Assembly (NCBI RefSeq): GCF_030845195.1
Contig: NZ_CP132543.1
Location: 1,753,501-1,817,500 of the forward strand
Reading direction: 5' to 3'
DNA: 64,000 bases
DNA from: Sanyastnella coralliicola
GTDB lineage: Bacteria; Bacteroidota; Bacteroidia; Flavobacteriales_D; Sanyastnellaceae
Of this stretch, positions 1 through 64,000 are shown one piece after another; the stretch's first letter is position 1; the number at the start of each line of letters is the position of its first letter. The notes beneath the pieces are model-generated. The model was not told where the DNA came from, searched no databases, and saw nothing but the letters and a program-made list of their open reading frames with translations. Made by a program: the position numbers and the translations under genes.

Positions 1-2
1 AT

Positions 3-659
3 TCTAAGCGGATTGAGAATGCGGATAAGGTCACCTTGCGACTGATGTTGCAGCACAGAAGTGGCATTCCGAACTTCACGGATACCCCTGACTTTTGGGC
101 CGTTCCTACCCAAACCTTTGAGGAGAGCATTGCATTGATTCTAGATAAGCCTGCCAACTTTGAACCCGATGCAGACTATCAGTATTGCAACACCAACTAC
201 CTGCTGCTCAATAAGATTATGGATGATGTCCTTGGTTATGAGAACTTTCAGTTCCTCAAAGAGGAGGTGCTTATTCCACTTGATCTCAACAATACCTTCT
301 CATCACTCAACGAAGTAAATCTCGATGATGTTATGAGCGGTTATCACGTGGGCTACCCCGATGACCTAAAGGAAGATGACCACGGTATGTTGGCCACAGC
401 CGAAGACGTCGGCACCTTCCTGAGAGCGTTAAACGATGGATCACTATTTGAGCAAGGAGAACAAGAAATATACGCCTCGGTTTACGAATTCGAACACGCC
501 GGATGGGTTCCTGGATACCAGAGTTTCGCAACTTATGACAAAGACCTCGATGCAGTCGTTGTTACGTTCTATAGCACTACAGACCCTGATCTCTATAATT
601 GGAATTTGTCTGAGATTATTAATGATCGAATAGTTCGGATCATTGAATCACAACCCTGA
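3..659 (+). CDS. Serine hydrolase, beta-lactamase/penicillin-binding class C family (5' truncated)
   Basis: The reading frame is open from base 3 with no start codon that makes sense, so the gene begins before the window; the TTG at 36 is internal. The visible part covers the middle and C-terminal part of a beta-lactamase-related serine hydrolase (PF00144 type): LMLQHRSGIPNF matches the conserved L-L-x-H-x-SG-[IL]-P segment after the missing SxxK nucleophile motif, and YCNTNYLLL matches the Y-x-N catalytic motif with Cys in the middle position. The family hydrolyses esters, peptides or beta-lactams, usually in the envelope; the substrate here cannot be read from sequence. An 11-bp gap separates it from the next gene, so the two may be cotranscribed. 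Confidence 0.85.
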   Translation, partial: SKRIENADKVTLRLMLQHRSGIPNFTDTPDFWAVPTQTFEESIALILDKPANFEPDADYQYCNTNYLLLNKIMDDVLGYENFQFLKEEVLIPLDLNNTFSSLNEVNLDDVMSGYHVGYPDDLKEDDHGMLATAEDVGTFLRALNDGSLFEQGEQEIYASVYEFEHAGWVPGYQSFATYDKDLDAVVVTFYSTTDPDLYNWNLSEIINDRIVRIIESQP

Positions 660-670
660 AGAATCTCTAG

Positions 671-1252
671 ATGAAAAATAAAGCTTCTGAAATAACGCTC
701 GATAATGTTGCTCAATTCAGTGTTCCTCTTGAATCCCACCCTCTTAGATGGAAATTTGAAGATGAGTCCGGACATATTTCCGAGGAGTTTAGTGATCAAA
801 TAATTGCATTAAACTCTGAGGCTGCCAAGTTTATGTGGCAATTCGAAGGCTCCCAGCTACAACTTGGGAATATCCCTAAGATGGCGCATCATTACAAGAA
901 GATTTCACAGCTCAACTGTGCAAGTGCTAGCAATACGGAAGTAAAAAAATGGTTATTCAATCTTGGGATACCTTTTGACCAGAAAGTATTCTGGATTGAT
1001 CAACCGCAATGTGGGTTTATCTTAACGTGGAAAATGGTCATCAAATTTTCTGATGACATATTCTTTGCGGAAGATGTTGTCATTTGGGATCGGACTCTAA
1101 ACTGGTGCTTGAATTATTTCCACCATGACTTATTCTGCTTTGGCAAAGATCGCATTCACAACTCCGAGGTGAGAGCGCAAGAAATGAAGAAGACCAAAGA
1201 CATGATCAACGATATGATCAGAAAGAATCAGGAAAGTCAAAACAACAAATAA
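671..1252 (+). CDS. Hypothetical protein, 193 aa
   Basis: I do not recognise a family. The protein is soluble-looking, with no signal peptide or membrane segment, rich in Trp and aromatic residues in its second half (WLFNLG, VFWIDQPQ, VIWDRTLNW) and with a charged Lys-rich C-terminal helix. It starts 11 bp after the stop of the serine hydrolase gene with no promoter box in between, which suggests the same transcript. It is followed directly by the first 27-bp repeat array. The open frame length and the ATG right after the upstream stop support it as a real gene; function unknown. Confidence 0.7.
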   Translation: MKNKASEITLDNVAQFSVPLESHPLRWKFEDESGHISEEFSDQIIALNSEAAKFMWQFEGSQLQLGNIPKMAHHYKKISQLNCASASNTEVKKWLFNLGIPFDQKVFWIDQPQCGFILTWKMVIKFSDDIFFAEDVVIWDRTLNWCLNYFHHDLFCFGKDRIHNSEVRAQEMKKTKDMINDMIRKNQESQNNK

Positions 1253-1297
1253 TAGAGAGTGCCCATTTAAGAATTCATAATAAAAACCGCATTCGTC

Positions 1298-1459
1298 ATT
1301 GTGAACTTATAATTCAAGATGACCATTGTGAACACGGAATTCAAAAACACAATTGTGAACACACATTCCGAATGAACCATTGTGAACACGGAATTCAAAA
1401 ACACGATTGTGAACACGGAATCCAAAAATACGATTGTGAACAGAGTAATCTGAAATACG
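1298..1459 (+). repeat. 27-bp minisatellite, array 1 (6 units)
   Basis: Six units in perfect 27-bp register begin at 1298, 1325, 1352, 1379, 1406 and 1433, each starting ATTGTGAAC. Differences between units are substitutions only. Because 27 is divisible by three, one frame stays open and would read as 9-residue repeats of the form [ND]-C-E-x-x-x-x-K-[HY]. There are no spacers between units, so this is not a CRISPR array. Confidence 0.9.
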
Positions 1460-1633
1460 GAAGTGAACGGGAGAAGCGTATTAGTTCGTGGTTCGTGGTT
1501 CGTGGTTCGTGGTTCGTGGTCTTTAGTTATCATTTATAGTTTATCGATTTTCGTCTTCAAACGTCTATATATAAACTGAGTGGTGAACACAGGAGAGATT
1601 GATCTATCTCAACGCGGATATATCCAAGAACTA
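1379..1633 (+). repeat. Long direct repeat, copy 1 (partner 2940-3200)
   Basis: About 255 bp nearly identical to 2940-3200: the last three 27-bp units, a GTTCGTG array (5 copies here, 6 in the partner) and a conserved downstream block ending near CCAAGAAC. The copy-number difference in the heptamer points to slippage after duplication. Confidence 0.9.
1484..1518 (+). repeat. (GTTCGTG)5 heptamer tandem repeat
   Basis: Five head-to-tail copies of GTTCGTG. The reverse complement of this heptamer family (CACGAAC) is scattered at 2764-2812, 3380-3420, 4225-4252 and 8004-8036. Confidence 0.95.
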
Positions 1634-1686
1634 ATGACTAAGAACTAAAGACCAAGACCAAACACCACGCCCCCTACATCCCCCAA

Positions 1687-1756
1687 ACCACCACATTCGT
1701 CGAATTCCGAGTGAACAATTTTATCCCCTCCGTGGCCTCCCCTATCTTGTAGTTAA
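1687..1756 (+). repeat. Promoter-bearing direct repeat, copy 1 (partner 3432-3502)
   Basis: 70 bp that recur almost unchanged at 3432-3502, directly upstream of two unrelated genes. It ends in CCCTATCTTGTAGTTAAA, which contains a TAnnTTG promoter box, so the repeat appears to supply the promoter. Confidence 0.85.
1743..1750 (+). promoter_or_regulatory. Putative -7 box TATCTTGT
   Basis: TATCTTGT fits the Bacteroidota -7 consensus TAnnTTTG with one change and lies 30 nt before the ATG at 1781, inside the duplicated promoter block. Confidence 0.5.
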
Positions 1757-1780
1757 ACATTGAATTTGTCTTTGATCTAA

Positions 1781-2761
1781 ATGACCTGTCCAGCAAAAGA
1801 AATACTGTTTGGTGTTGCCATTAGTGATGCACTTGGCGTGCCTTATGAGTTTCTGTCTCGGGAACAAATGAATCAAGACCCGGCGCGGGACGTGACCGGC
1901 TACGGAACGCATAATCAGCCGCCAGGAACTTGGTCAGACGATACTTCTTTAACCCTGTGCTTAGCTGAATCTCTTTTGGACGACTATTCTTTGATTACTG
2001 TCGCTGAGAAGTTTATTCAGTGGAAGAACGAAGCTTATTGGTCAGCCAGAGGAAGTGTCTTCGATATCGGGTTGACTACTTCAAAAGCCATTTCTCGATT
2101 AGAAGAAATCATCGATAACAGAGCTTTTGGTAAGCTCGAGTCATTGAAAGACAGTGCTGAAGAACAAGACAATGGGAATGGAGCATTGATGCGGATCTTG
2201 CCTCTAATAATGGAGATTCAAGGGCAAAACATCACGGAGCAATTCGCTATAGTTTGGAATAATGCCGCGTTGACTCATCGGCACATACGTTCAGCCATGT
2301 GCTGCATGATCTATCTGAAGTTTGCAGAGTATCTGATTCTAGGCATTGACAGGGCTGAATCATATTCTAGAACCCAAAGAGACATTATTGGCCTGTGGGA
2401 AGAGATCAATTTTCCAGAATGTGAAAAACAGCATTTCAAAAGAATCATTCAAAACGACATCTCTTCATTTCCCCGAAACACGATTAAATCAGGTGGATAT
2501 GTTATCGAAAGTCTCGAAGCGAGCTTGTGGTGCTTATTGAATTCAATCTCTTTTGAGAAGTCAGTTTTAGAAGCCATCAATTTGGGTGATGACACTGACA
2601 CCACCGGAGCTATCACAGGTGGAATCGCTGCATTGCACTTTGGATATGATGCTCTCCCCGACTATTGGGTAGCGTCTTTAGCCCGTATGGAAGACATCGA
2701 AAATCTCAGCGACAAACTGAATGAGAAATATGCTTCGCATGAATCTATAACCAACAACTAA
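1781..2761 (+). CDS. ADP-ribosylglycohydrolase family protein (DraG-like)
   Basis: 326 residues of the ADP-ribosylglycohydrolase family (PF03747), which removes ADP-ribose from proteins or hydrolyses O-acetyl-ADP-ribose and similar compounds using two Mg ions. Visible hallmarks are the N-terminal G-x-A-x-x-D-ALG segment (GVAISDALGVPYEF), the metal-site motif WSDDTSLTL near residue 51, GNGALMR in the middle, LTHRHIRS, and the second metal motif GDDTDTTGAITGGIAAL near residue 269. Length is typical. No signal peptide, so cytosolic. It sits alone between two copies of the same long leader repeat, with its own promoter inside the repeat. The substrate is not predictable; no dinitrogenase or ADP-ribosyltransferase is nearby. 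Confidence 0.93.
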   Translation: MTCPAKEILFGVAISDALGVPYEFLSREQMNQDPARDVTGYGTHNQPPGTWSDDTSLTLCLAESLLDDYSLITVAEKFIQWKNEAYWSARGSVFDIGLTTSKAISRLEEIIDNRAFGKLESLKDSAEEQDNGNGALMRILPLIMEIQGQNITEQFAIVWNNAALTHRHIRSAMCCMIYLKFAEYLILGIDRAESYSRTQRDIIGLWEEINFPECEKQHFKRIIQNDISSFPRNTIKSGGYVIESLEASLWCLLNSISFEKSVLEAINLGDDTDTTGAITGGIAALHFGYDALPDYWVASLARMEDIENLSDKLNEKYASHESITNN

Positions 2762-2831
2762 ATACCAAAGACCACGCACTACGAACCACGCACTACGAAC
2801 CACGCACCACAAACCATCTCACTGAAAACCC

Positions 2832-3020
2832 TTTGTGAACGCAAAATTCAAAAACACAATTGTGAAATGAGATCCGCGAAATGCAATTGTGAAACCAGAA
2901 CCACCAAATACAATTGTGAACAAGCAAATCCAAAATGCAATTGTGAACACGGAATTCAGAAACACGATTGTGAACACGGAATCCAAAAATACGATTGTGA
3001 ACAGAGTAATCTGAAATACG
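2832..3020 (+). repeat. 27-bp minisatellite, array 2 (7 units)
   Basis: Units begin at 2832, 2859, 2886, 2913, 2940, 2967 and 2994 in exact 27-bp register. The first four units are diverged from array 1, the last three match it. An ATG at 2867 opens a 75-codon frame across it, encoding repeats such as NCEHGIQKH. Whether it is translated is unknown. Confidence 0.9.
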
Positions 3021-3200
3021 GAAGTGAACGGGAGAAGCGTATTAGTTCGTGGTTCGTGGTTCGTGGTTCGTGGTTCGTGGTTCGTGGTCTTTAGTTATCG
3101 ATTATAGTTTATCGATTTTCGTCTTCAAACGTCTATATATAAACTGAGTGGTGAACACAGGAGAGATTGATCTCTTTGAACGCGGAAATCTCCAAGAACC
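2940..3200 (+). repeat. Long direct repeat, copy 2 (partner 1379-1633)
   Basis: Near-identical to 1379-1633 with one extra GTTCGTG unit. The two copies bracket the ADP-ribosylglycohydrolase gene in direct orientation, so homologous recombination between them would delete that gene. Confidence 0.9.
3045..3086 (+). repeat. (GTTCGTG)6 heptamer tandem repeat
   Basis: Six head-to-tail copies, one more than in the partner array at 1484-1518. Confidence 0.95.
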
Positions 3201-3278
3201 AATGACTAATGACCAAAGACTAATGTCTAAAACCAACGAACTGATGCTCTCCTACATCGGGCTCTTTGTCTAAATACA

Positions 3279-3323
3279 GGTGCATGAATCCCGAATAACG
3301 GGACAGGTGCACCGCTAAAGGAC
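3279..3323. repeat. REP-like palindrome, GGTGCA...TGCACC family, copy 1
   Basis: Outer arms GGTGCA/TGCACC enclose an inner TCCCG-AATAA-CGGGA hairpin and are followed by CGCTAAAGGA. A second copy is at 7861-7906. The shared suffix CCGCTAAAGGA also follows the hairpins at 8768 and 8949. Confidence 0.75.
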
Positions 3324-3431
3324 CAAGGACAATAGTACTAAGGACTAAGAACTAAAAACCAAGTACTTAAGACTAAAAACGAACCAAAAACCACGAACCA
3401 CGCACTACGAACCACGCACTTCATCCCATGT

Positions 3432-3502
3432 ACCACCGCATTCGTCGAATTCCGAGTGAACAGTTTTATCCCCTCCATGGGCTCCCCTATCTTGTAGTTA
3501 AA
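3432..3502 (+). repeat. Promoter-bearing direct repeat, copy 2 (partner 1687-1756)
   Basis: 71 bp matching 1687-1756 with a few substitutions, ending in the same CTATCTTGTAGTTAAA promoter-like segment, placed just upstream of the gene at 3529. Confidence 0.85.
3488..3495 (+). promoter_or_regulatory. Putative -7 box TATCTTGT
   Basis: Same box as at 1743, in the second copy of the promoter block, 33 nt before the ATG at 3529. Confidence 0.5.
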
Positions 3503-3528
3503 GCACTTAACACAGAAAGTATTTGCCA

Positions 3529-3846
3529 ATGTCTTGGTGGAAAAAACAGCCTATAGAGCAAGACAATCCTGAGAAACTAAATTGGGGACCAGTGAATCCT
3601 GATCTCTTTAAAGATGGAGCGTGTATTCATATCATGAACTGCGATCTGCAGGACACTCAAAAAAGGACTAGAACGATCAATTTTGCATTAGATAAGTTCA
3701 AGCACTTCGCTGAGCACCTTCCTAATGAAACAAAGCAGATATTCACTTTTGACATCCGAGGACAGCTGCTCAGTTCAACTGATATTCAAGCTATGAAAGA
3801 GAAGGTGGAACAGATCCCGAATATCAATTTTGAGTTTGAAGCATAA
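3529..3846 (+). CDS. Hypothetical protein, 105 aa, first gene of a coupled pair
   Basis: The ATG at 3529 (MSWWKKQPIEQ) is preferred over a TTG two codons upstream. The protein has no signal peptide or membrane segment. Its second half, KQIFTFDIRGQLLSSTDI, looks like a compact alpha/beta domain, but I cannot assign a family. The stop overlaps the start of the next gene in TAATG (3844-3848), so translation is probably coupled. The arrangement of two small, overlapping, unknown genes behind a duplicated mobile-looking leader recalls effector/immunity or toxin/antitoxin pairs, but nothing in the sequence proves that. Confidence 0.7.
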   Translation: MSWWKKQPIEQDNPEKLNWGPVNPDLFKDGACIHIMNCDLQDTQKRTRTINFALDKFKHFAEHLPNETKQIFTFDIRGQLLSSTDIQAMKEKVEQIPNINFEFEA

Positions 3847-4133
3847 TGGCATTTCACATTGAAATATCAAGAGCGGGAGCTGTCAACTATAATGAGCTAC
3901 TTCAATTGTGCTCTAAACTTAATAGAGAGCATCTTACTATTTTCCCGTTGTGCGGAGATCGAAAGGGAATTGGACTAGCCATAAGCATTCATTGCGACAT
4001 AGAAGAACTATGGCCCAAGCTTGAAGATTTAATAAGGGTGACGATAAAGAAAGATTTCGGAGTACATGAGCTATATAATGGCACTGAGCTTTCTGAGGTG
4101 AACCTTCCAAAACTCAAAGAAATGCTCATCTAG
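3846..4133 (+). CDS. Hypothetical protein, 95 aa, second gene of a coupled pair
   Basis: The ATG shares a base with the upstream TAA, a strong sign of translational coupling. The sequence is soluble, with no secretion signal, alternating beta/helix character (FHIEISRAGAVNY, GIGLAISIHCDIEELWPKLEDLI) and a short acidic/leucine-rich C-terminus. No family recognised. Its job is probably tied to the preceding protein, for instance as a binding partner. Confidence 0.68.
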   Translation: MAFHIEISRAGAVNYNELLQLCSKLNREHLTIFPLCGDRKGIGLAISIHCDIEELWPKLEDLIRVTIKKDFGVHELYNGTELSEVNLPKLKEMLI

Positions 4134-4419
4134 GTATAGTCTCAACAAACACAATGATTCTCACCCAACACGATAATTCACAACCAAGAACCAAGAACCA
4201 AAAACTAAAGACCAAAGACTAAAAACCAAACACCACGAACCACGCACCACGCTCATTCTCATTCTGATTCTCATTCTTCCTCTTCCTCTTCCTCTTCCTC
4301 TCTGTTAATCCTTCCCAACTCCCCCACTCAAAACCCCAAAACATGTGAACGCATCTTTCACTCAGGTGTACAATGGAGTAGTTTCATCATTAACCATTTG
4401 AACCACTAATCCATTTACG
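4134..4419. repeat. Spacer with degenerate heptamer and hexamer repeats
   Basis: Contains ACCAAGA/ACTAAAG/ACCAAAG-type heptamers (about 4183-4230), CACGAACC units (4225-4252) and a pyrimidine-rich TCTTCC repeat (about 4275-4302). No gene seen. Confidence 0.75.
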
Positions 4420-5238
4420 ATGCGTTACCTCACACTTATCCCGCTCTTTTTACTCGGAATTATTCTTGCCTCATGCGAAGGACAACATGCTAATGAATCA
4501 CCATCCTTTGGTTATTCTATGGAAAGCGATAAACATTATTACAATGAGGTGGAAACCCAAAACGGAGATAAGTCCCAAGCAGGCATCGAACGCAAACTGA
4601 AGAAAACAGGGAATGTTTCCTTTGAATGTGTGGCTTTTCGAGATACCCGAAACCAGTTGCGTGATCTTGTTGCTGCGCATGATGGCTACTTCTCGAACGA
4701 CAAGGAAAGCCAAGGTAACCGTCGTATGAACGGGAATATGCAGGCGAAGATTCCAGTACAGAACTTTGATCGTTTTATGGCTGACCTTGAGGCTATTGTC
4801 CCAAAGTTCGAAAGCAAAGATGTGGCGATCGATGATGTGACCGCTGAGTTTGTAGATGTGGAAGGACAAATTCGCTCAAAAAGAGCCTTGGAAGCGCGTT
4901 TTCTAGAGATTATCAAAAGCGCCGAAAACGTAGAAGAGCTCCTAAATGTAGAACGCCAACTCGAACAAGTTCGCGCGGAATTGGAGCTGTACGAAGGACG
5001 ACGCAAGCTAATGCTTCACGAAACGACTTACGCTACGCTGAACATTCACTACTTTGTTCCTATCGCCTATGAAAAGACCGAACGTCAGGCAGACTTTGGT
5101 GGTGCCTTTGTCACTGGTTGGAAGGGGCTTGTGTTCGGACTAGAAGTACTGTTGACCATTTGGCCCGTCCTTCTCGGTGGTTTCTTATTGGTATTCTTCC
5201 TTCGTCGTAAACTGATCTTGAAACGTGTGAAGAAGTGA
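4420..5238 (+). CDS. DUF4349 domain lipoprotein
   Basis: 272 residues. The N-terminus is a lipoprotein signal peptide ending in the lipobox LASC (Cys 19), so the protein is lipid-anchored in the envelope. The body matches the DUF4349 layout: a beta-rich part (KKTGNVSFECVAFRDTRNQL, then GYFSNDKESQ), a long charged coiled coil of about residues 130-195 (SKRALEARFLEIIKSAENVEELLNVERQLEQVRAELE cut here into helices), then a C-terminal membrane helix (about 242-262) followed by basic residues RRKLILKRVKK. The function of the family is unknown; an envelope stress or adhesion role is sometimes suggested. No promoter box was recognised in the repeat-containing spacer upstream. Confidence 0.85.
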   Translation: MRYLTLIPLFLLGIILASCEGQHANESPSFGYSMESDKHYYNEVETQNGDKSQAGIERKLKKTGNVSFECVAFRDTRNQLRDLVAAHDGYFSNDKESQGNRRMNGNMQAKIPVQNFDRFMADLEAIVPKFESKDVAIDDVTAEFVDVEGQIRSKRALEARFLEIIKSAENVEELLNVERQLEQVRAELELYEGRRKLMLHETTYATLNIHYFVPIAYEKTERQADFGGAFVTGWKGLVFGLEVLLTIWPVLLGGFLLVFFLRRKLILKRVKK

Positions 5239-5259
5239 TGAGAATTTTCTGATCTCGTG

Positions 5260-5267
5260 TATCTTCG
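5260..5267 (+). promoter_or_regulatory. -7 box TATCTTCG, 7 nt before start
   Basis: TATCTTCG matches TAnnTTyG. It lies between the end of the DUF4349 gene and the ATG at 5275, supporting ATG 5275 over the GTG at 5257, which would lie upstream of the likely transcription start. Confidence 0.6.
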
Positions 5268-5274
5268 AGACATC

Positions 5275-5979
5275 ATGAAAATTGCCATCTCCCAACTAGC
5301 GCCCACGACCTCCATTGAAGAGAATATCAAGGGCCATCTAGCTGACATCCATGCGAACAAGGAAGCGGATATCATCCTCTTCCCCGAGCTTTCGATTACT
5401 GGATATTTCCCGTCACACGCCAAGCGGCATCCCTATGATCGGAAGGATGCGATTTTCGATCCATTCGTTCAGCTGAGTGCGGAACATGACATCGTAATCG
5501 CCATCGGCTTCCCTATGAAAACCACGGAGCTCCCTGTGATTGCCATGCAATTCTTCTTTCCTAACGGAAAACGGCATGTCCATGTAAAGACGATCATTCA
5601 TGAAGATGAAGCACCTTACTTCACTTCTCAAGGAAGCTTACAAACCATTGATTACCGCGGGGTGCGTATGTTGCCAGCGATTTGCTTTGAGGCTACACAA
5701 GAAGAAACGATTCGTTATGCATTAAATCAAAATGTTGACCTATTCCTTGCTGCAGTTGCAAAAGACGAACAAGGGATGGTCAAGATGGAAACATCGACCG
5801 TACCACTAATAGAAAGTGGAGTCACGGTGGCCGTTTCCAATGCAATTGGTGAAGGCGAAGGATTCGTCGCTGTAGGGAAATCATATGTGGAGACATCTGA
5901 AGGTAAGACCTTGATTGAAGGGAATGAAGGATTGGTATCTGTCAAGATGAAAACCGAACTCCCAAAAACTCAAACATGA
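5275..5979 (+). CDS. Carbon-nitrogen hydrolase (nitrilase superfamily)
   Basis: 234 residues from ATG 5275 (MKIAISQLAP). It belongs to the nitrilase superfamily, cytosolic amidases that cleave C-N bonds. The Glu-Lys-Cys triad is visible: Glu in LFPELSITGY (about residue 44), Lys in VKTIIHEDEA (about 111) and Cys in LPAICFEAT (about 142). The first motif is canonical. The gene ends in ATGA, overlapping the next start by 4 bp, so it forms an operon with the DNA repair gene downstream; no functional link is obvious. Substrate unknown. Confidence 0.9.
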   Translation: MKIAISQLAPTTSIEENIKGHLADIHANKEADIILFPELSITGYFPSHAKRHPYDRKDAIFDPFVQLSAEHDIVIAIGFPMKTTELPVIAMQFFFPNGKRHVHVKTIIHEDEAPYFTSQGSLQTIDYRGVRMLPAICFEATQEETIRYALNQNVDLFLAAVAKDEQGMVKMETSTVPLIESGVTVAVSNAIGEGEGFVAVGKSYVETSEGKTLIEGNEGLVSVKMKTELPKTQT

Positions 5980-6503
5980 CTGAAAGCATCAAGCTCCACG
6001 AATACAAATCTCCATTGGGCGATCTCTTGCTTGGTGACTACCTCGGAAAACTCGTCATGGCCGATTGGAAATACAGAAAGAAACGCGAAGAAATCGACGC
6101 GCGTATCGCTGATGTTTTAGAGGTTGAATTTGAAACAGAACTTACCCCTTTGCACAGCACGGTCATTCAACAACTGGATGAGTATTTCCGACGCAAACGA
6201 ACCTCCTTCGACCTTCCTCTGCTTTTCATCGGCAGCGAATTCCAACGCAGTGTCTGGAAAGCTCTCACTGAGATTCCTTTCGGACAAACCATGAGCTACC
6301 TCACGCTATCGCAGAAACTAGGAGACGAAAAAGCCATCCGTGCCGTCGCCAGCGCCAACGGAGCCAACGCCATTTCCATCATTATCCCTTGCCACCGCAT
6401 CATCGGATCAGACGGCTCACTCACAGGATATGCCGGAGGACTTCCAGCGAAGAAGAAGCTGTTGATGTTGGAGGGGAGTCTTTCGCAGATGGAGTTGTTT
6501 TAG
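5976..6503 (+). CDS. ogt: Methylated-DNA--[protein]-cysteine S-methyltransferase
   Basis: 175 residues. A suicide DNA repair enzyme that transfers the methyl group of O6-methylguanine to its own Cys. The active-site motif IIPCHRIIGSDGSLTGYAGG is intact (Cys about 143), as is the DNA-binding helix region FQRSVWKALTEIPFGQTMSY and the conserved asparagine segment SANGANAISI. The N-terminal part (residues 5-75) is the usual poorly conserved ribonuclease-like domain. No Ada-type regulator domain is fused, so it is the constitutive Ogt/MGMT type. It overlaps the nitrilase-family gene by ATGA. The symbol is by family; chromosomal naming may differ. Confidence 0.95.
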   Translation: MTESIKLHEYKSPLGDLLLGDYLGKLVMADWKYRKKREEIDARIADVLEVEFETELTPLHSTVIQQLDEYFRRKRTSFDLPLLFIGSEFQRSVWKALTEIPFGQTMSYLTLSQKLGDEKAIRAVASANGANAISIIIPCHRIIGSDGSLTGYAGGLPAKKKLLMLEGSLSQMELF

Positions 6504-6727
6504 ACGAGGGTCGAGGGACGAGGGTCGAGGGACGAGAGTCGAGGGTCGAGGGGGTTACGGCGAAATGGTAAAAGGGCTAAATGTTTAAGATTCGGACGCC
6601 GGACGCCGGATGCCGGATGCCGGACGCCGGATCCAGCATGATTAGGTTCGGTCCACGGTCTACTTCTATATCCCGTCTTCTACGACATGATTTCTTGTAT
6701 TACCTGAGAAGAACCAAGATCATCGCA
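6504..6727. repeat. Spacer of heptamer repeats and an inverted REP-like element
   Basis: Begins with GAGGGTC/GAGGGAC-type heptamers (6505-6552), then GGACGCC/GGATGCC heptamers (6594-6631) followed by ATCCAGCATGATTAGG, which is the reverse complement of the REP-like element found at 8631, 8861 and 9043. A frame of 89 codons crosses it on the plus strand but is an accident of the repeats. Confidence 0.8.
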
Positions 6728-7687
6728 TCACTTCACTCTTATCGGAATCGTCATTTTATACAGTACCGGTCTGTCGCGCAACTTGGCTGGAGTGAATGGA
6801 CCTACAGTTCGCAAACACTCCGTTACCTTCGCGTCAAATTTAGGATGTAAGCCTCTTGCGACTTCGACTTGATAGATTTCCCCTTCTTTGTTCAAGTAGA
6901 GGTGAAAATATGCTGTACCTTCTAATTCCATCTCTTTCAGGAATGTAGCTTCCTTCTCGGCACAATCTTCAATATGATCCTGTATGGTTGAAAGCGAATC
7001 AGAAATACTCGGCTCTTCATCTGCAATTACATACACCGTACTATCCGGCGCAGGTCTTTTGATCTCAGGTTCTACAGACTCCATCATTTCGTTACGTTCT
7101 ATGTGAATACATTCAGCGAAGTTGATCTTCTGATCGATATGGAATCGGTGGTATTGAGCCAAAACCAACTCATCCATTTTTTTCAAGTTAGGCTTACTTT
7201 CAAAATTGAATTCGACCAACCTGTTGTCTTCATCCAGCTTATAATGATTACGATACGCTTTCACAGAACGGGTCCACTGTTCCGCGCTGGCGTGATAGAC
7301 AATGCCTTCTTCAGGAAACTCAACATAGTATTCACCATTCCGCTCAGGATAAAGGCGGTAAAAACTAAAACGCCAACCATCTTTTGTTTTGTGGAAGAAG
7401 CCCATCAAGTTTTTGCCCACCTCAATATCTCCAAAGTTCAACGACGGACACACAATATATGGGTCGTACTGAATTCGCATGTAATCTCCTGGCCGCAGGC
7501 CAAAACGAGGGTCCATTACTACCGTTGAAATTTGAATCTTCACCTCTCCATTATCGTGTGTCAACACCTTCCCTACAGCCGCAAAGTCTGTACGAAGAAT
7601 CACATCCTTCATACCATAAGGCGCCATGTCGGCCTTCAAGCTGAACGAGAGAAAGAGAATTGAGAGAAGGAAGAGTAGGTTTTTCAT
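6728..7687 (-). CDS. Secreted protein with TonB C-terminal (TonB_C) domain
   Basis: 319 residues. Residues 1-19 are a signal peptide (MKNLLFLLSILFLSFSLKA). The middle part (20-200) is unassigned. The last 70 residues, from GTAYFHLYLNKEGEIYQVE to KMTIPIRVK, match the TonB C-terminal domain that normally touches TonB boxes of outer-membrane receptors; the typical FTPAK (for the W/FxPA motif) is present. Unlike a true TonB there is no retained N-terminal membrane anchor or Pro-rich linker, so it is more likely a periplasmic protein that borrowed the domain, a common pattern in Bacteroidota. A CAAATTTG box (7701-7708, reverse strand) could be its promoter. Confidence 0.85.
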   Translation of the reverse strand: MKNLLFLLSILFLSFSLKADMAPYGMKDVILRTDFAAVGKVLTHDNGEVKIQISTVVMDPRFGLRPGDYMRIQYDPYIVCPSLNFGDIEVGKNLMGFFHKTKDGWRFSFYRLYPERNGEYYVEFPEEGIVYHASAEQWTRSVKAYRNHYKLDEDNRLVEFNFESKPNLKKMDELVLAQYHRFHIDQKINFAECIHIERNEMMESVEPEIKRPAPDSTVYVIADEEPSISDSLSTIQDHIEDCAEKEATFLKEMELEGTAYFHLYLNKEGEIYQVEVARGLHPKFDAKVTECLRTVGPFTPAKLRDRPVLYKMTIPIRVK

Positions 7688-7714
7688 GTTGTTGTTACTG
7701 CAAATTTGAGGCCA

Positions 7715-7770
7715 GTTAGGCGTTAGGCTTTAGGCTTTAGGCTTTAGGCTTTAGGCTTTAGGCGTTAGCT
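7715..7770 (+). repeat. (G/T)TTAGGC heptamer array
   Basis: Eight consecutive heptamers: GTTAGGC twice, TTTAGGC five times, GTTAGCT once. The same heptamer family recurs at 10585-10606, 10774-10803, 55376-55390 and 62627-62655. Confidence 0.95.
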
Positions 7771-7860
7771 AATTATTTCGTTCAACATTCCACATTCAAC
7801 GTTCCACACCTCGAACCACGAACCCAAATACAGTGGACTATGTGACCTTTCTCTTCGAAA

Positions 7861-7906
7861 GGTGCATAAATCCCGAATAACGGGACAGGTGCACCGCTAA
7901 AGGACC
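7861..7906. repeat. REP-like palindrome, GGTGCA...TGCACC family, copy 2
   Basis: Differs from the copy at 3279 by one base in the loop flank (GGTGCATAAATC against GGTGCATGAATC) and carries the same CGCTAAAGGACC suffix. Confidence 0.75.
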
Positions 7907-8037
7907 TTCTCAGGAGGATTCCAGTCTAATGAGTTTTGTCATATGCACCGCTAAAAGCCTCGTTTTTCATTCCACATTCCACATTCCACATTCCACATTC
8001 AACCCAACGAACCACGAACCACGAACTACGAACCAAA

Positions 8038-8559
8038 TCAAACACTTGCCTTCAAGGCCACCCTAACATGCGCTAAATGGTGCTCCCCATGCCACGCATA
8101 ATTCGCAACCACTTGGAATAGCTTGAATTCCATGCCGTGTTCTGGGTGGATGAATGATCGTTGGAGCTGCTCTTCGTTGAGAGATTTCAGAAGAATTACC
8201 CATTTCGCGTGCAAGGCTTCGATTAGCTTGAGGGTTGGCTCTAAATCAGTCTCGTTGTAATCAGCTAGGGTGGCCCATCGGTCTTCGAAATATGCCTTGA
8301 TGGTAGGCTTATCTTCAGTGAGGGTCCACTTAAAGCGGATCTGGCTATTGAGGTGACTATCAGCGCAATGGTGAACCACTTCGCGGATGGTCCACCCTCC
8401 TTCTCGGTAGCGAAGTTCCGTTTGATCATCCGACAGATTTTGAACCAGGGAACGCATCTTCGAAGGAAAGGCTTCAATGGAATCAATCCATTTTGAGAGT
8501 TCTTGGGGCGTGTAGTCAGCAGGAGCAGAAAACTCGCCAATGGGGTAACGGTTGGACAT
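8038..8559 (-). CDS. DinB-superfamily metal-dependent protein (YfiT/BstA type)
   Basis: 173 residues of the DinB/YfiT four-helix fold. It matches the YfiT/BstA group, which includes bacillithiol S-transferases and putative metal hydrolases in the cytosol. Metal-ligand histidines are visible in EVVHHCADSHLN (first ligand, near residue 65) and in YAWHGEHHLAHV (two ligands near residues 158-165). The N-terminus YPIGEFSAP is the usual start of this family. Length is typical. Substrate or thiol cofactor cannot be inferred, although Bacteroidota often make bacillithiol. The promoter box TACCTTCG ends 3 nt before the ATG. Confidence 0.9.
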   Translation of the reverse strand: MSNRYPIGEFSAPADYTPQELSKWIDSIEAFPSKMRSLVQNLSDDQTELRYREGGWTIREVVHHCADSHLNSQIRFKWTLTEDKPTIKAYFEDRWATLADYNETDLEPTLKLIEALHAKWVILLKSLNEEQLQRSFIHPEHGMEFKLFQVVANYAWHGEHHLAHVRVALKASV

Positions 8560-8562
8560 GCG

Positions 8563-8570
8563 CGAAGGTA
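8563..8570 (-). promoter_or_regulatory. -7 box TACCTTCG, 3 nt before start
   Basis: On the minus strand the box is followed by GCG and then the ATG at 8559, leaving no room for a ribosome-binding site. Confidence 0.55.
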
Positions 8571-9204
8571 ATCAAAGCTCTTTTGAAGTAGACGGTGGAC
8601 GGTGGACAGTGGACTGAAGCGAATCCCAATATCCGCCTCAGGCGGACTAATCATGCTAACCCCGGCGTCCGGCATCCGGCATCCGAATCTTGAAACACTT
8701 CGCCATTTCGCCATTTCGCCATTTAGCCATTTCGCCATTTAGCCATTTCGCCATTCCCTAACAATAGGCGCAAGAATGCGCCGCTAAAGAACCGGGACTC
8801 TACTTATCAATCCTTTAACCGTTTTCCTATTGCGGTGAACGGAAATAACCGAATCATGCTATCCGCCGAAGGCGGGCTAATCATGCTAACCCCCGGCGTC
8901 CGGCATCCGGCGTCCGTATTCCTAAACATTCCGCCATTCCCTAAAAATAGGCGCAAGAATGCGCCGCTAAAGGACCGGGACTCTACTTATCAGTACTTTG
9001 ACCGTTTACCTAGTGCGGTAAACGGAAATAACCTAACCATGCTATCCGCCGCAGGCGGGCTAATCATGCTAGCCCCGGCGTCCGGCGTCCGGCGTCCGTA
9101 TTCTAAACATTTCGCCATTTCGCCTTTTAGCCTTTTCGCCCTTTCACCACATTAACATTTCGCCCTTTCGCCCTTTCGCCCTTTCGCCCTTCAACATCCC
9201 CACC

Positions 9205-9212
9205 TATCTTGC
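9205..9212 (+). promoter_or_regulatory. -7 box TATCTTGC, 4 nt before start
   Basis: TATCTTGC is a one-base variant of TAnnTTTG, with only ACCT between it and the ATG at 9217. Confidence 0.5.
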
Positions 9213-9216
9213 ACCT

Positions 9217-10515
9217 ATGAAACGAATGATCCTCCTTGCCATTTTGTTGGCGTTTTCTTCTTCTTTGTTGGCTCAGCTTGCTTCAGGGCCGATGCTAGGT
9301 TACGTTGACCTTCGTGAAGCTTGTGTTTGGGTGCAGACGGAGACCTCTGCGAAAGTGGTGTTGCAGTATCACCCGAAGGATGACCCAACGCAGGTGGAGA
9401 CCATTCCGATGACGACCTCCTCTCCTACTTTCTTCACCGGAAAGTTCATTTTGACTGGATTGGAACCGGGGACGACTTACCGTTACATCGTTACGGTTGA
9501 CGGACAAAAGAACCGAAAGGAAGGATATGAATTCACCACCCAGTCTTTGTGGCATTACCGCACGGATCCTCCTGCCTTCACGGTAGCAACAGGGTCTTGC
9601 GCTTACATCAACGAGCCGGAGTATGATCGTCCTGGGAAGTCTTATGGTGGTGGTTACGGGATCTTCGATCAGATTGCTGGCATGGAACCAGATATGATGC
9701 TTTGGTTAGGAGACAACATCTACCTCCGCGAAGTGGATTATGGTAGTCGTTCAGGAATAGCGCATCGTTACACGCATACCCGCGGAATTCCAGAGATGCA
9801 GAAGATCTTGAGTGTTTGTCCGAACTACGCTATTTGGGATGATCATGATTTTGGTCCGAATGACTCTGACCGATCGTACGTCCACAAGGATTGGACGCTC
9901 GAAGCATTTGAACTCTTCTGGGGTAACCCAAGCTTCGGTATTCCCGGACATCCAGGAATCACCACTTCTTTCGCCTTCAATGACGTTGAGTTCTTCCTCT
10001 TAGACAATCGTTACCACCGCTCTAACTACAAGTTAGAGACTGCAGAACATCAAATCTGGGGTCAGGAGCAAGTAGACTGGTTGATCGAATCACTGAAGTT
10101 CTCCAAGGCTTCCTTCAAGGTTATCGCTACCGGAGGGCAATTCCTCAGCGACGCTGCGATCTACGAGAACCATGCACAATACAAGAAAGAACGCGACGAA
10201 GTATTACGTCGACTTGACGCGGAAGGCATCCGCAACGTCATCTTCCTCACCGGCGACCGTCACCACACTGAACTATCAAAGGTGACACTACCTGAAGGAA
10301 ACGTGGTATATGATCTAACAGCTTCTCCCCTCACATCTCGCGCCTATGACCACACTGACGAACCCAACAACAACCGCGTTGAAGGAACGGTCGTTGGGGA
10401 ACACAACTTCGCCATGCTAGAATTCTCGGGGAAGTTCAGAGAGCGTGTTTGTACGATTAAGGTGTATGATGGTGATGGGGAGTTGATTTGGGAAAAGGAG
10501 CTTTCTTTTGATTAA
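9217..10515 (+). CDS. PhoD-like alkaline phosphatase / metallophosphoesterase, secreted
   Basis: 432 residues. A signal peptide ends near ALLAQ (residue 20). Residues 22-110 form the N-terminal beta domain of PhoD-like enzymes (GPMLGYVDLREACVWVQTE). The catalytic part begins at FTVATGSCAYIN and carries the metal motifs WLGDNIYLRE (about 169), IWDDHDFGPND (about 207) and FLTGDRHHTE (about 344). Such enzymes release phosphate from phosphodi- and monoesters outside the cell, often under phosphate limitation. No Pho box was recognised. Length is in the normal range. Confidence 0.92.
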   Translation: MKRMILLAILLAFSSSLLAQLASGPMLGYVDLREACVWVQTETSAKVVLQYHPKDDPTQVETIPMTTSSPTFFTGKFILTGLEPGTTYRYIVTVDGQKNRKEGYEFTTQSLWHYRTDPPAFTVATGSCAYINEPEYDRPGKSYGGGYGIFDQIAGMEPDMMLWLGDNIYLREVDYGSRSGIAHRYTHTRGIPEMQKILSVCPNYAIWDDHDFGPNDSDRSYVHKDWTLEAFELFWGNPSFGIPGHPGITTSFAFNDVEFFLLDNRYHRSNYKLETAEHQIWGQEQVDWLIESLKFSKASFKVIATGGQFLSDAAIYENHAQYKKERDEVLRRLDAEGIRNVIFLTGDRHHTELSKVTLPEGNVVYDLTASPLTSRAYDHTDEPNNNRVEGTVVGEHNFAMLEFSGKFRERVCTIKVYDGDGELIWEKELSFD

Positions 10516-10639
10516 AGGGCGCAAGGGCTAAATGGCGAAATGGCTAACGGGCACTTTAGACTAGAGACGACGGGCCTATCTAGGCTTTAGGCTTTAGGCG
10601 CTAGTATTGAAACCCTCTAAATAGCCATAATGAATCTTT

Positions 10640-10712
10640 GGCGCCGGAGGCGCCTCTATCCTCCCACGGAATTAATGTAGGGACGCCTAATGGCGTCCAT
10701 TCCTTTCCTTTA
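10640..10712. repeat. REP-like double hairpin, GGCGCC family, copy 1
   Basis: GGCGCC-GGA-GGCGCC forms the first hairpin, and GGACGCC-TAAT-GGCGTCC (7-bp perfect stem) the second, 27 bp later. Other copies are at 10852, 12762 and 12937. Confidence 0.85.
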
Positions 10713-10851
10713 GGAGCAGAAAGGCAAACAAGCGAAATGGCTAAAGGGGTTTTTAGACTAGAGACGAGGGGCCTAGCTAGGCGTTAGGCTTTAGGCTTTA
10801 GGCTATAGATGTTAGTATTGAATAGCCTCTAAATAACCATAGTGAATCTTT

Positions 10852-10925
10852 GGCGCCGGAGGCGCCTCTATCCTCCCACGGAATTAATGTAGGGACGCCT
10901 AATGGCGTCCATTCCTTCCGTTTAG
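10852..10925. repeat. REP-like double hairpin, GGCGCC family, copy 2
   Basis: Identical in both stems to copy 1, with the same intervening CCTCCCACGGAATTAATG. Confidence 0.85.
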
Positions 10926-11118
10926 GTAGACAACCAATAGAGCCTATTATCACCTTCTGTGAGGAAGAACACCCAATAACGTCCATTCCTCCCACCAACA
11001 AATCCCCCTTAAGGCATCATCGATTCACAGAAGCCAATCGTTATAGATTATCGATCATCGTTTATAGATTCAACTCTAAAACAAGGTTCCCTCATCTCTA
11101 GTCTCTTGACTCTAGACT

Positions 11119-11706
11119 TTATTTGATAAAGGCCTCTAAATAGCCAAAGTGAATCCCCGTATAGCCGATAAAGATTATACATACTGCAAGCTCTTCAGCT
11201 AGATACCAATGGCGTCTGAGGGCATATTTCATGAGAGCCAAATACAACACTACACATAGCGGAAAACGCCAGATGTGGCGGAGCCAATATTGACTTCGTG
11301 TGAGTTCAGGCTTACCTTCTCTTGTAAGTTGGCAAGAACCAGCACCCTCAAAGAGCGACGCATTGCCTTCTGCATCAATACCTATGATTGATACTTGGAA
11401 GATATCTTCAACCCTAAACTCTAACTGCGTAGCATCCTGTGTTAGAGTTCTTGTCCATTGCCCGTTGGTAATTGCCCCGAAGTGGCCGAAGTAATTGGCT
11501 GAGGATGGAACTAAATAGAATGAAAGGTCTCGTTGATCTTCCTGAAGCAAAATAGTACAATGAACATCTGCGCTAGGCGTTACGTATGGCCCGAACGAAA
11601 TGATGTACAATAATGCCCAAATCCCACCGATAGCTGCGAGCTTCAATGCGATCCGGAAGACAGCCGCAATTTTATCTATGATGCGTAGGGAGATGTGTTC
11701 TGACAC
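11119..11706 (-). CDS. Hypothetical inner-membrane protein, 195 aa
   Basis: No family recognised. Three hydrophobic segments are visible: about residues 18-40 (AAIGGIWALLYIISFGPYV), 150-167 (FPLCVVLYLALMKYAL) and 174-190 (LAVCIIFIGYTGIHFGYL). Between the first and second lies a roughly 100-residue hydrophilic, beta-rich domain that probably faces the periplasm. It lies 10 bp downstream of the secreted protein gene at 11717 on the same strand, so they are probably cotranscribed. Its last codons (11131-11155) closely resemble a segment copied twice in the downstream repeat units. Confidence 0.7.
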   Translation of the reverse strand: MSEHISLRIIDKIAAVFRIALKLAAIGGIWALLYIISFGPYVTPSADVHCTILLQEDQRDLSFYLVPSSANYFGHFGAITNGQWTRTLTQDATQLEFRVEDIFQVSIIGIDAEGNASLFEGAGSCQLTREGKPELTRSQYWLRHIWRFPLCVVLYLALMKYALRRHWYLAEELAVCIIFIGYTGIHFGYLEAFIK

Positions 11707-11716
11707 CGATATTTAG

Positions 11717-12640
11717 CTAGGGATAGAATCTGTAGCCAAGATAACCGAATCCACCTGAGCGGCTATTGTATTTAAAAGAGAAAAGACCTTGCTCATCGTA
11801 TATGTACTCTACCTCGTGAATTATTGAGCCATCTTCAGTAGACTCAACCTTCAAGACTTTACCATTATTGTCTAAATACCAGCAGTCATAGTTATCATAT
11901 AGCACCTCTATAGGAGAACCTGAACCGTCTAGATATTTGACATGACCTCGCCCTTCACAACGACAAACTTTCATCGAATAATTATCCGACACAATTTCAT
12001 CTGATCGATCATGCCATCTTGAGTAATAATTTTTACTCTCTGGTGACATATCCTGAGCAATTGGATCTTGAAAGGGGTTTCCAATACTATTGGGAAAAAT
12101 GCGTTGACCTTCTTTGAAGGCATATTTCTTTTCATAAACCTCTACTAACTGCCAGGTGATATCGTGTTTAGAAATTGCGGAATCGTAGTGTCGACGAGTT
12201 TCTCCAATAGGTGTACCCGCCTCATCGTAATTAATCGTCACCTCTTGAAGTCTTCTGATGCCATCGTACTCTTCATAGATCCTAAAACCTAAGATCTGAC
12301 CCTGCGAGTTAGTGTCGATTTGTTTGGTCCAAATATTTCGACTTACAACCTTTCCCCGCCTGATCGTATTAGTGAACCATACTTCTGATTTCAAATTTCC
12401 ATTGAGATCAAAACTGGCTATAACAGTAGGAACGCTGTCAACGAGAAACTGTCCCTTTTTCTCCCAAATGTACTCCCAGCCAATGACGTCTCGCACTTTA
12501 TTTTTGACTACATCATCATGAGTAATTTGATAAGTCCAATGATAATCAGCGAAGGCAGAAAACAGATCAGTTGAATCCTGAGCAGCAGCTTTGCTAACCA
12601 CAAGTATTAGGAACAGAACACACAGAATCCTTGATCTCAT
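11717..12640 (-). CDS. Secreted hypothetical protein with YD-like repeats
   Basis: 307 residues. Residues 1-20 are a signal peptide (ILCVLFLILVVSKAAAQ). The body has many aromatic beta-strand repeats of the kind seen in YD/RHS-like and MORN-type proteins: IASFDLNGNLKSEVWF, TINYDEAGTPIGETRRHY, VEYIYDEQGLFSF. A CRCEGRGHVKY segment is present near residue 227. No enzyme motif was seen. It is likely an exported beta-sheet protein of unknown role, probably in an operon with the membrane protein 10 bp downstream. Confidence 0.7.
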   Translation of the reverse strand: MRSRILCVLFLILVVSKAAAQDSTDLFSAFADYHWTYQITHDDVVKNKVRDVIGWEYIWEKKGQFLVDSVPTVIASFDLNGNLKSEVWFTNTIRRGKVVSRNIWTKQIDTNSQGQILGFRIYEEYDGIRRLQEVTINYDEAGTPIGETRRHYDSAISKHDITWQLVEVYEKKYAFKEGQRIFPNSIGNPFQDPIAQDMSPESKNYYSRWHDRSDEIVSDNYSMKVCRCEGRGHVKYLDGSGSPIEVLYDNYDCWYLDNNGKVLKVESTEDGSIIHEVEYIYDEQGLFSFKYNSRSGGFGYLGYRFYP

Positions 12641-12761
12641 TGCAATTGAGTAGTAACGTTAAAGGAACAATATAACGCTCTAAAAGAGGAAGAAGTGCCC
12701 CTGTGGTCTTTTAGACGAGAGTCTAGGGTCAAGGGAATTGCCCTTAACCTCATTGAATCGT

Positions 12762-12836
12762 GGCGCCGGAGGCGCCTCTTTCTTCCCCCTGTATTTCTGT
12801 AGGGACGCCTAATGGCGTCCATTCCTTCGTTTTAGG
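12762..12836. repeat. REP-like double hairpin, GGCGCC family, copy 3
   Basis: Both hairpins are intact (GGCGCC-GGA-GGCGCC and GGACGCC-TAAT-GGCGTCC) while the linker between them differs from copies 1 and 2, which suggests that the stems are the conserved part. Confidence 0.8.
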
Positions 12837-12936
12837 ACGTACCTTAATAGCGTCCATTCCTTCCGTTTAGGTCTTCAACCAATAGAGCCCATTACCACCT
12901 TCCGTGAGGGAGAGAACCCAATAACCTTTGCGTTCT

Positions 12937-13010
12937 GGCGCCTGCGGCGCCTCCATTCCCCCCTGGAACAATGTAGGGACGCCTAATGGCGTCCATTCCT
13001 TCGTTTTAGG
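12937..13010. repeat. REP-like double hairpin, GGCGCC family, copy 4
   Basis: First hairpin GGCGCC-TGC-GGCGCC (loop changed), second hairpin GGACGCC-TAAT-GGCGTCC unchanged. Confidence 0.8.
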
Positions 13011-13245
13011 ACGAACCTTAATAGCGTCCAACCCTTCCGTTTAGGTAGACTAATAGAGCCTATAATTACCTTCCATGAGGGAGAACACCCAATAGCGTCA
13101 ATTATTCTCTTTTGAGAGGTAAAAGCAAATTGGGTAAACCACCCATGGATATTCATTCGAGAGTCGAGCGCACCAAACATTTCGCCTTTTAGCCATTTCG
13201 CCTTTGAGCCCTAAAATCCTAGACTCTCGACCATCGTCTCTAGAC

Positions 13246-13278
13246 AAAAAAAAAGCGCCGGCACTGCCGACGCTTTTT
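13246..13278 (-). terminator. Rho-independent terminator
   Basis: On the minus strand AGCGTCGGCA and TGCCGGCGCT form a 10-bp stem with one wobble pair, followed by nine T. It sits 20 bp after the stop of the T9SS protein gene at 13298. An A-run on the other side makes it potentially bidirectional. Confidence 0.9.
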
Positions 13279-13297
13279 CATGCTTAGGTAAATTATC

Positions 13298-14278
13298 TTA
13301 TCGCTGAACGATTACCTGAACAGCTTCGTTGTACTCTCCAATGGTGATGTTTACTGTGTATGTTCCAGTAGCGAGTTCGTGATTTACGATCACGCGGTTG
13401 CCACCGATCACAGCTCCGTTCGAAATCTCCTGTGAAAGAACTTTTTGTCCGTTCATAGAGAAGATGTCTACGATCATGTTGTCTTTAGACAGGTCAAGAC
13501 GCTCAGAGAACTGAAGGTTGAACTGCCCTTCGAATACTGGGTTAGGGAATACAGTGATTACCGCTTCGTCTGTAGCAGCTGTTAGGCTGTTCATTGGAGT
13601 GTCGTTAGAAGACTCCTCAGCGTATTCACATGTTCCGTTATCGAACTCAGCTTCGTTATTGAAGTTCAATGCTCCTTGATCAGTACATCCAAACACTTGT
13701 GCGTTGTCTGTAGAGAAGGTTACTTGGCGTGCTTGCCATACACCTCCGTCAGCATCCCACCCCTGGAAGTTCAGCGCACCTGTCGCTGTTCCGTCGGTAG
13801 TCAATTGCATCAATAGGATCAAGTTCTTTGAATCAGGCATAGCGCGCACATCCGTCGGAACTACGAACCATGCGCCATCGTCGATTGTCAATGATCCTCC
13901 TTGAAGGAAGGCATCGTATTCCACTCCAATAGCCCAGAGGTTGTTGTTCTGGTTGTTTTCAGCACCAATAGTGATCCAGCTATCGTAAGCCAACGCTGGG
14001 TCAGCCTGGATGATTCCTGGGTTGATATCGATTGTTGAATAATTTCCGTATTGATTCTGGTAGAATGACCCTGTTGTTTCAACGCTCAGGTTGTCTTGGT
14101 CATCTGCGAATACCGCGTGCAGCGAGTGCTGTACACTTGGTAGTTGTGCATAAACACGGTATGTGTTTCCTGGAACGGCGCCACCGTTGTCAACTTCTTC
14201 TACAACGAGCTGAACGTCGCTTGCATTCATAGTGAACGCAGCAACTACAGCGGCCATTAGAGTGATTAGTCTTTTCAT
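13298..14278 (-). CDS. Secreted protein with T9SS type A C-terminal sorting domain
   Basis: 326 residues. A signal peptide (MKRLITLMAAVVAAFTMNA) leads into a beta-rich domain (20-190) of unknown function. Near residue 203 lies GCTDQGALNFNNEAEFDNG followed by TCEY, the calcium-loop-like Cys motif (GCTDxxAxNYD...GTC) common in Bacteroidota secreted proteins. The last 85 residues, from VFPNPVFEGQFNLQF to VQVIVQR, are a type A Por sorting domain (PNP start, GTYTV near the end), so the protein is exported across the outer membrane by the type IX secretion system and probably surface-attached. It is a single gene ended by a strong terminator. Confidence 0.9.
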   Translation of the reverse strand: MKRLITLMAAVVAAFTMNASDVQLVVEEVDNGGAVPGNTYRVYAQLPSVQHSLHAVFADDQDNLSVETTGSFYQNQYGNYSTIDINPGIIQADPALAYDSWITIGAENNQNNNLWAIGVEYDAFLQGGSLTIDDGAWFVVPTDVRAMPDSKNLILLMQLTTDGTATGALNFQGWDADGGVWQARQVTFSTDNAQVFGCTDQGALNFNNEAEFDNGTCEYAEESSNDTPMNSLTAATDEAVITVFPNPVFEGQFNLQFSERLDLSKDNMIVDIFSMNGQKVLSQEISNGAVIGGNRVIVNHELATGTYTVNITIGEYNEAVQVIVQR

Positions 14279-14558
14279 TGGATGAGGTTTTTGTTAACAG
14301 TTTACTGGTTTCGGGACAAAAAAGTTTCGTTAGGCGCCCCAACCACTGTCTCCTCTAAGCTATTGAAATACCTTGATTTATGCAAAGCATTTCGTCTGAA
14401 ATCTCCTCCTCAATCATGGGGCTACACAACAAATATGAGACGACTAAATGCATGAATGTTCCCGGAATATGCATTAGGTGCATATAAATGAGTATCTGGT
14501 TCAAAATCACGAGCATTCGGTATTCGAACCATTCTTACCTTGCACTGTTCCTTTAACC
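14279..14558. other. Intergenic region between divergent genes
   Basis: 280 bp between the T9SS protein gene and the SGNH lipoprotein gene. Apart from the TACCTTGC box at 14536 and a hairpin-like TGCATG/CATGAATG stretch near 14450, nothing recognisable. It lacks the repeats seen in other spacers. Confidence 0.5.
14536..14543 (+). promoter_or_regulatory. Putative -7 box TACCTTGC
   Basis: Located 15 nt before the ATG at 14559, which favours that ATG over the in-frame ATG at 14478. Confidence 0.45.
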
Positions 14559-15335
14559 ATGAAACACATGTTCCTGATTGCTTCTACCATCATTCTCACT
14601 GTTTTAGCCGCTTGTCAGCCTACCACAGTGGAGCCTGAAATCTCTGAACGCGCTGGGGTGATCCCGGCAGATTCAACGATTCCGCACGCCTTAACTGATC
14701 AAGAAGGACTGATTGGTCAAGCTCCTACCTCGATCTCTTACCTCGCGTTAGGTGATTCCTATACTATCGGTGAGAGTGTCGCTAGCGCGGAACGCTGGCC
14801 AGTCCAGCTTCAGGAACGCCTCAATGCCGAACAAGCCACTTACCAGATCGAATACCCAGACATTGTGGCTACAACGGGTTGGACCACCGCGAATCTCTCC
14901 AATGCTATGGAAGAAGCGAACGTAGACTCTATGAGCTATGATCTTGTAAGCCTGTTGATCGGGGTGAATAATCAATACCAAGGTCTCCCGCTAGCTCAGT
15001 ACGAGGAACAATACACGGATCTATTGGAACGCGCAATCAATATCGCGGGAAGCCCTGATCGTGTATTTGTGGTTTCGATTCCCGATTACGGCTACACCGA
15101 TTTCGGCGTTAGCAATCAAGAAAGCATCTCAGAAGACCTTGCACAGTTCAATGCCTCTTGCCAGAGTATTACAGAGAGCTATAACATCGCATGGTATAAC
15201 ATCACCCCTATCTCGCAGCAATGGCCTGACGTCGAAGGATTGGTGGCCAATGACGGCTTGCACCCTTCTGGATATCAATACGGACTATGGGTAGATAGTT
15301 TCTGGGAGCAAGTCCTCGGTCAGCTCGAAGACTGA
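14559..15335 (+). CDS. SGNH/GDSL-family hydrolase lipoprotein
   Basis: 258 residues from ATG 14559 (MKHMFLIASTIIL), chosen because a lipoprotein signal with lipobox LAAC follows at once. It is an SGNH hydrolase: block I LALGDSYTIGESV (nucleophile Ser about 70), the GxND-like block III LLIGVNNQYQG, and block V NDGLHPSGYQYG with the Asp-His pair. Such enzymes are esterases or lipases; here the enzyme is anchored in the envelope, so it may remove acyl groups from glycans or act on exogenous esters. The second copy of a 13-mer genome motif class (CGCTAGCGCGGAA, 14780-14792) lies in it. Confidence 0.9.
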   Translation: MKHMFLIASTIILTVLAACQPTTVEPEISERAGVIPADSTIPHALTDQEGLIGQAPTSISYLALGDSYTIGESVASAERWPVQLQERLNAEQATYQIEYPDIVATTGWTTANLSNAMEEANVDSMSYDLVSLLIGVNNQYQGLPLAQYEEQYTDLLERAINIAGSPDRVFVVSIPDYGYTDFGVSNQESISEDLAQFNASCQSITESYNIAWYNITPISQQWPDVEGLVANDGLHPSGYQYGLWVDSFWEQVLGQLED

Positions 15336-15866
15336 TTAGAAATTCAGCGGGAAAGAGACCCCAATTCGGGCACTCGAGAGCACCGTACCTCCTCCGATCT
15401 CTCCATAGAGTACAATGCCGTTATCGAGCATGTAACGCCCTCCTGCTTGCAGTGAGAGGCCTACTCCTCCGTCTCCACCACCTGTGTAGATGCCGTCGAA
15501 GCCGTCAAAACTCTCTTTAAGGCGGGTATTCCAGAAGTAATAGCCCACTGAAAGACCAGCGTAAACATCGAACTCTTCTCCTGGCTCCAGGAAGTGGTAA
15601 TTAGCATTGGCAGACAATCCAATGATCGTGTGTACCCAACGAACCGTTCCCTGATTTGAACGGAAACGCTCTGCGCGACGCTGGCCAGAGAACATGGCTC
15701 CTACGGTAATCTGTTCAGCCACCGTGACGTCAGCGCCTACAAACACTGGAATCCCCCAACCTGAAACGCCTACCCCGACGTTTATGAAGTCGTAAGGACC
15801 GCCTTGGGCTTTTGATTCAGATTGAAATGCGAGTAGGGCAAAAAGGAGAATAAGGAACTTCTTCAT
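15336..15866 (-). CDS. Outer-membrane beta-barrel-like protein, 176 aa
   Basis: A signal peptide (MKKFLILLFALLAFQSESKA) is followed by glycine- and aromatic-rich beta strands typical of small OmpA/OmpW-like barrels: INVGVGVSGWGIPVFVGADV, ITVGAMFSGQRR, YAGLSVGYYFWN, VGLSLQAGGRYML, and a terminal strand SARIGVSFPLNF ending in a Phe as outer-membrane proteins do. No specific family assigned. It converges on the SGNH lipoprotein gene, with stop codons adjacent. Confidence 0.75.
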   Translation of the reverse strand: MKKFLILLFALLAFQSESKAQGGPYDFINVGVGVSGWGIPVFVGADVTVAEQITVGAMFSGQRRAERFRSNQGTVRWVHTIIGLSANANYHFLEPGEEFDVYAGLSVGYYFWNTRLKESFDGFDGIYTGGGDGGVGLSLQAGGRYMLDNGIVLYGEIGGGTVLSSARIGVSFPLNF

Positions 15867-15999
15867 GGTGCTGTTTTATACAATGACAAGGTTCTGTGCA
15901 AAGGTTGCACGAAAACTTGTAAAAAACAGTAAGCGCAAAGACCGTTGTCTTTGCGCCTACCTGATAACTAACTCGACGTACTGGTGAAACGAAAAATCT

Positions 16000-18900
16000 T
16001 TAGCGGAGAACCATCTCGGTATCAGTTAAGATTCGGTTGTCACCAGCCGCTGTGAATACATACACCCCAGGTGTTAACCCAGCCTTCGGGACCCGAAGTG
16101 TATACACCGCGCCTTCAATAACCTGCGCGTCATAGATAACATCTAGCTGATGCCCCTGCAGGTCAAATAATGCTATACTCGCTGCACCGCTGAACGTTGG
16201 TTCATAGGTGATAATAAAGTCGTCTCCTGCACTGCCTCGTACATCGAAGCCTGTGTCGTAATCGTCTACAAAGATCAATTGCGGACCACCGTCAGGAATG
16301 AGATTGGTCACAGTAATCGTCTGTGTGTAAGTCGCTACATTTCCAGCGCAATCAATAGCTGTCCATGTGCGGATGATCTCTTGATCTTGGCAGCAGTAGT
16401 TTTCAGTGAACACATCTCCTACTCCATTCACTGCTTGTCCATTCAGCTCTCCTTCGTAGAAGAACCAACCTCCAAGGCCATAACCTTCACTGAAGTTATT
16501 GGCGTTCATTCCCAACTGGAATCCGAAGGTCGAATCGGATGGAGCGTGGCTCATGCTGAGCTCGCTTCCTTCGAAGCTACCTGTTCCAATCAAACGGCTG
16601 GTTTCGCCATTCAGAATGAAGTAAGACCAATCCATGAAGTCGTCTACCGCAATGCCAAGGTCATCCTTGTAGTCACGGCCAAGTGCTGACCACTCATCCC
16701 ATGTGCGTTGTTCGTGTAGATGAACATCCAACATGAAGCTGTGGTTTGCATTGTCTACACTGAATACCTCGCCTGTAAGATGCGCTGTGCCGTTGGCTTC
16801 ATTAAGCGTTAGCGTTCCCCCGTTAGGGCCATAAACATACACCTCAGTCACACCATCAACACCCGGTAACCAGAGGGCGATATCTCCGGCAAGACCAGAA
16901 GCATTGCCCACTTCGCAATCATCGTTGTCATTTTCTGAAACAATGATTTCTTCAGTGAATGTCACGTCAACTACTTCTCCACAGCTTTCAATCGCTGAAA
17001 CTTCAGGGATCTCAGGGATGTTATCGCAATCAACCGTCACATTCTCAGGCACATTCACGAGGATTGGGGCAATGTCATCTACCACCTCAATCTGCTGTGA
17101 ATAGCTGCTGCTCAGTCCACAAGCGTCAGTGATCGTCCAGATGCGAAGAATGCTGTATTCAGTGATACACTCGGTCTCCGTAATGATTTCTTCCATCTGA
17201 ACATCCGCGATACCACAATCATCATACGCCTCAAGCATTACAAACTCAGGAACCATCAAACAGCTCACGGTGAGATCTTCAGGCGTCTCCAGGAAGATTG
17301 GAGCGCTTTCATCGATCACAGTAATACTCTGAGTGTATGAAGTGGTATTGCCACATAGGTCAATGGCTGTCCATGTACGGTTCAGGATTTGCATACATCC
17401 ATCCCCTCCTATTTGCTCTTCAAACAAGACCGTAGCACCACTGCAATTATCAGTCGCCGTTACATTCGCAGGTGCTGGAAGTTCAGCACAGGTCACTACC
17501 AAATCTTGTGGGAGATCAACCAAAACTGGCGCTTCATTGTCGATCACAAAGATCTGCTGAACAGCGATGGTTTCGTTACCACAATCATCCACTGCAATGA
17601 AGGTTCTACGAATCTCATACGGACAACCACCCGCAATAACCTCTTCATTGTAATTCACTTCAACTGAATCATCACAATTATCTGTAGCAGATGGAGTTAT
17701 GACTTCTGGAATCGCATCACAAGACACCGTCTCATTGGCAGGAACCTCATCGAAGATTGGTGCCGTTAAATCTGTAATAGTTACTGTTCGCGTAGCCATT
17801 GCGGTGTTACCACAATCGTCAGTCGCAGACCAAATTCGTGTGATGATGGTAGAACATCCATTCTCTTCAGAGATCTCAGCCATCGATACCGTCACGTTCG
17901 CCGAACAGTTATCTGTAGCACCCACATTCGGAGCTGCTGGAGCATTCTCTGTACAGTCAACGGTAATGTCATCAGGCAATCCAATGAATACTGGTTCTTG
18001 GACATCAGACACATAAATCAACTGCGTCAATGCGGTACCATTGCCACATTCGTCGGTAGCAATGTAAGTGCGTGAGATGATGTAATTACATGCATCTTGA
18101 TCAATGAAAGTATCAACCACTTCGAGCTCTACCGCTCCGCCACAACCGTCCACCGCTACAGCAGCGTCTGGTTCAGGAACCATCGAACAATCCACGAAAG
18201 TATTCGCGCCCACTCCTGAGATCACAGGTGCAGTGGTGTCCACGACATGAATCAACTGGGTGGCCGTCGCCGATTGTCCACAGTTGTCTGTAGCCGTGTA
18301 GGTACGTTCGATATCATAGTTACATCCTGATCCCAGCACACTGTCTTCGTAGCTGATGTTCACGGTGGCTGCACAGTCGTCAAATACCTCTGGTAATGGT
18401 ATCAGATCTATCTCTGTGCACTCTATGGTAATATCTTGAGGTGCTTCTACAAACACCGGTGCTTCTGTATCTGTCACATTCAACGACTGAGAAACAATGG
18501 TTGTGTTTCCACAATCGTCACTTGCGATCCATGTGCGGATAATGGTGAATTCACATCCACTTCCCACAATGCTTTCGTTGGCAGTTACTGCCACGTCTTG
18601 ATCACAGTTATCACTCACTTCAGGCTCTGGCATCACCGGAATGGTGCTACAGCTCACCTCCATATCTCCTGGAATCCCAGTCAATACTGGCGGTTCTGTG
18701 TCTTGAACGAATACCGTTTGCACGAACATCGTTTCGTTACCACAACCGTCTGAAGCAATCCATGTACGGTAGATGTTTGGACAACCGCCAGCATCTACAT
18801 CTTCACTATAATCAATGGTAACTTCACCACAATTATCTGCAGCTGTCAGCACCGGTGGCGCTGGAATATCACCACATTCTGCAGTGATGTCTTCAGGTGT

Positions 18901-21900
18901 GAAATCGAAGATCGGTGCCGTTGTATCGGTGATCGAAATCATCTGAACACGTGTTGCCGTGTTACCACAGTTGTCTACTGCCGTCCATGTACGCTCGATT
19001 GTATATTCTGAAGGACAGTCTCCGTCAATAATTGACTCTACGAATTCGATGGTCACATCTCCACAGTTATCAGTTCCTGTAAGCACTACAGCATCTGGAA
19101 TAGATGCTTCACAATCAAGAACGAGATCAGCTGGAGCCTCCGAAAGTTCGGGTGCTTCTGTGTCAACGAATGTCACAACCTGCTGAGCTGAACTACTGTT
19201 TCCACAATTATCTGTAGCTGTCCACGTGCGGATGAGTTGGTCGTTACATCCATTGCTCACTAGCTCAAAGGCCAAAGCAACGGTAACATCTGTACAATTA
19301 TCAGTGGCTACAGGCTCTTCGTACGGTGGCGTCTCTCCACACGCTACTTCGATATCAGCTGGGACGAATTCAAATATAGGAGCCGACTCGTCGACTACAT
19401 TGATGATCTGAGTAAAGCTGGCTTCATTACCACAGGCATCTGAAGCAAACCATGTGCGTTCAAGGGTTCTGTTACATCCTTGCGCATCTCCTTCCAATAG
19501 AATTTCTTCGAATCCGATTTCCAGAGCGAAGTCGCAATCATCAATAACCTCAATCAGGTTTGAAGCTTGCAATTCGGCACATTCGATCGTCACCTCTGGC
19601 TCAGCCGTGATGGAAGGCGCTGCATTGTCTTCATAGGTGAAAACCACTTCCGCGCTAGCGACATTACCACAGTAATCAGTAGCAGTCCAAACGCGTGTGA
19701 TAGTCACCATACAATTCTCGGTAGCCACTGTTTCATCCATGAAGACAGGAATCTGTCCGTCACAGGCATCCATCGCAGTTACGATCGCATTGTCGGTGAG
19801 GTCTTCACATCCCACACTTCCTCCTTGAGGAACACCGCTCAAGACAGGAGCTTCCTCATCTATGAAGGTGTACACTGTTTCCGCGGTAGCGATGTTACCA
19901 CAATCATCCGTAGCCGACCAAGTGCGCAAGAGCTGCGCGCAACCCTCTCCGTCTAACCATTCATCTGAATATGCCAGCACAACTTCGCTACACTGGTCAA
20001 TGGCCACAGGTGATAGTTCGGGGATCTCTGTCCCGCAATTCAATATTTCATTCTCAGGAACACTCACAAATTCAGGTGCCGTTTCATCGACAACCGTGAG
20101 TGTTTGCATCAATACTGTTGTATTTCCACAAACGTCTGATGCTGTATAGGTTCTTACCAAGAGGTACTCACAGCCCTCGCCTACTTGCTCTTCGGAAATA
20201 TTCACTTCGAGAATCTCAGAGCAATCGTCTTCAAAGACCACTTCAGAGTATGGCGGGATGTTGTCACAAGACACCATAGCATCTGACAGCGCATTCACTG
20301 GTGAAGGCCCTTCATTGTCTTCAATAAAGATCTGCTGGTTGATACTCGTTGTATTCCCACAAGCGTCAGTGGCAGTCCATGTGCGGATAATCAAGGTTCC
20401 GCAGTCGATTGATGACGTTGTCTCATCCAAGGTAATCAGCGGAGTTCCACAGTTATCTTCCGCCTCCGGTGTGAAATCTGGAATCTCATCCCCACAATTC
20501 AAAACCATATCGCTTGGTTCGTTGACAAATGTTGGAGCCGTAGTATCTACTACGGTGATGTACTGGACATGAGTGGTAGTGTTTCCACAAGGATCAGTAA
20601 GTGTGTATGTGCGTTGAATCGTTGGATGACACGTTCCAGAGAATTCTTCCTCCGTCACTTCCACCTCCACGAATTCAGTACTGCAGTCATCTTCGAATAC
20701 AATCTCAGGTGCTGGGATTTCGTCACACTCAACGGTCACATCTTCAGGGAAAACAGTAATAACTGGTGCACTCGTATCTTCTAAATAGACCGTGAGTTCT
20801 TCATTTGCCACATTACCGCAGGCATCTGTGGCAGTTACTTGTACCGTGTATTGAATAGCGCAGTCAAAAATGAATCCGCACCCCAGGTTACCATTGTTGG
20901 TTGTTCCGTCAACGTAATTCTCATTAATCGTCGAAATAGCGTCGTTAAGCGATGAAGCATCCACACCATTCAAACATCCACCGATTAGTTGATTCCCTAG
21001 GTCTAGCAATTCAGCTACTGTCATCCCTTGGAATCCACCCTCAAGCATGATGGCTTCATCTAAAGAAAAATCAGATGCACCGAAATCAGGATCATAAGCA
21101 TCGAAGGTTGTTGACAGCGTTAGGCCGACCAGCTGAGCAGCGAATACATTGTTGTACCCTTGACCAGGATCAACAAGCTGTCCTTCAGGAAGCATTGTCG
21201 GAGTTGAGCCACTAGGAAGGAAATCGCGCACCGCTTGTGCTGAAGTCAGCGTTAAGGTATTCTCACAACCAATGGTCAAACCATTAGGGAATGCCGCGTC
21301 AAAATGAGCGTCTAGGTATACCCCCGGATTGTTTCCACTAGGATTGGTTCCCCAGCCGCCAATTGTTTGCGTGCGCAGTTGTCCTGGATCACAATCATCT
21401 CCAAAGACAACACCTTCATTTGTAATGTCAATCGTAACGTCTGGAGTTGGATCACAGTTGTCTGTTAACGTAACATCAAAGGCTGCTTCAGGGTCACACC
21501 CAGCTACTGCATTTACTGTTAACTCAATGCTTGGCGTTTGTTCATCTACGGAAGTAATTGTCTGGACACATTCAGCAACATTTCCGTTAAGTGACGTCGC
21601 AGTCCAAGTACGCTCAATAATTAACGGACAATCTTCGCTGATCACTTCATCTGCGTAGGTCAGCGTATACTCTTCTTCGCAGTAGATAGTTGGTTCTCCT
21701 GTGATGTCTGGAGTGAATCCTCCATCTACACAGTCAACTGTCACATCAACCGCGCAGTTCATGACTTGAATGTCGTTACACTCACCTTCTAGGTTGATAT
21801 CGCCATTCCCACTTACGTCATCACCGTTGATTTGACCGGTGTAATCGAACCAGCAGGACATCCCAGGCTCAGCATTTTGATCGTTGGCCGCCTCTCCAAC

Positions 21901-23073
21901 TTGTAAGCCGTAGTAGTAGTCACTTGGCTTGTGCGTTACATTCAAGAGGCTTCCCTCGAACAGCCCGGTCCCGATCAATACATTGTCTTGATCTTCGTCC
22001 ATGATGTAATAATCCCACGTCTCGTAAAGGTCTCCAACGATGTTTGGATCGCCTTTCCATCCTCTACCGAGATCTGACCATTCTTCCCAGTTCTTTCTTT
22101 CAGTGAACCAGAAGTCAACGTAGAATCCGTAGTCTTCATCATACTGGTTGATGCAATGTCCGTATATGTGTGCGGTACCATCTTCGAAGACATCGAAGTG
22201 CCCGCCATTCTCATCAAATTCAAATCGACGATCAACATCGTCTGGTAGGTTTGGCAACCAGAGTGATCTTCGGCTAGCGCCGAAACCATCAATCCAACAG
22301 AATTCAGTTTCACAAGTGCTTTCAGAAGGTGTAGCTCCTGGCTGCACAGCACCAGCGTTAAAGTTTTGCATCACCTCTTCCGCCGATAAGGCGCGATCAT
22401 AAGCGGCTACCAGATGGTAGGTACCAACGAACGCACGATCAGCTCCAATTTCATTCCCCAGTGCCAGGTGGAACGCGCTCGACCAATTCGACAGGTCTCC
22501 ATCGCGTTGTCCCTGGTGTACTGACTCACCATTCAAGAAGATGTGCTCTTCTCCAGAAGCGTTTCGGGTATAAATGATATGTTGCAGGTTCAGCTCAACG
22601 CTTCCTCCTGGCGAGTTGGAGTTTGGAATTCCGTTATTATCTGTGTCCGTTGTGCGCATGCGGCACACGTAAGTATCTTCATCTTGTCCGATCATCACAT
22701 TACGATCAGACGAACCATTGGAAACAGTGATGATGCGTGCAGGTCCATCCTGCGATAAATTCCATGGAGTGATCCATGCCTCAAGTGAAATCTCACCAGA
22801 AGTTGGAACGTTTGTATTCAATTCATCGGCAGATGAAATCGAACGAATCAAGGTTGGTTCATTGATTGTTAGTCCTGGGTTACCCCATGATACATGTGAT
22901 GGATCTCGAATCTCAAGAATGAGAGGAATATTGTCTGTAGAAAGGTCGTGGATGTACTGCCCGCTGCCTTCACCAAAGGTGTAAAGGTGCAAGAGATCGT
23001 CTGTTACGCGAGATTGCGCAAACGAAACGAGAGAGGTCAATAAGGTGGCTGCTAGCAAGTAACAGTTCTTCAT
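16000..23073 (-). CDS. Giant secreted protein: LamG, 19 four-Cys HYR/Ig-like repeats, T9SS type A signal
   Basis: 2357 residues. Order: signal peptide 1-19; LamG/concanavalin-like domain about 20-245; module A about 258-432; then 19 repeats of about 77 residues (440-2250), each with the pattern P-x-D-[IVM]-x-[VL]-x-C ... DNC ... GC ... RTWxATDxCGN ... DTTAPxF and four conserved Cys; module B (RTQTIGGWGTNPSGNNPG, about 565-735) inserted in repeat 2; module A' (about 2055-2225), a paralogue of module A, inserted in the last repeat; C-terminal type A sorting domain from about 2263. The architecture means export by the T9SS to the cell surface, where it could act as an adhesin or long stalk; LamG suggests glycan binding. 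The four Cys per repeat probably form disulfides. No enzyme motif seen. Confidence 0.9.
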   Translation of the reverse strand: MKNCYLLAATLLTSLVSFAQSRVTDDLLHLYTFGEGSGQYIHDLSTDNIPLILEIRDPSHVSWGNPGLTINEPTLIRSISSADELNTNVPTSGEISLEAWITPWNLSQDGPARIITVSNGSSDRNVMIGQDEDTYVCRMRTTDTDNNGIPNSNSPGGSVELNLQHIIYTRNASGEEHIFLNGESVHQGQRDGDLSNWSSAFHLALGNEIGADRAFVGTYHLVAAYDRALSAEEVMQNFNAGAVQPGATPSESTCETEFCWIDGFGASRRSLWLPNLPDDVDRRFEFDENGGHFDVFEDGTAHIYGHCINQYDEDYGFYVDFWFTERKNWEEWSDLGRGWKGDPNIVGDLYETWDYYIMDEDQDNVLIGTGLFEGSLLNVTHKPSDYYYGLQVGEAANDQNAEPGMSCWFDYTGQINGDDVSGNGDINLEGECNDIQVMNCAVDVTVDCVDGGFTPDITGEPTIYCEEEYTLTYADEVISEDCPLIIERTWTATSLNGNVAECVQTITSVDEQTPSIELTVNAVAGCDPEAAFDVTLTDNCDPTPDVTIDITNEGVVFGDDCDPGQLRTQTIGGWGTNPSGNNPGVYLDAHFDAAFPNGLTIGCENTLTLTSAQAVRDFLPSGSTPTMLPEGQLVDPGQGYNNVFAAQLVGLTLSTTFDAYDPDFGASDFSLDEAIMLEGGFQGMTVAELLDLGNQLIGGCLNGVDASSLNDAISTINENYVDGTTNNGNLGCGFIFDCAIQYTVQVTATDACGNVANEELTVYLEDTSAPVITVFPEDVTVECDEIPAPEIVFEDDCSTEFVEVEVTEEEFSGTCHPTIQRTYTLTDPCGNTTTHVQYITVVDTTAPTFVNEPSDMVLNCGDEIPDFTPEAEDNCGTPLITLDETTSSIDCGTLIIRTWTATDACGNTTSINQQIFIEDNEGPSPVNALSDAMVSCDNIPPYSEVVFEDDCSEILEVNISEEQVGEGCEYLLVRTYTASDVCGNTTVLMQTLTVVDETAPEFVSVPENEILNCGTEIPELSPVAIDQCSEVVLAYSDEWLDGEGCAQLLRTWSATDDCGNIATAETVYTFIDEEAPVLSGVPQGGSVGCEDLTDNAIVTAMDACDGQIPVFMDETVATENCMVTITRVWTATDYCGNVASAEVVFTYEDNAAPSITAEPEVTIECAELQASNLIEVIDDCDFALEIGFEEILLEGDAQGCNRTLERTWFASDACGNEASFTQIINVVDESAPIFEFVPADIEVACGETPPYEEPVATDNCTDVTVALAFELVSNGCNDQLIRTWTATDNCGNSSSAQQVVTFVDTEAPELSEAPADLVLDCEASIPDAVVLTGTDNCGDVTIEFVESIIDGDCPSEYTIERTWTAVDNCGNTATRVQMISITDTTAPIFDFTPEDITAECGDIPAPPVLTAADNCGEVTIDYSEDVDAGGCPNIYRTWIASDGCGNETMFVQTVFVQDTEPPVLTGIPGDMEVSCSTIPVMPEPEVSDNCDQDVAVTANESIVGSGCEFTIIRTWIASDDCGNTTIVSQSLNVTDTEAPVFVEAPQDITIECTEIDLIPLPEVFDDCAATVNISYEDSVLGSGCNYDIERTYTATDNCGQSATATQLIHVVDTTAPVISGVGANTFVDCSMVPEPDAAVAVDGCGGAVELEVVDTFIDQDACNYIISRTYIATDECGNGTALTQLIYVSDVQEPVFIGLPDDITVDCTENAPAAPNVGATDNCSANVTVSMAEISEENGCSTIITRIWSATDDCGNTAMATRTVTITDLTAPIFDEVPANETVSCDAIPEVITPSATDNCDDSVEVNYNEEVIAGGCPYEIRRTFIAVDDCGNETIAVQQIFVIDNEAPVLVDLPQDLVVTCAELPAPANVTATDNCSGATVLFEEQIGGDGCMQILNRTWTAIDLCGNTTSYTQSITVIDESAPIFLETPEDLTVSCLMVPEFVMLEAYDDCGIADVQMEEIITETECITEYSILRIWTITDACGLSSSYSQQIEVVDDIAPILVNVPENVTVDCDNIPEIPEVSAIESCGEVVDVTFTEEIIVSENDNDDCEVGNASGLAGDIALWLPGVDGVTEVYVYGPNGGTLTLNEANGTAHLTGEVFSVDNANHSFMLDVHLHEQRTWDEWSALGRDYKDDLGIAVDDFMDWSYFILNGETSRLIGTGSFEGSELSMSHAPSDSTFGFQLGMNANNFSEGYGLGGWFFYEGELNGQAVNGVGDVFTENYCCQDQEIIRTWTAIDCAGNVATYTQTITVTNLIPDGGPQLIFVDDYDTGFDVRGSAGDDFIITYEPTFSGAASIALFDLQGHQLDVIYDAQVIEGAVYTLRVPKAGLTPGVYVFTAAGDNRILTDTEMVLR
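16400..16910 (-). other. Module A' of the giant protein, inserted in its last repeat
   Basis: Encodes residues of about 2055-2225 (WLPG, NGTAHLTGEVF, WDEWSALGRDYKDD, IGTGSFEGSELSMSHAPSD, GLGGWFFYEGELNG). It splits the 19th repeat between its third-Cys region and RTWTAIDCAGN. It is a diverged copy of module A at about 21780-22302. Confidence 0.8.
21780..22302 (-). other. Module A of the giant protein
   Basis: Encodes about residues 258-432 (SLWLPNLPDD, DGTAHIYGHC, WEEWSDLGRGWKGD, IGTGLFEGSLLNVTHKPSD, MSCWFDYTGQING), between the LamG domain and the first four-Cys repeat. The order of motifs is the same as in module A'. Confidence 0.8.
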
Positions 23074-23453
23074 CTGCTTAGTAGGTTAGGTTGGCCTCAT
23101 GCAGATCTAGAAGTCTAGTTTGTTTTCAGAAAAGGGGGAAGAACCTAAGTTCAAAGTCGGTTACATTCGTGTACGGCGTGATCACTAGAAGGTTGTCTCT
23201 TCCCGCGTATTTTTCGACTAATCCAGGTTCAAAGCAGATTAAATCACTCAAATTCAGGGATGAATGAATCGGGAAATTTCTCAACAATCTGGCATAAAAT
23301 GACAAACCGCCCTCCGGAAATCCGGAGAACGGTCTTGTCAATTGTTTAACCTCGCTACCCTCAGCGAAGATGTTTTTCGGAATCTGGAATCGATAAACTA
23401 TAATCGATAACTAAACCTTATCCCGCGCTCTGCGATCCGCGTTCCGCGATCCC
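23074..23453. other. Intergenic region, 380 bp, with a long inverted repeat
   Basis: Holds the hairpin at 23301-23339 and, near 23405-23455, short repeated words (CGCGTTCCGCGATCC). A 71-codon frame on the minus strand (23126-23341) runs through the hairpin and has no coding look. Confidence 0.6.
23301..23339 (-). terminator. Long inverted repeat, probable terminator
   Basis: GACAA..CCG..CTCCGGA pairs with TCCGGAG..CGG..TTGTC, leaving small internal loops. On the minus strand it is followed by ATTTTATG, a weak T-tract, and lies 115 bp after the AhpD-like gene. It may also serve the plus strand. Confidence 0.6.
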
Positions 23454-24002
23454 TCACACGTGTGCTGTTTCCAATTCTGGAGCTACTGGGAAATCGATAT
23501 CAAATTGCGCCAGATTGTGGATGTAGTTCGAGATGATCTTATCTCCTACTACCATGACTACGTCGATCAAGTTCGACTCATCGTACCCCGCAGCGAAGAA
23601 TGCTTCTTTTGCATCGTTGCTCGCTTTACCGCGGTTTTCAACTACTTCAGCAGTAAATGTTGCCAAAGCGTTCAGTTTGCTGTCGAATGACGCTTGTCCT
23701 TGGCGTACTTCAATGATCTCTTCGTCTGTGAAGCCGTTCATTTTACCAATGGCAGTGTGTGCGCTCTGGCAGTAACGGCAACCATTGATTTGGCTTGTGA
23801 CTAGGTTCACTACTTCACGCTCCTTCGCTTTTAGCGTGCTCTTGCGGTTTTGAAGCGTGAGGTAGTCTCCAAGTGCTGTTTCATTTTTTGCGTAGTACGC
23901 ATACAGATTTGGAACGAATCCGATCTTAGATTGTAGATTGTCGAAGATCGCTTGATTAGATGCTGAAACTTCGTTTCGCGTTGGGACTGTGAAATCTTTC
24001 AT
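23454..24002 (-). CDS. Carboxymuconolactone decarboxylase / AhpD-like protein
   Basis: 182 residues from ATG 24002 (MKDFTVPTRNEVS); the longer frame start at 24041 adds a non-conserved stretch and is rejected. The AhpD-like core shows the redox motif GCRYCQSAHTAIG, with CxxC and the downstream His, and the typical helical repeats around it. Family members act as alkylhydroperoxidases or peroxidase-related reductants in the cytosol. A CATCTTTGC box lies upstream in the 100-bp gap that separates it from the AraC-type regulator on the same strand, which is a plausible controller. Confidence 0.9.
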   Translation of the reverse strand: MKDFTVPTRNEVSASNQAIFDNLQSKIGFVPNLYAYYAKNETALGDYLTLQNRKSTLKAKEREVVNLVTSQINGCRYCQSAHTAIGKMNGFTDEEIIEVRQGQASFDSKLNALATFTAEVVENRGKASNDAKEAFFAAGYDESNLIDVVMVVGDKIISNYIHNLAQFDIDFPVAPELETAHV

Positions 24003-24103
24003 TGTCTTTGTTTTTTGGGTTTGAATTAATTGACAATGCAAAGATGTGGGTGATATGAGGGGCAGTGTTAGACGATACTTCCCTACTTCATGACGATTTT
24101 TCC

Positions 24104-24955
24104 CTAAGCCGTCATTTTCTGCTCCTTGAACTGCTGAGGTGACACACCCGTTACCTTTTTAAAGGTTCTGGAAAAGCCTACGGGATCATCGTATCCCAGC
24201 TCATAGGCAATCTGAGTAACGTTCTTATCTGTATAGGTCAACAGGCGTTTGGCCTCAAGTACAATGCGCTCATGAATGACGTGCAATGGACTAGGCAGTC
24301 CGTTCTTTCGGAAGATGTTAGAGAGGGTCTTCGGCGACTTAAATAACGCTTCAGCATATTCCGCTACTGTTTTCTTCTCACGGAACTTCATGTCGACGAG
24401 GAAATTGAACTCTCGAATGAGATCAATCTTCTCCTCTTCTATGACAGCGGTTTTTATCTGTTTCCGAGCTACGCGTGTACAAAGGATGATGAGTCGCTTG
24501 AGCAGCATCACCAGCATCTCTCCTTGCACGCCATCAGGAGTTTCGAATTCGTCTATGAATACTTGGAGAAGTAGCTCGAGCTTGTTTGCGGTTACCTCAT
24601 CCAGATCAACAATGGGGAGTTCTTGCGCACCAAAGAAGATGATTCCATTGCATGAGACCTCGTGATCATGATCATAGATGCAGTAGAATTCTCGATTAAA
24701 GCTGAATAAGACCAGCTCATCTATGGTGTTGAGTGCCTTTACCTTGTGAAAGTAGGTCAGCGACATGATTTGTCCGGGACGGACTTCTCGCTTTACTCCA
24801 TCAATTTCAAATTCAGCTGTTTCGTTCCCTCGATTCCAGAGAATGCTAATCAGCTTCTTGTCGTTGATCAATGTCCATGAATAGTCATGAGCAGCCTTAG
24901 AAAGAAGGAATTCACCTTTCAGAACTGGGTGGAGAAATGAGAAATGCATGTGCAA
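24104..24955 (-). CDS. AraC-family transcriptional regulator
   Basis: 283 residues. The N-terminal part (1-170) looks like a cupin-type ligand-binding domain (ISILWNRGNETAEFEIDG, REVRPGQIMSLTY). The C-terminal 100 residues carry two helix-turn-helix motifs: TVAEYAEALFKSPKTLSNIF and KNVTQIAYELGYDDPVGFSR, then TFKKVTGVSPQQFKEQ, the AraC signature. It is directly upstream of, and codirectional with, the AhpD-like gene; a role in controlling a peroxide or thiol response gene is an inference from position. The start could be ATG 24955 or the next ATG two codons on. Confidence 0.93.
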   Translation of the reverse strand: MHMHFSFLHPVLKGEFLLSKAAHDYSWTLINDKKLISILWNRGNETAEFEIDGVKREVRPGQIMSLTYFHKVKALNTIDELVLFSFNREFYCIYDHDHEVSCNGIIFFGAQELPIVDLDEVTANKLELLLQVFIDEFETPDGVQGEMLVMLLKRLIILCTRVARKQIKTAVIEEEKIDLIREFNFLVDMKFREKKTVAEYAEALFKSPKTLSNIFRKNGLPSPLHVIHERIVLEAKRLLTYTDKNVTQIAYELGYDDPVGFSRTFKKVTGVSPQQFKEQKMTA

Positions 24956-25211
24956 TGGTAACTCAGCTTCGTCACAAAGAGTTCACAACGGCCAATCTTC
25001 GTTCTTGGAATATGTACGTCCATTCTCTGATAATGGTCGTTCATGAATATCGGTTCACCGATAGACTTCCAAGGTTCATCTAAAACTTTTGGAGTTTTCC
25101 CGAAATGGGAGCACCTTGTAAATGTCAAGCCACTGACGCTTTTAATTAAGCAGTCAAAAGCAATAGGACATCATTGGTTAGTTAAGCCACCTTCGCGGTG
25201 GCTTTTTCCTT
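24956..25211. other. Intergenic region with an orphan plus-strand terminator
   Basis: 256 bp between the AraC gene start and the methyltransferase stop, both minus-strand. Apart from the hairpin at 25184-25207 no feature or gene was recognised. Confidence 0.5.
25184..25207 (+). terminator. Rho-independent terminator, plus strand
   Basis: AAGCCACC and GGTGGCTT form an 8-bp stem with loop TTCGC, followed on the plus strand by TTTTTCCTTTT. No plus-strand gene precedes it. On the minus strand there is no T-tract after the stem, so it is not a good terminator for the methyltransferase. Confidence 0.75.
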
Positions 25212-26234
25212 TTAGCGCTTTTCTGCAACTACGTTCATGTAGTCGAAGAGAGATGGACGCTGTTCAGCGAACCAACGCTTTCCATTTTCAAAGTACTTAT
25301 CCTTTCCTGAAAGATGCTGCTTGTGCTTACGAAGCTTCATCATTTCTTGAGGTAGGATTCGAAGGTTCTTATACTTAGGAATACGGTGAACGTATTTCAG
25401 GTCGTAACCAAACTGATCAAGCAAGGCACCTAGCGTCTTTTCACTCCAGTAGAATGTGTGCTGTGCGTGAATAAAGTACCAGTGCTTTCCGAACACTTTG
25501 TGTCCGAGAGAATCAATATCCATGGTAGACATGATGATCTTATCTCCTTTCTGCTGGTGTTGGCTGATCATTTCGAAATCACGCTGCGGCCATAGAAGGT
25601 GCTCCACAACGTCGATCATGCTCACTAGGTTCAGACGATCTACATGTTCTTTCTTCATGACCTCTTCAAGATCAAGAAGGGTTCCGTGATGAACACCTGA
25701 GAAACCTGCTTCATTCGCTAGTTTCACTGCCTTCAAGTTCATCTCTAGACCAAATGCTTTGTAACCTCTGTGGTTCAGAAGTTCTGGTAACACACCATAA
25801 CGTGTACCTACATCAAGCGCCGTGCGCTTCGGTAGACGTGATGGTGATGCATATTCGCGTACCATATTCAGGAAGAACCCAAACTTATGGTGACGCATTA
25901 ATCGACTGTAATCTAATTTCTCTGGTAGCGGGTGATGTGGGTACAATGCACCGATTGACTCTTCTGTGAATCGCTCGTTCTGGTAAACCATCCCACAGTC
26001 GTTACACTTAACGATCGTCAAGTCTAGCGGGAATCCGCCATCCCAAGAGTACGTTTCGAACTTCTCGTGATCAAAGTACTCCGCATCGTAATGGTAAAGT
26101 TGCTTGTTATCGTTGCTTCCGCAACATACACATGCGATGTTCTCACGTACTACACTAAATACCTGCTCGGTATTCTTCGACTTGTAGACTTCCTGCTGTA
26201 GCGGCTTTGTTTGACTGGTTTGGATCTGTGTCAT
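25212..26234 (-). CDS. Class I SAM methyltransferase with N-terminal zinc ribbon (cassette 1)
   Basis: 340 residues. An N-terminal zinc ribbon is marked by ACVCCGSND and KCNDCGMVYQN (four Cys in two CxxC pairs, residues about 35-82). The Rossmann methyltransferase follows: motif I TALDVGTRYGVLPELL (a variant of the glycine loop), acidic motif II FGLEMNLKAVKLA, motif IV VSMIDVVEHLLWPQRD, then GDKIIMSTMDID. It is paralogous to 26710-27705 along its full length. Such zinc-ribbon methyltransferases often modify sugars or secondary metabolites; the target here is unknown. A gap of 11 bp separates it from the small membrane protein upstream. Confidence 0.88.
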   Translation of the reverse strand: MTQIQTSQTKPLQQEVYKSKNTEQVFSVVRENIACVCCGSNDNKQLYHYDAEYFDHEKFETYSWDGGFPLDLTIVKCNDCGMVYQNERFTEESIGALYPHHPLPEKLDYSRLMRHHKFGFFLNMVREYASPSRLPKRTALDVGTRYGVLPELLNHRGYKAFGLEMNLKAVKLANEAGFSGVHHGTLLDLEEVMKKEHVDRLNLVSMIDVVEHLLWPQRDFEMISQHQQKGDKIIMSTMDIDSLGHKVFGKHWYFIHAQHTFYWSEKTLGALLDQFGYDLKYVHRIPKYKNLRILPQEMMKLRKHKQHLSGKDKYFENGKRWFAEQRPSLFDYMNVVAEKR

Positions 26235-26245
26235 TGTTCCAAGTT

Positions 26246-26533
26246 TTAAAGGTGTCCATCAAATACTGGTCGTCTCGATGAAGACTTCCATCCTCGATGT
26301 TCCCTTATGCTTTCCCGTGCAAGGTTGCGCCCTTTCTTGCGAGATTTTGTGGGGCGTCGTCTGTGTTTGATTGGGAATCGTCTGACCCTACGTGAGCGAT
26401 ATCTTACAAGATAGAATAGGTTGATACGGTCGTATAGGTACTTCCATGCGAAACGGCAAAGAAGCAATACACCACCCCAGACGACCACTATTACTAGGGT
26501 CATCTTACCTACAGTTGCTATTTGTACTAACAC
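26246..26533 (-). CDS. Small basic membrane protein (cassette 1)
   Basis: 95 residues from a GTG; an ATG at residue 11 is an equally good start. One N-terminal membrane helix (MTLVIVVVWGGVLLLCRFAW) is followed by a strongly basic tail (RYRSRRVRRFPIKHRRRPTKSRKKGR). No family recognised. It precedes the methyltransferase by 11 bp, as the similar protein at 27702-27962 precedes the paralogous methyltransferase, so the pair is probably a functional unit. The positively charged tail would face the cytosol and could bind nucleic acid, acidic lipids or the partner enzyme. Confidence 0.65.
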   Translation of the reverse strand: MLVQIATVGKMTLVIVVVWGGVLLLCRFAWKYLYDRINLFYLVRYRSRRVRRFPIKHRRRPTKSRKKGRNLARESIREHRGWKSSSRRPVFDGHL

Positions 26534-26642
26534 TCCGATAGTCAGAATACACTTTATCGCTACAAACTACGGGCAGACTTGGGGCTATTTTTGTCAGGCG
26601 CGGGACGGAGGTCTTGTAGGATAAGGCAGCTCTTAGGTCAAT

Positions 26643-26677
26643 AAAAAACCCCGGAAACGCTTTCACGCTCCGGGGTT
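26643..26677 (-). terminator. Rho-independent terminator after cassette 2
   Basis: AACCCCGG/CCGGGGTT 8-bp stem with a structured loop, followed on the minus strand by six T. Ends the transcript of the methyltransferase at 26710. Confidence 0.9.
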
Positions 26678-26709
26678 AACCAAATCTCACTTAAACTGAT
26701 TTACCTACA

Positions 26710-27705
26710 TTATATCTTCTCTGCTACTATATTCATCGTGTCTAGTAGGTGTGGTCTGTGCTTCGCAAACCACTCTTTTTCTCCTTTTACTCCCCAGCGC
26801 ATCGTCCACTGGTACTTCATCCATTTCTTAATCTGACCAGGAAGGTGGCGTAGACTTTTCATTGCTCCGAATCGATCAATCGATACCACGCGGTATCCTG
26901 CTGACTCCAATAATTTCGTAATGGTCTGTGGGGTGAAGTAGAATGTGTGTTGTCCGTGGAGGTAATACCAGTCTTTACCAAAGACTTTATATCCCATTGA
27001 ACTGATATCCATTGTGCTGATGAACAGCTTCCCTCCTTTTGGCTGGAACTTTGCGATTTCTTCCAAATCCCCTTTTGGATCTAGGAGGTGTTCAATCAAA
27101 TCGAACATCGCTACCGCATCAATTTGCTTCTGTGTACGTGAGTTCATCACATTATTCAGCGAGTCAACGGTTCCGAGGTAAACCTCTTCCATTCCGCTGT
27201 TACCTGCTGCCTGTACACACTTCAAATTCATTTCAATACCAAACGCATCAATCTTCTCACGACGAAGCAAGTTTGGAAGAACTCCGTAACGCGTACCAAC
27301 GTCGAGCAAACTTGGGTTCTTCTTATTTCCCATGTGCTTCTTGATCCAGTCAATGTGGAAAGCGAATTTGTGGTTTGCCATCTCCTTTGCCTTATTGATC
27401 TTCGTTGGGATGTACGTGTTTGGGTACAACTGGTGCAATGCCTCTTGAGAGAATCGCTTATTCTGATAGATGAGACCACAGTCCTTACATTCTACAATAC
27501 GAAGTTCAAGTCCGAGGTTAGCGTCCCATGAATAGGTATCGAACCATTCCGGATCGAAGTAGTTTTCAGGGAAGTGATGTACAGTCTCGTACTGATCGCT
27601 TCCACAACATCCACATGATACGTGCTCTTGAATCTTAGGCTCGAACTTCGTTTGAATTACGAGTCCTGGTAATAATTCTAGTGCTTTAACTCCTGCTGCG
27701 GTCAT
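26710..27705 (-). CDS. Class I SAM methyltransferase with N-terminal zinc ribbon (cassette 2)
   Basis: 331 residues, paralogous to 25212-26234: zinc ribbon SCGCCGSDQYE and ECKDCGLIYQN, motif I SLLDVGTRYGVLPNLL, FGIEMNLKCVQAA, VAMFDLIEHLLDPKGD, GGKLFISTMDISSMG and a C-terminal WYYLHGQHTFYFTP shared by both. The start ATG overlaps the upstream small gene by ATGA. A strong terminator follows at 26643-26677, so cassette 2 is transcribed separately from cassette 1. Cytosolic; target unknown. Confidence 0.88.
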   Translation of the reverse strand: MTAAGVKALELLPGLVIQTKFEPKIQEHVSCGCCGSDQYETVHHFPENYFDPEWFDTYSWDANLGLELRIVECKDCGLIYQNKRFSQEALHQLYPNTYIPTKINKAKEMANHKFAFHIDWIKKHMGNKKNPSLLDVGTRYGVLPNLLRREKIDAFGIEMNLKCVQAAGNSGMEEVYLGTVDSLNNVMNSRTQKQIDAVAMFDLIEHLLDPKGDLEEIAKFQPKGGKLFISTMDISSMGYKVFGKDWYYLHGQHTFYFTPQTITKLLESAGYRVVSIDRFGAMKSLRHLPGQIKKWMKYQWTMRWGVKGEKEWFAKHRPHLLDTMNIVAEKI

Positions 27706-27962
27706 CTTCGGTATCTTTTTGTTATCCTCTTAGTTCTGCGTCGTTCTTTGTGTTCGTCTCCTCGGCGGTGATACTTGCGCTTGTACTGCCTTCCCAATCC
27801 AAGTGCCTTCAAGAATCTCACTTTGTAGATTCGGGACTCGTAATGGAAAGTGGCACTCAGTGGTTTCACCACCCACAGCACTCTGATGAGTCCCAGTAGG
27901 GCTCCCCATCCTGCTAGCATTCCCATGCCTCCTTCTCCTATGGCGATCTGAACGATTTGCAT
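27702..27962 (-). CDS. Small basic membrane protein (cassette 2)
   Basis: 86 residues. Gly-rich N-terminal hydrophobic segment (MGMLAGWGALLGLIRVLWVV), then a basic tail (LGRQYKRKYHRRGDEHKERRRTKRITKRYRR broken by charged residues). It has the same layout as 26246-26533 but little direct identity apart from the basic tail. The ATGA overlap with the methyltransferase gene supports it as a real, translationally coupled gene. Function unknown. Confidence 0.7.
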   Translation of the reverse strand: MQIVQIAIGEGGMGMLAGWGALLGLIRVLWVVKPLSATFHYESRIYKVRFLKALGLGRQYKRKYHRRGDEHKERRRTKRITKRYRR

Positions 27963-28061
27963 AACACGTTTGCCTTAAACGCATTACAAAGTTCAGAACG
28001 GATCAAAGGAAAAGTTTCGCTATTTCGATGAGCTGCACGGTTCCTTCGACGAACGGTTTGT

Positions 28062-28751
28062 CTAAAGCAGATTGAGTTTTTCCATGAACGCTGGACGCAT
28101 AGACCTAGAAATAGGTACTACGCTCTTCCCTACTACCACTGACTTCTCATCAACATCGGCGATGTGATCAGTATTAATGATAAAGGAACGGTGTGTTTTG
28201 AAGAACCGAGGTTCTGCACTGAGTTTGTCTTCGATGCCCTTGAGGGTGCTATGCACCACGTGTCTCCCATCCTTGGTGATGAATTTCACGTAGTCACGCA
28301 TGCTTTCAATCACATAGATCTCATCGTAGGTCAGCTTAACTAGCTTCCCTGAGACCTTTACATAGATTGAATCATCGCTCTTCTCAGCAGGAACTTCGAT
28401 TGGTGTAGTTGTTCGTTTTACCTTGTTGATCGCTTTGATCAAACGAGGTAAGGCCACCGGTTTTTCCAGATAATCAAGAACATCAAATGAAAATGCTTCG
28501 AAGGCGTACTCGCGATTCGCAGATATGATGATCACTGCTGGCAACTCATCAGAAGCCTCCAACAGTTCTAATCCAGTCATCTCTGGCATCTCTACGTCAA
28601 GAAACACAAGCTCGTATTTCGACGCTTGCATCATTCTCATCGCTGTCAATGCATCCTCCGCACAAGCAGGAACAATTCCATCAATCTTCTTACAAAGATT
28701 CTCAAGAGAAGCTCTTGCCATTTCATCATCATCGACGATCAAACAATTCAT
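28062..28751 (-). CDS. LytTR-family response regulator
   Basis: 229 residues. N-terminal receiver domain: NCLIVDDDEMARASLENL with acidic pocket, phosphoacceptor Asp in YELVFLDVEMPEMTG (about residue 53), conserved Thr/Ser region VIIISANREYAFEAF and Lys in YLEKPV. The C-terminal LytTR DNA-binding domain is seen in DSIYVKVSGKLVKLTYDEI, YVIESMRDYVKFITKDGRHV and RFFKTHRSFIINTDHI. It binds direct repeats in target promoters. It starts 11 bp after the hybrid kinase gene on the same strand, so the kinase is the likely partner. Confidence 0.95.
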   Translation of the reverse strand: MNCLIVDDDEMARASLENLCKKIDGIVPACAEDALTAMRMMQASKYELVFLDVEMPEMTGLELLEASDELPAVIIISANREYAFEAFSFDVLDYLEKPVALPRLIKAINKVKRTTTPIEVPAEKSDDSIYVKVSGKLVKLTYDEIYVIESMRDYVKFITKDGRHVVHSTLKGIEDKLSAEPRFFKTHRSFIINTDHIADVDEKSVVVGKSVVPISRSMRPAFMEKLNLL

Positions 28752-28762
28752 TTTCAGTAATC

Positions 28763-31174
28763 TTAATTAGGTTCAGCGTCACTCAACGCCTGCTTTACGA
28801 TGGCCAATTTAGTTTGAGACCTGTTGATCTCTCGATGAATTTCGACGAAGAGGTTGTCAGATAATTCTGAGCTTCTCAGGTTTTTCTCTAGTGATTTCCA
28901 ACGCTCGCTTTGTTTCGGGAAACCGACCATTCGGAACGATGGGTAGATCTTATGAATGATAGAAGCACATGCATCCGCTTCTGATTGCGTCGCCAGCTCT
29001 CGCAATTCTTCGAGGTACTGAGGCATGTTTGCCAAGAAGAGACCGAACATCTGAATCTCGTGTGCCTTGTCACCACCGTAGAGTTCATCCATAACGGATT
29101 GATCCATGCTTTCTTCATCATGTTCTGATGTAGCTCGAGCACTTTCTCTTTCCAAGCCAAGGAGCTCATAGATCGCTGAAGGAGAAAAAGGTTTGGTGAT
29201 GTATTCATTCATCCCCACTTTGAGCGAAGCCTCGATGTCTCCTTTAAATGCAAAGGCTGATAAACCGACGATCCTTGTCTTGGTATTCGGGTTACTCGCA
29301 TCTCTCCTGATTTCTTCTGTGACCTCTAGTCCAGTCATCTTAGGCATTTGCACATCCATAAAGATGACGTCCACTTTTCCCTTTTGACTTAGATTGAGGG
29401 CTTCTTGTCCGTCAACGGCTTTCTTCACCTCTGCTCCTTCTCGCGTCAATAAGTTTGAAAGAAAGACCATGTTCATCGGATTATCTTCAGCAATCAACAC
29501 CGTCAATCCCTTGAGGTTCGATCTAAGTGCGCTTCCAGAAATATCCGCGGTTTCTTCCGCGACTTCATATGGAACATCAATAAAGAAGCGCGTACCATTC
29601 CCTTTCTCGCTTGAAACACTGATGTCTCCATCGAGAATATCAACCAGCTTGCGTACGATGTTTAGGCCTAAGCCACTTCCTTCTCGTGTTCGAGCATCGG
29701 GGTCATCTGAACGCTGGAAGCGGTCAAATACGGTTGCGAGATCCGTAGCGTCTATTCCGATACCGGTATCACTAATCTCAATCAGGAGGGTGTCATCTTC
29801 TTGCTGTACTTCAAGCGATACGAAGCCTTCGTCTGTGAATTTCACGGCGTTACCTATCAAGTTCAGTAAGACCTGATTGATTAACACTTGATCCGCCTTA
29901 ATCATCTTAGGTACCGATGGGTCAATCTTCAAGATGAAATCGATGTTGCGTTCTTTCAAGTTATACGAGAACATCTGGTAGAAGCTCTCAAACAGTTGAT
30001 GCACATTGAATGTGCTCGGCGTGAGTTCTACTTCCCCAGCCTCAATCTTGTTGTAGTCTAACACATCACTCACCAAACCTTTTAGTAACTGTGCACTGTA
30101 GTGAATGGAGCGCATGTATTCCACTTGATCATTCCGCAAGGCTGAATCGAACATCAGATGCGACATCCCCAAGATGACATTCAATGGAGTTCTGATCTCA
30201 TGGCTCATGCGTGCCAAGAATTCCTTTTCCGCTTTTTGCGCCTGTTCGGCGGAACGCCTGGCGTCTTTTAGTTCTTTCTCAATGAGCTTACGGTGGGTAA
30301 TGTCAAAGTGGATCCCTACTGACCCCGTAATATTCCCTTCATCATCAATAATAGGAGCGCCTGAAATGACCAGCCAGCGAATTTCACCGTCTTTTCGTTT
30401 GAACTTGATTTCATAGTGATCAGTGACACCTTCTTTTCTGAGCGCCTCCTTTGACTCCATTTGCTCAAATTCTTCTTCTGAAGCGATGAAAAGATCTTTA
30501 GCGTTCTTCCCTTCGATTTCACTTAGCGCATATCCACACAATTCAAGGAAGGAGTCATTGGCACTGATGACACGTCCTTCTATATCAACTTCCATTAGAC
30601 CCAATTGCATGTTCTCGATCATGCCGCGGTATTTCTCTTCGCTTTGGGTTAACAGGGTTTTAAGTGCATACTCTTCTGTGATGTCGCGCGCCACTACATA
30701 TACTTGATGTAGATCATCACCTTCTTTAATGAGTTGCGCGTTTTGGCCAATCCATCGTACCCTGCCTTTGTCATCGACTACTGGAATCTCCAAGTACGAG
30801 TTGGTCGCGTCATTGGCCACTTGCTCAGCATAAAAGGCAGCTACCTCTTGCTTTGAATCTTCTTGAATCAACTCTAGAAAATGCACTCCTTCTATTTGTT
30901 CCCAGGGTTTCCCAAGAAGACGAAGACCTGAATTATTCATAAAAAGGAAGTGACCATCAGCATCGAGGGTGTAGATCACATCAGTAATCGATTCGATCAA
31001 ACGACGGTAGAGCGCTTCGCTGTCTTCGGAACGACGAACCAATTGGGTATTTAGCTCCATGAGCTGTTGGTTCGCCTCAAAGAGCTCCCCAGACTTGAGC
31101 TCCATCGTGCGTTCTGCCTCCTTTCTTGCCGCACGCTCCCGTGCTATGATTCGCTTAAAATCCTCAACATTCAT
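28763..31174 (-). CDS. Hybrid sensor histidine kinase with PAS domains, receiver and HPt
   Basis: 803 residues from ATG 31174 (MNVEDFKRI); a TTG three codons upstream is less likely. Order: coiled coil 1-55; PAS domains about 57-175 and 185-305; HisKA with H-box FLARMSHEIRTPLNVILGMS; HATPase_c with LINQVLLNLIGNAVKFTDEG, SDTGIG and GSGLGLNIV; receiver with TVLIAEDNPMNM and phosphoacceptor VIFMDVQMPKMTG; C-terminal HPt-like domain with IIHKIYPSFRMVG, where the usual AHKLKSS is altered but the His is kept. No membrane segment, so a cytosolic sensor. A phosphorelay to the LytTR regulator 11 bp downstream is likely. Confidence 0.93.
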   Translation of the reverse strand: MNVEDFKRIIARERAARKEAERTMELKSGELFEANQQLMELNTQLVRRSEDSEALYRRLIESITDVIYTLDADGHFLFMNNSGLRLLGKPWEQIEGVHFLELIQEDSKQEVAAFYAEQVANDATNSYLEIPVVDDKGRVRWIGQNAQLIKEGDDLHQVYVVARDITEEYALKTLLTQSEEKYRGMIENMQLGLMEVDIEGRVISANDSFLELCGYALSEIEGKNAKDLFIASEEEFEQMESKEALRKEGVTDHYEIKFKRKDGEIRWLVISGAPIIDDEGNITGSVGIHFDITHRKLIEKELKDARRSAEQAQKAEKEFLARMSHEIRTPLNVILGMSHLMFDSALRNDQVEYMRSIHYSAQLLKGLVSDVLDYNKIEAGEVELTPSTFNVHQLFESFYQMFSYNLKERNIDFILKIDPSVPKMIKADQVLINQVLLNLIGNAVKFTDEGFVSLEVQQEDDTLLIEISDTGIGIDATDLATVFDRFQRSDDPDARTREGSGLGLNIVRKLVDILDGDISVSSEKGNGTRFFIDVPYEVAEETADISGSALRSNLKGLTVLIAEDNPMNMVFLSNLLTREGAEVKKAVDGQEALNLSQKGKVDVIFMDVQMPKMTGLEVTEEIRRDASNPNTKTRIVGLSAFAFKGDIEASLKVGMNEYITKPFSPSAIYELLGLERESARATSEHDEESMDQSVMDELYGGDKAHEIQMFGLFLANMPQYLEELRELATQSEADACASIIHKIYPSFRMVGFPKQSERWKSLEKNLRSSELSDNLFVEIHREINRSQTKLAIVKQALSDAEPN

Positions 31175-31190
31175 AATTCCCAATCAAGGT

Positions 31191-31198
31191 ACAAGATA
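31191..31198 (-). promoter_or_regulatory. Putative -7 box TATCTTGT for the kinase operon
   Basis: Minus-strand TATCTTGT, 16 nt before the ATG at 31174. It is about 100 bp from the divergent box at 31299, so the two operons share a short control region. Confidence 0.5.
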
Positions 31199-31298
31199 GT
31201 TTTCGGCTCCATTGTAAGACTTCGACGAGTTGTTCATATTCTCTATCCATCGTTGGTAACTTCAAAAAAGTGTAGACCAAAGGCGGTGGTCACCTCGT

Positions 31299-31306
31299 TA
31301 TCTTCG
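31299..31306 (+). promoter_or_regulatory. -7 box TATCTTCG, 5 nt before start
   Basis: TATCTTCG followed by CAGTT and the ATG at 31312. It would drive the LysM/SGNH/SGNH/MBOAT operon as a leaderless or nearly leaderless transcript. Confidence 0.6.
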
Positions 31307-31311
31307 CAGTT

Positions 31312-32703
31312 ATGCTGCGTTTGCTGTCTATACTTAGCTTGTTTTGTGCCGCTCATGCGCTCCATGCACAATCGAATTATGAAGAGATCTTATCCTCTTC
31401 ACAACAGCAATGGTTATTAGAATTGTTCACCGAGACCTATCCCGATGCTTCGGTTTTACAACATTGTCCACCTGATCTAAAGCAGCAGATTCCTGAGAGT
31501 TCGGCCCTCGATGAAAGCTTGCATCCATATGCCATGGATCGAACGGCTGAAGCAAAATGCATCGCTTATTACTTCAACGACGATTGCCAAGCCTTCTCGA
31601 ACTTGCGCCTACTGAGTGATTTGTACTTCCCGCTCTTTGAACGTCACCTGCAATCTGCAGGACTTGAAGACGACTACAAGTTCTTACCTATTGTGGCTTC
31701 AGCGCTCAATTCATCTTTTGATGACGGAAAGAATCACGCTGGATTGTGGGGGTTGAGTTATCCAGACGCTAGACTTGCCGGACTTGAAATCAATACAAAC
31801 GTAGACCAACGTAAAGCACCTGACCTAGCAACGAAAGCCGCGATTGAACTACTTAAAGGGTATCACGAGCGATATGATGGAGATCCACTAAAAGTAGTGG
31901 TGGCCTACCTGAGAGGAATTCACTTCACAGATCGTTTCACACCAGGAGAGCATCCTGAAGATCCTCTACTGACTGAGCAGTTGACTCTACTTCATGTCAG
32001 CATTCGTCTCTTCAAACACACGGAAGCCGAACACCACCTGATGGACTGGCTCACCTTACTTCAAGAATATGAAGCTGTGCCTTTGATGAAGGAAACAAGC
32101 AAAGACGGGATGGCTGATTTGCTTTCAGTAGATCGTCATTTAATTGATGGTTTAAATCCTGCGTTCCATGGTAACAAAGTGCCAGGAATGTATCGTGCTT
32201 TGCCATTCCTACTCCCGAAAGGAGCCTTGGATGAATTCCACACCGTGGAAGACAGCCTATACTGCTACAAGCCAAAAGAAGAGATCGTGGAAGCGGCACG
32301 ACAAGCAGAGGCTAAGCGCGAACCAAGCGGAGATGCTACCTATTATACGGTCCGATCTGGAGATGTACTCGGTGTTATTGCTCAACGATTTGGCGTTCGT
32401 GTTTCTGAATTGAAACGTTGGAACAATCTCCGAAGCGACCGCATCGACGTGGGGCAGAAATTGTTGATCTACGGCGACAACAAAAAGCAGCCAACTACCA
32501 ACACTCAACCGAAAAAGACCGACACTAAACCGAAGGTCACTCCGAAAGGAGACTATGTCGAGTATACTGTACAGTCTGGAGAATCGCTTTGGCTTATCGC
32601 CAAGAAGTTTCCGGGCGTAAGCGCAGATAATATCATGGAATGGAACAATATCACCGATGATATTCGTCCAGGACAAACACTAAAGATCTACACCAACCAA
32701 TGA
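31312..32703 (+). CDS. Degenerate lytic-transglycosylase-like protein with two LysM domains
   Basis: 463 residues. Signal peptide 1-19 (ending ALHAQ). Residues about 95-205 align with MltD-type transglycosylase domains: YFPLFERHLQSAGLEDDYKFLPIVASALN, then AGLWGLSYPDARLAGLEIN and VDQRKAPDLATKAAIELL. The catalytic Glu of the family motif (P-[LIV]-[VI]-E-S-[AS]) is Ala129 here, and the usual AYNxGPG is VAYLRGIHF, so cleavage activity is unlikely. LysM domains at about 344-387 (YTVRSGDVLGVIAQRFGV) and 417-460 (YTVQSGESLWLIAKKF) should bind peptidoglycan. First gene of the operon; it overlaps the next by ATGA. Inference: a peptidoglycan-docking subunit for the acyltransferase system. Confidence 0.88.
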   Translation: MLRLLSILSLFCAAHALHAQSNYEEILSSSQQQWLLELFTETYPDASVLQHCPPDLKQQIPESSALDESLHPYAMDRTAEAKCIAYYFNDDCQAFSNLRLLSDLYFPLFERHLQSAGLEDDYKFLPIVASALNSSFDDGKNHAGLWGLSYPDARLAGLEINTNVDQRKAPDLATKAAIELLKGYHERYDGDPLKVVVAYLRGIHFTDRFTPGEHPEDPLLTEQLTLLHVSIRLFKHTEAEHHLMDWLTLLQEYEAVPLMKETSKDGMADLLSVDRHLIDGLNPAFHGNKVPGMYRALPFLLPKGALDEFHTVEDSLYCYKPKEEIVEAARQAEAKREPSGDATYYTVRSGDVLGVIAQRFGVRVSELKRWNNLRSDRIDVGQKLLIYGDNKKQPTTNTQPKKTDTKPKVTPKGDYVEYTVQSGESLWLIAKKFPGVSADNIMEWNNITDDIRPGQTLKIYTNQ

Positions 32704-34166
32704 GCGGGAAGTCTTTCCACCCACCCCAACGAACGTTGATTGCACTCGTCCTTTGCTTTGGGATCTGTTTTGGAATCGCCCAGGTATTCCCAACCGACGG
32801 AATAAAAGTCAACGATGATTTCGAACTGGTTTTCCTTGACCCGAGTGACTTCATCCCTCACCCTCCAGCCGCACGAGATGGTATCGAAGATGCGGATGCT
32901 TATTTGGCTGGTTTTGATGCTGTATTAAACGAAGACTCTGTTCGCCAAGCCCAAGAGGCAGCTATTCAGGCTGAAGCGGATAGTGCCAAGGCACGAGCGC
33001 TTCGTGAGCAACAACAACGTGAAATTGAGGCGCGCAAGGCACTGCTGAAAATTCAAGCAGGACCAGAAGGCATCAAGAATCTCGACGAATTCTTCGCTAG
33101 CGCTGCTTCCGCTTCCGCCAACGGCGAAAAAATCAGAGTCATACACTACGGTGATTCTCAAATTGAAGGAGATCGCATTTCTCGTTTGATTAGAAACGAA
33201 CTTCAGAAGAAATACGGTGGTCAAGGCCCTGGACTCATTCCTCCAGTAGAAGTCGTTCCGAGCGTGGCTATCAAGCAAGAAGCGGAAGGAAACTGGAAGC
33301 GTTATACCATTTACGGTCGAAAAGACACCACGGTGAAGCACTCCCGTTACGGACTCATGGGAACCTTCGCACAGGTTGATTCAGCCGGAGGAAAACTGAG
33401 CTTCTACCCGAGTAATATGGCCTACGGCTTATCGAAGAAATTCTCTGAGGCCACCCTTTACTATGGAAGCTTCGGAACCGGCGGTGACATCAAGGTCTTA
33501 TTCGGTGACTCTCTTGTGCAGACGATTCAAGTGGGAGATTCATCGGGATTGCACACGAAGAAATGGCAGCTGAGCAACATCAAGAAAGGCATCCACTTCG
33601 AAACCAATGCCTCAGACCTTGAATTCTATGGATTGGCCTTGGATGGTAAATCAGGAATTCAAGTCGACAATGTGCCGATGCGCGGTTCTTCTGGTACGAT
33701 CTTCAAACGTATTGATCGATCTCAAATGCGATCTCAGCTAGGTTCGGTGAACGCGAAACTGGTGTTGCTCCAATACGGAGGAAATTCAGTTCCGTATGTC
33801 AAAGACACGACGCAAGCCGTTAATTATGGTAACTGGATGCGCAGTCAGATCAAGTTCTTGCAGTCAGTGATGCCAGACGCCGCCTTCATTCTTATTGGTC
33901 CTTCAGACATGGCCTACAAGGAAAAAGAGGACTTCGTTACCTATCCTTACTTAGAATCAGTTCGTAATGAACTAAAGCGAGCAGCCTTTGAAACCGGGTG
34001 CGGTTTTTGGGATATCTACGAAGTCATGGGCGGAAAGAACTCCATGCAAGCCTGGGTTGATGCCGATCCTCCGTTGGCTGGTAAAGATTACGTCCACTTC
34101 ACTCCGAAAGGAGCGCGTAGAGTTGGTGAGCTGTTTATGAAAGCATTAATGGATGAAGCTGAATAA
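32700..34166 (+). CDS. SGNH-family protein 1 of the O-acylation operon
   Basis: 488 residues. An N-terminal membrane anchor (about 10-28, TLIALVLCFGICFGIAQVF) and an Ala/Glu-rich coiled coil (about 75-120) precede an SGNH domain in the periplasm: block I IHYGDSQIEGDRI with Ser153, block III LLQYGGNSVPY with Asn362, block V GKDYVHFTPKGAR with Asp463 and His466. An extra beta-sandwich-like region lies between blocks I and III, as in AlgX-, PatB- and OatA-related transferases. It overlaps its neighbours by 4 and 14 bp. Expected role: transfer of an acyl (probably acetyl) group from the MBOAT protein to an envelope polymer. Confidence 0.9.
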   Translation: MSGKSFHPPQRTLIALVLCFGICFGIAQVFPTDGIKVNDDFELVFLDPSDFIPHPPAARDGIEDADAYLAGFDAVLNEDSVRQAQEAAIQAEADSAKARALREQQQREIEARKALLKIQAGPEGIKNLDEFFASAASASANGEKIRVIHYGDSQIEGDRISRLIRNELQKKYGGQGPGLIPPVEVVPSVAIKQEAEGNWKRYTIYGRKDTTVKHSRYGLMGTFAQVDSAGGKLSFYPSNMAYGLSKKFSEATLYYGSFGTGGDIKVLFGDSLVQTIQVGDSSGLHTKKWQLSNIKKGIHFETNASDLEFYGLALDGKSGIQVDNVPMRGSSGTIFKRIDRSQMRSQLGSVNAKLVLLQYGGNSVPYVKDTTQAVNYGNWMRSQIKFLQSVMPDAAFILIGPSDMAYKEKEDFVTYPYLESVRNELKRAAFETGCGFWDIYEVMGGKNSMQAWVDADPPLAGKDYVHFTPKGARRVGELFMKALMDEAE

Positions 34167-35499
34167 GCGAAATAGGACTGTCTTTTCAATTGTCGTGGTA
34201 ATTGCCACGGTGGCTTTTGTCGGATTCCGCGTTAGCGAAAGAACCATCAATCCGCCAATCAGCAGCGTTGACATGCCTTCATTTGACCACAGCGATGCTG
34301 AGAAAAGCTTCCCATTTATTCAATTTGAGAAGAATGAGCTCGTCTACCCTTCGAAAGAGAGCAACATGGAGCCTGTTTATGAAAAGCTACAAGACATTCT
34401 CTACAATGGACAAGGTGAACTTGCTATTCTTCATATGGGCGGATCACACGTTCAAGGCGGCGCTGTTGGACACCGCATGCGTGAACTCTTCGAAGATCTG
34501 GCGTATGGAACCACACAACAACGTGGACTGATGTTCCCGTTTCGAGTAGCGCACACCAATAGCTCAATTTACACATCAAGCTCATATACAGGCGATTGGG
34601 ATGGTTGCCGTTGTGCTCACAATCGCCATCGGTGTGATTGGGGAATGAGTGGAATGGTCGCATCGACTACTGACAAAGACGCCAGCTTTCAAACATGGGC
34701 TTACCGCAGAGACAGTAGCTTGTATGAAAGTGATCTTGTGCGACTTTACGTGAGTAATGGAGATCAGCAATTCACCCCTCAATGGGACGGTGAAGTTGAG
34801 CCAACCTCTGTCACCTTTGACAGTATCGCGAGCTACTATGAATGGATTTTCCCAGCTCCTGTAGATACCTTGAAGTGGTCGTTCACGGCGGATAGCTTGG
34901 CATCGTACGTTGAAGTACAAGGAGTGTATATGGGGAACTCCAAAGGAGCTATTACCTACAATGAGATTGGGGTAAATGGAGCGAGTACTCGTAGTTACCT
35001 ACGTTGCGACTTCATGCCAGAGCAACTGCAGACCCTCCCTCCTGACTTGGTTTTCTTTGGTATCGGCATCAACGATGCGCACGTGCCTTCAAGCCAATTC
35101 AGTAAGGCAGATTTCATTCAACGCTATGATACGTTGGTGTCTTACATGAAGTCTGTGAATCCTGAGGTCGCCATCGTTTTCCTGACCAACAACGACTCAT
35201 TCTACCGAAAGCGATACGCTAATAAGAATGGAAAGGTGGTGCAAGAAGCGATGTACGAACTTGCTGAAAAGCATCAAGCCGCAGTTTGGGACCTGTTTGA
35301 GATTATGGGTGGTTTCCGCTCGATCGAGGCATGGGATCGAACTGGACTAGCAAAGAACGATAAGATCCATTTTACCAGAGATGGATACTACTTACAAGCT
35401 GAGTTAATGTACGAGGCCATCATGACTGATTTCAGTGATTGGATGGTTGATCAAAAAGACGCAGCAGCTACGAACAATGAACCCGGTGGAGCACCATGA
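34153..35499 (+). CDS. SGNH-family protein 2 of the O-acylation operon
   Basis: 448 residues, distantly related to the preceding protein. One N-terminal membrane segment (about 10-26) anchors a periplasmic SGNH domain. Block I reads LHMGGSHVQGG (Gly replaces the usual Asp, Ser98 kept), block III is FGIGINDAHVP with Asn307, block V is NDKIHFTRDG with Asp403 and His406. A DGCRCAHNRHRCDW segment near residue 150 is Cys/His-rich. The start lies 14 bp inside the previous gene and the stop overlaps the MBOAT gene by ATGA. Two tandem SGNH paralogues with different block I could have different acceptors or one could be a relay. Confidence 0.88.
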   Translation: MKLNKRNRTVFSIVVVIATVAFVGFRVSERTINPPISSVDMPSFDHSDAEKSFPFIQFEKNELVYPSKESNMEPVYEKLQDILYNGQGELAILHMGGSHVQGGAVGHRMRELFEDLAYGTTQQRGLMFPFRVAHTNSSIYTSSSYTGDWDGCRCAHNRHRCDWGMSGMVASTTDKDASFQTWAYRRDSSLYESDLVRLYVSNGDQQFTPQWDGEVEPTSVTFDSIASYYEWIFPAPVDTLKWSFTADSLASYVEVQGVYMGNSKGAITYNEIGVNGASTRSYLRCDFMPEQLQTLPPDLVFFGIGINDAHVPSSQFSKADFIQRYDTLVSYMKSVNPEVAIVFLTNNDSFYRKRYANKNGKVVQEAMYELAEKHQAAVWDLFEIMGGFRSIEAWDRTGLAKNDKIHFTRDGYYLQAELMYEAIMTDFSDWMVDQKDAAATNNEPGGAP

Positions 35500-37214
35500 T
35501 TGATTTTGGCGTTCAGGCAATCCTGAAACACTTCTTCCTATACAATGATACTGACCCGATGATCTTTACGAAAGGGATCTTCTGGTGGTTCTTCGCTGTG
35601 GTATTGGTTGTACAATCATTTCTTCACCAACGACAAGCAGCACGTAACGCCTTTCTTTTTGTGGTGAGCTTATTCTTTTACTTCAAGACAAGTGGATGCT
35701 TCTTCACCATACTCCTTTTCTCTACCCTGACAGACTATTTCATTGGTTTTCGGATTGAGAAGGGTAAGACTACGCTAACGCGGAAGCTGTGGCTCGCATT
35801 GAGCATCACCATCAACTTATTGGTGCTGATCTACTTTAAGTACGCCTACTTCTTCGCAGACTCCTTTAATAATCTGCTTGGAACGGAATGGCATCCCGTC
35901 AATCATTTCGCTGGCTTTGCCAATGAAGTCTTTGGGTCCACTTTCCGGGCTGATATGATTCTGTTGCCCGTGGGCATCTCCTTCTTCACCTTCCAGACGA
36001 TGTCGTATTCCATTGACATCTTCAGAGGACATGTGAAGCCTGTGCGCAGTATTCTTGACTTTGGATTCTATGTTTCCTTTTTCCCGCAGTTGGTGGCTGG
36101 TCCGATTGTACGTGCGGCTGATTTCATTCCGCAATTGTATGAGAAGTATTCGCTAACGCGGAAGGAGTTTGGGATCGCCATGTTCTGGATTGTCAATGGT
36201 TTGCTGAAGAAGGTATTGCTTGCTGATTATTTGGCCTTGAACTTCGTTGACCGTGTATTTGCTAACCCAGGTGGATATACCGGATTTGAGAACTTAATGG
36301 CGCTCTATGGCTACTCGCTTCAGGTATACGCTGATTTCTCTGGTTATACCGACATCGCCATAGGTATCGCCTTATTACTTGGATTTAGACTACCTAAGAA
36401 CTTCGATTCACCATACAAGGCAGACAGTGTGGGGAATTTCTGGAAGCGTTGGCACATCTCCCTCTCGAGTTGGTTGAAAGACTACCTATACATCCCCATG
36501 GGTGGAAACCGTGGAGGTTCGTTGTTTACCTACATCTCGCTTGCCTTTGTTGCCGGTTTTGTGTTCTTATTGAGTGGATCATTGATGACCTTGGTTTGGT
36601 TTGCTGCTGGAATCGCAGTCGCCATTATCATTGCGATGATTTTCCCGAAGATCAAGAAATGGTACACCACCAACATCAACATGATGATGACCATGCTCCT
36701 TGGCGGACTATGGCACGGTGCAAGCTGGAACTTTGTACTGTGGGGCGGTTTGAATGGTTTAGGACTCGTGGTCTATAAGCTTTGGAGAAAGATTAGTCCA
36801 TGGGAGAACAAATCACGCTGGTGGAATCGCGCTTGGGCGATCTTCTTGACCTTCAACTTCATCTCGTTCACGCGTATCTGGTTCCGAAGCGGTTCCGCGA
36901 ATACTTGGGAATCGATGAACGAAAGTCACGACATTCTAGCCGAGTGGTTCACAGCGAATACAATGTTGAATCAGTTAGGGAATATTGATTTCAGTGTGGC
37001 ACCGGATGTATTGGCCGGGTTTGCGCCTGTATTCATTGTGATGTTGCTAGGCTTCATTATACACTGGCTTCCTTCTTCTACGAAAGACTGGTATCGCAAT
37101 AAGTTTGCTACCGCTCCGATTGCTATTCAGGTATTGGTTGGTATTGTTACCGTTTTCATCATGTACCAGGTGCTGTCAGCAGATAGTCAGCCATTTATCT
37201 ACTTCCAGTTCTAA
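35496..37214 (+). CDS. MBOAT-family O-acyltransferase (AlgI/PatA-like)
   Basis: 572 residues, multi-pass membrane protein of the MBOAT family that moves acyl groups from cytosolic donors across the inner membrane. Signatures: LLPVGISFFTFQTMSYSIDI, FYVSFFPQLVAGPIVRA, YADFSGYTDIAIGI, FWKRWHISLSSWLKDYLYIP with His320, and LGGLWHGASWNF with the catalytic His407. Between GGNRGG and TNINMMMTM lie about 55 extra residues with two hydrophobic segments, where AlgI-type proteins have only a short turn. Last gene of the operon. With the two SGNH partners it resembles PatA/PatB or AlgI/J/X O-acetylation systems. Confidence 0.93.
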   Translation: MIDFGVQAILKHFFLYNDTDPMIFTKGIFWWFFAVVLVVQSFLHQRQAARNAFLFVVSLFFYFKTSGCFFTILLFSTLTDYFIGFRIEKGKTTLTRKLWLALSITINLLVLIYFKYAYFFADSFNNLLGTEWHPVNHFAGFANEVFGSTFRADMILLPVGISFFTFQTMSYSIDIFRGHVKPVRSILDFGFYVSFFPQLVAGPIVRAADFIPQLYEKYSLTRKEFGIAMFWIVNGLLKKVLLADYLALNFVDRVFANPGGYTGFENLMALYGYSLQVYADFSGYTDIAIGIALLLGFRLPKNFDSPYKADSVGNFWKRWHISLSSWLKDYLYIPMGGNRGGSLFTYISLAFVAGFVFLLSGSLMTLVWFAAGIAVAIIIAMIFPKIKKWYTTNINMMMTMLLGGLWHGASWNFVLWGGLNGLGLVVYKLWRKISPWENKSRWWNRAWAIFLTFNFISFTRIWFRSGSANTWESMNESHDILAEWFTANTMLNQLGNIDFSVAPDVLAGFAPVFIVMLLGFIIHWLPSSTKDWYRNKFATAPIAIQVLVGIVTVFIMYQVLSADSQPFIYFQF

Positions 37215-37225
37215 AGTTTGGGCAT

Positions 37226-37255
37226 AAAAAAACGCCCCCACTCAGTGGAGGCGTT
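37226..37255 (-). terminator. Rho-independent terminator, minus strand
   Basis: AACGCC-C-CCAC/GTGG-A-GGCGTT stem with loop TCA; on the minus strand it is followed by seven T. It ends the small lipoprotein transcript and may also stop the MBOAT operon arriving from the other side, 16 bp after its stop. Confidence 0.8.
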
Positions 37256-37274
37256 CCATATGATTTAGTCTTTT

Positions 37275-37445
37275 TTAATCTGTGCTGGAGTCATCTATCA
37301 CTTCAACAGCTACTCCGTTATAAGCTGAGCACTGTTTTGTCTGTGTTCCGCAGCTAGTGAGTACAACTGACAATGTAAGTAGTCCAAGCAACATAATGAT
37401 CAACTTCTGCAGTACCGTGTGGTACATCTCTTCAATCGGCTTCAT
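37275..37445 (-). CDS. Small lipoprotein, 56 aa
   Basis: A 56-codon frame reading MKPIEEMYHTVLQKLIIMLL and then a lipoprotein signal with lipobox VLTSC (Cys 32), a short tail with two more Cys (GTQTKQCSAYNG) and an acidic end (VIDDSSTD). Residues 1-14 before the hydrophobic stretch could also be replaced by starts at Met7 or Met18. It is followed 20 bp later by a minus-strand terminator, which supports transcription. No family recognised; likely an envelope lipoprotein. Confidence 0.6.
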   Translation of the reverse strand: MKPIEEMYHTVLQKLIIMLLGLLTLSVVLTSCGTQTKQCSAYNGVAVEVIDDSSTD

Positions 37446-37554
37446 CAGAAAATTTGGTTTAAAGTCGGATTAGGTTTGGTTCCTAATACGGCCTTTTTAC
37501 ATACAGGTTTCAAAAGTGAAGCTAAAAGGTAAGAGATTTATGTCACAAAGTAGA

Positions 37555-37647
37555 TCAGAACCCTACAAAAAGTAGTAGTCCTAACACTCCGATAATTGCC
37601 CATACGAACTTCTTGATAGGCGTAGGCATTGCTTTTGCTCTGGCCAT
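37555..37647 (-). CDS. Possible 30-aa single-pass membrane peptide
   Basis: The frame reads MARAKAMPTPIKKFVWAIIG then VLGLLLFVGF: a short basic head followed by one membrane helix, a layout often seen in bacterial membrane microproteins. No promoter box recognised and too short for certainty. Confidence 0.35.
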   Translation of the reverse strand: MARAKAMPTPIKKFVWAIIGVLGLLLFVGF

Positions 37648-37800
37648 GTCTTTGATTTTTAGCAGGTTCAACAATAGTTACCAGTAAGTCAGGTCATCTT
37701 TCTCTTACGTTTTCGACTGATTTTGGTTACAAATCGTCCACCTCCCTCCTACACGATAAAATTTTTACCTCTGATTTTCAGCTAGTTAGTAATTTTAACA

Positions 37801-37867
37801 GTACTATGTGTTGCATAGTACCCTCTAATGGATATATATTTGCCATGTCAACTACTATATGAGTAGT
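37801..37867 (+). promoter_or_regulatory. PadR-PspC promoter bracketed by two inverted repeats
   Basis: Inverted repeat 1 is GTACTATG-TGTTG-CATAGTAC (37801-37821), inverted repeat 2 is ACTACT-ATATG-AGTAGT (37851-37867); both have 5-bp spacers. Between them lies the -7 box TATATTTG (37835-37842). A TTG at 37811-37813, 21 bp before that box, fits the -33 element and sits in the centre of repeat 1. A repressor on either repeat would block initiation, so autoregulation by PadR is likely. Confidence 0.75.
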
Positions 37868-37889
37868 CAACTACTGAAAAAATGGATGT

Positions 37890-38219
37890 ATGAACATTGA
37901 AAACACGAAGGCACAGATGCGGAAAGGCGTGCTAGAGTATTGCATCCTCTCGATCCTCTCTCATCAGGAGGCTTATCCATCAGACATCATTGCGATGTTG
38001 AAAGAAGCCAAACTGATTGTGGTCGAAGGAACCCTCTACCCTCTGCTCACCCGTTTGAAGAATGCCGGATTGCTCAGCTACCGCTGGGAAGAATCTACCT
38101 CCGGGCCACCACGCAAGTATTACACCTTGACAGAAACCGGACAACTTTTCCTGAAAGAACTAGATAAAACCTGGAGTGAACTCGCCAGCGCCGTCGATCA
38201 CACCACCAAAGCCAAGTAA
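37890..38219 (+). CDS. PadR-family transcriptional regulator
   Basis: 109 residues, a complete PadR winged helix: MRKGVLEYCILSILSHQEAYPSDII, recognition helix region LIVVEGTLYPLLTRLKNAGLL, wing WEESTSGPPRKYYTLTETG and a short C-terminal dimerisation helix. PadR proteins repress their own operon and release DNA on binding a ligand or stress signal. It is followed after one base by the PspC-domain gene, a conserved pairing in Bacteroidota. The inverted repeats at 37801-37867 are its probable operator. Confidence 0.95.
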   Translation: MNIENTKAQMRKGVLEYCILSILSHQEAYPSDIIAMLKEAKLIVVEGTLYPLLTRLKNAGLLSYRWEESTSGPPRKYYTLTETGQLFLKELDKTWSELASAVDHTTKAK

Positions 38220-38220
38220 A

Positions 38221-39813
38221 ATGAACAAGACACTTTCTGTAAACATTGGAGGATTCGTCTTCAACATTGAAGAAGAAGCCTACGAAGCCCTCCGAAAATA
38301 TATCGACTCGATTGCGTCCTTCTTCCGAGGGCAAGAGAGCAGCGATGAGATCATCGGTGACATCGAGCAACGGATCGCTGAGTTGTTCAACGAACGACTA
38401 GGTGAATCACGACAAGTAGTTACTCATGAAGACGTGGACGCTGTGATTGAGATTATGGGTCGACCTGAACAGTACGCTGAAGCTGATGAAGCGGCAGAAG
38501 AAACGATGGAAGGTAAGACCAGCTCAAAGTCAAAGCGCAAAAGCACGCGTCGTGTATACCGCGACTCCGAAGATGCGGTTCTTGGTGGGGTAGCCTCAGG
38601 ATTGAGCTACAACCTCGGATGGGATCCGTTGGTACTGCGTATCATCTTCGTATTGCTAGCCTTCTTTGGCTTGGCGGGTATCCCGATCTACATCATTCTC
38701 TGGGCAGTCATTCCTGAAGCAAAGACGACAGCCGAAAAACTGAGAATGCGCGGGGAAAAAGTAAACGTCGAGAATATATCGAAAGCGGTAAGCGACAGTG
38801 TAGACAATGTGCGCGCTTCATTCGACGGAAATGGAATACAGCGTGGAGCTGACAGACTCTTCTCTGCTGTAGCCTCTGTTTTCAATTTCCTCGCGCGAAT
38901 CATTAAGACAATTGTGGGAGTAGTATTGCTAGTTGCGGGAGCAGGGATGATCATTGGCTTTGTGATCATGGTCTTCGGACTAGCATCTGGTTCTACAGTA
39001 GCCAATAATCTCTCGCTTTCATTCATCCAAGAGTTCATATTCTTCAATGAGAACATGTTTGTTCTTGCAGTCATTGCAGGTATCCTCCTCTTCACGGTAC
39101 CAATGCTCGCCTTTCTTTACGGTGGAGTGCGTCTTTTGCTCAACTACACGCCTCCAGTGAAAGGTATCGGACTAACATTGATCAGCTTAATGATTCTCGG
39201 TTCGGTACTGGCATCCATTGCCGCCGTAAATCAAGGAACCGAGTATTCACAAGAGGAAAGCGTAGAAGTCCATATGGCACTTGATGTACCAAGTGATACC
39301 TTATATGTAGTCTGCTCAGACGATCCACACTGGCACAACCAGCTTCGTCCGCGCTCTATGGATCACATGGAAATGATTAAGCGCGAAGGTGATACGATGA
39401 TCTTTGGATACCCTGAACTGCAAGTAAGCACTTCAAATGTTCAATTCTTCGACCTGGAAACAAGGAAAAGAGCGGGTGGTAAATCACACACGGCCGCCAT
39501 TGAACACGCTGAAGAGCTTGATTACAACTACTACCTAGAAGGTGACACCCTTTACCTTGATCCGTATTTCACGGCTCCTTACAGCCAGCGATTCCGTGAT
39601 CAACGTGTGAAGGCGAGAATTCACATTCCCGAAGGCAAATATGTGTACATCGATAAATCAGCAGAGCGTATCATCCGCTACGGAAAAAGCAGTGGGTTTG
39701 ACGAACTCTGGGATTACGAAGTGCCCGAAAATACTTTCATCAACAATGGTGAAGAAATAAAATGCTCTTCATGTCCTGTTCCTAACGAGGAAGAGGAAGA
39801 AGAGGAATCATGA
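38221..39813 (+). CDS. PspC-domain membrane protein
   Basis: 530 residues from ATG 38221 (MNKTLSVNIGGFVFNIEEEA); an upstream ATG at 38176 lies inside the PadR gene and is rejected. N-terminal cytosolic part about 1-110 (EIIGDIEQRIAELFNERLG, an anti-sigma-like helical domain), PspC domain about 115-180 (RVYRDSEDAVLGGVASGLSY, IILWAVIPEA), several membrane helices to about 345, then a large C-terminal domain (365-515) and an acidic tail EEEEEEES. PspC proteins take part in envelope stress responses. Cotranscribed with padR; a terminator follows at 39859. Confidence 0.9.
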   Translation: MNKTLSVNIGGFVFNIEEEAYEALRKYIDSIASFFRGQESSDEIIGDIEQRIAELFNERLGESRQVVTHEDVDAVIEIMGRPEQYAEADEAAEETMEGKTSSKSKRKSTRRVYRDSEDAVLGGVASGLSYNLGWDPLVLRIIFVLLAFFGLAGIPIYIILWAVIPEAKTTAEKLRMRGEKVNVENISKAVSDSVDNVRASFDGNGIQRGADRLFSAVASVFNFLARIIKTIVGVVLLVAGAGMIIGFVIMVFGLASGSTVANNLSLSFIQEFIFFNENMFVLAVIAGILLFTVPMLAFLYGGVRLLLNYTPPVKGIGLTLISLMILGSVLASIAAVNQGTEYSQEESVEVHMALDVPSDTLYVVCSDDPHWHNQLRPRSMDHMEMIKREGDTMIFGYPELQVSTSNVQFFDLETRKRAGGKSHTAAIEHAEELDYNYYLEGDTLYLDPYFTAPYSQRFRDQRVKARIHIPEGKYVYIDKSAERIIRYGKSSGFDELWDYEVPENTFINNGEEIKCSSCPVPNEEEEEEES

Positions 39814-39858
39814 TCGTAACTCATTTAGGATTCGAAACGCGATCACTATCTCAACAGA

Positions 39859-39886
39859 AACCGCCCCTCCCTCCGGGCGGTTTTTT
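39859..39886 (+). terminator. Rho-independent terminator
   Basis: AACCGCCC/GGGCGGTT perfect 8-bp stem with an 8-nt loop, then TTTTTT. It lies 46 bp after the PspC gene stop. Confidence 0.9.
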
Positions 39887-39944
39887 CTTTTTAAAGAATC
39901 CCCGAATTACCGCTTCTCGCGTGTATTCTGCTCAGCTGATTTCT

Positions 39945-39952
39945 TAAATTGC
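39945..39952 (+). promoter_or_regulatory. Putative -7 box TAAATTGC, 4 nt before start
   Basis: A variant of TAnnTTTG with AGTA between it and the ATG at 39957. Confidence 0.4.
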
Positions 39953-39956
39953 AGTA

Positions 39957-42900
39957 ATGGGCAATTGGCAAATCGTTCCTTTCCTCATCGCTTCTTTGCT
40001 GTGGTTGAGTTCTACAGCACAAGAACAACCCTACTACCATTACATCCAGAACCACGGACAATGGCCTGATCAGGTAGTGGCTCAAGTGGAGATTGAGAAT
40101 GGACACTTCTGGGTTGAAAAGGAAGCGTTTACTTGGCATTTCTGGGACCTCTCTGCTATTTCAGCAGTTCACGGAACAAATACCGACGTTTCCGCGCTAG
40201 CGGGTCAATCCAAAATCAAAGGTCACGTCTATAAGACCAACTTCGCAGGTGCCAACCCTGACGCAGCTATCTCTTTCGAGGGTAAACAGAAAACTTACTA
40301 CAACTACTTCTTAGGCAATGACCCTGAAAGGTGGAAAGGAGAAGTTCCGGCTTTCGCGGGAATGCGCTACAGTGAGCTATACCAAGGAATCGATCTTCAT
40401 GTCTACTCTTCAGACTTCACTTTGAAATACGACTTCATCCTTGACCCGGGAGCTGACCCAACTCAGATTGCCTTTCAATACGAAGGTGTCGAGAGTATCT
40501 CCCTGAGAAACGGTCGATTGATCATCGAAACCTCGGTGAATGAAATGGTGGAACAGGCACCGATCGCCTGGCAGGTAGCCAAGAATGGTGAGAAGATTCC
40601 AGTAAGCTGCAGGTATGTCCTTCAAGGAGATATGGTTGGATTTGAATTCGACTCGAAACTAGACCCAAACCTCAAAACAGTGATAGATCCGGTGTTGGTA
40701 TTTAGCACCTATTCAGGGTCAACATCAGATAACTTCGGTTACACGGCTTCCTTTGATGACGAAGGGTTCTTATACAGCGGAAGCTCCTCTTTCGGAACAG
40801 GCTATCCAATCACAACGGGTGCTTACCAATCTGACTGGGGAGGTGGCGACGGACAAGGTTTCTTGGCGGGCACCGATATCGCTTTGAGCAAATTCGACGT
40901 GAGCGGAACCTTTATGGTCTGGTCAACATACCTAGGAGCAGATAATGATGAACTCCCCCACTCATTGATTGTGACTCCAGGAGGTGAATTATTGGTCTTT
41001 GGTACGAGTAGCTCGCCAGAGTTCCCAACCACAGATGATGCCTATTCATCTTCATTCAATGGAGGATCCACCATCGCACCTAGTGGTGTGGGTGTAGAGT
41101 ACGTGAACGGCTCTGATATTATCGTCACTAAGTTCACTCCTGACGGAACGAACCTGATAGCTTCAACCTTCCTTGGGGGAAGCGGGAATGATGGGGTAAA
41201 TACAGCAACCAGCTTGAAGTTTAATTACGCCGACGAATTCCGTGGTGAGATTGAATTAGACAATGAAGGCAATGTATATATCGCAAGTTGCACTTATTCT
41301 AATGACTTCCCGGTCGTGGGAGGATTTCAAGGGTCAAATGAAGGTGGACTAGACGGTTGTATTGTCAAGTTCAATGAAGATTTGAGCGATGTATTATACA
41401 GCACCTACATCGGTGATTCTGGAGATGACGGTGTCTACTCTCTAGCCATCACAACAGACAACAACGTCTATGCCTGTGGCGGAACAACAAGCTCAAACTT
41501 CCCAGTAACCAACGGATCTTACCAAGAGACTTACGGCGGAGGAAGTGCTGACGGATTTATCTGCCTGATTCCTGAAGATGGTTCAAGCATCACCGCTGGG
41601 ACTTTTTTAGGCTCAACAGCATATGACCAGTGTTACTTTGTTGAGGCCGATAAAAACAACGTCCCGCATATCTACGGACAAACACTCGCCTCCGGAACGA
41701 CATTCATCATCAACGCAGCCTACGGAAACGCCAATAGCGGAATGCTTGTAGCTAAGCTCGAACCTTCGTTGGATGAACTTACATGGTCAACCGTATTCGG
41801 GAATAGTAGTGGTGAGCCCAACCTCTCTCCTACAGCGTTTCTTGTGGATGTCTGCGGTAAGATTTACCTCTCTGGTTGGGGCGGAACAACGAACACTAGT
41901 TCCAACCCACAAACTGACACGGTCTTCAATATGGACCTGACCGATGATGCCTTTCAAGACAACACCAATGGAAGTGATTTCTACCTCTTGGTAATCGAAG
42001 ACGACGCCAGTGACATTGTTTATGGATCTTACTTTGGTGGATTGACCAGCTCAGAGCACGTTGATGGTGGAACCAGTCGATTCAACCGCAAAGGAGAAAT
42101 CTACCAAAGTGTATGTGCCGGATGCGGAAGCAATGACGACTTCCCGATTTTCCCTCCGAACGCGCACTCATCTACGAACAACAGTACCAATTGCAACTTG
42201 GGGGTTTTCAAATTCGACTTTGAGCTACCGATCACCGTGGCTGACTTCTTTATTCCGCCGTTAGGCTGTGTAAATGAACCCATCGCATTCCAGAACAACA
42301 GTAACGTATCGATTGAATTCTTCTGGGACTTTGGCGACGAAACGACATCAACATTCCCAAACCCGATTCATGAATATGAAGAGCCGGGGATCTATGAAGT
42401 GATGCTCGTAGCGAACCATCCTGCGACATGTAACCTTACTGACACCTTGTTCCGAACCATTGAGATTCTTGAGCCTCAAACTACTCAGTTAGGCGACTTG
42501 GAAATCTGCAGCGGACAAAGCGTGCAGTTAGGTCCAGTTCCGCAAGAACCAATTTTCGGTTACGAATGGGATCCGATTGGGACCCTTGACGATCCTGACT
42601 CAGCTGAGCCTACAGCCACACCAACTGAAGATACTGACTATACCCTGCTCCTTGATAATGGTGCATGCGTAGACACGTTGTTCCAGACGGTGGAAGTCAC
42701 CGTTCTCGACTTAAGCGTCCCAGACGATATTGTGCTTTGTGGACCTGGAGACATCATTACCCTTGAAGCCACTTCCAGTGAAACTGGAGTTGAATGGTTG
42801 TGGTCTTCTGATGAAGACTTCACTGATCAGTTGAACGTAGATGAAGACGATAACGACATTGATGTACTCGTTGATGAAGAGACCTCATACTACGTACAAG

Positions 42901-43715
42901 CTACACTAGGTGAATGTGTCACTACCGAAGAGGTATCTATCTCTTTCATTGTAGGGGCGCTGAATCTTGGTGGAGATCAAGTCGTTTGTGCTGGTGACAC
43001 TTTGACCATCTCAATACAAAACGACCTACCTGGTTTTACCATTGAGTGGTACCCTGAAGATGTGATTATCGCAGGCCAAGGAACGCAGTCTATTGACATT
43101 GTAGTTCCAGGTGAAACCGTGGTTGGTGTCAATGCAAGCGATGGCGACGGATGCGATCTCAATGGTGAAATCACGGTGGATGTCAGTGGAATTTCCCTCG
43201 ATCAAATCAACGCAAATGCCGATCCAACAGACATCATCACCGGAGAGTCTACTACCTTGACTGCCAACCCTCCAGGCTTTGACTACGTATGGTTTCCAAG
43301 CACTGGAGTGAATGATCCAGGTGCTCAAATCACAACAGCCACTCCTGAAGAGACAACTACGTATTACTTAACTGTAGCTGACGGAGAATGCATCTACAAC
43401 GACTCTGTCACCGTTCGCGTATTTGACTTTACATGCGGACCACCGAGCATTTACGTCCCGAACGCCTTTACTCCGAATGCAGATAGTCAAAATGAGCTGC
43501 TCTACGTCAGAGCGAACTTCGTCACAGATCTTTACTTCGTCATCTATGATCGATGGGGTGAGAAGGTCTTTGAAACTACTGAGCTCAGCAAGGGATGGGA
43601 TGGACGCTATAAAGGACGTCCGGTTGACCCTGCGGTTTACGTTTACTACCTCGAGGCAGTATGTGAAGACGGACAAGAGTTCTTTGACAAAGGAAATATC
43701 ACGGTGATTCGATGA
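39957..43715 (+). CDS. T9SS type B cargo: gliding-motility-type CTD, PKD domain, SBBP-like propeller
   Basis: 1252 residues. Signal peptide 1-20; DUF7948-like N-terminal region (YYHYIQNHGQWPDQVVAQVE) to about 235; SBBP/propeller-type repeats from about 240 to 720 (FSTYSGSTSDNFGYTASFDD, STYLGADNDELPH, STFLGGSGNDG, STYIGDSGDDGVYS); PKD domain about 760-850 (FFWDFGDETTSTFPNPIHEY); Ig-like repeats 850-1150; C-terminal gliding-motility-associated domain from about 1160 (YVPNAFTPNADSQNELLYVR, YDRWGEKVFETTELSKGWDG). That domain is the type B T9SS signal. It overlaps the PorP/SprF gene by ATGA, the usual partner arrangement. Probably an adhesin placed on the surface. Confidence 0.93.
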   Translation: MGNWQIVPFLIASLLWLSSTAQEQPYYHYIQNHGQWPDQVVAQVEIENGHFWVEKEAFTWHFWDLSAISAVHGTNTDVSALAGQSKIKGHVYKTNFAGANPDAAISFEGKQKTYYNYFLGNDPERWKGEVPAFAGMRYSELYQGIDLHVYSSDFTLKYDFILDPGADPTQIAFQYEGVESISLRNGRLIIETSVNEMVEQAPIAWQVAKNGEKIPVSCRYVLQGDMVGFEFDSKLDPNLKTVIDPVLVFSTYSGSTSDNFGYTASFDDEGFLYSGSSSFGTGYPITTGAYQSDWGGGDGQGFLAGTDIALSKFDVSGTFMVWSTYLGADNDELPHSLIVTPGGELLVFGTSSSPEFPTTDDAYSSSFNGGSTIAPSGVGVEYVNGSDIIVTKFTPDGTNLIASTFLGGSGNDGVNTATSLKFNYADEFRGEIELDNEGNVYIASCTYSNDFPVVGGFQGSNEGGLDGCIVKFNEDLSDVLYSTYIGDSGDDGVYSLAITTDNNVYACGGTTSSNFPVTNGSYQETYGGGSADGFICLIPEDGSSITAGTFLGSTAYDQCYFVEADKNNVPHIYGQTLASGTTFIINAAYGNANSGMLVAKLEPSLDELTWSTVFGNSSGEPNLSPTAFLVDVCGKIYLSGWGGTTNTSSNPQTDTVFNMDLTDDAFQDNTNGSDFYLLVIEDDASDIVYGSYFGGLTSSEHVDGGTSRFNRKGEIYQSVCAGCGSNDDFPIFPPNAHSSTNNSTNCNLGVFKFDFELPITVADFFIPPLGCVNEPIAFQNNSNVSIEFFWDFGDETTSTFPNPIHEYEEPGIYEVMLVANHPATCNLTDTLFRTIEILEPQTTQLGDLEICSGQSVQLGPVPQEPIFGYEWDPIGTLDDPDSAEPTATPTEDTDYTLLLDNGACVDTLFQTVEVTVLDLSVPDDIVLCGPGDIITLEATSSETGVEWLWSSDEDFTDQLNVDEDDNDIDVLVDEETSYYVQATLGECVTTEEVSISFIVGALNLGGDQVVCAGDTLTISIQNDLPGFTIEWYPEDVIIAGQGTQSIDIVVPGETVVGVNASDGDGCDLNGEITVDVSGISLDQINANADPTDIITGESTTLTANPPGFDYVWFPSTGVNDPGAQITTATPEETTTYYLTVADGECIYNDSVTVRVFDFTCGPPSIYVPNAFTPNADSQNELLYVRANFVTDLYFVIYDRWGEKVFETTELSKGWDGRYKGRPVDPAVYVYYLEAVCEDGQEFFDKGNITVIR

Positions 43716-44716
43716 AACACCTATTCATTGTCATATCGCTGTTTGTTTCTGTTTCCGCGCTAGCGCAAGACATACACTTCTCACAGTTCAATGTAGCGCC
43801 GATGGTCTACAACCCTGCATTCACAGGCATGTTTGAAGGCGATGTACGCTTTATTGGAAATCAGCGCACGCAATGGCGTTCAGTAACCGTTCCGTACAAC
43901 ACCGTAGGCGGAAGCGTGGATGCCCGAGGAATTTTATCCCAAGACGAACTAGCTGGAGGGTTCTCCATCTACCAAGACCGCGCTGGTGATTCTCGCTTGA
44001 ATACCCTTGCGATCAACGTGGCGGGCTCTTTTGAAGTGGCACAAAGTTTTGACTCACTGCACCGATTTTATGTTGGTGCGCAAGTTGGACTAACACACCG
44101 CAAAATAGACTACAGCGCCCTCACCTACGACAATCAGTGGAATGGCTTCGCTTACCAGAGCTCCTTAGATCCGAATGAGGATTTTGCTCGAGACGCGCGA
44201 ACTCACGGCAATCTGAATATTGGAGGAGCATGGCAATACCGCAAGGACAAACGCCATGACATTCAGGCAGGAATTGCTTTTCATCATTTGAATGGCCCTA
44301 AGCAGAGTTTCTTTGATGACCCTTCCATTCGACTAGACCTTCGTTTCTCGGTAAACGGAAGCGGGGTTTGGAAAGTCAATGAAGAATGGGATGCTATGGG
44401 CGGTATTCTCTTCCAACGCCAAGGTACATTCATGGAAATCATCCCTGGGGCTGGTGCGCGGTATGTGCTTGAAGATGGACGCGGCATGTTCAGAACCATC
44501 TTCGGCGGAGTTTATTGGAGAACACGTGATGCAGGATATATTCTGGCTGGAATGGACTACGATCAGTGGCGTGTCGGTTTATCTTATGACATCAACACCA
44601 GTGACCTAAGACCTGCTAGTAATGCACGCGGAGGCCTAGAGATTAGCGTTGTGTACATCCTTGAACGAATTGTTCCCCCGACAATAAATCGTCGTTTATG
44701 CCCTGAATACCTCTAG
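43712..44716 (+). CDS. PorP/SprF family type IX secretion system membrane protein
   Basis: 334 residues. Signal peptide 1-18 (VSVSALA), then QDIHFSQFNVAPMVYNPAFTG, the hallmark start of PorP/SprF proteins, followed by beta strands of an outer-membrane barrel (FIGNQRTQWRSVTVPYNTV, GGFSIYQDRAGDSRLNT). PorP/SprF proteins bind type B cargo and help attach it to the surface. It overlaps the cargo gene by 4 bp, so both are made in step. The signal-peptide region carries one copy of the TTCCGCGCTAGCG motif (43753-43765). Confidence 0.95.
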   Translation: MKHLFIVISLFVSVSALAQDIHFSQFNVAPMVYNPAFTGMFEGDVRFIGNQRTQWRSVTVPYNTVGGSVDARGILSQDELAGGFSIYQDRAGDSRLNTLAINVAGSFEVAQSFDSLHRFYVGAQVGLTHRKIDYSALTYDNQWNGFAYQSSLDPNEDFARDARTHGNLNIGGAWQYRKDKRHDIQAGIAFHHLNGPKQSFFDDPSIRLDLRFSVNGSGVWKVNEEWDAMGGILFQRQGTFMEIIPGAGARYVLEDGRGMFRTIFGGVYWRTRDAGYILAGMDYDQWRVGLSYDINTSDLRPASNARGGLEISVVYILERIVPPTINRRLCPEYL

Positions 44717-44742
44717 GGCTATAATTCCTCGCAATCGGTTTG

Positions 44743-44750
44743 TAATTTTG
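44743..44750 (+). promoter_or_regulatory. -7 box TAATTTTG, 5 nt before start
   Basis: Exact TAnnTTTG match, followed by CTGCA and the ATG at 44756. Confidence 0.65.
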
Positions 44751-44755
44751 CTGCA

Positions 44756-45088
44756 ATGGCAGAAAAAGAGCGCAGCATAGAATCGAAGTTGGTTGATGCC
44801 ACTTTGATTGTGGTAGTCTTATATAACCTCCTGTTCTTCTGGGGGAAATTCGGTTCGCACATTCTCAGCTCCGTCATCACTCCTATCTACGAGAGCATTC
44901 AATCAAGCATTGGCTTTTTGACAATCATGGAGATCATAGGAGTAGTCGTTGTCTTTGCAGATTTGATGCTGCGCCTCGATTCATTCTCTTCGGCAGGAAG
45001 AAAGCTTCGCTACGTATTTATCGCGATTGCCTTGATTGGCTTCTTCTTCAAACTCTTTATTAACTACCTCGATTCAGCCTTGGGCTAA
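44756..45088 (+). CDS. Small membrane protein, 110 aa
   Basis: Three membrane helices: about 15-32 (LIVVVLYNLLFFWGKFG), 54-72 (FLTIMEIIGVVVVFADLML) and 85-105 (YVFIAIALIGFFFKLFINYL). No family recognised. The -7 box 5 nt before its ATG supports it as a separate transcription unit. Its stop overlaps the stop of the convergent gene at 45085 by 4 bp, so the two genes share the end region. Confidence 0.75.
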   Translation: MAEKERSIESKLVDATLIVVVLYNLLFFWGKFGSHILSSVITPIYESIQSSIGFLTIMEIIGVVVVFADLMLRLDSFSSAGRKLRYVFIAIALIGFFFKLFINYLDSALG

Positions 45089-45843
45089 TCGTCATCTAGA
45101 TGATACTGGTGATCTGAAGGGTCTAGGCTACGGCTTCTTCCATACTTCTCGTAGGCAGCAAATCTATCCTTCACATACAGAATGAACTCGTATTGAGAGA
45201 AACGCTTCAAGCGCTCATCGCCAGGGTCCATGAAATCAATGAAGGCATCGAACTCATCATCCTCAAGGTCAATGATGTCGTACTCAGCGTATTTACCAAA
45301 GAGCTCTTTTAACAGTTCTCTTCTTCGGTCGTTGTTCCGTAATTCTATCGCCTCACGGCGGGAACGCTCACGCTTACTGAATGCTTGATACAAGAAGGTA
45401 ATTGGCGATTGAATGGCGTTGATTTCAGAAACGCGATAATCCTTCTCATTGAATCCTAAGGTCTGAATATCATCGTGAATTGCTTGTAGTTCTCGTGGAG
45501 CAATCACCTCTACTTCAGGGATGCTGATACGCAGCTGCTTCATTTGAATGTTCGCCGTGTACTGTGGTCTCCATGTAGAGTCTGCAAAAGAAATACGTAC
45601 CGAGATGTAGCCGGTAGCTGCAAACTGAATCGTGTCTCCTTTACAGGCCTTGATCAGGTAGGAACCATCTGGTTCACAGAATTGGCCCACTGAACGTGTG
45701 CGGTTAACAACCATGGCATCGAACATTGGCCGGCCATTCTCAGCCGTGACTTTTCCGCTAATGAAGACTGTTGAATCACAGTCGTACTGCGCTTCCGCCG
45801 TTAAGGCGAAAAAGAAAAGAACAAACGAAAGCCAATACTTCAT
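45085..45843 (-). CDS. Secreted protein with carboxypeptidase-regulatory-like domain
   Basis: 252 residues. Signal peptide 1-18 (MKYWLSFVLFFFALTAEA). Residues about 25-95 are a CarboxypepD_reg-like beta sandwich (FISGKVTAENGRPMFDAMVV, CEPDGSYLIKACKGDTIQFA, GYISVRISF), commonly found at the front of TonB receptors but here alone. The rest is helical and highly charged (RERSRREAIELRNNDRRREL), ending in SLDPSDHQYHLDDD. Function unknown; probably periplasmic. Convergent with 44756-45088. Confidence 0.8.
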   Translation of the reverse strand: MKYWLSFVLFFFALTAEAQYDCDSTVFISGKVTAENGRPMFDAMVVNRTRSVGQFCEPDGSYLIKACKGDTIQFAATGYISVRISFADSTWRPQYTANIQMKQLRISIPEVEVIAPRELQAIHDDIQTLGFNEKDYRVSEINAIQSPITFLYQAFSKRERSRREAIELRNNDRRRELLKELFGKYAEYDIIDLEDDEFDAFIDFMDPGDERLKRFSQYEFILYVKDRFAAYEKYGRSRSLDPSDHQYHLDDD

Positions 45844-45884
45844 GTGTGCGGTTTGTCAATGAGACGCAATGATCACGCCAGGAG

Positions 45885-46367
45885 TTACATCTCTTTTCTT
45901 ACAAATGAAAAGCGGTCTTCCCCAAATGTGCCATTCTCCATTCCATTTAAGAATACCTCCATCTCCCCTGTTGAAATCAGTTTGTATGAGATTTTCTTCG
46001 GGAAATCATGGTTGGGATTTTCGAATGTTACTTGGTCGTTGGTCATTTCGGTCATTCGGAATTCAACGGCACTACTCTGAGAAGCCCCACTGAGATTCAC
46101 GATATAGAAAAGATCATTTCCCTTTTGAGTGATCTCTAACTGCTCAATAAACACGGTGTCGCTTCCAGAAAGAACAAAGCCCTGACCAAGCAAATGATTA
46201 TCACCTAGATTCTCCCACTGCTCGTAGAACTTATTGTCACGGTTAACATCCTCCCAACTACCCGCTAATTGATCTAACGGAAAATGGGCCGGGTTCTCCG
46301 TAGGGATACTTCCACCTCCGCATGAAAACATGAGAAGGCTGATTGTTATGATCGAGGCGAAACGCAT
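45885..46367 (-). CDS. DUF6265-like lipoprotein, 160 aa
   Basis: Lipoprotein signal with lipobox LMFSC (Cys 16) and a Gly linker. The body shows the DUF6265 pattern: LDQLAGSWEDVNRDNKFYEQW near the start, then a lipocalin-like run of strands ending in TFENPNHDFPKKISYKL. The family is unassigned functionally. A -7 box TACTTTTG ends 5 nt before the ATG. It lies 41 bp upstream of the start of the gene at 45843 on the same strand. Confidence 0.82.
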   Translation of the reverse strand: MRFASIITISLLMFSCGGGSIPTENPAHFPLDQLAGSWEDVNRDNKFYEQWENLGDNHLLGQGFVLSGSDTVFIEQLEITQKGNDLFYIVNLSGASQSSAVEFRMTEMTNDQVTFENPNHDFPKKISYKLISTGEMEVFLNGMENGTFGEDRFSFVRKEM

Positions 46368-46372
46368 TCAGT

Positions 46373-46380
46373 CAAAAGTA
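46373..46380 (-). promoter_or_regulatory. -7 box TACTTTTG, 5 nt before start
   Basis: Exact TAnnTTTG match on the minus strand, with ACTGA between it and the ATG at 46367. Confidence 0.65.
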
Positions 46381-46472
46381 GTGAATATGATCGTTGAGAG
46401 TTGTTAATGGCTTCAGTGATCAGCCATTGCTGTAACCACAGCGCACCAATTCCGTACCTAAATAGACTGATC

Positions 46473-47027
46473 ATGTGGAAGTTACCCCTCATAGCGCTTT
46501 TGATGCTCATCACGTGTGCTTCAGGACATCATCGAGAAGAATACGATGAAGCCTTGGCAGAACGTGTCCCTGCTATTCAATTGATGCCTAATTGGAACGA
46601 TCCAATCACCTTTGGTATTGCCACCATTTACGAAGGCGAAGTCATTGACCTCGATCATGTTACCATGGAGAACTTCATCATGATCTATGCTGGTGCTCGA
46701 AAGCACATCGCCAACAAAACAGGTTCGAATCTATTCAGTAAACGAGGTATCAACAATTGCTACGTTGATTATGTAAGCGCCGAGCGACAGCACTACCGAA
46801 CCTGCGATCCTGTCGAAGGGCTGTGGAAGCTCCGTTATCAAAAGAACCCCAACGATGACACCGATAAAGGCGGTTGGAGCTCTATTGAATCAGCTCCTGA
46901 CGACCGTCAACTCTCGATGCTCCGCGCCTTCAACATTACTCGCCTCAACGATTTCGCCATTGGTGAAGACGCATGGGCGTTGATTCAAGCGGTGAATGAT
47001 CCTTCTTGGGTTGCCAAATACAAGTAA
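46473..47027 (+). CDS. Hypothetical exported protein, 184 aa
   Basis: Start taken at ATG 46473 (MWKLPLIALLMLITCASGHH), because a secretion signal begins there; an in-frame ATG 24 codons upstream adds a non-signal stretch. The Cys after LIT could be a lipid anchor although Thr at the -1 position is unusual. The mature part is mixed (QLMPNWNDPITFGIATIYEG, YAGARKHIANKTGSNLFS, NCYVDYVSAERQHYRTCDP) with no family recognised. It is followed 27 bp later by meaB. Confidence 0.65.
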   Translation: MWKLPLIALLMLITCASGHHREEYDEALAERVPAIQLMPNWNDPITFGIATIYEGEVIDLDHVTMENFIMIYAGARKHIANKTGSNLFSKRGINNCYVDYVSAERQHYRTCDPVEGLWKLRYQKNPNDDTDKGGWSSIESAPDDRQLSMLRAFNITRLNDFAIGEDAWALIQAVNDPSWVAKYK

Positions 47028-47042
47028 ACCTTCTGACTTCGT

Positions 47043-47050
47043 TATCTTCG
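47043..47050 (+). promoter_or_regulatory. -7 box TATCTTCG, 4 nt before start
   Basis: Followed by CTTC and the GTG at 47055, so the meaB transcript may start at or just before its start codon. Confidence 0.55.
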
Positions 47051-47054
47051 CTTC

Positions 47055-48098
47055 GTGAGCGAAGGAACAGGAAATGCACGGCAACGTGCCATCGAAAAGA
47101 TCCGCAAAGAACGTGCTGAACGTGGCAACATTCAGGTGCTCTTTGATGAGTTAAAAACTGGAAAGCGAGACGCGCTTTCAAAGGCTATTACCATCATAGA
47201 AAGTCACCGTGAAGAAGACCGCGAACCGGCTGATGCGCTCCTTTCACTTTGCCTCCCATTTTCAGGAAACTCACGTCGCATTGGAATCACCGGAGTTCCA
47301 GGCGTTGGAAAATCCACCTTCATCGAATCTTTCGGGATGGCTTTAATTGGCCGAGGTCACCAAGTAGCGGTTCTTGCCATTGACCCTAGTTCACAGCGTT
47401 CTGGAGGAAGTATCCTCGGTGATAAAACGCGCATGGAGCAGTTAAGCCGTGCACCCGAAGCGTTCGTAAGACCTAGTCCGGCGGCAGATACCCTAGGAGG
47501 TGTAGCCCGCGCCACACGCGAGAGCATCGTATTATGCGAGGCTGCTGGGTACGATACCATCATCGTGGAAACCGTGGGGGTTGGTCAATCAGAGACCGCG
47601 GTGAACGATATGGTTGACTTCTTCCTTTTGCTCATGTTAGCTGGTGCTGGTGATGAACTTCAAGGCATCAAGCGAGGCATTATGGAAATGGCAGATAGCA
47701 TGCTTATCACCAAGGCTGATGGAGACAATGCGAAGAAAGCCATCAACGCGAAACGCCAGTACAAGGCTGCCTTGCACCTCTACCCACCTTCAGATAATGA
47801 TTGGGTGACTCAAGTTGAGTTATGTAGTGCGTTAGAGAATACGGGCGTAGATGAATTTGTGGAACAATGTAGCACCTACTTCGAGCACATCACATCCAAT
47901 GGATGGAAGTCAAGACACCGAGAGGAACAAGACCTGGCGTGGTTCAACGACGCCATCAAGAGTGAATTGTTGCGAAGCTTCTCTTCAGACCCAAGCCTTG
48001 CGGAAGAAATGGTGAAGATGCGTGAAATGATTGGCGCTAAGAAGCTCTCCCCATTTGCTGCGGCACATCAACTCGTCAAAAAATTCCAAGGAAAATAA
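47055..48098 (+). CDS. meaB: Methylmalonyl-CoA mutase-associated GTPase MeaB
   Basis: 347 residues from a GTG. G3E-family P-loop GTPase that protects and loads adenosylcobalamin into methylmalonyl-CoA mutase. Walker A GVPGVGKST (80-88), switch region LAIDPSSQRSGGSILGDKTRM, ETVGVGQSE for the Mg-binding G3 region, and TKADGDN for base recognition (NKxD-type motif). Length and C-terminal helical arm are typical. The mutase genes are not in the window. It converges with hisS; stop codons are 4 bp apart. Confidence 0.96.
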   Translation: MSEGTGNARQRAIEKIRKERAERGNIQVLFDELKTGKRDALSKAITIIESHREEDREPADALLSLCLPFSGNSRRIGITGVPGVGKSTFIESFGMALIGRGHQVAVLAIDPSSQRSGGSILGDKTRMEQLSRAPEAFVRPSPAADTLGGVARATRESIVLCEAAGYDTIIVETVGVGQSETAVNDMVDFFLLLMLAGAGDELQGIKRGIMEMADSMLITKADGDNAKKAINAKRQYKAALHLYPPSDNDWVTQVELCSALENTGVDEFVEQCSTYFEHITSNGWKSRHREEQDLAWFNDAIKSELLRSFSSDPSLAEEMVKMREMIGAKKLSPFAAAHQLVKKFQGK

Positions 48099-48102
48099 TC
48101 GC

Positions 48103-49470
48103 CTAGCCGCGAACTGCATTGAACAGACCATCTGCTGATAGTTTGCTCTGCTCCCCTGATTGCATATTCTTCAGCGTAATTTGCTTGTTCGCAAGCTCAT
48201 CTGAACCAATCAAGGCCACGAAAGGAATCCCCTTGTCGTTCGCGTACTTCATCTGTTTATTGAGCTTAGTAGACTCAGGATAAATCTCAGCTCTTAGTCC
48301 TTGCGAACGTAGGTCCTTCAACATTTCCATGCACCAGATCTCTTCAGCCTCTCCAAAGTTGGCAAACAACAACTCAGTCGAAATGCCCGCTTCCTTTGGG
48401 AAAAGGTTGAAATACTCGAGTACGTCATAAATGCGATCAGCTCCGAAGCTGATACCTACCCCTGACATTCCTTTTAGACCGAAGATTCCGGTGAGGTCAT
48501 CGTAACGACCACCACCACAAATAGAACCTACTGGCGAATCGTCTACTTTCACTTCGAAGATTGCTCCTGTGTAGTAATTCAATCCACGTGCAAGCGTTGG
48601 GTCAATTTTCACATTTGTCGAGCGTAAGCCAATACGCTCAACGTATTCAATAACGTAGCGAAGCTCTTCTACCCCTTTGGTTCCGATTTCAGAATCGGTC
48701 AAGTGCGACGCCAATTGATTGAGTACAGCCTGGTTATCGCCGTCCATTCCAAAAAGCGGTTGCAGGGCAGTGATTTGGTCTTCCGTAATTCCACGGTTGA
48801 CTAGTTCCTGCTTCACTTTTTCTTCCCCGATCTTATCGAGTTTATCAATGGCTACCGTAATATCCGTGAGCTTATCGGAAGCATTCGCTACTTCAGCGAT
48901 TCCGGCAAGCACCTTTCGGTTATTCAACACCACGTTGAAGTTTGGAATCTGCAAATCACTTAATACCTCATCGAAGATTTGCACCAACTCTACTTCATTC
49001 AGCAGGCTATTCGAACCAACGATATCTACGTCGCACTGGAAGAACTCCTGGTATCGCCCTTTCCCCGGACGATCACCACGCCATACCGGCTGAATCTGGT
49101 AACGCTTGAATGGACGAGGCAAAGCGTGCTGGTTCATCACCACAAAACGCGCAAAAGGAACAGTCAGGTCATATCGAAGGGCCTTCTTACTGATCGAAAA
49201 CGAAAGTTTCTTCGAGTCCCCTTCCGCGATAGCGTCTTTATCAGCCTTATTCAGGAAATCACCATTGTTCAGAATCTTGAAGATCAGCTGATCTCCTTCT
49301 TCCCCATATTTCCCTGTGAGCGTCGCCAAATTCTCCATAGCAGGAGTTTCAATCGGCTCAAAACCAAAACGTTCGAATACCGAACGGATGGTCTGGAAGA
49401 TCCAATTTCTTCTCACCATTTCTTTCGGTCCGAAATCTCTGGTGCCTTTAGGAATCGATGGTTTACTCAT
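48103..49470 (-). CDS. hisS: Histidyl-tRNA synthetase
   Basis: 455 residues, class II synthetase that charges tRNA-His in the cytosol. Start MSKPSIPKGTRDFGP is canonical. Motif 2 region RYQIQPVWRGDRPGKGRYQEF, His-binding motif ARGLNYYTGAIFEV and motif 3 GVGISFGADRIYDVL are intact; the C-terminal anticodon domain is present (GISTELLFANFGEAEE to the end). A -7 box TATATTCG lies 18 nt before the start. One TTCCGCGATAGCG motif (49222-49234) lies in it. Confidence 0.97.
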   Translation of the reverse strand: MSKPSIPKGTRDFGPKEMVRRNWIFQTIRSVFERFGFEPIETPAMENLATLTGKYGEEGDQLIFKILNNGDFLNKADKDAIAEGDSKKLSFSISKKALRYDLTVPFARFVVMNQHALPRPFKRYQIQPVWRGDRPGKGRYQEFFQCDVDIVGSNSLLNEVELVQIFDEVLSDLQIPNFNVVLNNRKVLAGIAEVANASDKLTDITVAIDKLDKIGEEKVKQELVNRGITEDQITALQPLFGMDGDNQAVLNQLASHLTDSEIGTKGVEELRYVIEYVERIGLRSTNVKIDPTLARGLNYYTGAIFEVKVDDSPVGSICGGGRYDDLTGIFGLKGMSGVGISFGADRIYDVLEYFNLFPKEAGISTELLFANFGEAEEIWCMEMLKDLRSQGLRAEIYPESTKLNKQMKYANDKGIPFVALIGSDELANKQITLKNMQSGEQSKLSADGLFNAVRG

Positions 49471-49488
49471 GAGGTTTGCTTTGCGCCG

Positions 49489-49496
49489 CGAATATA
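49489..49496 (-). promoter_or_regulatory. Putative -7 box TATATTCG for hisS
   Basis: Minus-strand TAnnTTyG match, 18 nt before the ATG at 49470. Confidence 0.5.
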
Positions 49497-49506
49497 CGAT
49501 GAACTA

Positions 49507-49640
49507 TTTAGGCTTAGGGCCTATGGCTTAAGGCTTAGGTATATTTCACTCCTTTTACTCTATAGATATATATTTACAATCTTCAAGAACCATAACCTTA
49601 AGCCATAAGCCATAAGCCATAAGCCTTATGCCTTATGCCT
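49507..49640. repeat. Inverted heptamer repeats (GGCTTAG / AAGCCAT)
   Basis: TTAGGCTTAGGGCCTATGGC and AAGGCTTAGG (49507-49540) face CCTTAAGCCATAAGCCATAA, then GCCATAAGCCTTATGCC (49590-49640), so the two blocks can pair. Three tandem CATAAGC units are clear. The same words occur at 55503-55535. Confidence 0.8.
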
Positions 49641-49654
49641 TCCACACACCTACG

Positions 49655-50341
49655 ATGACTCGAAAACTTCTTATCCTTTTTGCACTTAGCCTGGCCTATG
49701 TGCATGTTTCAGCGCAGCAATACAATGATAAACTGGGTGCGTGGTATATGTACTTCTGGAACACCACACTTGGTGAGTCAAACTTTGGCTTTCAGGGAGA
49801 CCTTCAATACCGAAGCTTTGACTACGGTGAAGACCTTGAGCAAATCATGCTTCGCGGTGGGTTTACATGGAATCCTGCTGGAAACAAGGCCAAATTGACG
49901 TTGGGGTATGCGAATATCACTACGGGTGTTGAAGGAGAATCAACTCGCACAGTGGTGGAAAGTCGTATTTATCAGGAGGCATTACTTCCGCAACGGTTTG
50001 GGAGGTTCTTTCTAACGCACCGATTCCGTTACGAGCAACGTTTCGTCAATGATGATTTCAGAACGCGTTACCGCTATAACCTCTTCCTAAACGTTGATCT
50101 TAACGGAAAAGAGCTGAAAGAAGGATGTGTCTATCTCGCGCTATACAACGAGCTTTTTGTGAATGGACAACGAAATGTAGACGCTGAGTTAACTGTAGAA
50201 TATTTCGATCGCAATCGTCTTTATGGTGCGCTAGGTTATTCCCTAAAAGACAATCTCCGTTTCCAACTTGGGGTGATGCGTCAGACAAGCATGTCGCAAT
50301 TCAAGGATCAAATTCAAGTCAGCGCCCATCACAAGTTTTAA
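49655..50341 (+). CDS. DUF2490-like outer-membrane protein
   Basis: 228 residues from ATG 49655 (MTRKLLILFALSLAYVHVSA), chosen because the signal peptide begins there rather than at the ATG nine codons upstream. The mature part QQYNDKLGAWYMYFWNTTLG followed by alternating beta strands (GDLQYRSFDYGEDLEQIMLR, FLTHRFRYEQRFVNDDFRTR) and a terminal Phe is typical of DUF2490 barrels. Function unknown; likely an outer-membrane beta-barrel. Confidence 0.85.
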   Translation: MTRKLLILFALSLAYVHVSAQQYNDKLGAWYMYFWNTTLGESNFGFQGDLQYRSFDYGEDLEQIMLRGGFTWNPAGNKAKLTLGYANITTGVEGESTRTVVESRIYQEALLPQRFGRFFLTHRFRYEQRFVNDDFRTRYRYNLFLNVDLNGKELKEGCVYLALYNELFVNGQRNVDAELTVEYFDRNRLYGALGYSLKDNLRFQLGVMRQTSMSQFKDQIQVSAHHKF

Positions 50342-50357
50342 GCATCGATTTCTGGCG

Positions 50358-50365
50358 TAACTTCG
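50358..50365 (+). promoter_or_regulatory. -7 box TAACTTCG, 4 nt before start
   Basis: Followed by CACC and the ATG at 50370. Confidence 0.55.
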
Positions 50366-50369
50366 CACC

Positions 50370-51284
50370 ATGAACGTGCGCAAAAGCAAAGAACTCGCCG
50401 GACACGCCGGTCCTATCTACGCCCTTTTCCCAGGACGTTCTGAAGGACATGTACTCACAGCTAGTGGAGACAAGTTCATTGCTGAATGGAACTTAGACGA
50501 AGGTGTGGCGTCGCCTTTTTCTGTCAAGCTCGAAGAAGCGGTATTCTCAGGCTATTTCCATGAAGAGAAACAGCTACTCTTAGCTGGTACCGCTTCGGGG
50601 AATCTGCACGTGATTGACCTCCAAGCTAAAAAGGAGCTTCGCAACCTTGCCGTACATAAGAAAGGCGTGTTTGCTATCATCCATATCCCTCAAGAAAACT
50701 GGTTTATCATCGGTGGTGGAGACGGTTTTATTTCTGTGTGGGATGATGCGCAATTTGAACTCATCAGACACTTTAAAGTTTCTGACTTCAAGATCAGAAG
50801 CCTTTCACTGGTTGATGAACAACTAGCAGTCACTTCAGGAGACGGCTTCATCCGGATCTTCGACCTACCCTGGTTGAACGAACAAAACGCCATCAACGCG
50901 CACGAAGGCGGAGCTTACTGCGCAGTTAAGCACCCGAATAAGCCCGTTCTCATTTCAGGCGGAAAAGATGCTCACCTGCGTTTCTGGCACCTTGACGACT
51001 TCTCTGAGATTAGAAACATCCCTGCACATAACTTCGGCATCTACCAGATCAAGTTCTCCCCTGACGGCACAAAAGCACTTTCTGCCAGTAGAGACAAAAC
51101 CCTCAAACTCTGGAACAGCGAAGATTTCGGTCTCATCGAAAGAATTGAACGCCCAAAGTATCCAGCACATACGCATTCGATCAACAGTATTCTCTGGCTA
51201 GACAATAATCAATTTGTTTCAGCGGGTGATGATCGGAAAATCAAAGTGTGGAACATCGACGAGAGTCTAGAGTCTAGAGACTAG
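50370..51284 (+). CDS. WD40-repeat protein
   Basis: 304 residues, soluble, forming a probable seven-bladed beta propeller. Recurrent GH...WD-type blades are seen: GHAGPIYALFPGRSEGHVLT, AHEGGAYCAVKHPNKPVLIS, AHNFGIYQIKFSPDGTKALS with ASRDKTLKLWN, and HTHSINSILWLDNNQFVSAG with DDRKIKVWN. No other domain. WD40 proteins serve as protein-binding scaffolds; the partner is unknown. The -7 box sits 4 nt before the ATG, so it is a separate unit from the DUF2490 gene. Confidence 0.92.
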   Translation: MNVRKSKELAGHAGPIYALFPGRSEGHVLTASGDKFIAEWNLDEGVASPFSVKLEEAVFSGYFHEEKQLLLAGTASGNLHVIDLQAKKELRNLAVHKKGVFAIIHIPQENWFIIGGGDGFISVWDDAQFELIRHFKVSDFKIRSLSLVDEQLAVTSGDGFIRIFDLPWLNEQNAINAHEGGAYCAVKHPNKPVLISGGKDAHLRFWHLDDFSEIRNIPAHNFGIYQIKFSPDGTKALSASRDKTLKLWNSEDFGLIERIERPKYPAHTHSINSILWLDNNQFVSAGDDRKIKVWNIDESLESRD

Positions 51285-51341
51285 AGACTAAGGTCAATCT
51301 AGAATCGAAAATCAATAATCTATAACTCTTTCTCAGTCTCA

Positions 51342-51367
51342 ACGGACGCCGGACGCCGGATGCCGGA
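51342..51367 (+). repeat. GGACGCC/GGATGCC heptamers
   Basis: Three and a half heptamers of the family seen at 6594-6631 and, in reverse complement, at 8664-8685, 8893-8914 and 9072-9100. Confidence 0.85.
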
Positions 51368-51447
51368 GAATCCAAACACTAAACCCAAGGAACTCCCCAC
51401 TTGTAAAATCCCCCGAGTACGGTATTCCCTGTTCGAAGGTGTGGGCG

Positions 51448-51455
51448 TATATTTG
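51448..51455 (+). promoter_or_regulatory. Putative -7 box TATATTTG for the iron transporter operon
   Basis: Exact TAnnTTTG match, 22 nt before the ATG at 51478. An AAAGGA stretch just before the ATG resembles a ribosome-binding site, which is rare in this window. Confidence 0.6.
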
Positions 51456-51477
51456 CAGTCTGAAACCCTGAAAGGAA

Positions 51478-52533
51478 ATGAAGAAACTACTATGGTTCAG
51501 CGCATTGGCATTGATAATGTCGTGTGCTACGGAATCCTCTGAACCTGCGCAGGATACTCCTGAAGAGACCGTGCAGGAAACCCAGGAAGTTAACATCTAC
51601 AGCCACCGTCACTACGATATCGACCAAGAGCTTTTCGAAGAATTCGAGGCGTCTACAGGTATCAAAGTCAATGTGGTCAAAGCGAAGGCTGATGAGCTGT
51701 TGGTTCGCCTCGAGAATGAAGGTGCTGACTCCCCTGCTGATTTGATCATGACTTCTGATGCAGGACGTCTGGTGAGAGCAGAGCAGAAAGGACTTCTTCA
51801 ACCAATTGAATCAGAGTTACTGAATGCCCGTGTAGCTGAGAATCTCCGCGATCCTCAGAACCAATGGTACTCTCTCACAGTGCGTGCTCGTGTTTTCGCT
51901 TACCACCCCGAACGAGTGAGAGAAGATGAGTTGACGACTTATGAGGACCTTGCGAATGAAAGCTGGCAAGGACGAATCATTTCACGTAGCTCATCAAACA
52001 TATACAACCAGAGTCTTCTGGCTTCTATCATTGCAAATGACGGAGCTGAGGCAGCAACTGCTTGGGCTACGGCGGTGCGTGCAAACATGGCTCGTGACCC
52101 TCAAGGAAATGACCGCGCTCAAGTAAAAGCCGTTGCTGCAGGCGAGGCTGACTTGGCTATCGTGAACACTTACTATCTTGGTAAGATGCTGAACAGCGAA
52201 AACGAAGCAGAACGTAAAGCCGGAGAATCAGTGAAGCTATTCTTCCCGAATCAAGATGGACGAGGAACACACATCAACGTTTCTGGTGCCGGACTTACCA
52301 AGCACTCTCCAAACAAGGAAAACGCAATCAAACTGCTAGAATTCTTGACATCAAAGGAGGCGCAGCAACGCTTCGCTGATGCGAATTATGAATACCCTGT
52401 CAATCCAGAAGCCCAGGCTTCAGAGCTTCTCCAAAGCTGGGGAGAGTTCAAGCGTGATTCTTTGAATCTTGTTGAACTTGGATTGAACAACGCACGTGCC
52501 ATCGAAATCTTTGGTGCGGCTAACTGGAACTGA
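51478..52533 (+). CDS. Ferric iron ABC transporter, substrate-binding lipoprotein
   Basis: 351 residues. Lipoprotein signal with lipobox LIMSC (Cys 16) and an acidic linker. The mature protein is a class of FbpA/FutA-type ferric-binding proteins: VNIYSHRHYDIDQELFEEFE with the conserved YSxRHYD iron-site start, DLIMTSDAGRLVRAEQKGLL, and the Tyr pair region VNTYYLGKMLNSENEAER. It delivers Fe(III) in the periplasm to the permease encoded next. Three genes follow with no or 5-bp gaps, forming an fbpABC-like operon. Confidence 0.93.
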   Translation: MKKLLWFSALALIMSCATESSEPAQDTPEETVQETQEVNIYSHRHYDIDQELFEEFEASTGIKVNVVKAKADELLVRLENEGADSPADLIMTSDAGRLVRAEQKGLLQPIESELLNARVAENLRDPQNQWYSLTVRARVFAYHPERVREDELTTYEDLANESWQGRIISRSSSNIYNQSLLASIIANDGAEAATAWATAVRANMARDPQGNDRAQVKAVAAGEADLAIVNTYYLGKMLNSENEAERKAGESVKLFFPNQDGRGTHINVSGAGLTKHSPNKENAIKLLEFLTSKEAQQRFADANYEYPVNPEAQASELLQSWGEFKRDSLNLVELGLNNARAIEIFGAANWN

Positions 52534-52538
52534 TCCCT

Positions 52539-54125
52539 TTGGTCGGTATCCCTACAAAAAGAATCCCTTGGGTAGTGGTGTCAACACTGGTTGCAGTGTT
52601 GATGCTTCTGCCCTTCTTTTTCTTGCTCTCTTCTACTTTCGGAGAAGAAACTTCGAACCAATGGTCTATTCTCGATAGTCCGGGACTAACCGAGTGGATT
52701 TCAAATTCTATTGGCCTCATCCTCGGTGTTGGCGGACTAACCTGTGTACTAGGTGTTTCCCTTGCATTGCTTGTTACGAATTACCAGTTCCCCGGTGCAC
52801 GTTTCTTCCGATGGGCCTTGTTGATGCCACTAGCCATCCCAAGCTACATCGCGGCCTATGTATTCCATGGCATCTTCGAATACACTGGTCCACTGCATCA
52901 ACTATCGATGACCTTCTCAGATGGCTGGTACTTGAATATTATGAACCCTTGGGGCTTGGTGATTGTCTTGTCGCTGGTTTTATATCCTTATGTTTTCAGT
53001 ACCACCCGTGTCGCGTTGCAAAGCCGCTTCGCGTCGTATTATGAAAGTGCACGGTCGCTCGGACTCAGCTCCACACAACGATTCTTCAAGGTATTGCTCC
53101 CGTTACTTTCTCCTGCCATTGCCGGCGGAGTGTTCTTGGTGATGATGGAGGTGCTGAACGACTACGGCGCCATGAAGTACTTCGGTGTACCCACTTTCAC
53201 CACGGCCATCTTCACCCAGTGGTTCAGTTTAGGCGATAAAAACGGCGCCATCCAATTGGCGCTCATGTTATTTGCCATCGTTGGGGTACTTGCTGTATTG
53301 GAGTCACGTTTCCACAGAAAGCATCGCGTTACGGAATCACACCGTTCTCGTTCCTCTCCCCCTACTGTTCTTAGTGGTTGGAAGTCTTCACTAGCGAGTG
53401 CATTTTGTGGGTTCATCTTCTTTATCGCTTTCGTAGCACCTGTGGGTTATCTGCTTTGGCTTTTCAGCTTCGCCAAACGTTCTCGTGCCGTCAGCGAATG
53501 GTTCGGCTTGACAACTAACAGCCTGATTACCGGAATCGCTGGAGCGTTAACTGTGCTCTTATTGGTACTCATCACACAGTTCGTTAGACAACTCGTTCGC
53601 GGACGATTCACATTTTGGATTGGGAAAAGTATCTCCATGGGATACGCCATTCCAGGCGCTATCATTGCTATTGGTGTCTCAGCCGTTGCCATTTCATTTG
53701 ACCGTGCATTCTTCGATGGTTTGACCTTGCAAGGTTCCATCCTCATGTTGGTCTTCGCTTATGCCGTGCGTTTCTCTGGTGTTGCGTATCAACCACTCAA
53801 TGCTGAGGCTGAGAAAAGATCAGGAAGACTATTCGAGGCTGGCAGAAGTCTTGGCAAGAATAGCTGGGCTTTACTTAAAGATCTATTTATCCCGCTATCG
53901 CGGAAAGGCGTGCTGATCGCAGCGTCACTGGTTGCGATTGATATTCTCAAGGAGCTTCCATTGACGTTGATTTTACGTCCGTTCAACTTTGACACCCTGG
54001 CCACCAAGGCTTTCGAATATGCTGATGACGAGTTACTCTATCAAGCAGCCCTTCCTTCATTGTCAGTTATTCTAGTTGGATTGATTCCGGTACTTTTGCT
54101 CAATCGCTTGATGCGGAAACCATGA
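52539..54125 (+). CDS. Ferric iron ABC transporter, permease
   Basis: 528 residues, fused two-domain permease of the FbpB/FutB type with about twelve membrane helices. The first binding-protein-dependent transport domain covers about 55-250 (GLSSTQRFFKVLLPLLSPAI holds the EAA-like loop), the second about 330-525 (AGRSLGKNSWALLKDLFIPL). No ATG is suitably placed; TTG at 52539, 5 bp after the upstream stop, is the probable start. It ends in ATGA overlapping the ATPase gene. Confidence 0.92.
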   Translation: MVGIPTKRIPWVVVSTLVAVLMLLPFFFLLSSTFGEETSNQWSILDSPGLTEWISNSIGLILGVGGLTCVLGVSLALLVTNYQFPGARFFRWALLMPLAIPSYIAAYVFHGIFEYTGPLHQLSMTFSDGWYLNIMNPWGLVIVLSLVLYPYVFSTTRVALQSRFASYYESARSLGLSSTQRFFKVLLPLLSPAIAGGVFLVMMEVLNDYGAMKYFGVPTFTTAIFTQWFSLGDKNGAIQLALMLFAIVGVLAVLESRFHRKHRVTESHRSRSSPPTVLSGWKSSLASAFCGFIFFIAFVAPVGYLLWLFSFAKRSRAVSEWFGLTTNSLITGIAGALTVLLLVLITQFVRQLVRGRFTFWIGKSISMGYAIPGAIIAIGVSAVAISFDRAFFDGLTLQGSILMLVFAYAVRFSGVAYQPLNAEAEKRSGRLFEAGRSLGKNSWALLKDLFIPLSRKGVLIAASLVAIDILKELPLTLILRPFNFDTLATKAFEYADDELLYQAALPSLSVILVGLIPVLLLNRLMRKP

Positions 54126-55069
54126 GTTACCTCCACATAGATCATATCGACCACGCCTATGGGCGTCATCAAGTCTTGTTCGACTGTTCTTTCCAAATGG
54201 AGGAAGGACAGATCTTATCGCTCCTTGGAGAAAGCGGAAGCGGAAAGACAACGATGTTGCGTTTGATCGCTGGTTTTGAACGACCAAAAAAAGGAGCGAT
54301 TCACATTGCGGGTGATGCATTGGCTGATGATTCTACCTTCATATTACCAGAGCATCGTGATATTGGCTTGGTATTCCAAGACTATGCCTTGTTCCCTCAC
54401 CTAACGGTGGAAAAGAACCTGAAGCTCGCACAAAAGAAAGGCGATAGTACCGACATACGCGCCTGGCTAAAGGCTGTTGGCCTCGAAGGCATGGAGTCTC
54501 GTAAACCAGACCAACTCAGTGGAGGACAGCAACAGCGTGTTGCCATCGCTCGTGCGCTAGCTGCTCGACCGAAGCTGCTTTTGTTGGATGAGCCGTTCAG
54601 CAACATTGATGAATCGCTGAAGTTCAGTTTTAGAACGGAATTGAAAGAGATTCTAAAGAAGCAATCCATCAGCGCCATCTTTGTGACACACGACACCAAA
54701 GATGCTTTAGCTATTGCTGACAAAGTGGTGATTCTAAAAGATGGTGAGATTCGCCAATCTGCCTCTCCTGAAGATATTTACCGAACTCCAAGCGATCGTT
54801 ATGTCGCTGGACTTTTAGGTCCGTATAATGTAGTGCAAGAGCATAACGATGCTTGCACTATCATTCGTGCAGAGCATGTGCGAGTAGATGATCAAGGAGC
54901 ACATCAAGGAGAAGTAAAGCAATGCCTTTTTCAAGGAGAGCAATACCTCCTCATAGCTTCATCCAACAATCAAGAATGGGTGGTTTGCAGCAATACGGCG
55001 CACGCACCTGGTAACACTATCCGATTCCGCGCTAGCGAAGAGAATCAACTGAAGGTAAGTAACCGATGA
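54122..55069 (+). CDS. Ferric iron ABC transporter, ATP-binding protein
   Basis: 315 residues. Walker [10 protein letters not shown] (about 38-46), Q-loop [14 protein letters not shown], signature [19 protein letters not shown], Walker [14 protein letters not shown] and H-loop [14 protein letters not shown]. The C-terminal 80 residues (from [20 protein letters not shown]) are a TOBE-like regulatory domain. Powers iron import with the permease and binding protein encoded just upstream. Overlaps both neighbours by 4 bp. Confidence 0.95.
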
Positions 55070-55377
55070 ATCGAAAGGAGCTCATAGAACAGATGCTCAA
55101 AGATGATCCGAATGACCCTTTTTTGCATTACGGATTAGCGCTTGAACAGCTCAGAGAAGACGATAAAAAAAGTGCCCGAATTACCTTCGAGCACTTAATT
55201 GATTCGTTTCCCGACTATCTCCCTACCTATTATCATTTGGGCCAACTGCTAGAGAAACTTGGTCATGATGATCAAGCGCTAGCGATCTACCACAAAGGCA
55301 GCGATTTGGCAGGGAAGCAACGCGATCTCAAAACAAAAGCCGAGATAGACGAAGCTATTTGGGAACTTGAGGAGTAG
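55066..55377 (+). CDS. TPR-repeat protein, 103 aa
   Basis: Two to three tetratricopeptide repeats: DPFLHYGLALEQLREDDKKS with ARITFEHLIDSFPDYLPTYY, and HLGQLLEKLGHDDQALAIYH with KGSDLAGKQRD. Soluble, no signal. The ATGA overlap with the transporter ATPase gene means it is translated with the iron uptake operon, although a functional link is not established. Confidence 0.9.
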   Translation: MNRKELIEQMLKDDPNDPFLHYGLALEQLREDDKKSARITFEHLIDSFPDYLPTYYHLGQLLEKLGHDDQALAIYHKGSDLAGKQRDLKTKAEIDEAIWELEE

Positions 55378-55536
55378 GCGTTAGGCTCATTCAATTAATA
55401 AATACTGAATCGTAATTAGTGAATAATGAACTCTAGTCGAGTCTATTCAATGCACTTCTTACGATTCAATATTAAGTACTTATTAAAGCAAGGGCTCAAG
55501 GAACCTTAAGCCATAAGCCTTAGGCCATAGGCCTGT
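55378..55536. repeat. Short spacer with inverted ATTAAGT/AATA words and heptamers
   Basis: GGCGTTAGGC at the start, an AT-rich dyad (AATACTGAATCGTAATTAGTG against TTCTTACGATTCAATATT, partially complementary) and AAGCCATAAGCC/TTAGGCCATAGGCC heptamers (55503-55535). The AT-rich dyad could fold as a stem-loop. No gene seen. Confidence 0.65.
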
Positions 55537-56301
55537 TTAGTCGTTATGCAGCTCTACACTCCACTCATCCTCATGACCATCGTTGTCTTCAGCGTGAATG
55601 TGAAGTTCGAGGTGATCAGTAGCGAATGCAGGAACTGTAATGCTTGCACCATTCATGTCGAATGATGTTGCACCACCTACGGCTAGTTCTTCTTCAACAA
55701 GAAGGTTTCCGTCTTCGTCTAGGATTTCGATGTGAGCGTCAGCCAATCCTGAAGCATCAGAGATGGTACCTTGGAACATCAACACATCTCCTTCTGCAGC
55801 GTCGATTTCATCATCAACCTCTGCTCCGTTTACAGACGTTACTTCGATCAATGGAATGATGTCGTTCTCAACGTCGATGTCAACGAATACTTGAGTAGAC
55901 TCGTTTCCTTCTTTGTCAAGTACGTCAACAAGCAGGTGCCATTCACCACGCGCGTTTGTAGGCACGCTATATGTGTTTGAGTAAGTATCGCTTGTACCTT
56001 CAAGGTTGATGATTGACAGTACTTCCCATTCTCCATCAGCTTCTTCTCCACCTTCTTCTTCATGTGAGTGTCCGTCTTCGTTCGGGTGAAGGTCGATTTT
56101 TAACTGATTTAGCTCGTCGTTGTCAGTCATATTGATTTGAAGTGTCATGTCTGTTCCAGCTTCAATTACTGCGTTTGACGTCACCGTCGTTCCATTGATA
56201 CGTACAGCGCTAATTACTGGGTTCTCCTCGTCAGTTTCGTTTTTACAAGCAGCCAGCGTTAGACCGATGAATAGTACAAATAGAATGTTATTGATTTTCA
56301 T
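55537..56301 (-). CDS. DUF4625 lipoprotein, His/acid-rich
   Basis: 254 residues. Lipoprotein signal ending LAAC (Cys 19), then DUF4625-type Ig-like domains: NPVISAVRINGTTVTSNAVI and IIPLIEVTSVNGAEVDDEID. Striking metal-binding-like clusters are present, HPNEDGHSHEEEGGEE near residue 75 and HLELHIHAEDNDGHEDEW near the end. It is the third gene of a unit with a His-rich protein and a TonB receptor (19 bp after the receptor stop), which suggests metal capture at the outer membrane. Confidence 0.87.
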   Translation of the reverse strand: MKINNILFVLFIGLTLAACKNETDEENPVISAVRINGTTVTSNAVIEAGTDMTLQINMTDNDELNQLKIDLHPNEDGHSHEEEGGEEADGEWEVLSIINLEGTSDTYSNTYSVPTNARGEWHLLVDVLDKEGNESTQVFVDIDVENDIIPLIEVTSVNGAEVDDEIDAAEGDVLMFQGTISDASGLADAHIEILDEDGNLLVEEELAVGGATSFDMNGASITVPAFATDHLELHIHAEDNDGHEDEWSVELHND

Positions 56302-56320
56302 GATAATTTGATTTCCACGA

Positions 56321-58705
56321 TTAATTGAAATAGCCCCTCAATGAGATGCTGAAATTTCGTCCGGCCTCTGGGAGGTCGAGCAGGTTGTATCGACTGAGAT
56401 GGTCGATGTATTTCCGGTCAAATAAGTTGTTGACAGAAAAGGCCGCTTCGATATAGTAGTCTTGTCCGTACTTCTTCTTTTTGACATCACTCTCAGTGAT
56501 TCTTTCCGCGATACAACCAATGATGGCAACGTCCCACAGTAAGTAGTCACTTGTTCTCTCTTCGTTTCTAGCAACTTGATTTTGCGCGGCGGTATAGGTA
56601 GCGCTAGCGCGGAAATCAAGACGGTTTGGATTGGTTCTTTCGATCCAGTGGTACACGACACTCGTTCGTGAACGTACTGGAGGTGTGAAAGGCAAGGCCA
56701 ATCCATCATCTAATCGATATGCATATACTAACTCTAGATCTTGGCTGAGGTCAACTTTTCGTTTAAGAATAGATTGCGTGTAATTAAATTCTCCCCCATA
56801 CCTGAATACTCTAGCTGCATCGAATTTGTACAGCTGACCTGCCTCAGGAAGTTCACTGAACTCGGCAGCTGGTTTCAGGTAAATGAAATTGCGGTATGCT
56901 CCAGCAAATCCTGCAGCACTAAATGAGTTCATGCCTCCGAAATATCTCCATTGAGCATCAGCCTGGTAGCCATTCTCTGGCTTGATCGAAGAATTGCCTT
57001 TCTCATGACGGAATGTACCGTGGTGGATACCGTTCGCAGATAGTTCGTAAGCTGTTGGGAATCTCGATGTTTTAGCCAATTGTACTTGAAGATCTCTGTG
57101 GGCATCGTACTTGCGTGTAATCAAAAGATTCGCACCCCAGATCACCCAGGTTTGATCTACTTCGATACTGCGGGTATTGGAACCTACAATCTCTTGAACC
57201 TCATTGTAAACAGGTTCAGTGAACCCATCTACGTTCACCTGAGAAGCATCCAATCGCCAGCCGGCAGACAATTCGTATTTCCCAATCTTATATTCATTGA
57301 CTGCAGCGAAAGCACCGGCTTGCCAATAGTTAGAAGATGGCACCAAATGCTCATATCCGCTGGTTTGTTCTTCGTTCAGCTCAATTTGGAAACCTGTATT
57401 CAACTTGTAATTCCCCGCTCGCTTTCGCCAAAAAACAGAGCTACTTGCTGTCTGTGTCTGAATCGACAAAGCAATTTCAGAGTCTGGCACAGGAGCATTC
57501 CCATGGCTATGTGGTTCTCCAAGTTCTAAGCGATCAATTTGTTGCAAGGCTCCAATGAAAACGAGCTCCTTCCCAGGAGATAGCTCTCTAAAGCCACGGT
57601 AGACTATGGAGTGCGATTGAATATCCATTGACGGAAGATCATCCAGCCTTGATTCGGATTCTTCTCTTAAGTCGTTTACATCGGGAATGCCAATAATGCC
57701 TGGGAATAGACCATAGCGATCATAGTAACCTCGGTAGGTGATTCTCCCACCGCCTTTCTTGTTTACCCAACGTAGTCTGGCTTGACCTGAGATACTCTTC
57801 CCATCCGTGTTTTTAAGTTGTCCGTTCAGAATTGGCAACCTTCTTGACAAATACTCAAATGACTCAGCAGGTACCTTCAGATTGTCGTTCTGTCGTACAC
57901 CTGCGGTAACATCTAATTGAAACTTGCTGAAGCGCCAATTCAATGCACCTCCATATTCGAACTGATCATTCACGCTGCTGAAGCGGGAGAAGACATTGAC
58001 CGCCACCCCTGAGGAATCAAGCATCGGATTTGGTGAAACTGTAATTGCACCTGCGGAAGCGCGTGGGCCATAGGTAAGCGCACTGCCTCCTTTCACCAAA
58101 GACACTCTTTCTAACTGCCAAGAATCCACACCGAGTCCGTGATCGTCTCCCCACTGCTGGAATTGCAATGGGAGTCCATCAACCACGAATCCAATCCGTG
58201 CGCCATATAAACCACGCACCGAAGGTTGGCCAGCATTTGATCCTGTTTTGATGCTCCGAACTCCAGGGAATTCTCCGAGGAGTGCAGAGGCATTCGGACT
58301 GCTGTATACGATTTGAATCTCTGAGATCTTCTGCAGTTCTGCTTTGATCATAGGCAAATATTCGCTGTCTTCTTCCCCATCCGCGGCTACAACCACCTCT
58401 CCTAGGGCTGACAAACTTTCGTGCAAGCCAAAGTCAAGGTGAAGCGAAGAGGATTCGACAACAACAGAATCTACGAGTGAATCGTAACCAATATGTGTAA
58501 TCCGGATAGCGTATTCTCCGGGATTTGCTTTTAGCGACCAATGTCCTTCCGCGTCAGCGTTAAATATCTGATCACCCAAAGCAATCGTAGCGAAGGCTAA
58601 CGGTTCTTGAGTGCGATTATCATAAACGTGACCAGAGACCGTTACCTGCGCTGTGCTCCCTACTGCGATAAAACACAGCAAGGACCAAACGAGATATTTG
58701 ATCAT
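56321..58705 (-). CDS. TonB-dependent outer-membrane receptor with CarboxypepD_reg-like domain
   Basis: 794 residues. Signal peptide 1-19; carboxypeptidase-regulatory-like domain about 22-105 (VSGHVYDNRTQEPLAFATIA); plug domain about 125-235 (VYSSPNASALLGEFPGVRSI, GLYGARIGFVVDGLPLQFQQ); 22-strand barrel thereafter ending in AGRNFSISLRGYFN with a terminal aromatic/Asn. The substrate is imported with TonB energy. Flanking His-rich and DUF4625 genes point to a metal ion or metal complex rather than a sugar; no SusD partner is present. Contains GEPHSHGNAPVPDS in a loop. One CGCTAGCGCGGAA motif (56603-56615). Confidence 0.94.
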   Translation of the reverse strand: MIKYLVWSLLCFIAVGSTAQVTVSGHVYDNRTQEPLAFATIALGDQIFNADAEGHWSLKANPGEYAIRITHIGYDSLVDSVVVESSSLHLDFGLHESLSALGEVVVAADGEEDSEYLPMIKAELQKISEIQIVYSSPNASALLGEFPGVRSIKTGSNAGQPSVRGLYGARIGFVVDGLPLQFQQWGDDHGLGVDSWQLERVSLVKGGSALTYGPRASAGAITVSPNPMLDSSGVAVNVFSRFSSVNDQFEYGGALNWRFSKFQLDVTAGVRQNDNLKVPAESFEYLSRRLPILNGQLKNTDGKSISGQARLRWVNKKGGGRITYRGYYDRYGLFPGIIGIPDVNDLREESESRLDDLPSMDIQSHSIVYRGFRELSPGKELVFIGALQQIDRLELGEPHSHGNAPVPDSEIALSIQTQTASSSVFWRKRAGNYKLNTGFQIELNEEQTSGYEHLVPSSNYWQAGAFAAVNEYKIGKYELSAGWRLDASQVNVDGFTEPVYNEVQEIVGSNTRSIEVDQTWVIWGANLLITRKYDAHRDLQVQLAKTSRFPTAYELSANGIHHGTFRHEKGNSSIKPENGYQADAQWRYFGGMNSFSAAGFAGAYRNFIYLKPAAEFSELPEAGQLYKFDAARVFRYGGEFNYTQSILKRKVDLSQDLELVYAYRLDDGLALPFTPPVRSRTSVVYHWIERTNPNRLDFRASATYTAAQNQVARNEERTSDYLLWDVAIIGCIAERITESDVKKKKYGQDYYIEAAFSVNNLFDRKYIDHLSRYNLLDLPEAGRNFSISLRGYFN

Positions 58706-58735
58706 AAAATGAGGGTTGAGTTAGCATATGCTGAA

Positions 58736-59059
58736 TTACAGCATCACCGGCGGCCCTCTTGAGAATACGTTAGATGAGAATTCCTTCCCCTCGAAAGCGG
58801 GAACCACTGCATTCCACTCAACATATTCAAGCAGAGCGAGTGTCTCTACTGAATGCGGCTGAATCGGAAGCCCCATGGCAAAATCGTACTCACAAACTGG
58901 ACATTCTTCTTCCGTGTCTTGTTCGTCACAATCTGCATGGTGATGGTGGTGGTGACCGTGATGGTCATCCAGGAAATGGTGAACTGTCAGCGAACTAGCT
59001 GAGAGCAGGATCAGACCGATCCCAAGTACTCCAATAAGTTGTGCAAACAGTTTTTTCAC
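58736..59059 (-). CDS. Small His-rich membrane/periplasmic protein
   Basis: 107 residues from a GTG. A hydrophobic N-terminal segment (LIGVLGIGLILLSASSLTV) anchors or exports the protein. The core HHFLDDHHGHHHHHHADCDE, followed by EECPVCEYDFAMG, offers many His and Cys ligands for transition metals such as Zn, Ni or Cu. It begins the operon with the TonB receptor (30-bp gap) and the DUF4625 lipoprotein. The -7 box TATCTTTG ends 4 nt before the GTG, so the mRNA may be leaderless. Similar His-rich proteins exist near metal-dependent TonB receptors in Bacteroidota. Confidence 0.85.
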   Translation of the reverse strand: MKKLFAQLIGVLGIGLILLSASSLTVHHFLDDHHGHHHHHHADCDEQDTEEECPVCEYDFAMGLPIQPHSVETLALLEYVEWNAVVPAFEGKEFSSNVFSRGPPVML

Positions 59060-59063
59060 GCGA

Positions 59064-59071
59064 CAAAGATA
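59064..59071 (-). promoter_or_regulatory. -7 box TATCTTTG, 4 nt before start
   Basis: Exact TAnnTTTG on the minus strand, with TCGC between it and the GTG at 59059. Confidence 0.7.
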
Positions 59072-59086
59072 ATGTAAGCCTACTTT

Positions 59087-59749
59087 CTACCAGTTAATTT
59101 TTCCTTTTCCTTTGGACTCCAGCCAAGCGTTGGCTTTTGAAAAGTGCTTACATCCAAAGAACCCACGGTAGGCAGACAGTGGTGAAGGGTGTGGCGCCTT
59201 CAATACCAAGTGTTTCGTTTGGTCAACAAAAGATGCCTTCTTTTGTGCGAAACTGCCCCACAACATAAATACAACGTGATCAGAACCGTCATTAATGGCA
59301 TGTATCACAGCATCAGTGAATTGCTCCCAACCTTGACCTTGATGGCTTCCTGACTGTCCTTCCCTAACTGTAAGTGTCGCATTCAGAAGGAAAACTCCTT
59401 GCTTAGCCCAACGAGATAAGTCGCCGCTGGCAGGAGCCGGAATGCCCAAGTCCTCATTAATCTCTTTAAAGATGTTCTGCAACGATGGCGGATGTTGGAT
59501 GCCGTCTGCTACCGAAAAGCACATTCCATTGGCCTGTCCAGGACGGATATAAGGGTCTTGTCCGAGTATAACGACTTTGACATTATCAAAGTGACAATGA
59601 TCAAAGGCACTAAAAATTTGACTTCCTGGAGGAAAACAGCGCGTGGTTGAATACTCTTGCTTTATGAACTCCGTTAAGCTCGTGAAGTACTCTTTTTCAA
59701 ACTCTTGCTGGAGTTTTTCCTTCCACCCTTCTTCGATCCGTACATTCAT
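59087..59749 (-). CDS. ung: Uracil-DNA glycosylase
   Basis: 220 residues from ATG 59749 (MNVRIEEGWKEKLQQEF); a longer frame start 27 codons upstream is rejected. Family 1 glycosylase that removes uracil from DNA. Motif A reads VVILGQDPYIRPGQANG: the catalytic Asp is kept, but the residue after PY is Ile where family 1 enzymes have His. The uracil-binding Asn lies in VFLLNATLTVREGQSGSH, and motif B HPSPLSAYRGFFGCKHF keeps the catalytic His and the Leu loop. It is divergent from the helicase gene. Confidence 0.96.
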   Translation of the reverse strand: MNVRIEEGWKEKLQQEFEKEYFTSLTEFIKQEYSTTRCFPPGSQIFSAFDHCHFDNVKVVILGQDPYIRPGQANGMCFSVADGIQHPPSLQNIFKEINEDLGIPAPASGDLSRWAKQGVFLLNATLTVREGQSGSHQGQGWEQFTDAVIHAINDGSDHVVFMLWGSFAQKKASFVDQTKHLVLKAPHPSPLSAYRGFFGCKHFSKANAWLESKGKGKINW

Positions 59750-59819
59750 GGAATGTGAAATTTTGTTTCGAAAGGTAGGAAGGTCCTCGATAACTTTGGT
59801 TTCCCGGTTTAATTGTGGG

Positions 59820-59827
59820 TATCTTTG
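59820..59827 (+). promoter_or_regulatory. Promoter TTTG-N21-TATCTTTG
   Basis: -33 element TTTG at 59795-59798 and exact -7 box at 59820-59827, 27 nt before the ATG at 59855. It supports that ATG over an in-frame start at 59813 that lies upstream of the box. Confidence 0.65.
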
Positions 59828-59854
59828 CAAATCAACTTTTTTTCGAGGACCAGA

Positions 59855-61375
59855 ATGGTAAATGCGCTGATCGAAAAGCTTGGAAAAGCAGAAGGAAAGA
59901 AACTTTATGATTATCAGGAACTTGCGATCGAACAGATCTTTGAGCGTTTTCGCAAATACCCTAATAACTACAACCTAGCATTCCAGCTACCAACAGGTGG
60001 TGGAAAGACGGTTATCTTCTCTGAGCTTGCGAAGCGTTTCATTCTAGAAACGAATAAAAAGGTGCTTATCCTGACGCACCGTATCGAGCTTCTTGGTCAA
60101 ACTTCTAAGATGTTGGCCGATATCGGTGTCAGCAACAAAATCATCAACAGCAAGGTCAAAGACCTTCCAGACGAAGATGAACATCTTTGTTTCGTTGCGA
60201 TGGTGGAGACGCTTAACAACCGACTCAACGAAGAGAAGATCTTGTTGAAAGACCTCGGACTTGTTATTGTCGATGAGGCGCACTACAACTCATTCAGAAA
60301 GCTCTTTAAGTTCTTCGAGAACCAGATCATTCTGGGTGTAACTGCTACTCCTCTTAGTTCGAACATCAAGCTTCCATTGAAAGACAATTACCATGAGTTA
60401 ATTGTGGGTGAGTCGATCAAGAGCTTGGTTGAACGTGGATTCCTTGCGAAGGCACATAGCTACAGCTACGATGTGAGCCTTCGTTCATTGAAGGTGGGTA
60501 TCAACGGTGACTACACAGTTTCGTCTTCTGAGAGACTCTACGGTAACTACTTCATGCAAGAGAAGCTACTCTATGCTTATGAAGAAAAGGCCAAGGGTAC
60601 TAAGACGTTGATCTTCAACAACGGAATCAATACCTCGAAGCAAGTCAATGCCTTGTTCAACGAGGCAGGCTACGAGTGTAAACACTTAGATAATACGCAT
60701 TCTGAAAAAGAGCGTGAAGAGATCCTAACGTGGTTCCGTGAGAAACCAGATGCCATTCTATCTTCTGTGAGTATCCTAACTACTGGATTTGATGAACCGG
60801 AAGTTCGTACCGTGATTCTAAACCGTGCTACGAAGTCATTGACGCTGTATCACCAGATGATCGGACGTGGTTCTCGTGTGCTGCCTAAAAAGAAAGACTT
60901 CCACATCATCGACTTGGGTAACAACGCACGTCGTTTCGGATTGTGGGATAGCCATATCAACTGGCAAGAGATCTTCCGAGCTCCAAACTCATTCATTGAC
61001 GGTCTTTACTCAGACGAGGAGATTGAAAAGGAGTTCGTTTATGAAATGCCAAAAGAGCTTCGCGAGAAATTCAAGAACTCTGAAATCGGCACCTTCAACG
61101 TAAAGGAAAAGTACGTAGAGCTAACAAGAGACGGTGCTCGTCCACGTGAGGTGATTGATGCTTGCATCGAAGATCACAAGCGCATGGTGGTAGAGAACAG
61201 TGAGGATCTTTGGGATGGCCTTGAATTGATTCAACTTCTCGAGAAAGACATTGAATACCGCGTGAAGCATTACTCTTACTGTATCTCTAAGACCACAGAG
61301 AGCTACCTTTCATGGCTTCAACAGGAGTACCGACGTAAGTTGGAGACTTCAGTGCGACGCCATTTTGGGTACTAA
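59855..61375 (+). CDS. Superfamily 2 DNA/RNA helicase (DEAD/H type)
   Basis: 506 residues from ATG 59855 (MVNALIEKLGKAEGKKLYDY). Motifs: Q-like YDYQELAIEQIFE, Walker A QLPTGGGKTVIFSELAK (about 41-57), motif Ia LILTHRIELLGQT, DEAH box VIVDEAHYNSFRKLF, motif III GVTATP, and helicase C-terminal SILTTGFDEPEVRTVILNRA with motif VI HQMIGRGSR. The C-terminal 140 residues are helical and specific to this group. It resembles SSL2-like helicases that act on DNA or RNA; the pathway is unknown. Confidence 0.94.
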   Translation: MVNALIEKLGKAEGKKLYDYQELAIEQIFERFRKYPNNYNLAFQLPTGGGKTVIFSELAKRFILETNKKVLILTHRIELLGQTSKMLADIGVSNKIINSKVKDLPDEDEHLCFVAMVETLNNRLNEEKILLKDLGLVIVDEAHYNSFRKLFKFFENQIILGVTATPLSSNIKLPLKDNYHELIVGESIKSLVERGFLAKAHSYSYDVSLRSLKVGINGDYTVSSSERLYGNYFMQEKLLYAYEEKAKGTKTLIFNNGINTSKQVNALFNEAGYECKHLDNTHSEKEREEILTWFREKPDAILSSVSILTTGFDEPEVRTVILNRATKSLTLYHQMIGRGSRVLPKKKDFHIIDLGNNARRFGLWDSHINWQEIFRAPNSFIDGLYSDEEIEKEFVYEMPKELREKFKNSEIGTFNVKEKYVELTRDGARPREVIDACIEDHKRMVVENSEDLWDGLELIQLLEKDIEYRVKHYSYCISKTTESYLSWLQQEYRRKLETSVRRHFGY

Positions 61376-61665
61376 ACGGTGGACGGTAGACGCTAGACGG
61401 TAGACGGTAGACGGTGGACTGATATTTTACTTGGTACCCGTCCGAGCCTGTTTCTATTCAGAATACTGAAAGTCTTATTCAATTCGGAGTCCCCTCTGTC
61501 CACGGTCCACAGTCCACAGTCCACCCAAAAAGAACATTCACCCCCTCTTCCCCCTCATTCGTGGCTTTGAAAAATGTTCCCATCGAATTGTGGACAAGCT
61601 TAACGTTATTTCTTGGTTATTCCTGAAATCGTTTTCTAACTTCGATACAATCGAACCTTTGGATT
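61376..61665. repeat. Spacer with inverted heptamer repeats
   Basis: Starts with ACGGTGGACGGTAGACGCTA-type heptamers (61376-61421; GGTGGAC, GGTAGAC) and contains the reverse complement TCCACGGTCCACAGTCCAC (61498-61526), so the two blocks can pair. Ends with the TAACTTCG box at 61637. No gene seen. Confidence 0.8.
61637..61644 (+). promoter_or_regulatory. Putative -7 box TAACTTCG
   Basis: TAnnTTyG match, 21 nt before the ATG at 61666. Confidence 0.45.
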
Positions 61666-62085
61666 ATGAAGTTAAAGACGGAAAACATCTTTCAGGTGGT
61701 CGAGGTAAAAGCCAGCCCATCAGATATTTACGACCTACTTCTAGACGAAACCACGCATTCGGCGTTCACAAACAAGTCGGCAACGATCGACGCTAGAGAA
61801 GGTGGGAACTTCGCGTTCTGCAATAACAATCACCAAGGATATTTCATCCGATTGATAAAGAACAAGCGCATCATCCTCGCATGGACGCATCGCCGTTTCC
61901 CGAAGAATCATTACACCATTGTTGATCTTACACTAGAACGACTAGAAAACGATGGAACTCGTATTTCCCTTAATCAACTAGGAGTACCTGAGTCATGTGA
62001 TGGTTGGTTAACAGAAGCGTGGCGAAAAACGTACTGGGAACCACTCGAGCAATTTGTGCTCGAAGAAGAATTTAGTGAAGCATAG
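61666..62085 (+). CDS. SRPBCC/AHSA1-like domain protein
   Basis: 139 residues of the START/SRPBCC helix-grip fold: VVEVKASPSDIYDLLLDETT at the N-terminus, FVLEEE at the C-terminus, and central strands GYFIRLIKNKRIILAWTHRR, HYTIVDLTLERLEND and RISLNQLGVPESCDGWLTE, a close match to AHSA1/Aha1-C-terminal-like proteins. It binds a hydrophobic ligand in the cytosol; the ligand is unknown. A strong terminator follows at 62113. Confidence 0.9.
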   Translation: MKLKTENIFQVVEVKASPSDIYDLLLDETTHSAFTNKSATIDAREGGNFAFCNNNHQGYFIRLIKNKRIILAWTHRRFPKNHYTIVDLTLERLENDGTRISLNQLGVPESCDGWLTEAWRKTYWEPLEQFVLEEEFSEA

Positions 62086-62112
62086 AGAGTAGTTGAGTTG
62101 AACTAAGCAAGG

Positions 62113-62140
62113 AAATGGGGGCGCAAGCTCCCATTTTTTT
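62113..62140 (+). terminator. Rho-independent terminator
   Basis: 10-bp stem AAATGGGGGC/GCTCCCATTT with one wobble pair and GCAA tetraloop (GNRA type), followed by seven T. It may act on both strands because the convergent lipoprotein gene ends at 62139. Confidence 0.9.
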
Positions 62141-62567
62141 ATTCCTCCAACTCAAACGAGACGCACTCCCCTTTCGAGAATCCAAACTCGCCAGTCCAGC
62201 GAATAAAACCATCCTGATCAATCACTTCGTATAAACAGGTCGCGTACGGTTCATCACCCAAATACTTCGTCATGCTCAGCGAACCCTCTTCCCCGCATCC
62301 AGGCGCTGATTCCCAGAATTCAGAAGCTATATGCGTTCCAATCACAGCGTCATCCACATAAAACGTAAGTACCTCTGCCCCATCCGCCAACAAGGGGAAT
62401 GTCACATCCTCATCGTACCAGAAGACCACCTTACCCTCAAACAAACACGAACCATCATCCTCATCTACCGCAGGATCAAAGTTCACTGCATCCATATCTC
62501 GACACCCTTCTTGCTTACAAGAGGCCAAGGCTAAAACCACCACCAACACGATATAGATTCGGTTCAC
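62139..62567 (-). CDS. Lipoprotein with GC..DMDAVNFDP..DDGSC motif
   Basis: 142 residues from a GTG. Lipoprotein signal with lipobox LASC (Cys 17). Directly after it comes GCRDMDAVNFDPAVDEDDG and SC, the Asp-rich Cys loop also present in the T9SS protein at 13298. The remainder (KVVFWYDEDVTFPLLADGAE, YLGDEPYATCLYEVIDQDGF) is a beta domain with six Cys in total, probably disulfide-linked. No family assigned. A one-mismatch -7 box CAACTTCG lies 3 nt before the start. Confidence 0.78.
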   Translation of the reverse strand: MNRIYIVLVVVLALASCKQEGCRDMDAVNFDPAVDEDDGSCLFEGKVVFWYDEDVTFPLLADGAEVLTFYVDDAVIGTHIASEFWESAPGCGEEGSLSMTKYLGDEPYATCLYEVIDQDGFIRWTGEFGFSKGECVSFELEE

Positions 62568-62738
62568 ACCGCGAAGTTGAGGTTTTCAATACGTGTGGTC
62601 ATCGCGAAACGATCACAACCCCATCAGGCGTTAGGCGTTAGGCTATAGGCGTTAGTACCACCTTTAGCCATTTCGCCACTTTGCCATTTCGCCATTTTGC
62701 CCTTTAGCCTTTAGCCGGTATAAATCTATCTTTGCCCC
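62568..62738. repeat. Short spacer with (G/T)TTAGGC heptamers and GCCATTTC octamers
   Basis: AGGCGTTAGGCGTTAGGCTA (62627-62646) and a run of CGCCATTT/CCATTTCGCC (62660-62715), followed at once by the tsaD promoter box. Confidence 0.85.
62727..62734 (+). promoter_or_regulatory. -7 box TATCTTTG, 4 nt before start
   Basis: Exact TAnnTTTG match, with CCCC between it and the ATG at 62739. Confidence 0.7.
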
Positions 62739-63752
62739 ATGCAACCGCTCATCCTCGCCATTGAATCAAGTTGTGACGATACTTCTGCCGCTGTTTTACG
62801 CGGAAACGAAGTGTTGAGCAATGTGGTGGCCAATCAAGAAGTACACGAACTCTACGGCGGAGTGGTGCCTGAATTGGCTAGTCGAGAGCATCAGAAGCAC
62901 ATTCTACCGGTCGTAAATGCTGCGTTGGTGAAGGCCGGCGTTGACAAGAAGGAGCTTGATGCCATTGCGTATACCCGCGGACCAGGCTTGCTTGGATCCT
63001 TGCTCGTGGGAGCTTCTTTTGCGAAGAGTTTGGCGTTGGCGCTAGATATTCCATTGCTTGAGGTGCATCACATGCATGCGCATATTTTGGCTCATTTTAT
63101 CCACGATGGGAACGCTGCGCTTCCTGAACTGCCAATGCTATGCTTGACAGTAAGTGGTGGACATACTCAACTGGTGGTTGTGCACGAAACGACTCAAATG
63201 GAAGTCATCGGAGAAACCATCGATGACGCGGCTGGAGAGGCCTTCGATAAGATTGCAAAGATTATGGGATTGCCTTATCCAGGTGGGCCATTGATTGACA
63301 AATACGCCAAAGACGGAGATCCATTGCGCTTTCAATTCTCACATCCGAAGACAGATGGGCTCAACTTCAGCTTTAGTGGTTTGAAAACAGCCGTACTCTA
63401 CTTTCTTCGTGATGCCGTAAAGAAAGAGCCTGATTTCGTGAAAGAGAACTTAGCCGACATCTGCGCTTCTGTGCAGTACACCATTGTTTCTATCCTCTTG
63501 AATCGCCTCAAACAAGCGGCGGAGCAACAACAGATCACTACGCTTGCGCTTGCTGGTGGTGTCAGTGCAAACAGTGAATTACGTCGACGTTTCGAGGAAT
63601 TAGGAGACGAAAACGATTGGAAAACCTTTATCCCAGACTTCAGCTACTGCACAGACAATGCAGCCATGATTGGCATTGCCGGACTCCAGCTCTTTCTAGC
63701 CGAGAAATACGGCGCGCTAGGGAATGCCCCAAGTGCCCGTTGGACTTTCTAA
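62739..63752 (+). CDS. tsaD: tRNA N6-threonylcarbamoyladenosine transferase TsaD
   Basis: 337 residues, essential cytosolic enzyme that transfers threonylcarbamoyl to A37 of ANN-decoding tRNAs with TsaB and TsaE. N-terminal ATP-binding motif LAIESSCDDTSAAVL, metal-binding His pair in VHHMHAHILAHF (about 109-120), SGGHTQLVV, GEAFDKIAKIMGLPYPGG, LNFSFSGLKTAV, AGGVSANSELRRR, and FSYCTDNAAMIG. Length typical. It is followed 104 bp later by the TamB-like gene on the same strand. Confidence 0.98.
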   Translation: MQPLILAIESSCDDTSAAVLRGNEVLSNVVANQEVHELYGGVVPELASREHQKHILPVVNAALVKAGVDKKELDAIAYTRGPGLLGSLLVGASFAKSLALALDIPLLEVHHMHAHILAHFIHDGNAALPELPMLCLTVSGGHTQLVVVHETTQMEVIGETIDDAAGEAFDKIAKIMGLPYPGGPLIDKYAKDGDPLRFQFSHPKTDGLNFSFSGLKTAVLYFLRDAVKKEPDFVKENLADICASVQYTIVSILLNRLKQAAEQQQITTLALAGGVSANSELRRRFEELGDENDWKTFIPDFSYCTDNAAMIGIAGLQLFLAEKYGALGNAPSARWTF

Positions 63753-63841
63753 CTGTGGCGAGAATCTTGCATGTAAGAATCATTAACAGGTGACTTGTAG
63801 TTAGTTGACTTACTTTCCCCGTTCACCCTTGTAGAAACAAG

Positions 63842-63849
63842 TAACTTCG
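63842..63849 (+). promoter_or_regulatory. -7 box TAACTTCG, 7 nt before start
   Basis: TAnnTTyG match with TCGAATC between it and the GTG at 63857. Confidence 0.5.
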
Positions 63850-63856
63850 TCGAATC

Positions 63857-64000
63857 GTGAAGAGACTCTGGAAAATATTCCGCAACCTAGCGCTCAGCCT
63901 ACTTGTGCTGGTCGTTTTGCTGTGGATTCTTATCCAGCTTCCGCCAGTCCAAACATGGATTATCGGACAGGTCACGAGCAAAATCAGCGAAGAAACTGGG
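63857..64000 (+). CDS. tamB: TamB/AsmA-like translocation and assembly protein (3' truncated by window)
   Basis: The first 48 codons from a GTG are visible and run off the window end. They read VKRLWKIFRNLALSLLVLVV followed by LLWILIQLPPVQTWI: a basic head, one membrane helix and the P-x-VQTW-[IL] start typical of TamB-family (DUF490) proteins, then GQVTSKISEETG, the usual first amphipathic helix. TamB spans the periplasm and moves lipids or helps assemble outer-membrane proteins. The gene is often adjacent to tsaD in Bacteroidota. The remaining part cannot be checked. Confidence 0.7.
   Translation, partial: MKRLWKIFRNLALSLLVLVVLLWILIQLPPVQTWIIGQVTSKISEETG

What the first reader, a model, noticed from the sequence alone, without database searches (positions are those of the whole stretch)
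1298..4133. Unrelated genes behind the same duplicated promoter-bearing leader
Two consecutive units share the layout: 27-bp minisatellite, GTTCGTG array, conserved block, variable middle, and a 70-bp block with a -7 box, followed by an ADP-ribosylglycohydrolase gene or by a coupled pair of unknown genes. The repeated parts match closely while the genes do not. This resembles gene cassettes spread by recombination at repeats, with direct repeats (1379-1633 and 2940-3200) flanking the first cassette. No integrase was found, and the palindromes do not look like attC sites.
Basis: seen in the sequence. Interest (0 to 1): 0.6.

Follow-up and report, generated by a model that had tools for sequence, protein, structure and literature searches.

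The report
Repeat anchors bordering exchangeable genes
Two neighbouring gene units in this marine bacterium sit behind a copied repeat that turns out to be one of about ten scattered "anchors" in the chromosome, and small accessory genes come and go next to several of these anchors although no known cassette-moving enzyme was found beside them.

Summary
In detail: two units share a 27-bp array, GTTCGTG heptads, a conserved block and a 70-bp block, but carry unrelated genes. The 70-bp block occurs only here, so that part is a local duplication; the heptads are common repeats.

The leader also holds something larger. A 23-nt core, TATATATARACTGAGTGGTGAAC, occurs 11 times at ten places in this genome, 5 times in one congener, and in none of 112 other family genomes. 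Each own core lies near one or two arrays of TTGTGAAC at mostly 27-bp spacing. Of 17 core copies 13 are identical, while flanks differ.

Between the two species, genes behind the array differ at 2 of 3 orthologous anchors, and one anchor is absent at the same locus. Six of 16 homology breaks lie within 40 bp of an array edge. Chosen cargo is AT-rich; it includes Pycsar-DRT8 defence genes and an ADP-ribosylglycohydrolase, but mostly unknown ORFs.

Best reading: dispersed, partly mobile repeat anchors bordering accessory-gene turnover, probably by recombination; no recombinase identified. The cassette idea is partly supported.

The parts
671..1252 (+). 193-aa ORF upstream of array 1, no family match, G+C 0.39; possible earlier cargo
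1297..1442 (+). 27-bp array 1 (TTGTGAAC units; 7 units by stepping)
1484..1520 (+). GTTCGTG heptads; common in the genome, not specific to the units
1521..1640 (+). conserved block, 112/120 identical to 3089-3208
1566..1588 (+). 23-nt core TATATATAAACTGAGTGGTGAAC, copy 1 of 2 here; 11 copies in the genome, two of them with G for A at position 9
1689..1765 (+). 70-bp block, copy 1; found only here and at 3432-3508
1781..2761 (+). ADP-ribosylglycohydrolase gene (PF03747); cargo of unit 1
2833..3003 (+). 27-bp array 2 (8 units by stepping)
3045..3088 (+). GTTCGTG heptads, copy 2
3089..3208 (+). conserved block, copy 2
3134..3156 (+). 23-nt core, copy 2
3432..3508 (+). 70-bp block, copy 2
3523..3846 (+). 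107-aa ORF, no family above cut-off; cargo of unit 2, G+C 0.40
3846..4133 (+). 95-aa ORF overlapping the previous one by one base; cargo of unit 2

Best explanation
The window holds a locally duplicated copy of a genus-specific, dispersed non-coding 'anchor'. An anchor is one or two arrays of 5-10 TTGTGAAC units, mostly 27 bp apart, plus a near-invariant 23-nt core. In 7 of 11 own copies there is a second motif (GTTCACCAGATCTTAGACGA) in inverted sense 66-121 bp away. SHOWN: anchors are dispersed; the family-A anchor sits in several different contexts with edges at the arrays; genes behind the array differ between two species at 2 of 3 orthologous anchors; one anchor is present or absent at one locus. 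INFERRED: anchors act as borders for gain and loss of short, AT-rich accessory genes. The exchange is most likely by recombination between the repeated anchor DNA, resident or incoming, rather than by fixed-point site-specific recombination, because breaks lie near array edges but not at one nucleotide. The constant unit spacing and near-invariant core imply a bound protein, not identified.
For: Core: 11 in own genome, 5 in G048 (one with a mismatch), 0 in 112 other family genomes, reversed-pattern control 0. Arrays: same 2 of 114 genomes, control 0. 19 own arrays, 146 units, 111 of 127 spacings exactly 27 bp (the stepping allowed 26-28). Core columns 1.5-2.0 bits, flanks mostly below 1, up to 1.4 just downstream (17 copies). 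L052 vs G048 L131: flanks 94-95% and anchor 91% identical, but 683 bp and one ORF vs 3522 bp and four ORFs behind the array. L047 vs L127: 112 vs 2929 bp. L133 anchor absent in own genome, where the 94% identical flank ends about 25 bp before the first unit. Family-A right edge: 48-58 of 60 inside; outside 0.42-0.56 for the five non-orthologous pairs (30/71 to 35/62), 51/60 for orthologous L047/L127, shuffled mean 0.455 from one pair. 6 of 16 breakpoints within 40 bp of an array edge; random placement reached this in 74 of 20000. Cargo G+C mean 0.404 (42 ORFs) vs 0.467 (18 flank ORFs), p 2e-6.
Against: At the orthologous anchor L048/L132 the DNA is continuous (84.7% over 6 kb) through core, gene, array and the gene behind it; only the core side differs. 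10 of 16 breakpoints are not at arrays, rows of one pair are not independent, and ranges and edges were set by me. Cargo and flank genes were picked by me. L047 and L051 share sequence beyond the left array, so the unit is not always array to array. Multi-gene cargo (L050, L131) has no arrays between genes. The window core has the opposite orientation relative to its array and genes. G048 is an 80-contig assembly, so anchors missing there prove little. No recombination event was observed directly.
Confidence: 0.5

Rival explanations
1. Regulatory leader: the arrays are operator clusters for a common regulator and travel with, or are kept in front of, the accessory genes they control.
For: By inspection of the maps (ORFs under 80 aa skipped), in 15 of 18 judged own-genome arrays (of 19; one ambiguous) the next gene in the array's direction is co-directional; strict unit spacing; HTH genes lie beside some anchors.
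Against: Array-to-gene distance varies from about 60 to over 500 bp; at L047, L048 and L051 an array faces a convergent gene; it does not by itself explain homology breaks at array edges or presence/absence of an anchor.
Confidence: 0.22
2. Non-autonomous transposable element: the arrays are multi-site ends bound by a transposase supplied in trans.
For: Family A occupies what appear, from DNA matches, to be four distinct contexts in the two genomes, with sharp edges; arrays face outward on both sides at L053, L054 and (right array degenerate, read by eye) L128; an inverted unit (up to one mismatch) lies 23-25 nt beyond the last unit in 5 of 9 left arrays, two of these paralogous; 6 of 19 arrays have one within 80 bp on the 3' side and 3 of 19 on the 5' side, against 4.5% per background 80-mer.
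Against: In most anchors the two arrays are direct, not inverted; no Y2 transposase (control silent) and no resolvase in own genome; no transposase family among the ORFs between arrays that were scanned; no target duplication established.
Confidence: 0.18
3. Neutral reading: local duplication in the window, and elsewhere old minisatellites that persist in hypervariable islands without a role.
For: 70-bp block confined to two places; many low-complexity repeats in this genome; 10 of 16 breakpoints away from arrays.
Against: A 23-nt core in 17 copies, 13 identical and four with one change each; TTGTGAA kept at 0.89-0.99 per base while other bases fall to 0.27-0.77, apart from one A at 0.89 (unit choice required 5 of 8 matches, which inflates this).
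Confidence: 0.08
4. Integron or CALIN (integron cassettes without integrase).
For: Short, co-oriented, unrelated, AT-rich genes.
Against: No attC-like site in 12 regions by a simple scan (no positive control); the five tyrosine recombinase matches of the own genome lie 19 kb or more from anchors, and the four whose sequence I read look, by eye, like XerC/D or phage/ICE types; no attC-like repeat seen by eye between genes of L050 and L131.
Confidence: 0.02

Closest known systems
rAID, recombinase-associated acquired interbacterial defence islands of Bacteroidales (PMC12247911, passages read)
   Same: Short co-oriented, AT-rich genes with conserved non-coding motifs nearby, in Bacteroidota.
   Different: No tyrosine recombinase beside the genes in the own genome; the conserved motif is a 27-bp array plus core at the island edge, not between every gene; clear immunity families are rare among the cargo, which includes a phage-defence operon.
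Integrons and CALINs
   Same: Single-gene or few-gene cassettes of unrelated function next to a conserved non-coding site.
   Different: No attC-like sites found (scan without positive control), no integron-type integrase identified, breakpoints not at one fixed nucleotide.
Tn7-like or Mu-like transposon ends with several transposase-binding sites (recalled, not tested)
   Same: Arrays of repeated sites at both edges of a mobile unit.
   Different: More sites, 27-bp phasing, mostly direct orientation, no transposase family seen inside.
DNA uptake sequences (recalled)
   Same: A short repeated motif linked with gene exchange.
   Different: Motif not enriched outside anchors in the DNA examined.

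Membership tests
rAID | tyrosine recombinase upstream of the gene array | tested here: not met
   Five PF00589 matches in own genome; the nearest lies about 19 kb from an anchor. Not checked anchor by anchor in G048
[quoted passage not shown]
   L050: six ORFs of 105-173 aa; G048 L131: four ORFs, 153, 213, 225 and 381 aa; not at every anchor
rAID | orphan immunity proteins | tested here: inconclusive
   Weak DUF2247 below its cut-off at L050; Imm52 beside the anchor-lacking site L148; most cargo scanned has no family
rAID | conserved intergenic sequence motifs | tested here: inconclusive
   Anchors conserved, but no shared motif seen between the genes of L050 or L131 (by eye)
rAID | gene G+C below 41% | tested here: inconclusive
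   24 of 42 chosen cargo ORFs below 0.41, mean 0.404
Integron/CALIN | integron-type tyrosine integrase | tested here: inconclusive
   Five PF00589 matches, none near an anchor; four of five read, none judged integron-type by eye; no IntI-specific model was run
Integron/CALIN | attC sites | tested here: inconclusive
   0 hits in 12 regions, shuffled mean 0.2, no positive control
Serine-recombinase element | resolvase/invertase gene in the genome | tested here: not met
   0 in own genome and G047, 1 in G048, control rang in 10 of 14
IS91/Helitron-like | Y2 transposase | tested here: inconclusive
   0 of 3 genomes, but control rang in 0 of 14
DNA uptake sequence | over-representation across the genome | tested here: not met
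   TTGTGAAC 2 in the window outside 1290-3050 (about 3.2 expected), 0 in 75,509 flank bases of nine own loci; whole genome not counted
Plasmid- or phage-borne repeat | copies on plasmid or phage records | tested here: not met
   no match for one query in each collection; viral contigs 0 exact matches for the core

The most novel reading that the evidence does not exclude
A new integrase-less cassette system: mobile docking elements bounded by 27-bp site arrays, recognised through TTGTGAAC units and a 23-nt core by a dedicated, still unknown protein, into which bacteria of this genus take defence and other accessory genes.
Probability: 0.25. Interest if true: 0.8.

Novelty: new variant of a known kind. 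Interest (0 to 1): 0.58.

Why it matters
Accessory immunity and phage-defence genes are exchanged quickly, but outside integrons, integrative elements and rAID islands the sites that guide this exchange are poorly known (general knowledge). A sequence-defined anchor with a near-invariant core gives a handle: it predicts where new accessory genes will lie and offers a short DNA bait for finding the protein involved.

Tried and rejected
Considered and set aside: an integron; a DNA uptake signal (motif not enriched outside anchors in the DNA counted); a known RNA family (none in the window segment or in 8 of the 10 own anchor loci, L048 and L056 not given); a plasmid or phage repeat; a Y2 transposase (control silent); a serine recombinase. 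A protein common to the anchors: (L047-L056, L076-L079) real genes are shared only within the L047/L051 type and orthologous pairs, apart from a few matches of neighbouring genes (for example 43% over 56 aa between L048 and L055); the rest is translated array DNA or repeat proteins.

Led nowhere: single-sequence models of the 107- and 95-aa proteins were poor (mean pLDDT 58 and 53), so no fold search was run. Four stretches (L057-L060) were taken for heptad or block matches; none has a core and they were not studied further. The outgroup G047 has no core or array; its shikimate kinase gene lies beside other genes, but synteny is too rearranged to show an empty site. The window's DUF4349 protein had no match in G047 or G048, without a positive control. 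Paper searches (listings only) showed no description of this repeat; only an open-licence library was searched. The original rAID paper was not held; rAID features come from passages of PMC12247911.
Full report
What is in the window. Unit 1 (1297-2761) and unit 2 (2833-4133) share a 27-bp array, GTTCGTG heptads, a conserved block and a 70-bp block. Identity falls away from the array end: 104/105 there, 112/120 in the conserved block, 69/80 in the 70-bp block. The genes differ: an ADP-ribosylglycohydrolase (PF03747; the Tri1 model is far below its cut-off) and two overlapping short ORFs without a family above cut-off. The window is at 1,753,501-1,817,500 of a 4,097,636-base single-contig genome.

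What is confined and what is dispersed. The 70-bp block has only the two window copies. The heptads occur at many unrelated places. The conserved block contains a 23-nt core that occurs 11 times in the genome at ten places; nine copies are identical and two have G for A at position 9. It is present 5 times in G048 (one with one mismatch), and absent from G047 and the other 111 family genomes searched (2 of 114 genomes). A sixth G048 copy has a one-base deletion. In the large genome collection the pattern was found only in one Flavobacteriales MAG, ALOHA_ZT_13 (which may leave out the own genome); its four contigs have the positions and lengths of four G048 contigs. The three-unit array pattern is confined to the same 2 of 114 genomes, with 68 and 26 matches (only part of these is listed).

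Anatomy of an anchor. Nineteen arrays in the own genome hold 146 units; 111 of 127 spacings are 27 bp, 14 are 26 and 2 are 28, the only values the stepping allowed. Outside the window, in the direction of the adjacent genes, the usual order is array, heptads or a purine/pyrimidine tract, core in reverse, sometimes one or two genes, second array. L048 has one array. At L053, L054 and L128 the arrays face outward. In the window the core lies the other way round. A second motif matches at 15 or more of 20 bases in 7 of 11 own copies; L048, L049 and the two window copies reach only 10-11 (no shuffled control). An inverted unit follows the left array at 23-25 nt in 5 of 9 cases, two of which are paralogues.

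What lies beside anchors. Pycsar effector and cyclase followed by a DRT8-type reverse transcriptase (L054); a WYL gene and a specificity-subunit/ATPase protein (L053); glyoxalase-like genes (L054, L055); DUF6869; DUF2947 and DUF2247, both below cut-off; many short lipoprotein-like or unknown ORFs (by eye). Across L047-L056 and L076-L079 no cargo family is shared between anchors beyond the L047/L051 type and orthologous pairs.

Turnover between species. Three orthologous anchors have comparable flanks. L052 and G048 L131 share flanks at 94-95% and the anchor at 91%, but the content behind the array is 683 bp with one ORF against 3522 bp with four, and the other side also differs, 383 against 2284 bp. 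L047 and L127 differ by 112 against 2929 bp behind the left array. L048 and L132 speak against the rule: 84.7% identity runs for 6 kb through core, gene, array and the gene behind; only the core side differs. L053 and L130 share the anchor (80% over 484 bp), but the G048 contig is too short to judge. At the G048 C30 locus the 94% identical left flank ends about 25 bp before the first unit; the own genome has no array or core in the 17 kb fetched there but a 218-aa ORF. Both species keep a related giant gene to the right, with a Tox-REase-5 domain in one and an RHS repeat in the other, and an Imm52-type gene is beside it in the own genome. Where G048 carries the window's right flank, an IS21-type gene pair lies upstream near the contig end. 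The window's cargo had no DNA match in G048 or G047 (40 of 227 G048 candidates scored).

Statistics and their limits. Six of 16 breakpoints lie within 40 bp of an array edge; random placement in ranges I chose reached six or more in 74 of 20000 trials. Breakpoints from one comparison are not independent, and ten are elsewhere. Breaks range from inside the last unit to some 38 nt after it (by eye), which argues against fixed-point site-specific recombination. Family-A right edges are sharp: 48-58 of 60 inside, 0.42-0.56 outside for non-orthologous pairs against a shuffled mean of 0.455, and 51/60 for orthologous L047/L127. At the left edge L047 and L051 stay identical beyond the array, while pairs with L127 and L128 drop to 29/65-32/66. 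Cargo is AT-rich, 0.404 against 0.467, Mann-Whitney p 2e-6, on sets picked by me.

Mechanism. Shown: dispersed anchors, a near-invariant core, different genes behind 2 of 3 orthologous anchors, anchor presence/absence at one locus. Inferred: recombination between anchors or with incoming DNA as the route, and a protein bound to array and core. I could not identify that protein. The five tyrosine recombinase matches in the own genome are not near anchors; the four read look, by eye, like XerC/D or phage/ICE types.

Comparison. The closest described kind is the rAID island, defined in PMC12247911 (passages) by a tyrosine recombinase, co-oriented short genes and conserved intergenic motifs. The recombinase is missing beside these loci in the own genome, so they are not filed as rAID; they may play a similar ecological role. 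Integron membership is not supported.

Noticed in passing
L054 5989-8826: Pycsar effector, Pycsar cyclase and a DRT8-type reverse transcriptase lie in a row behind an array.
   Followed up: partly
L133 6447-13988 and L148 6732-14441: Related giant genes at the same locus in two species: RHS repeat detected in one, Tox-REase-5 domain near the end of the other, Imm52 beside the latter.
   Followed up: partly
L047 4834-5082, L051 5653-5931, L127 2436-2714: A small HTH protein near the core is 98-100% identical over 72-92 aa in three copies, its tail differs in L047; a candidate array-binding protein, untested.
   Followed up: no
L128 3602-7979: Type IV pilus or secretion genes (minor pilin-like with a weak ComP_DUS match, weak prepilin peptidase, T2SSE ATPase, secretin) follow an outward-facing array in G048.
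   Followed up: partly
window 7716-7768, 7968-8035, 49590-49641, 61376-61419: Heptad repeats of several different sequences at several places in the window.
   Followed up: no
window 8744-9119: A 183-bp tandem repeat, 2.1 copies, 91% matches.
   Followed up: no
L126 50-1681: IS21-type transposase end (Mu-transpos_C_2) and IstB in G048 upstream of the window's right-flank genes.
   Followed up: partly
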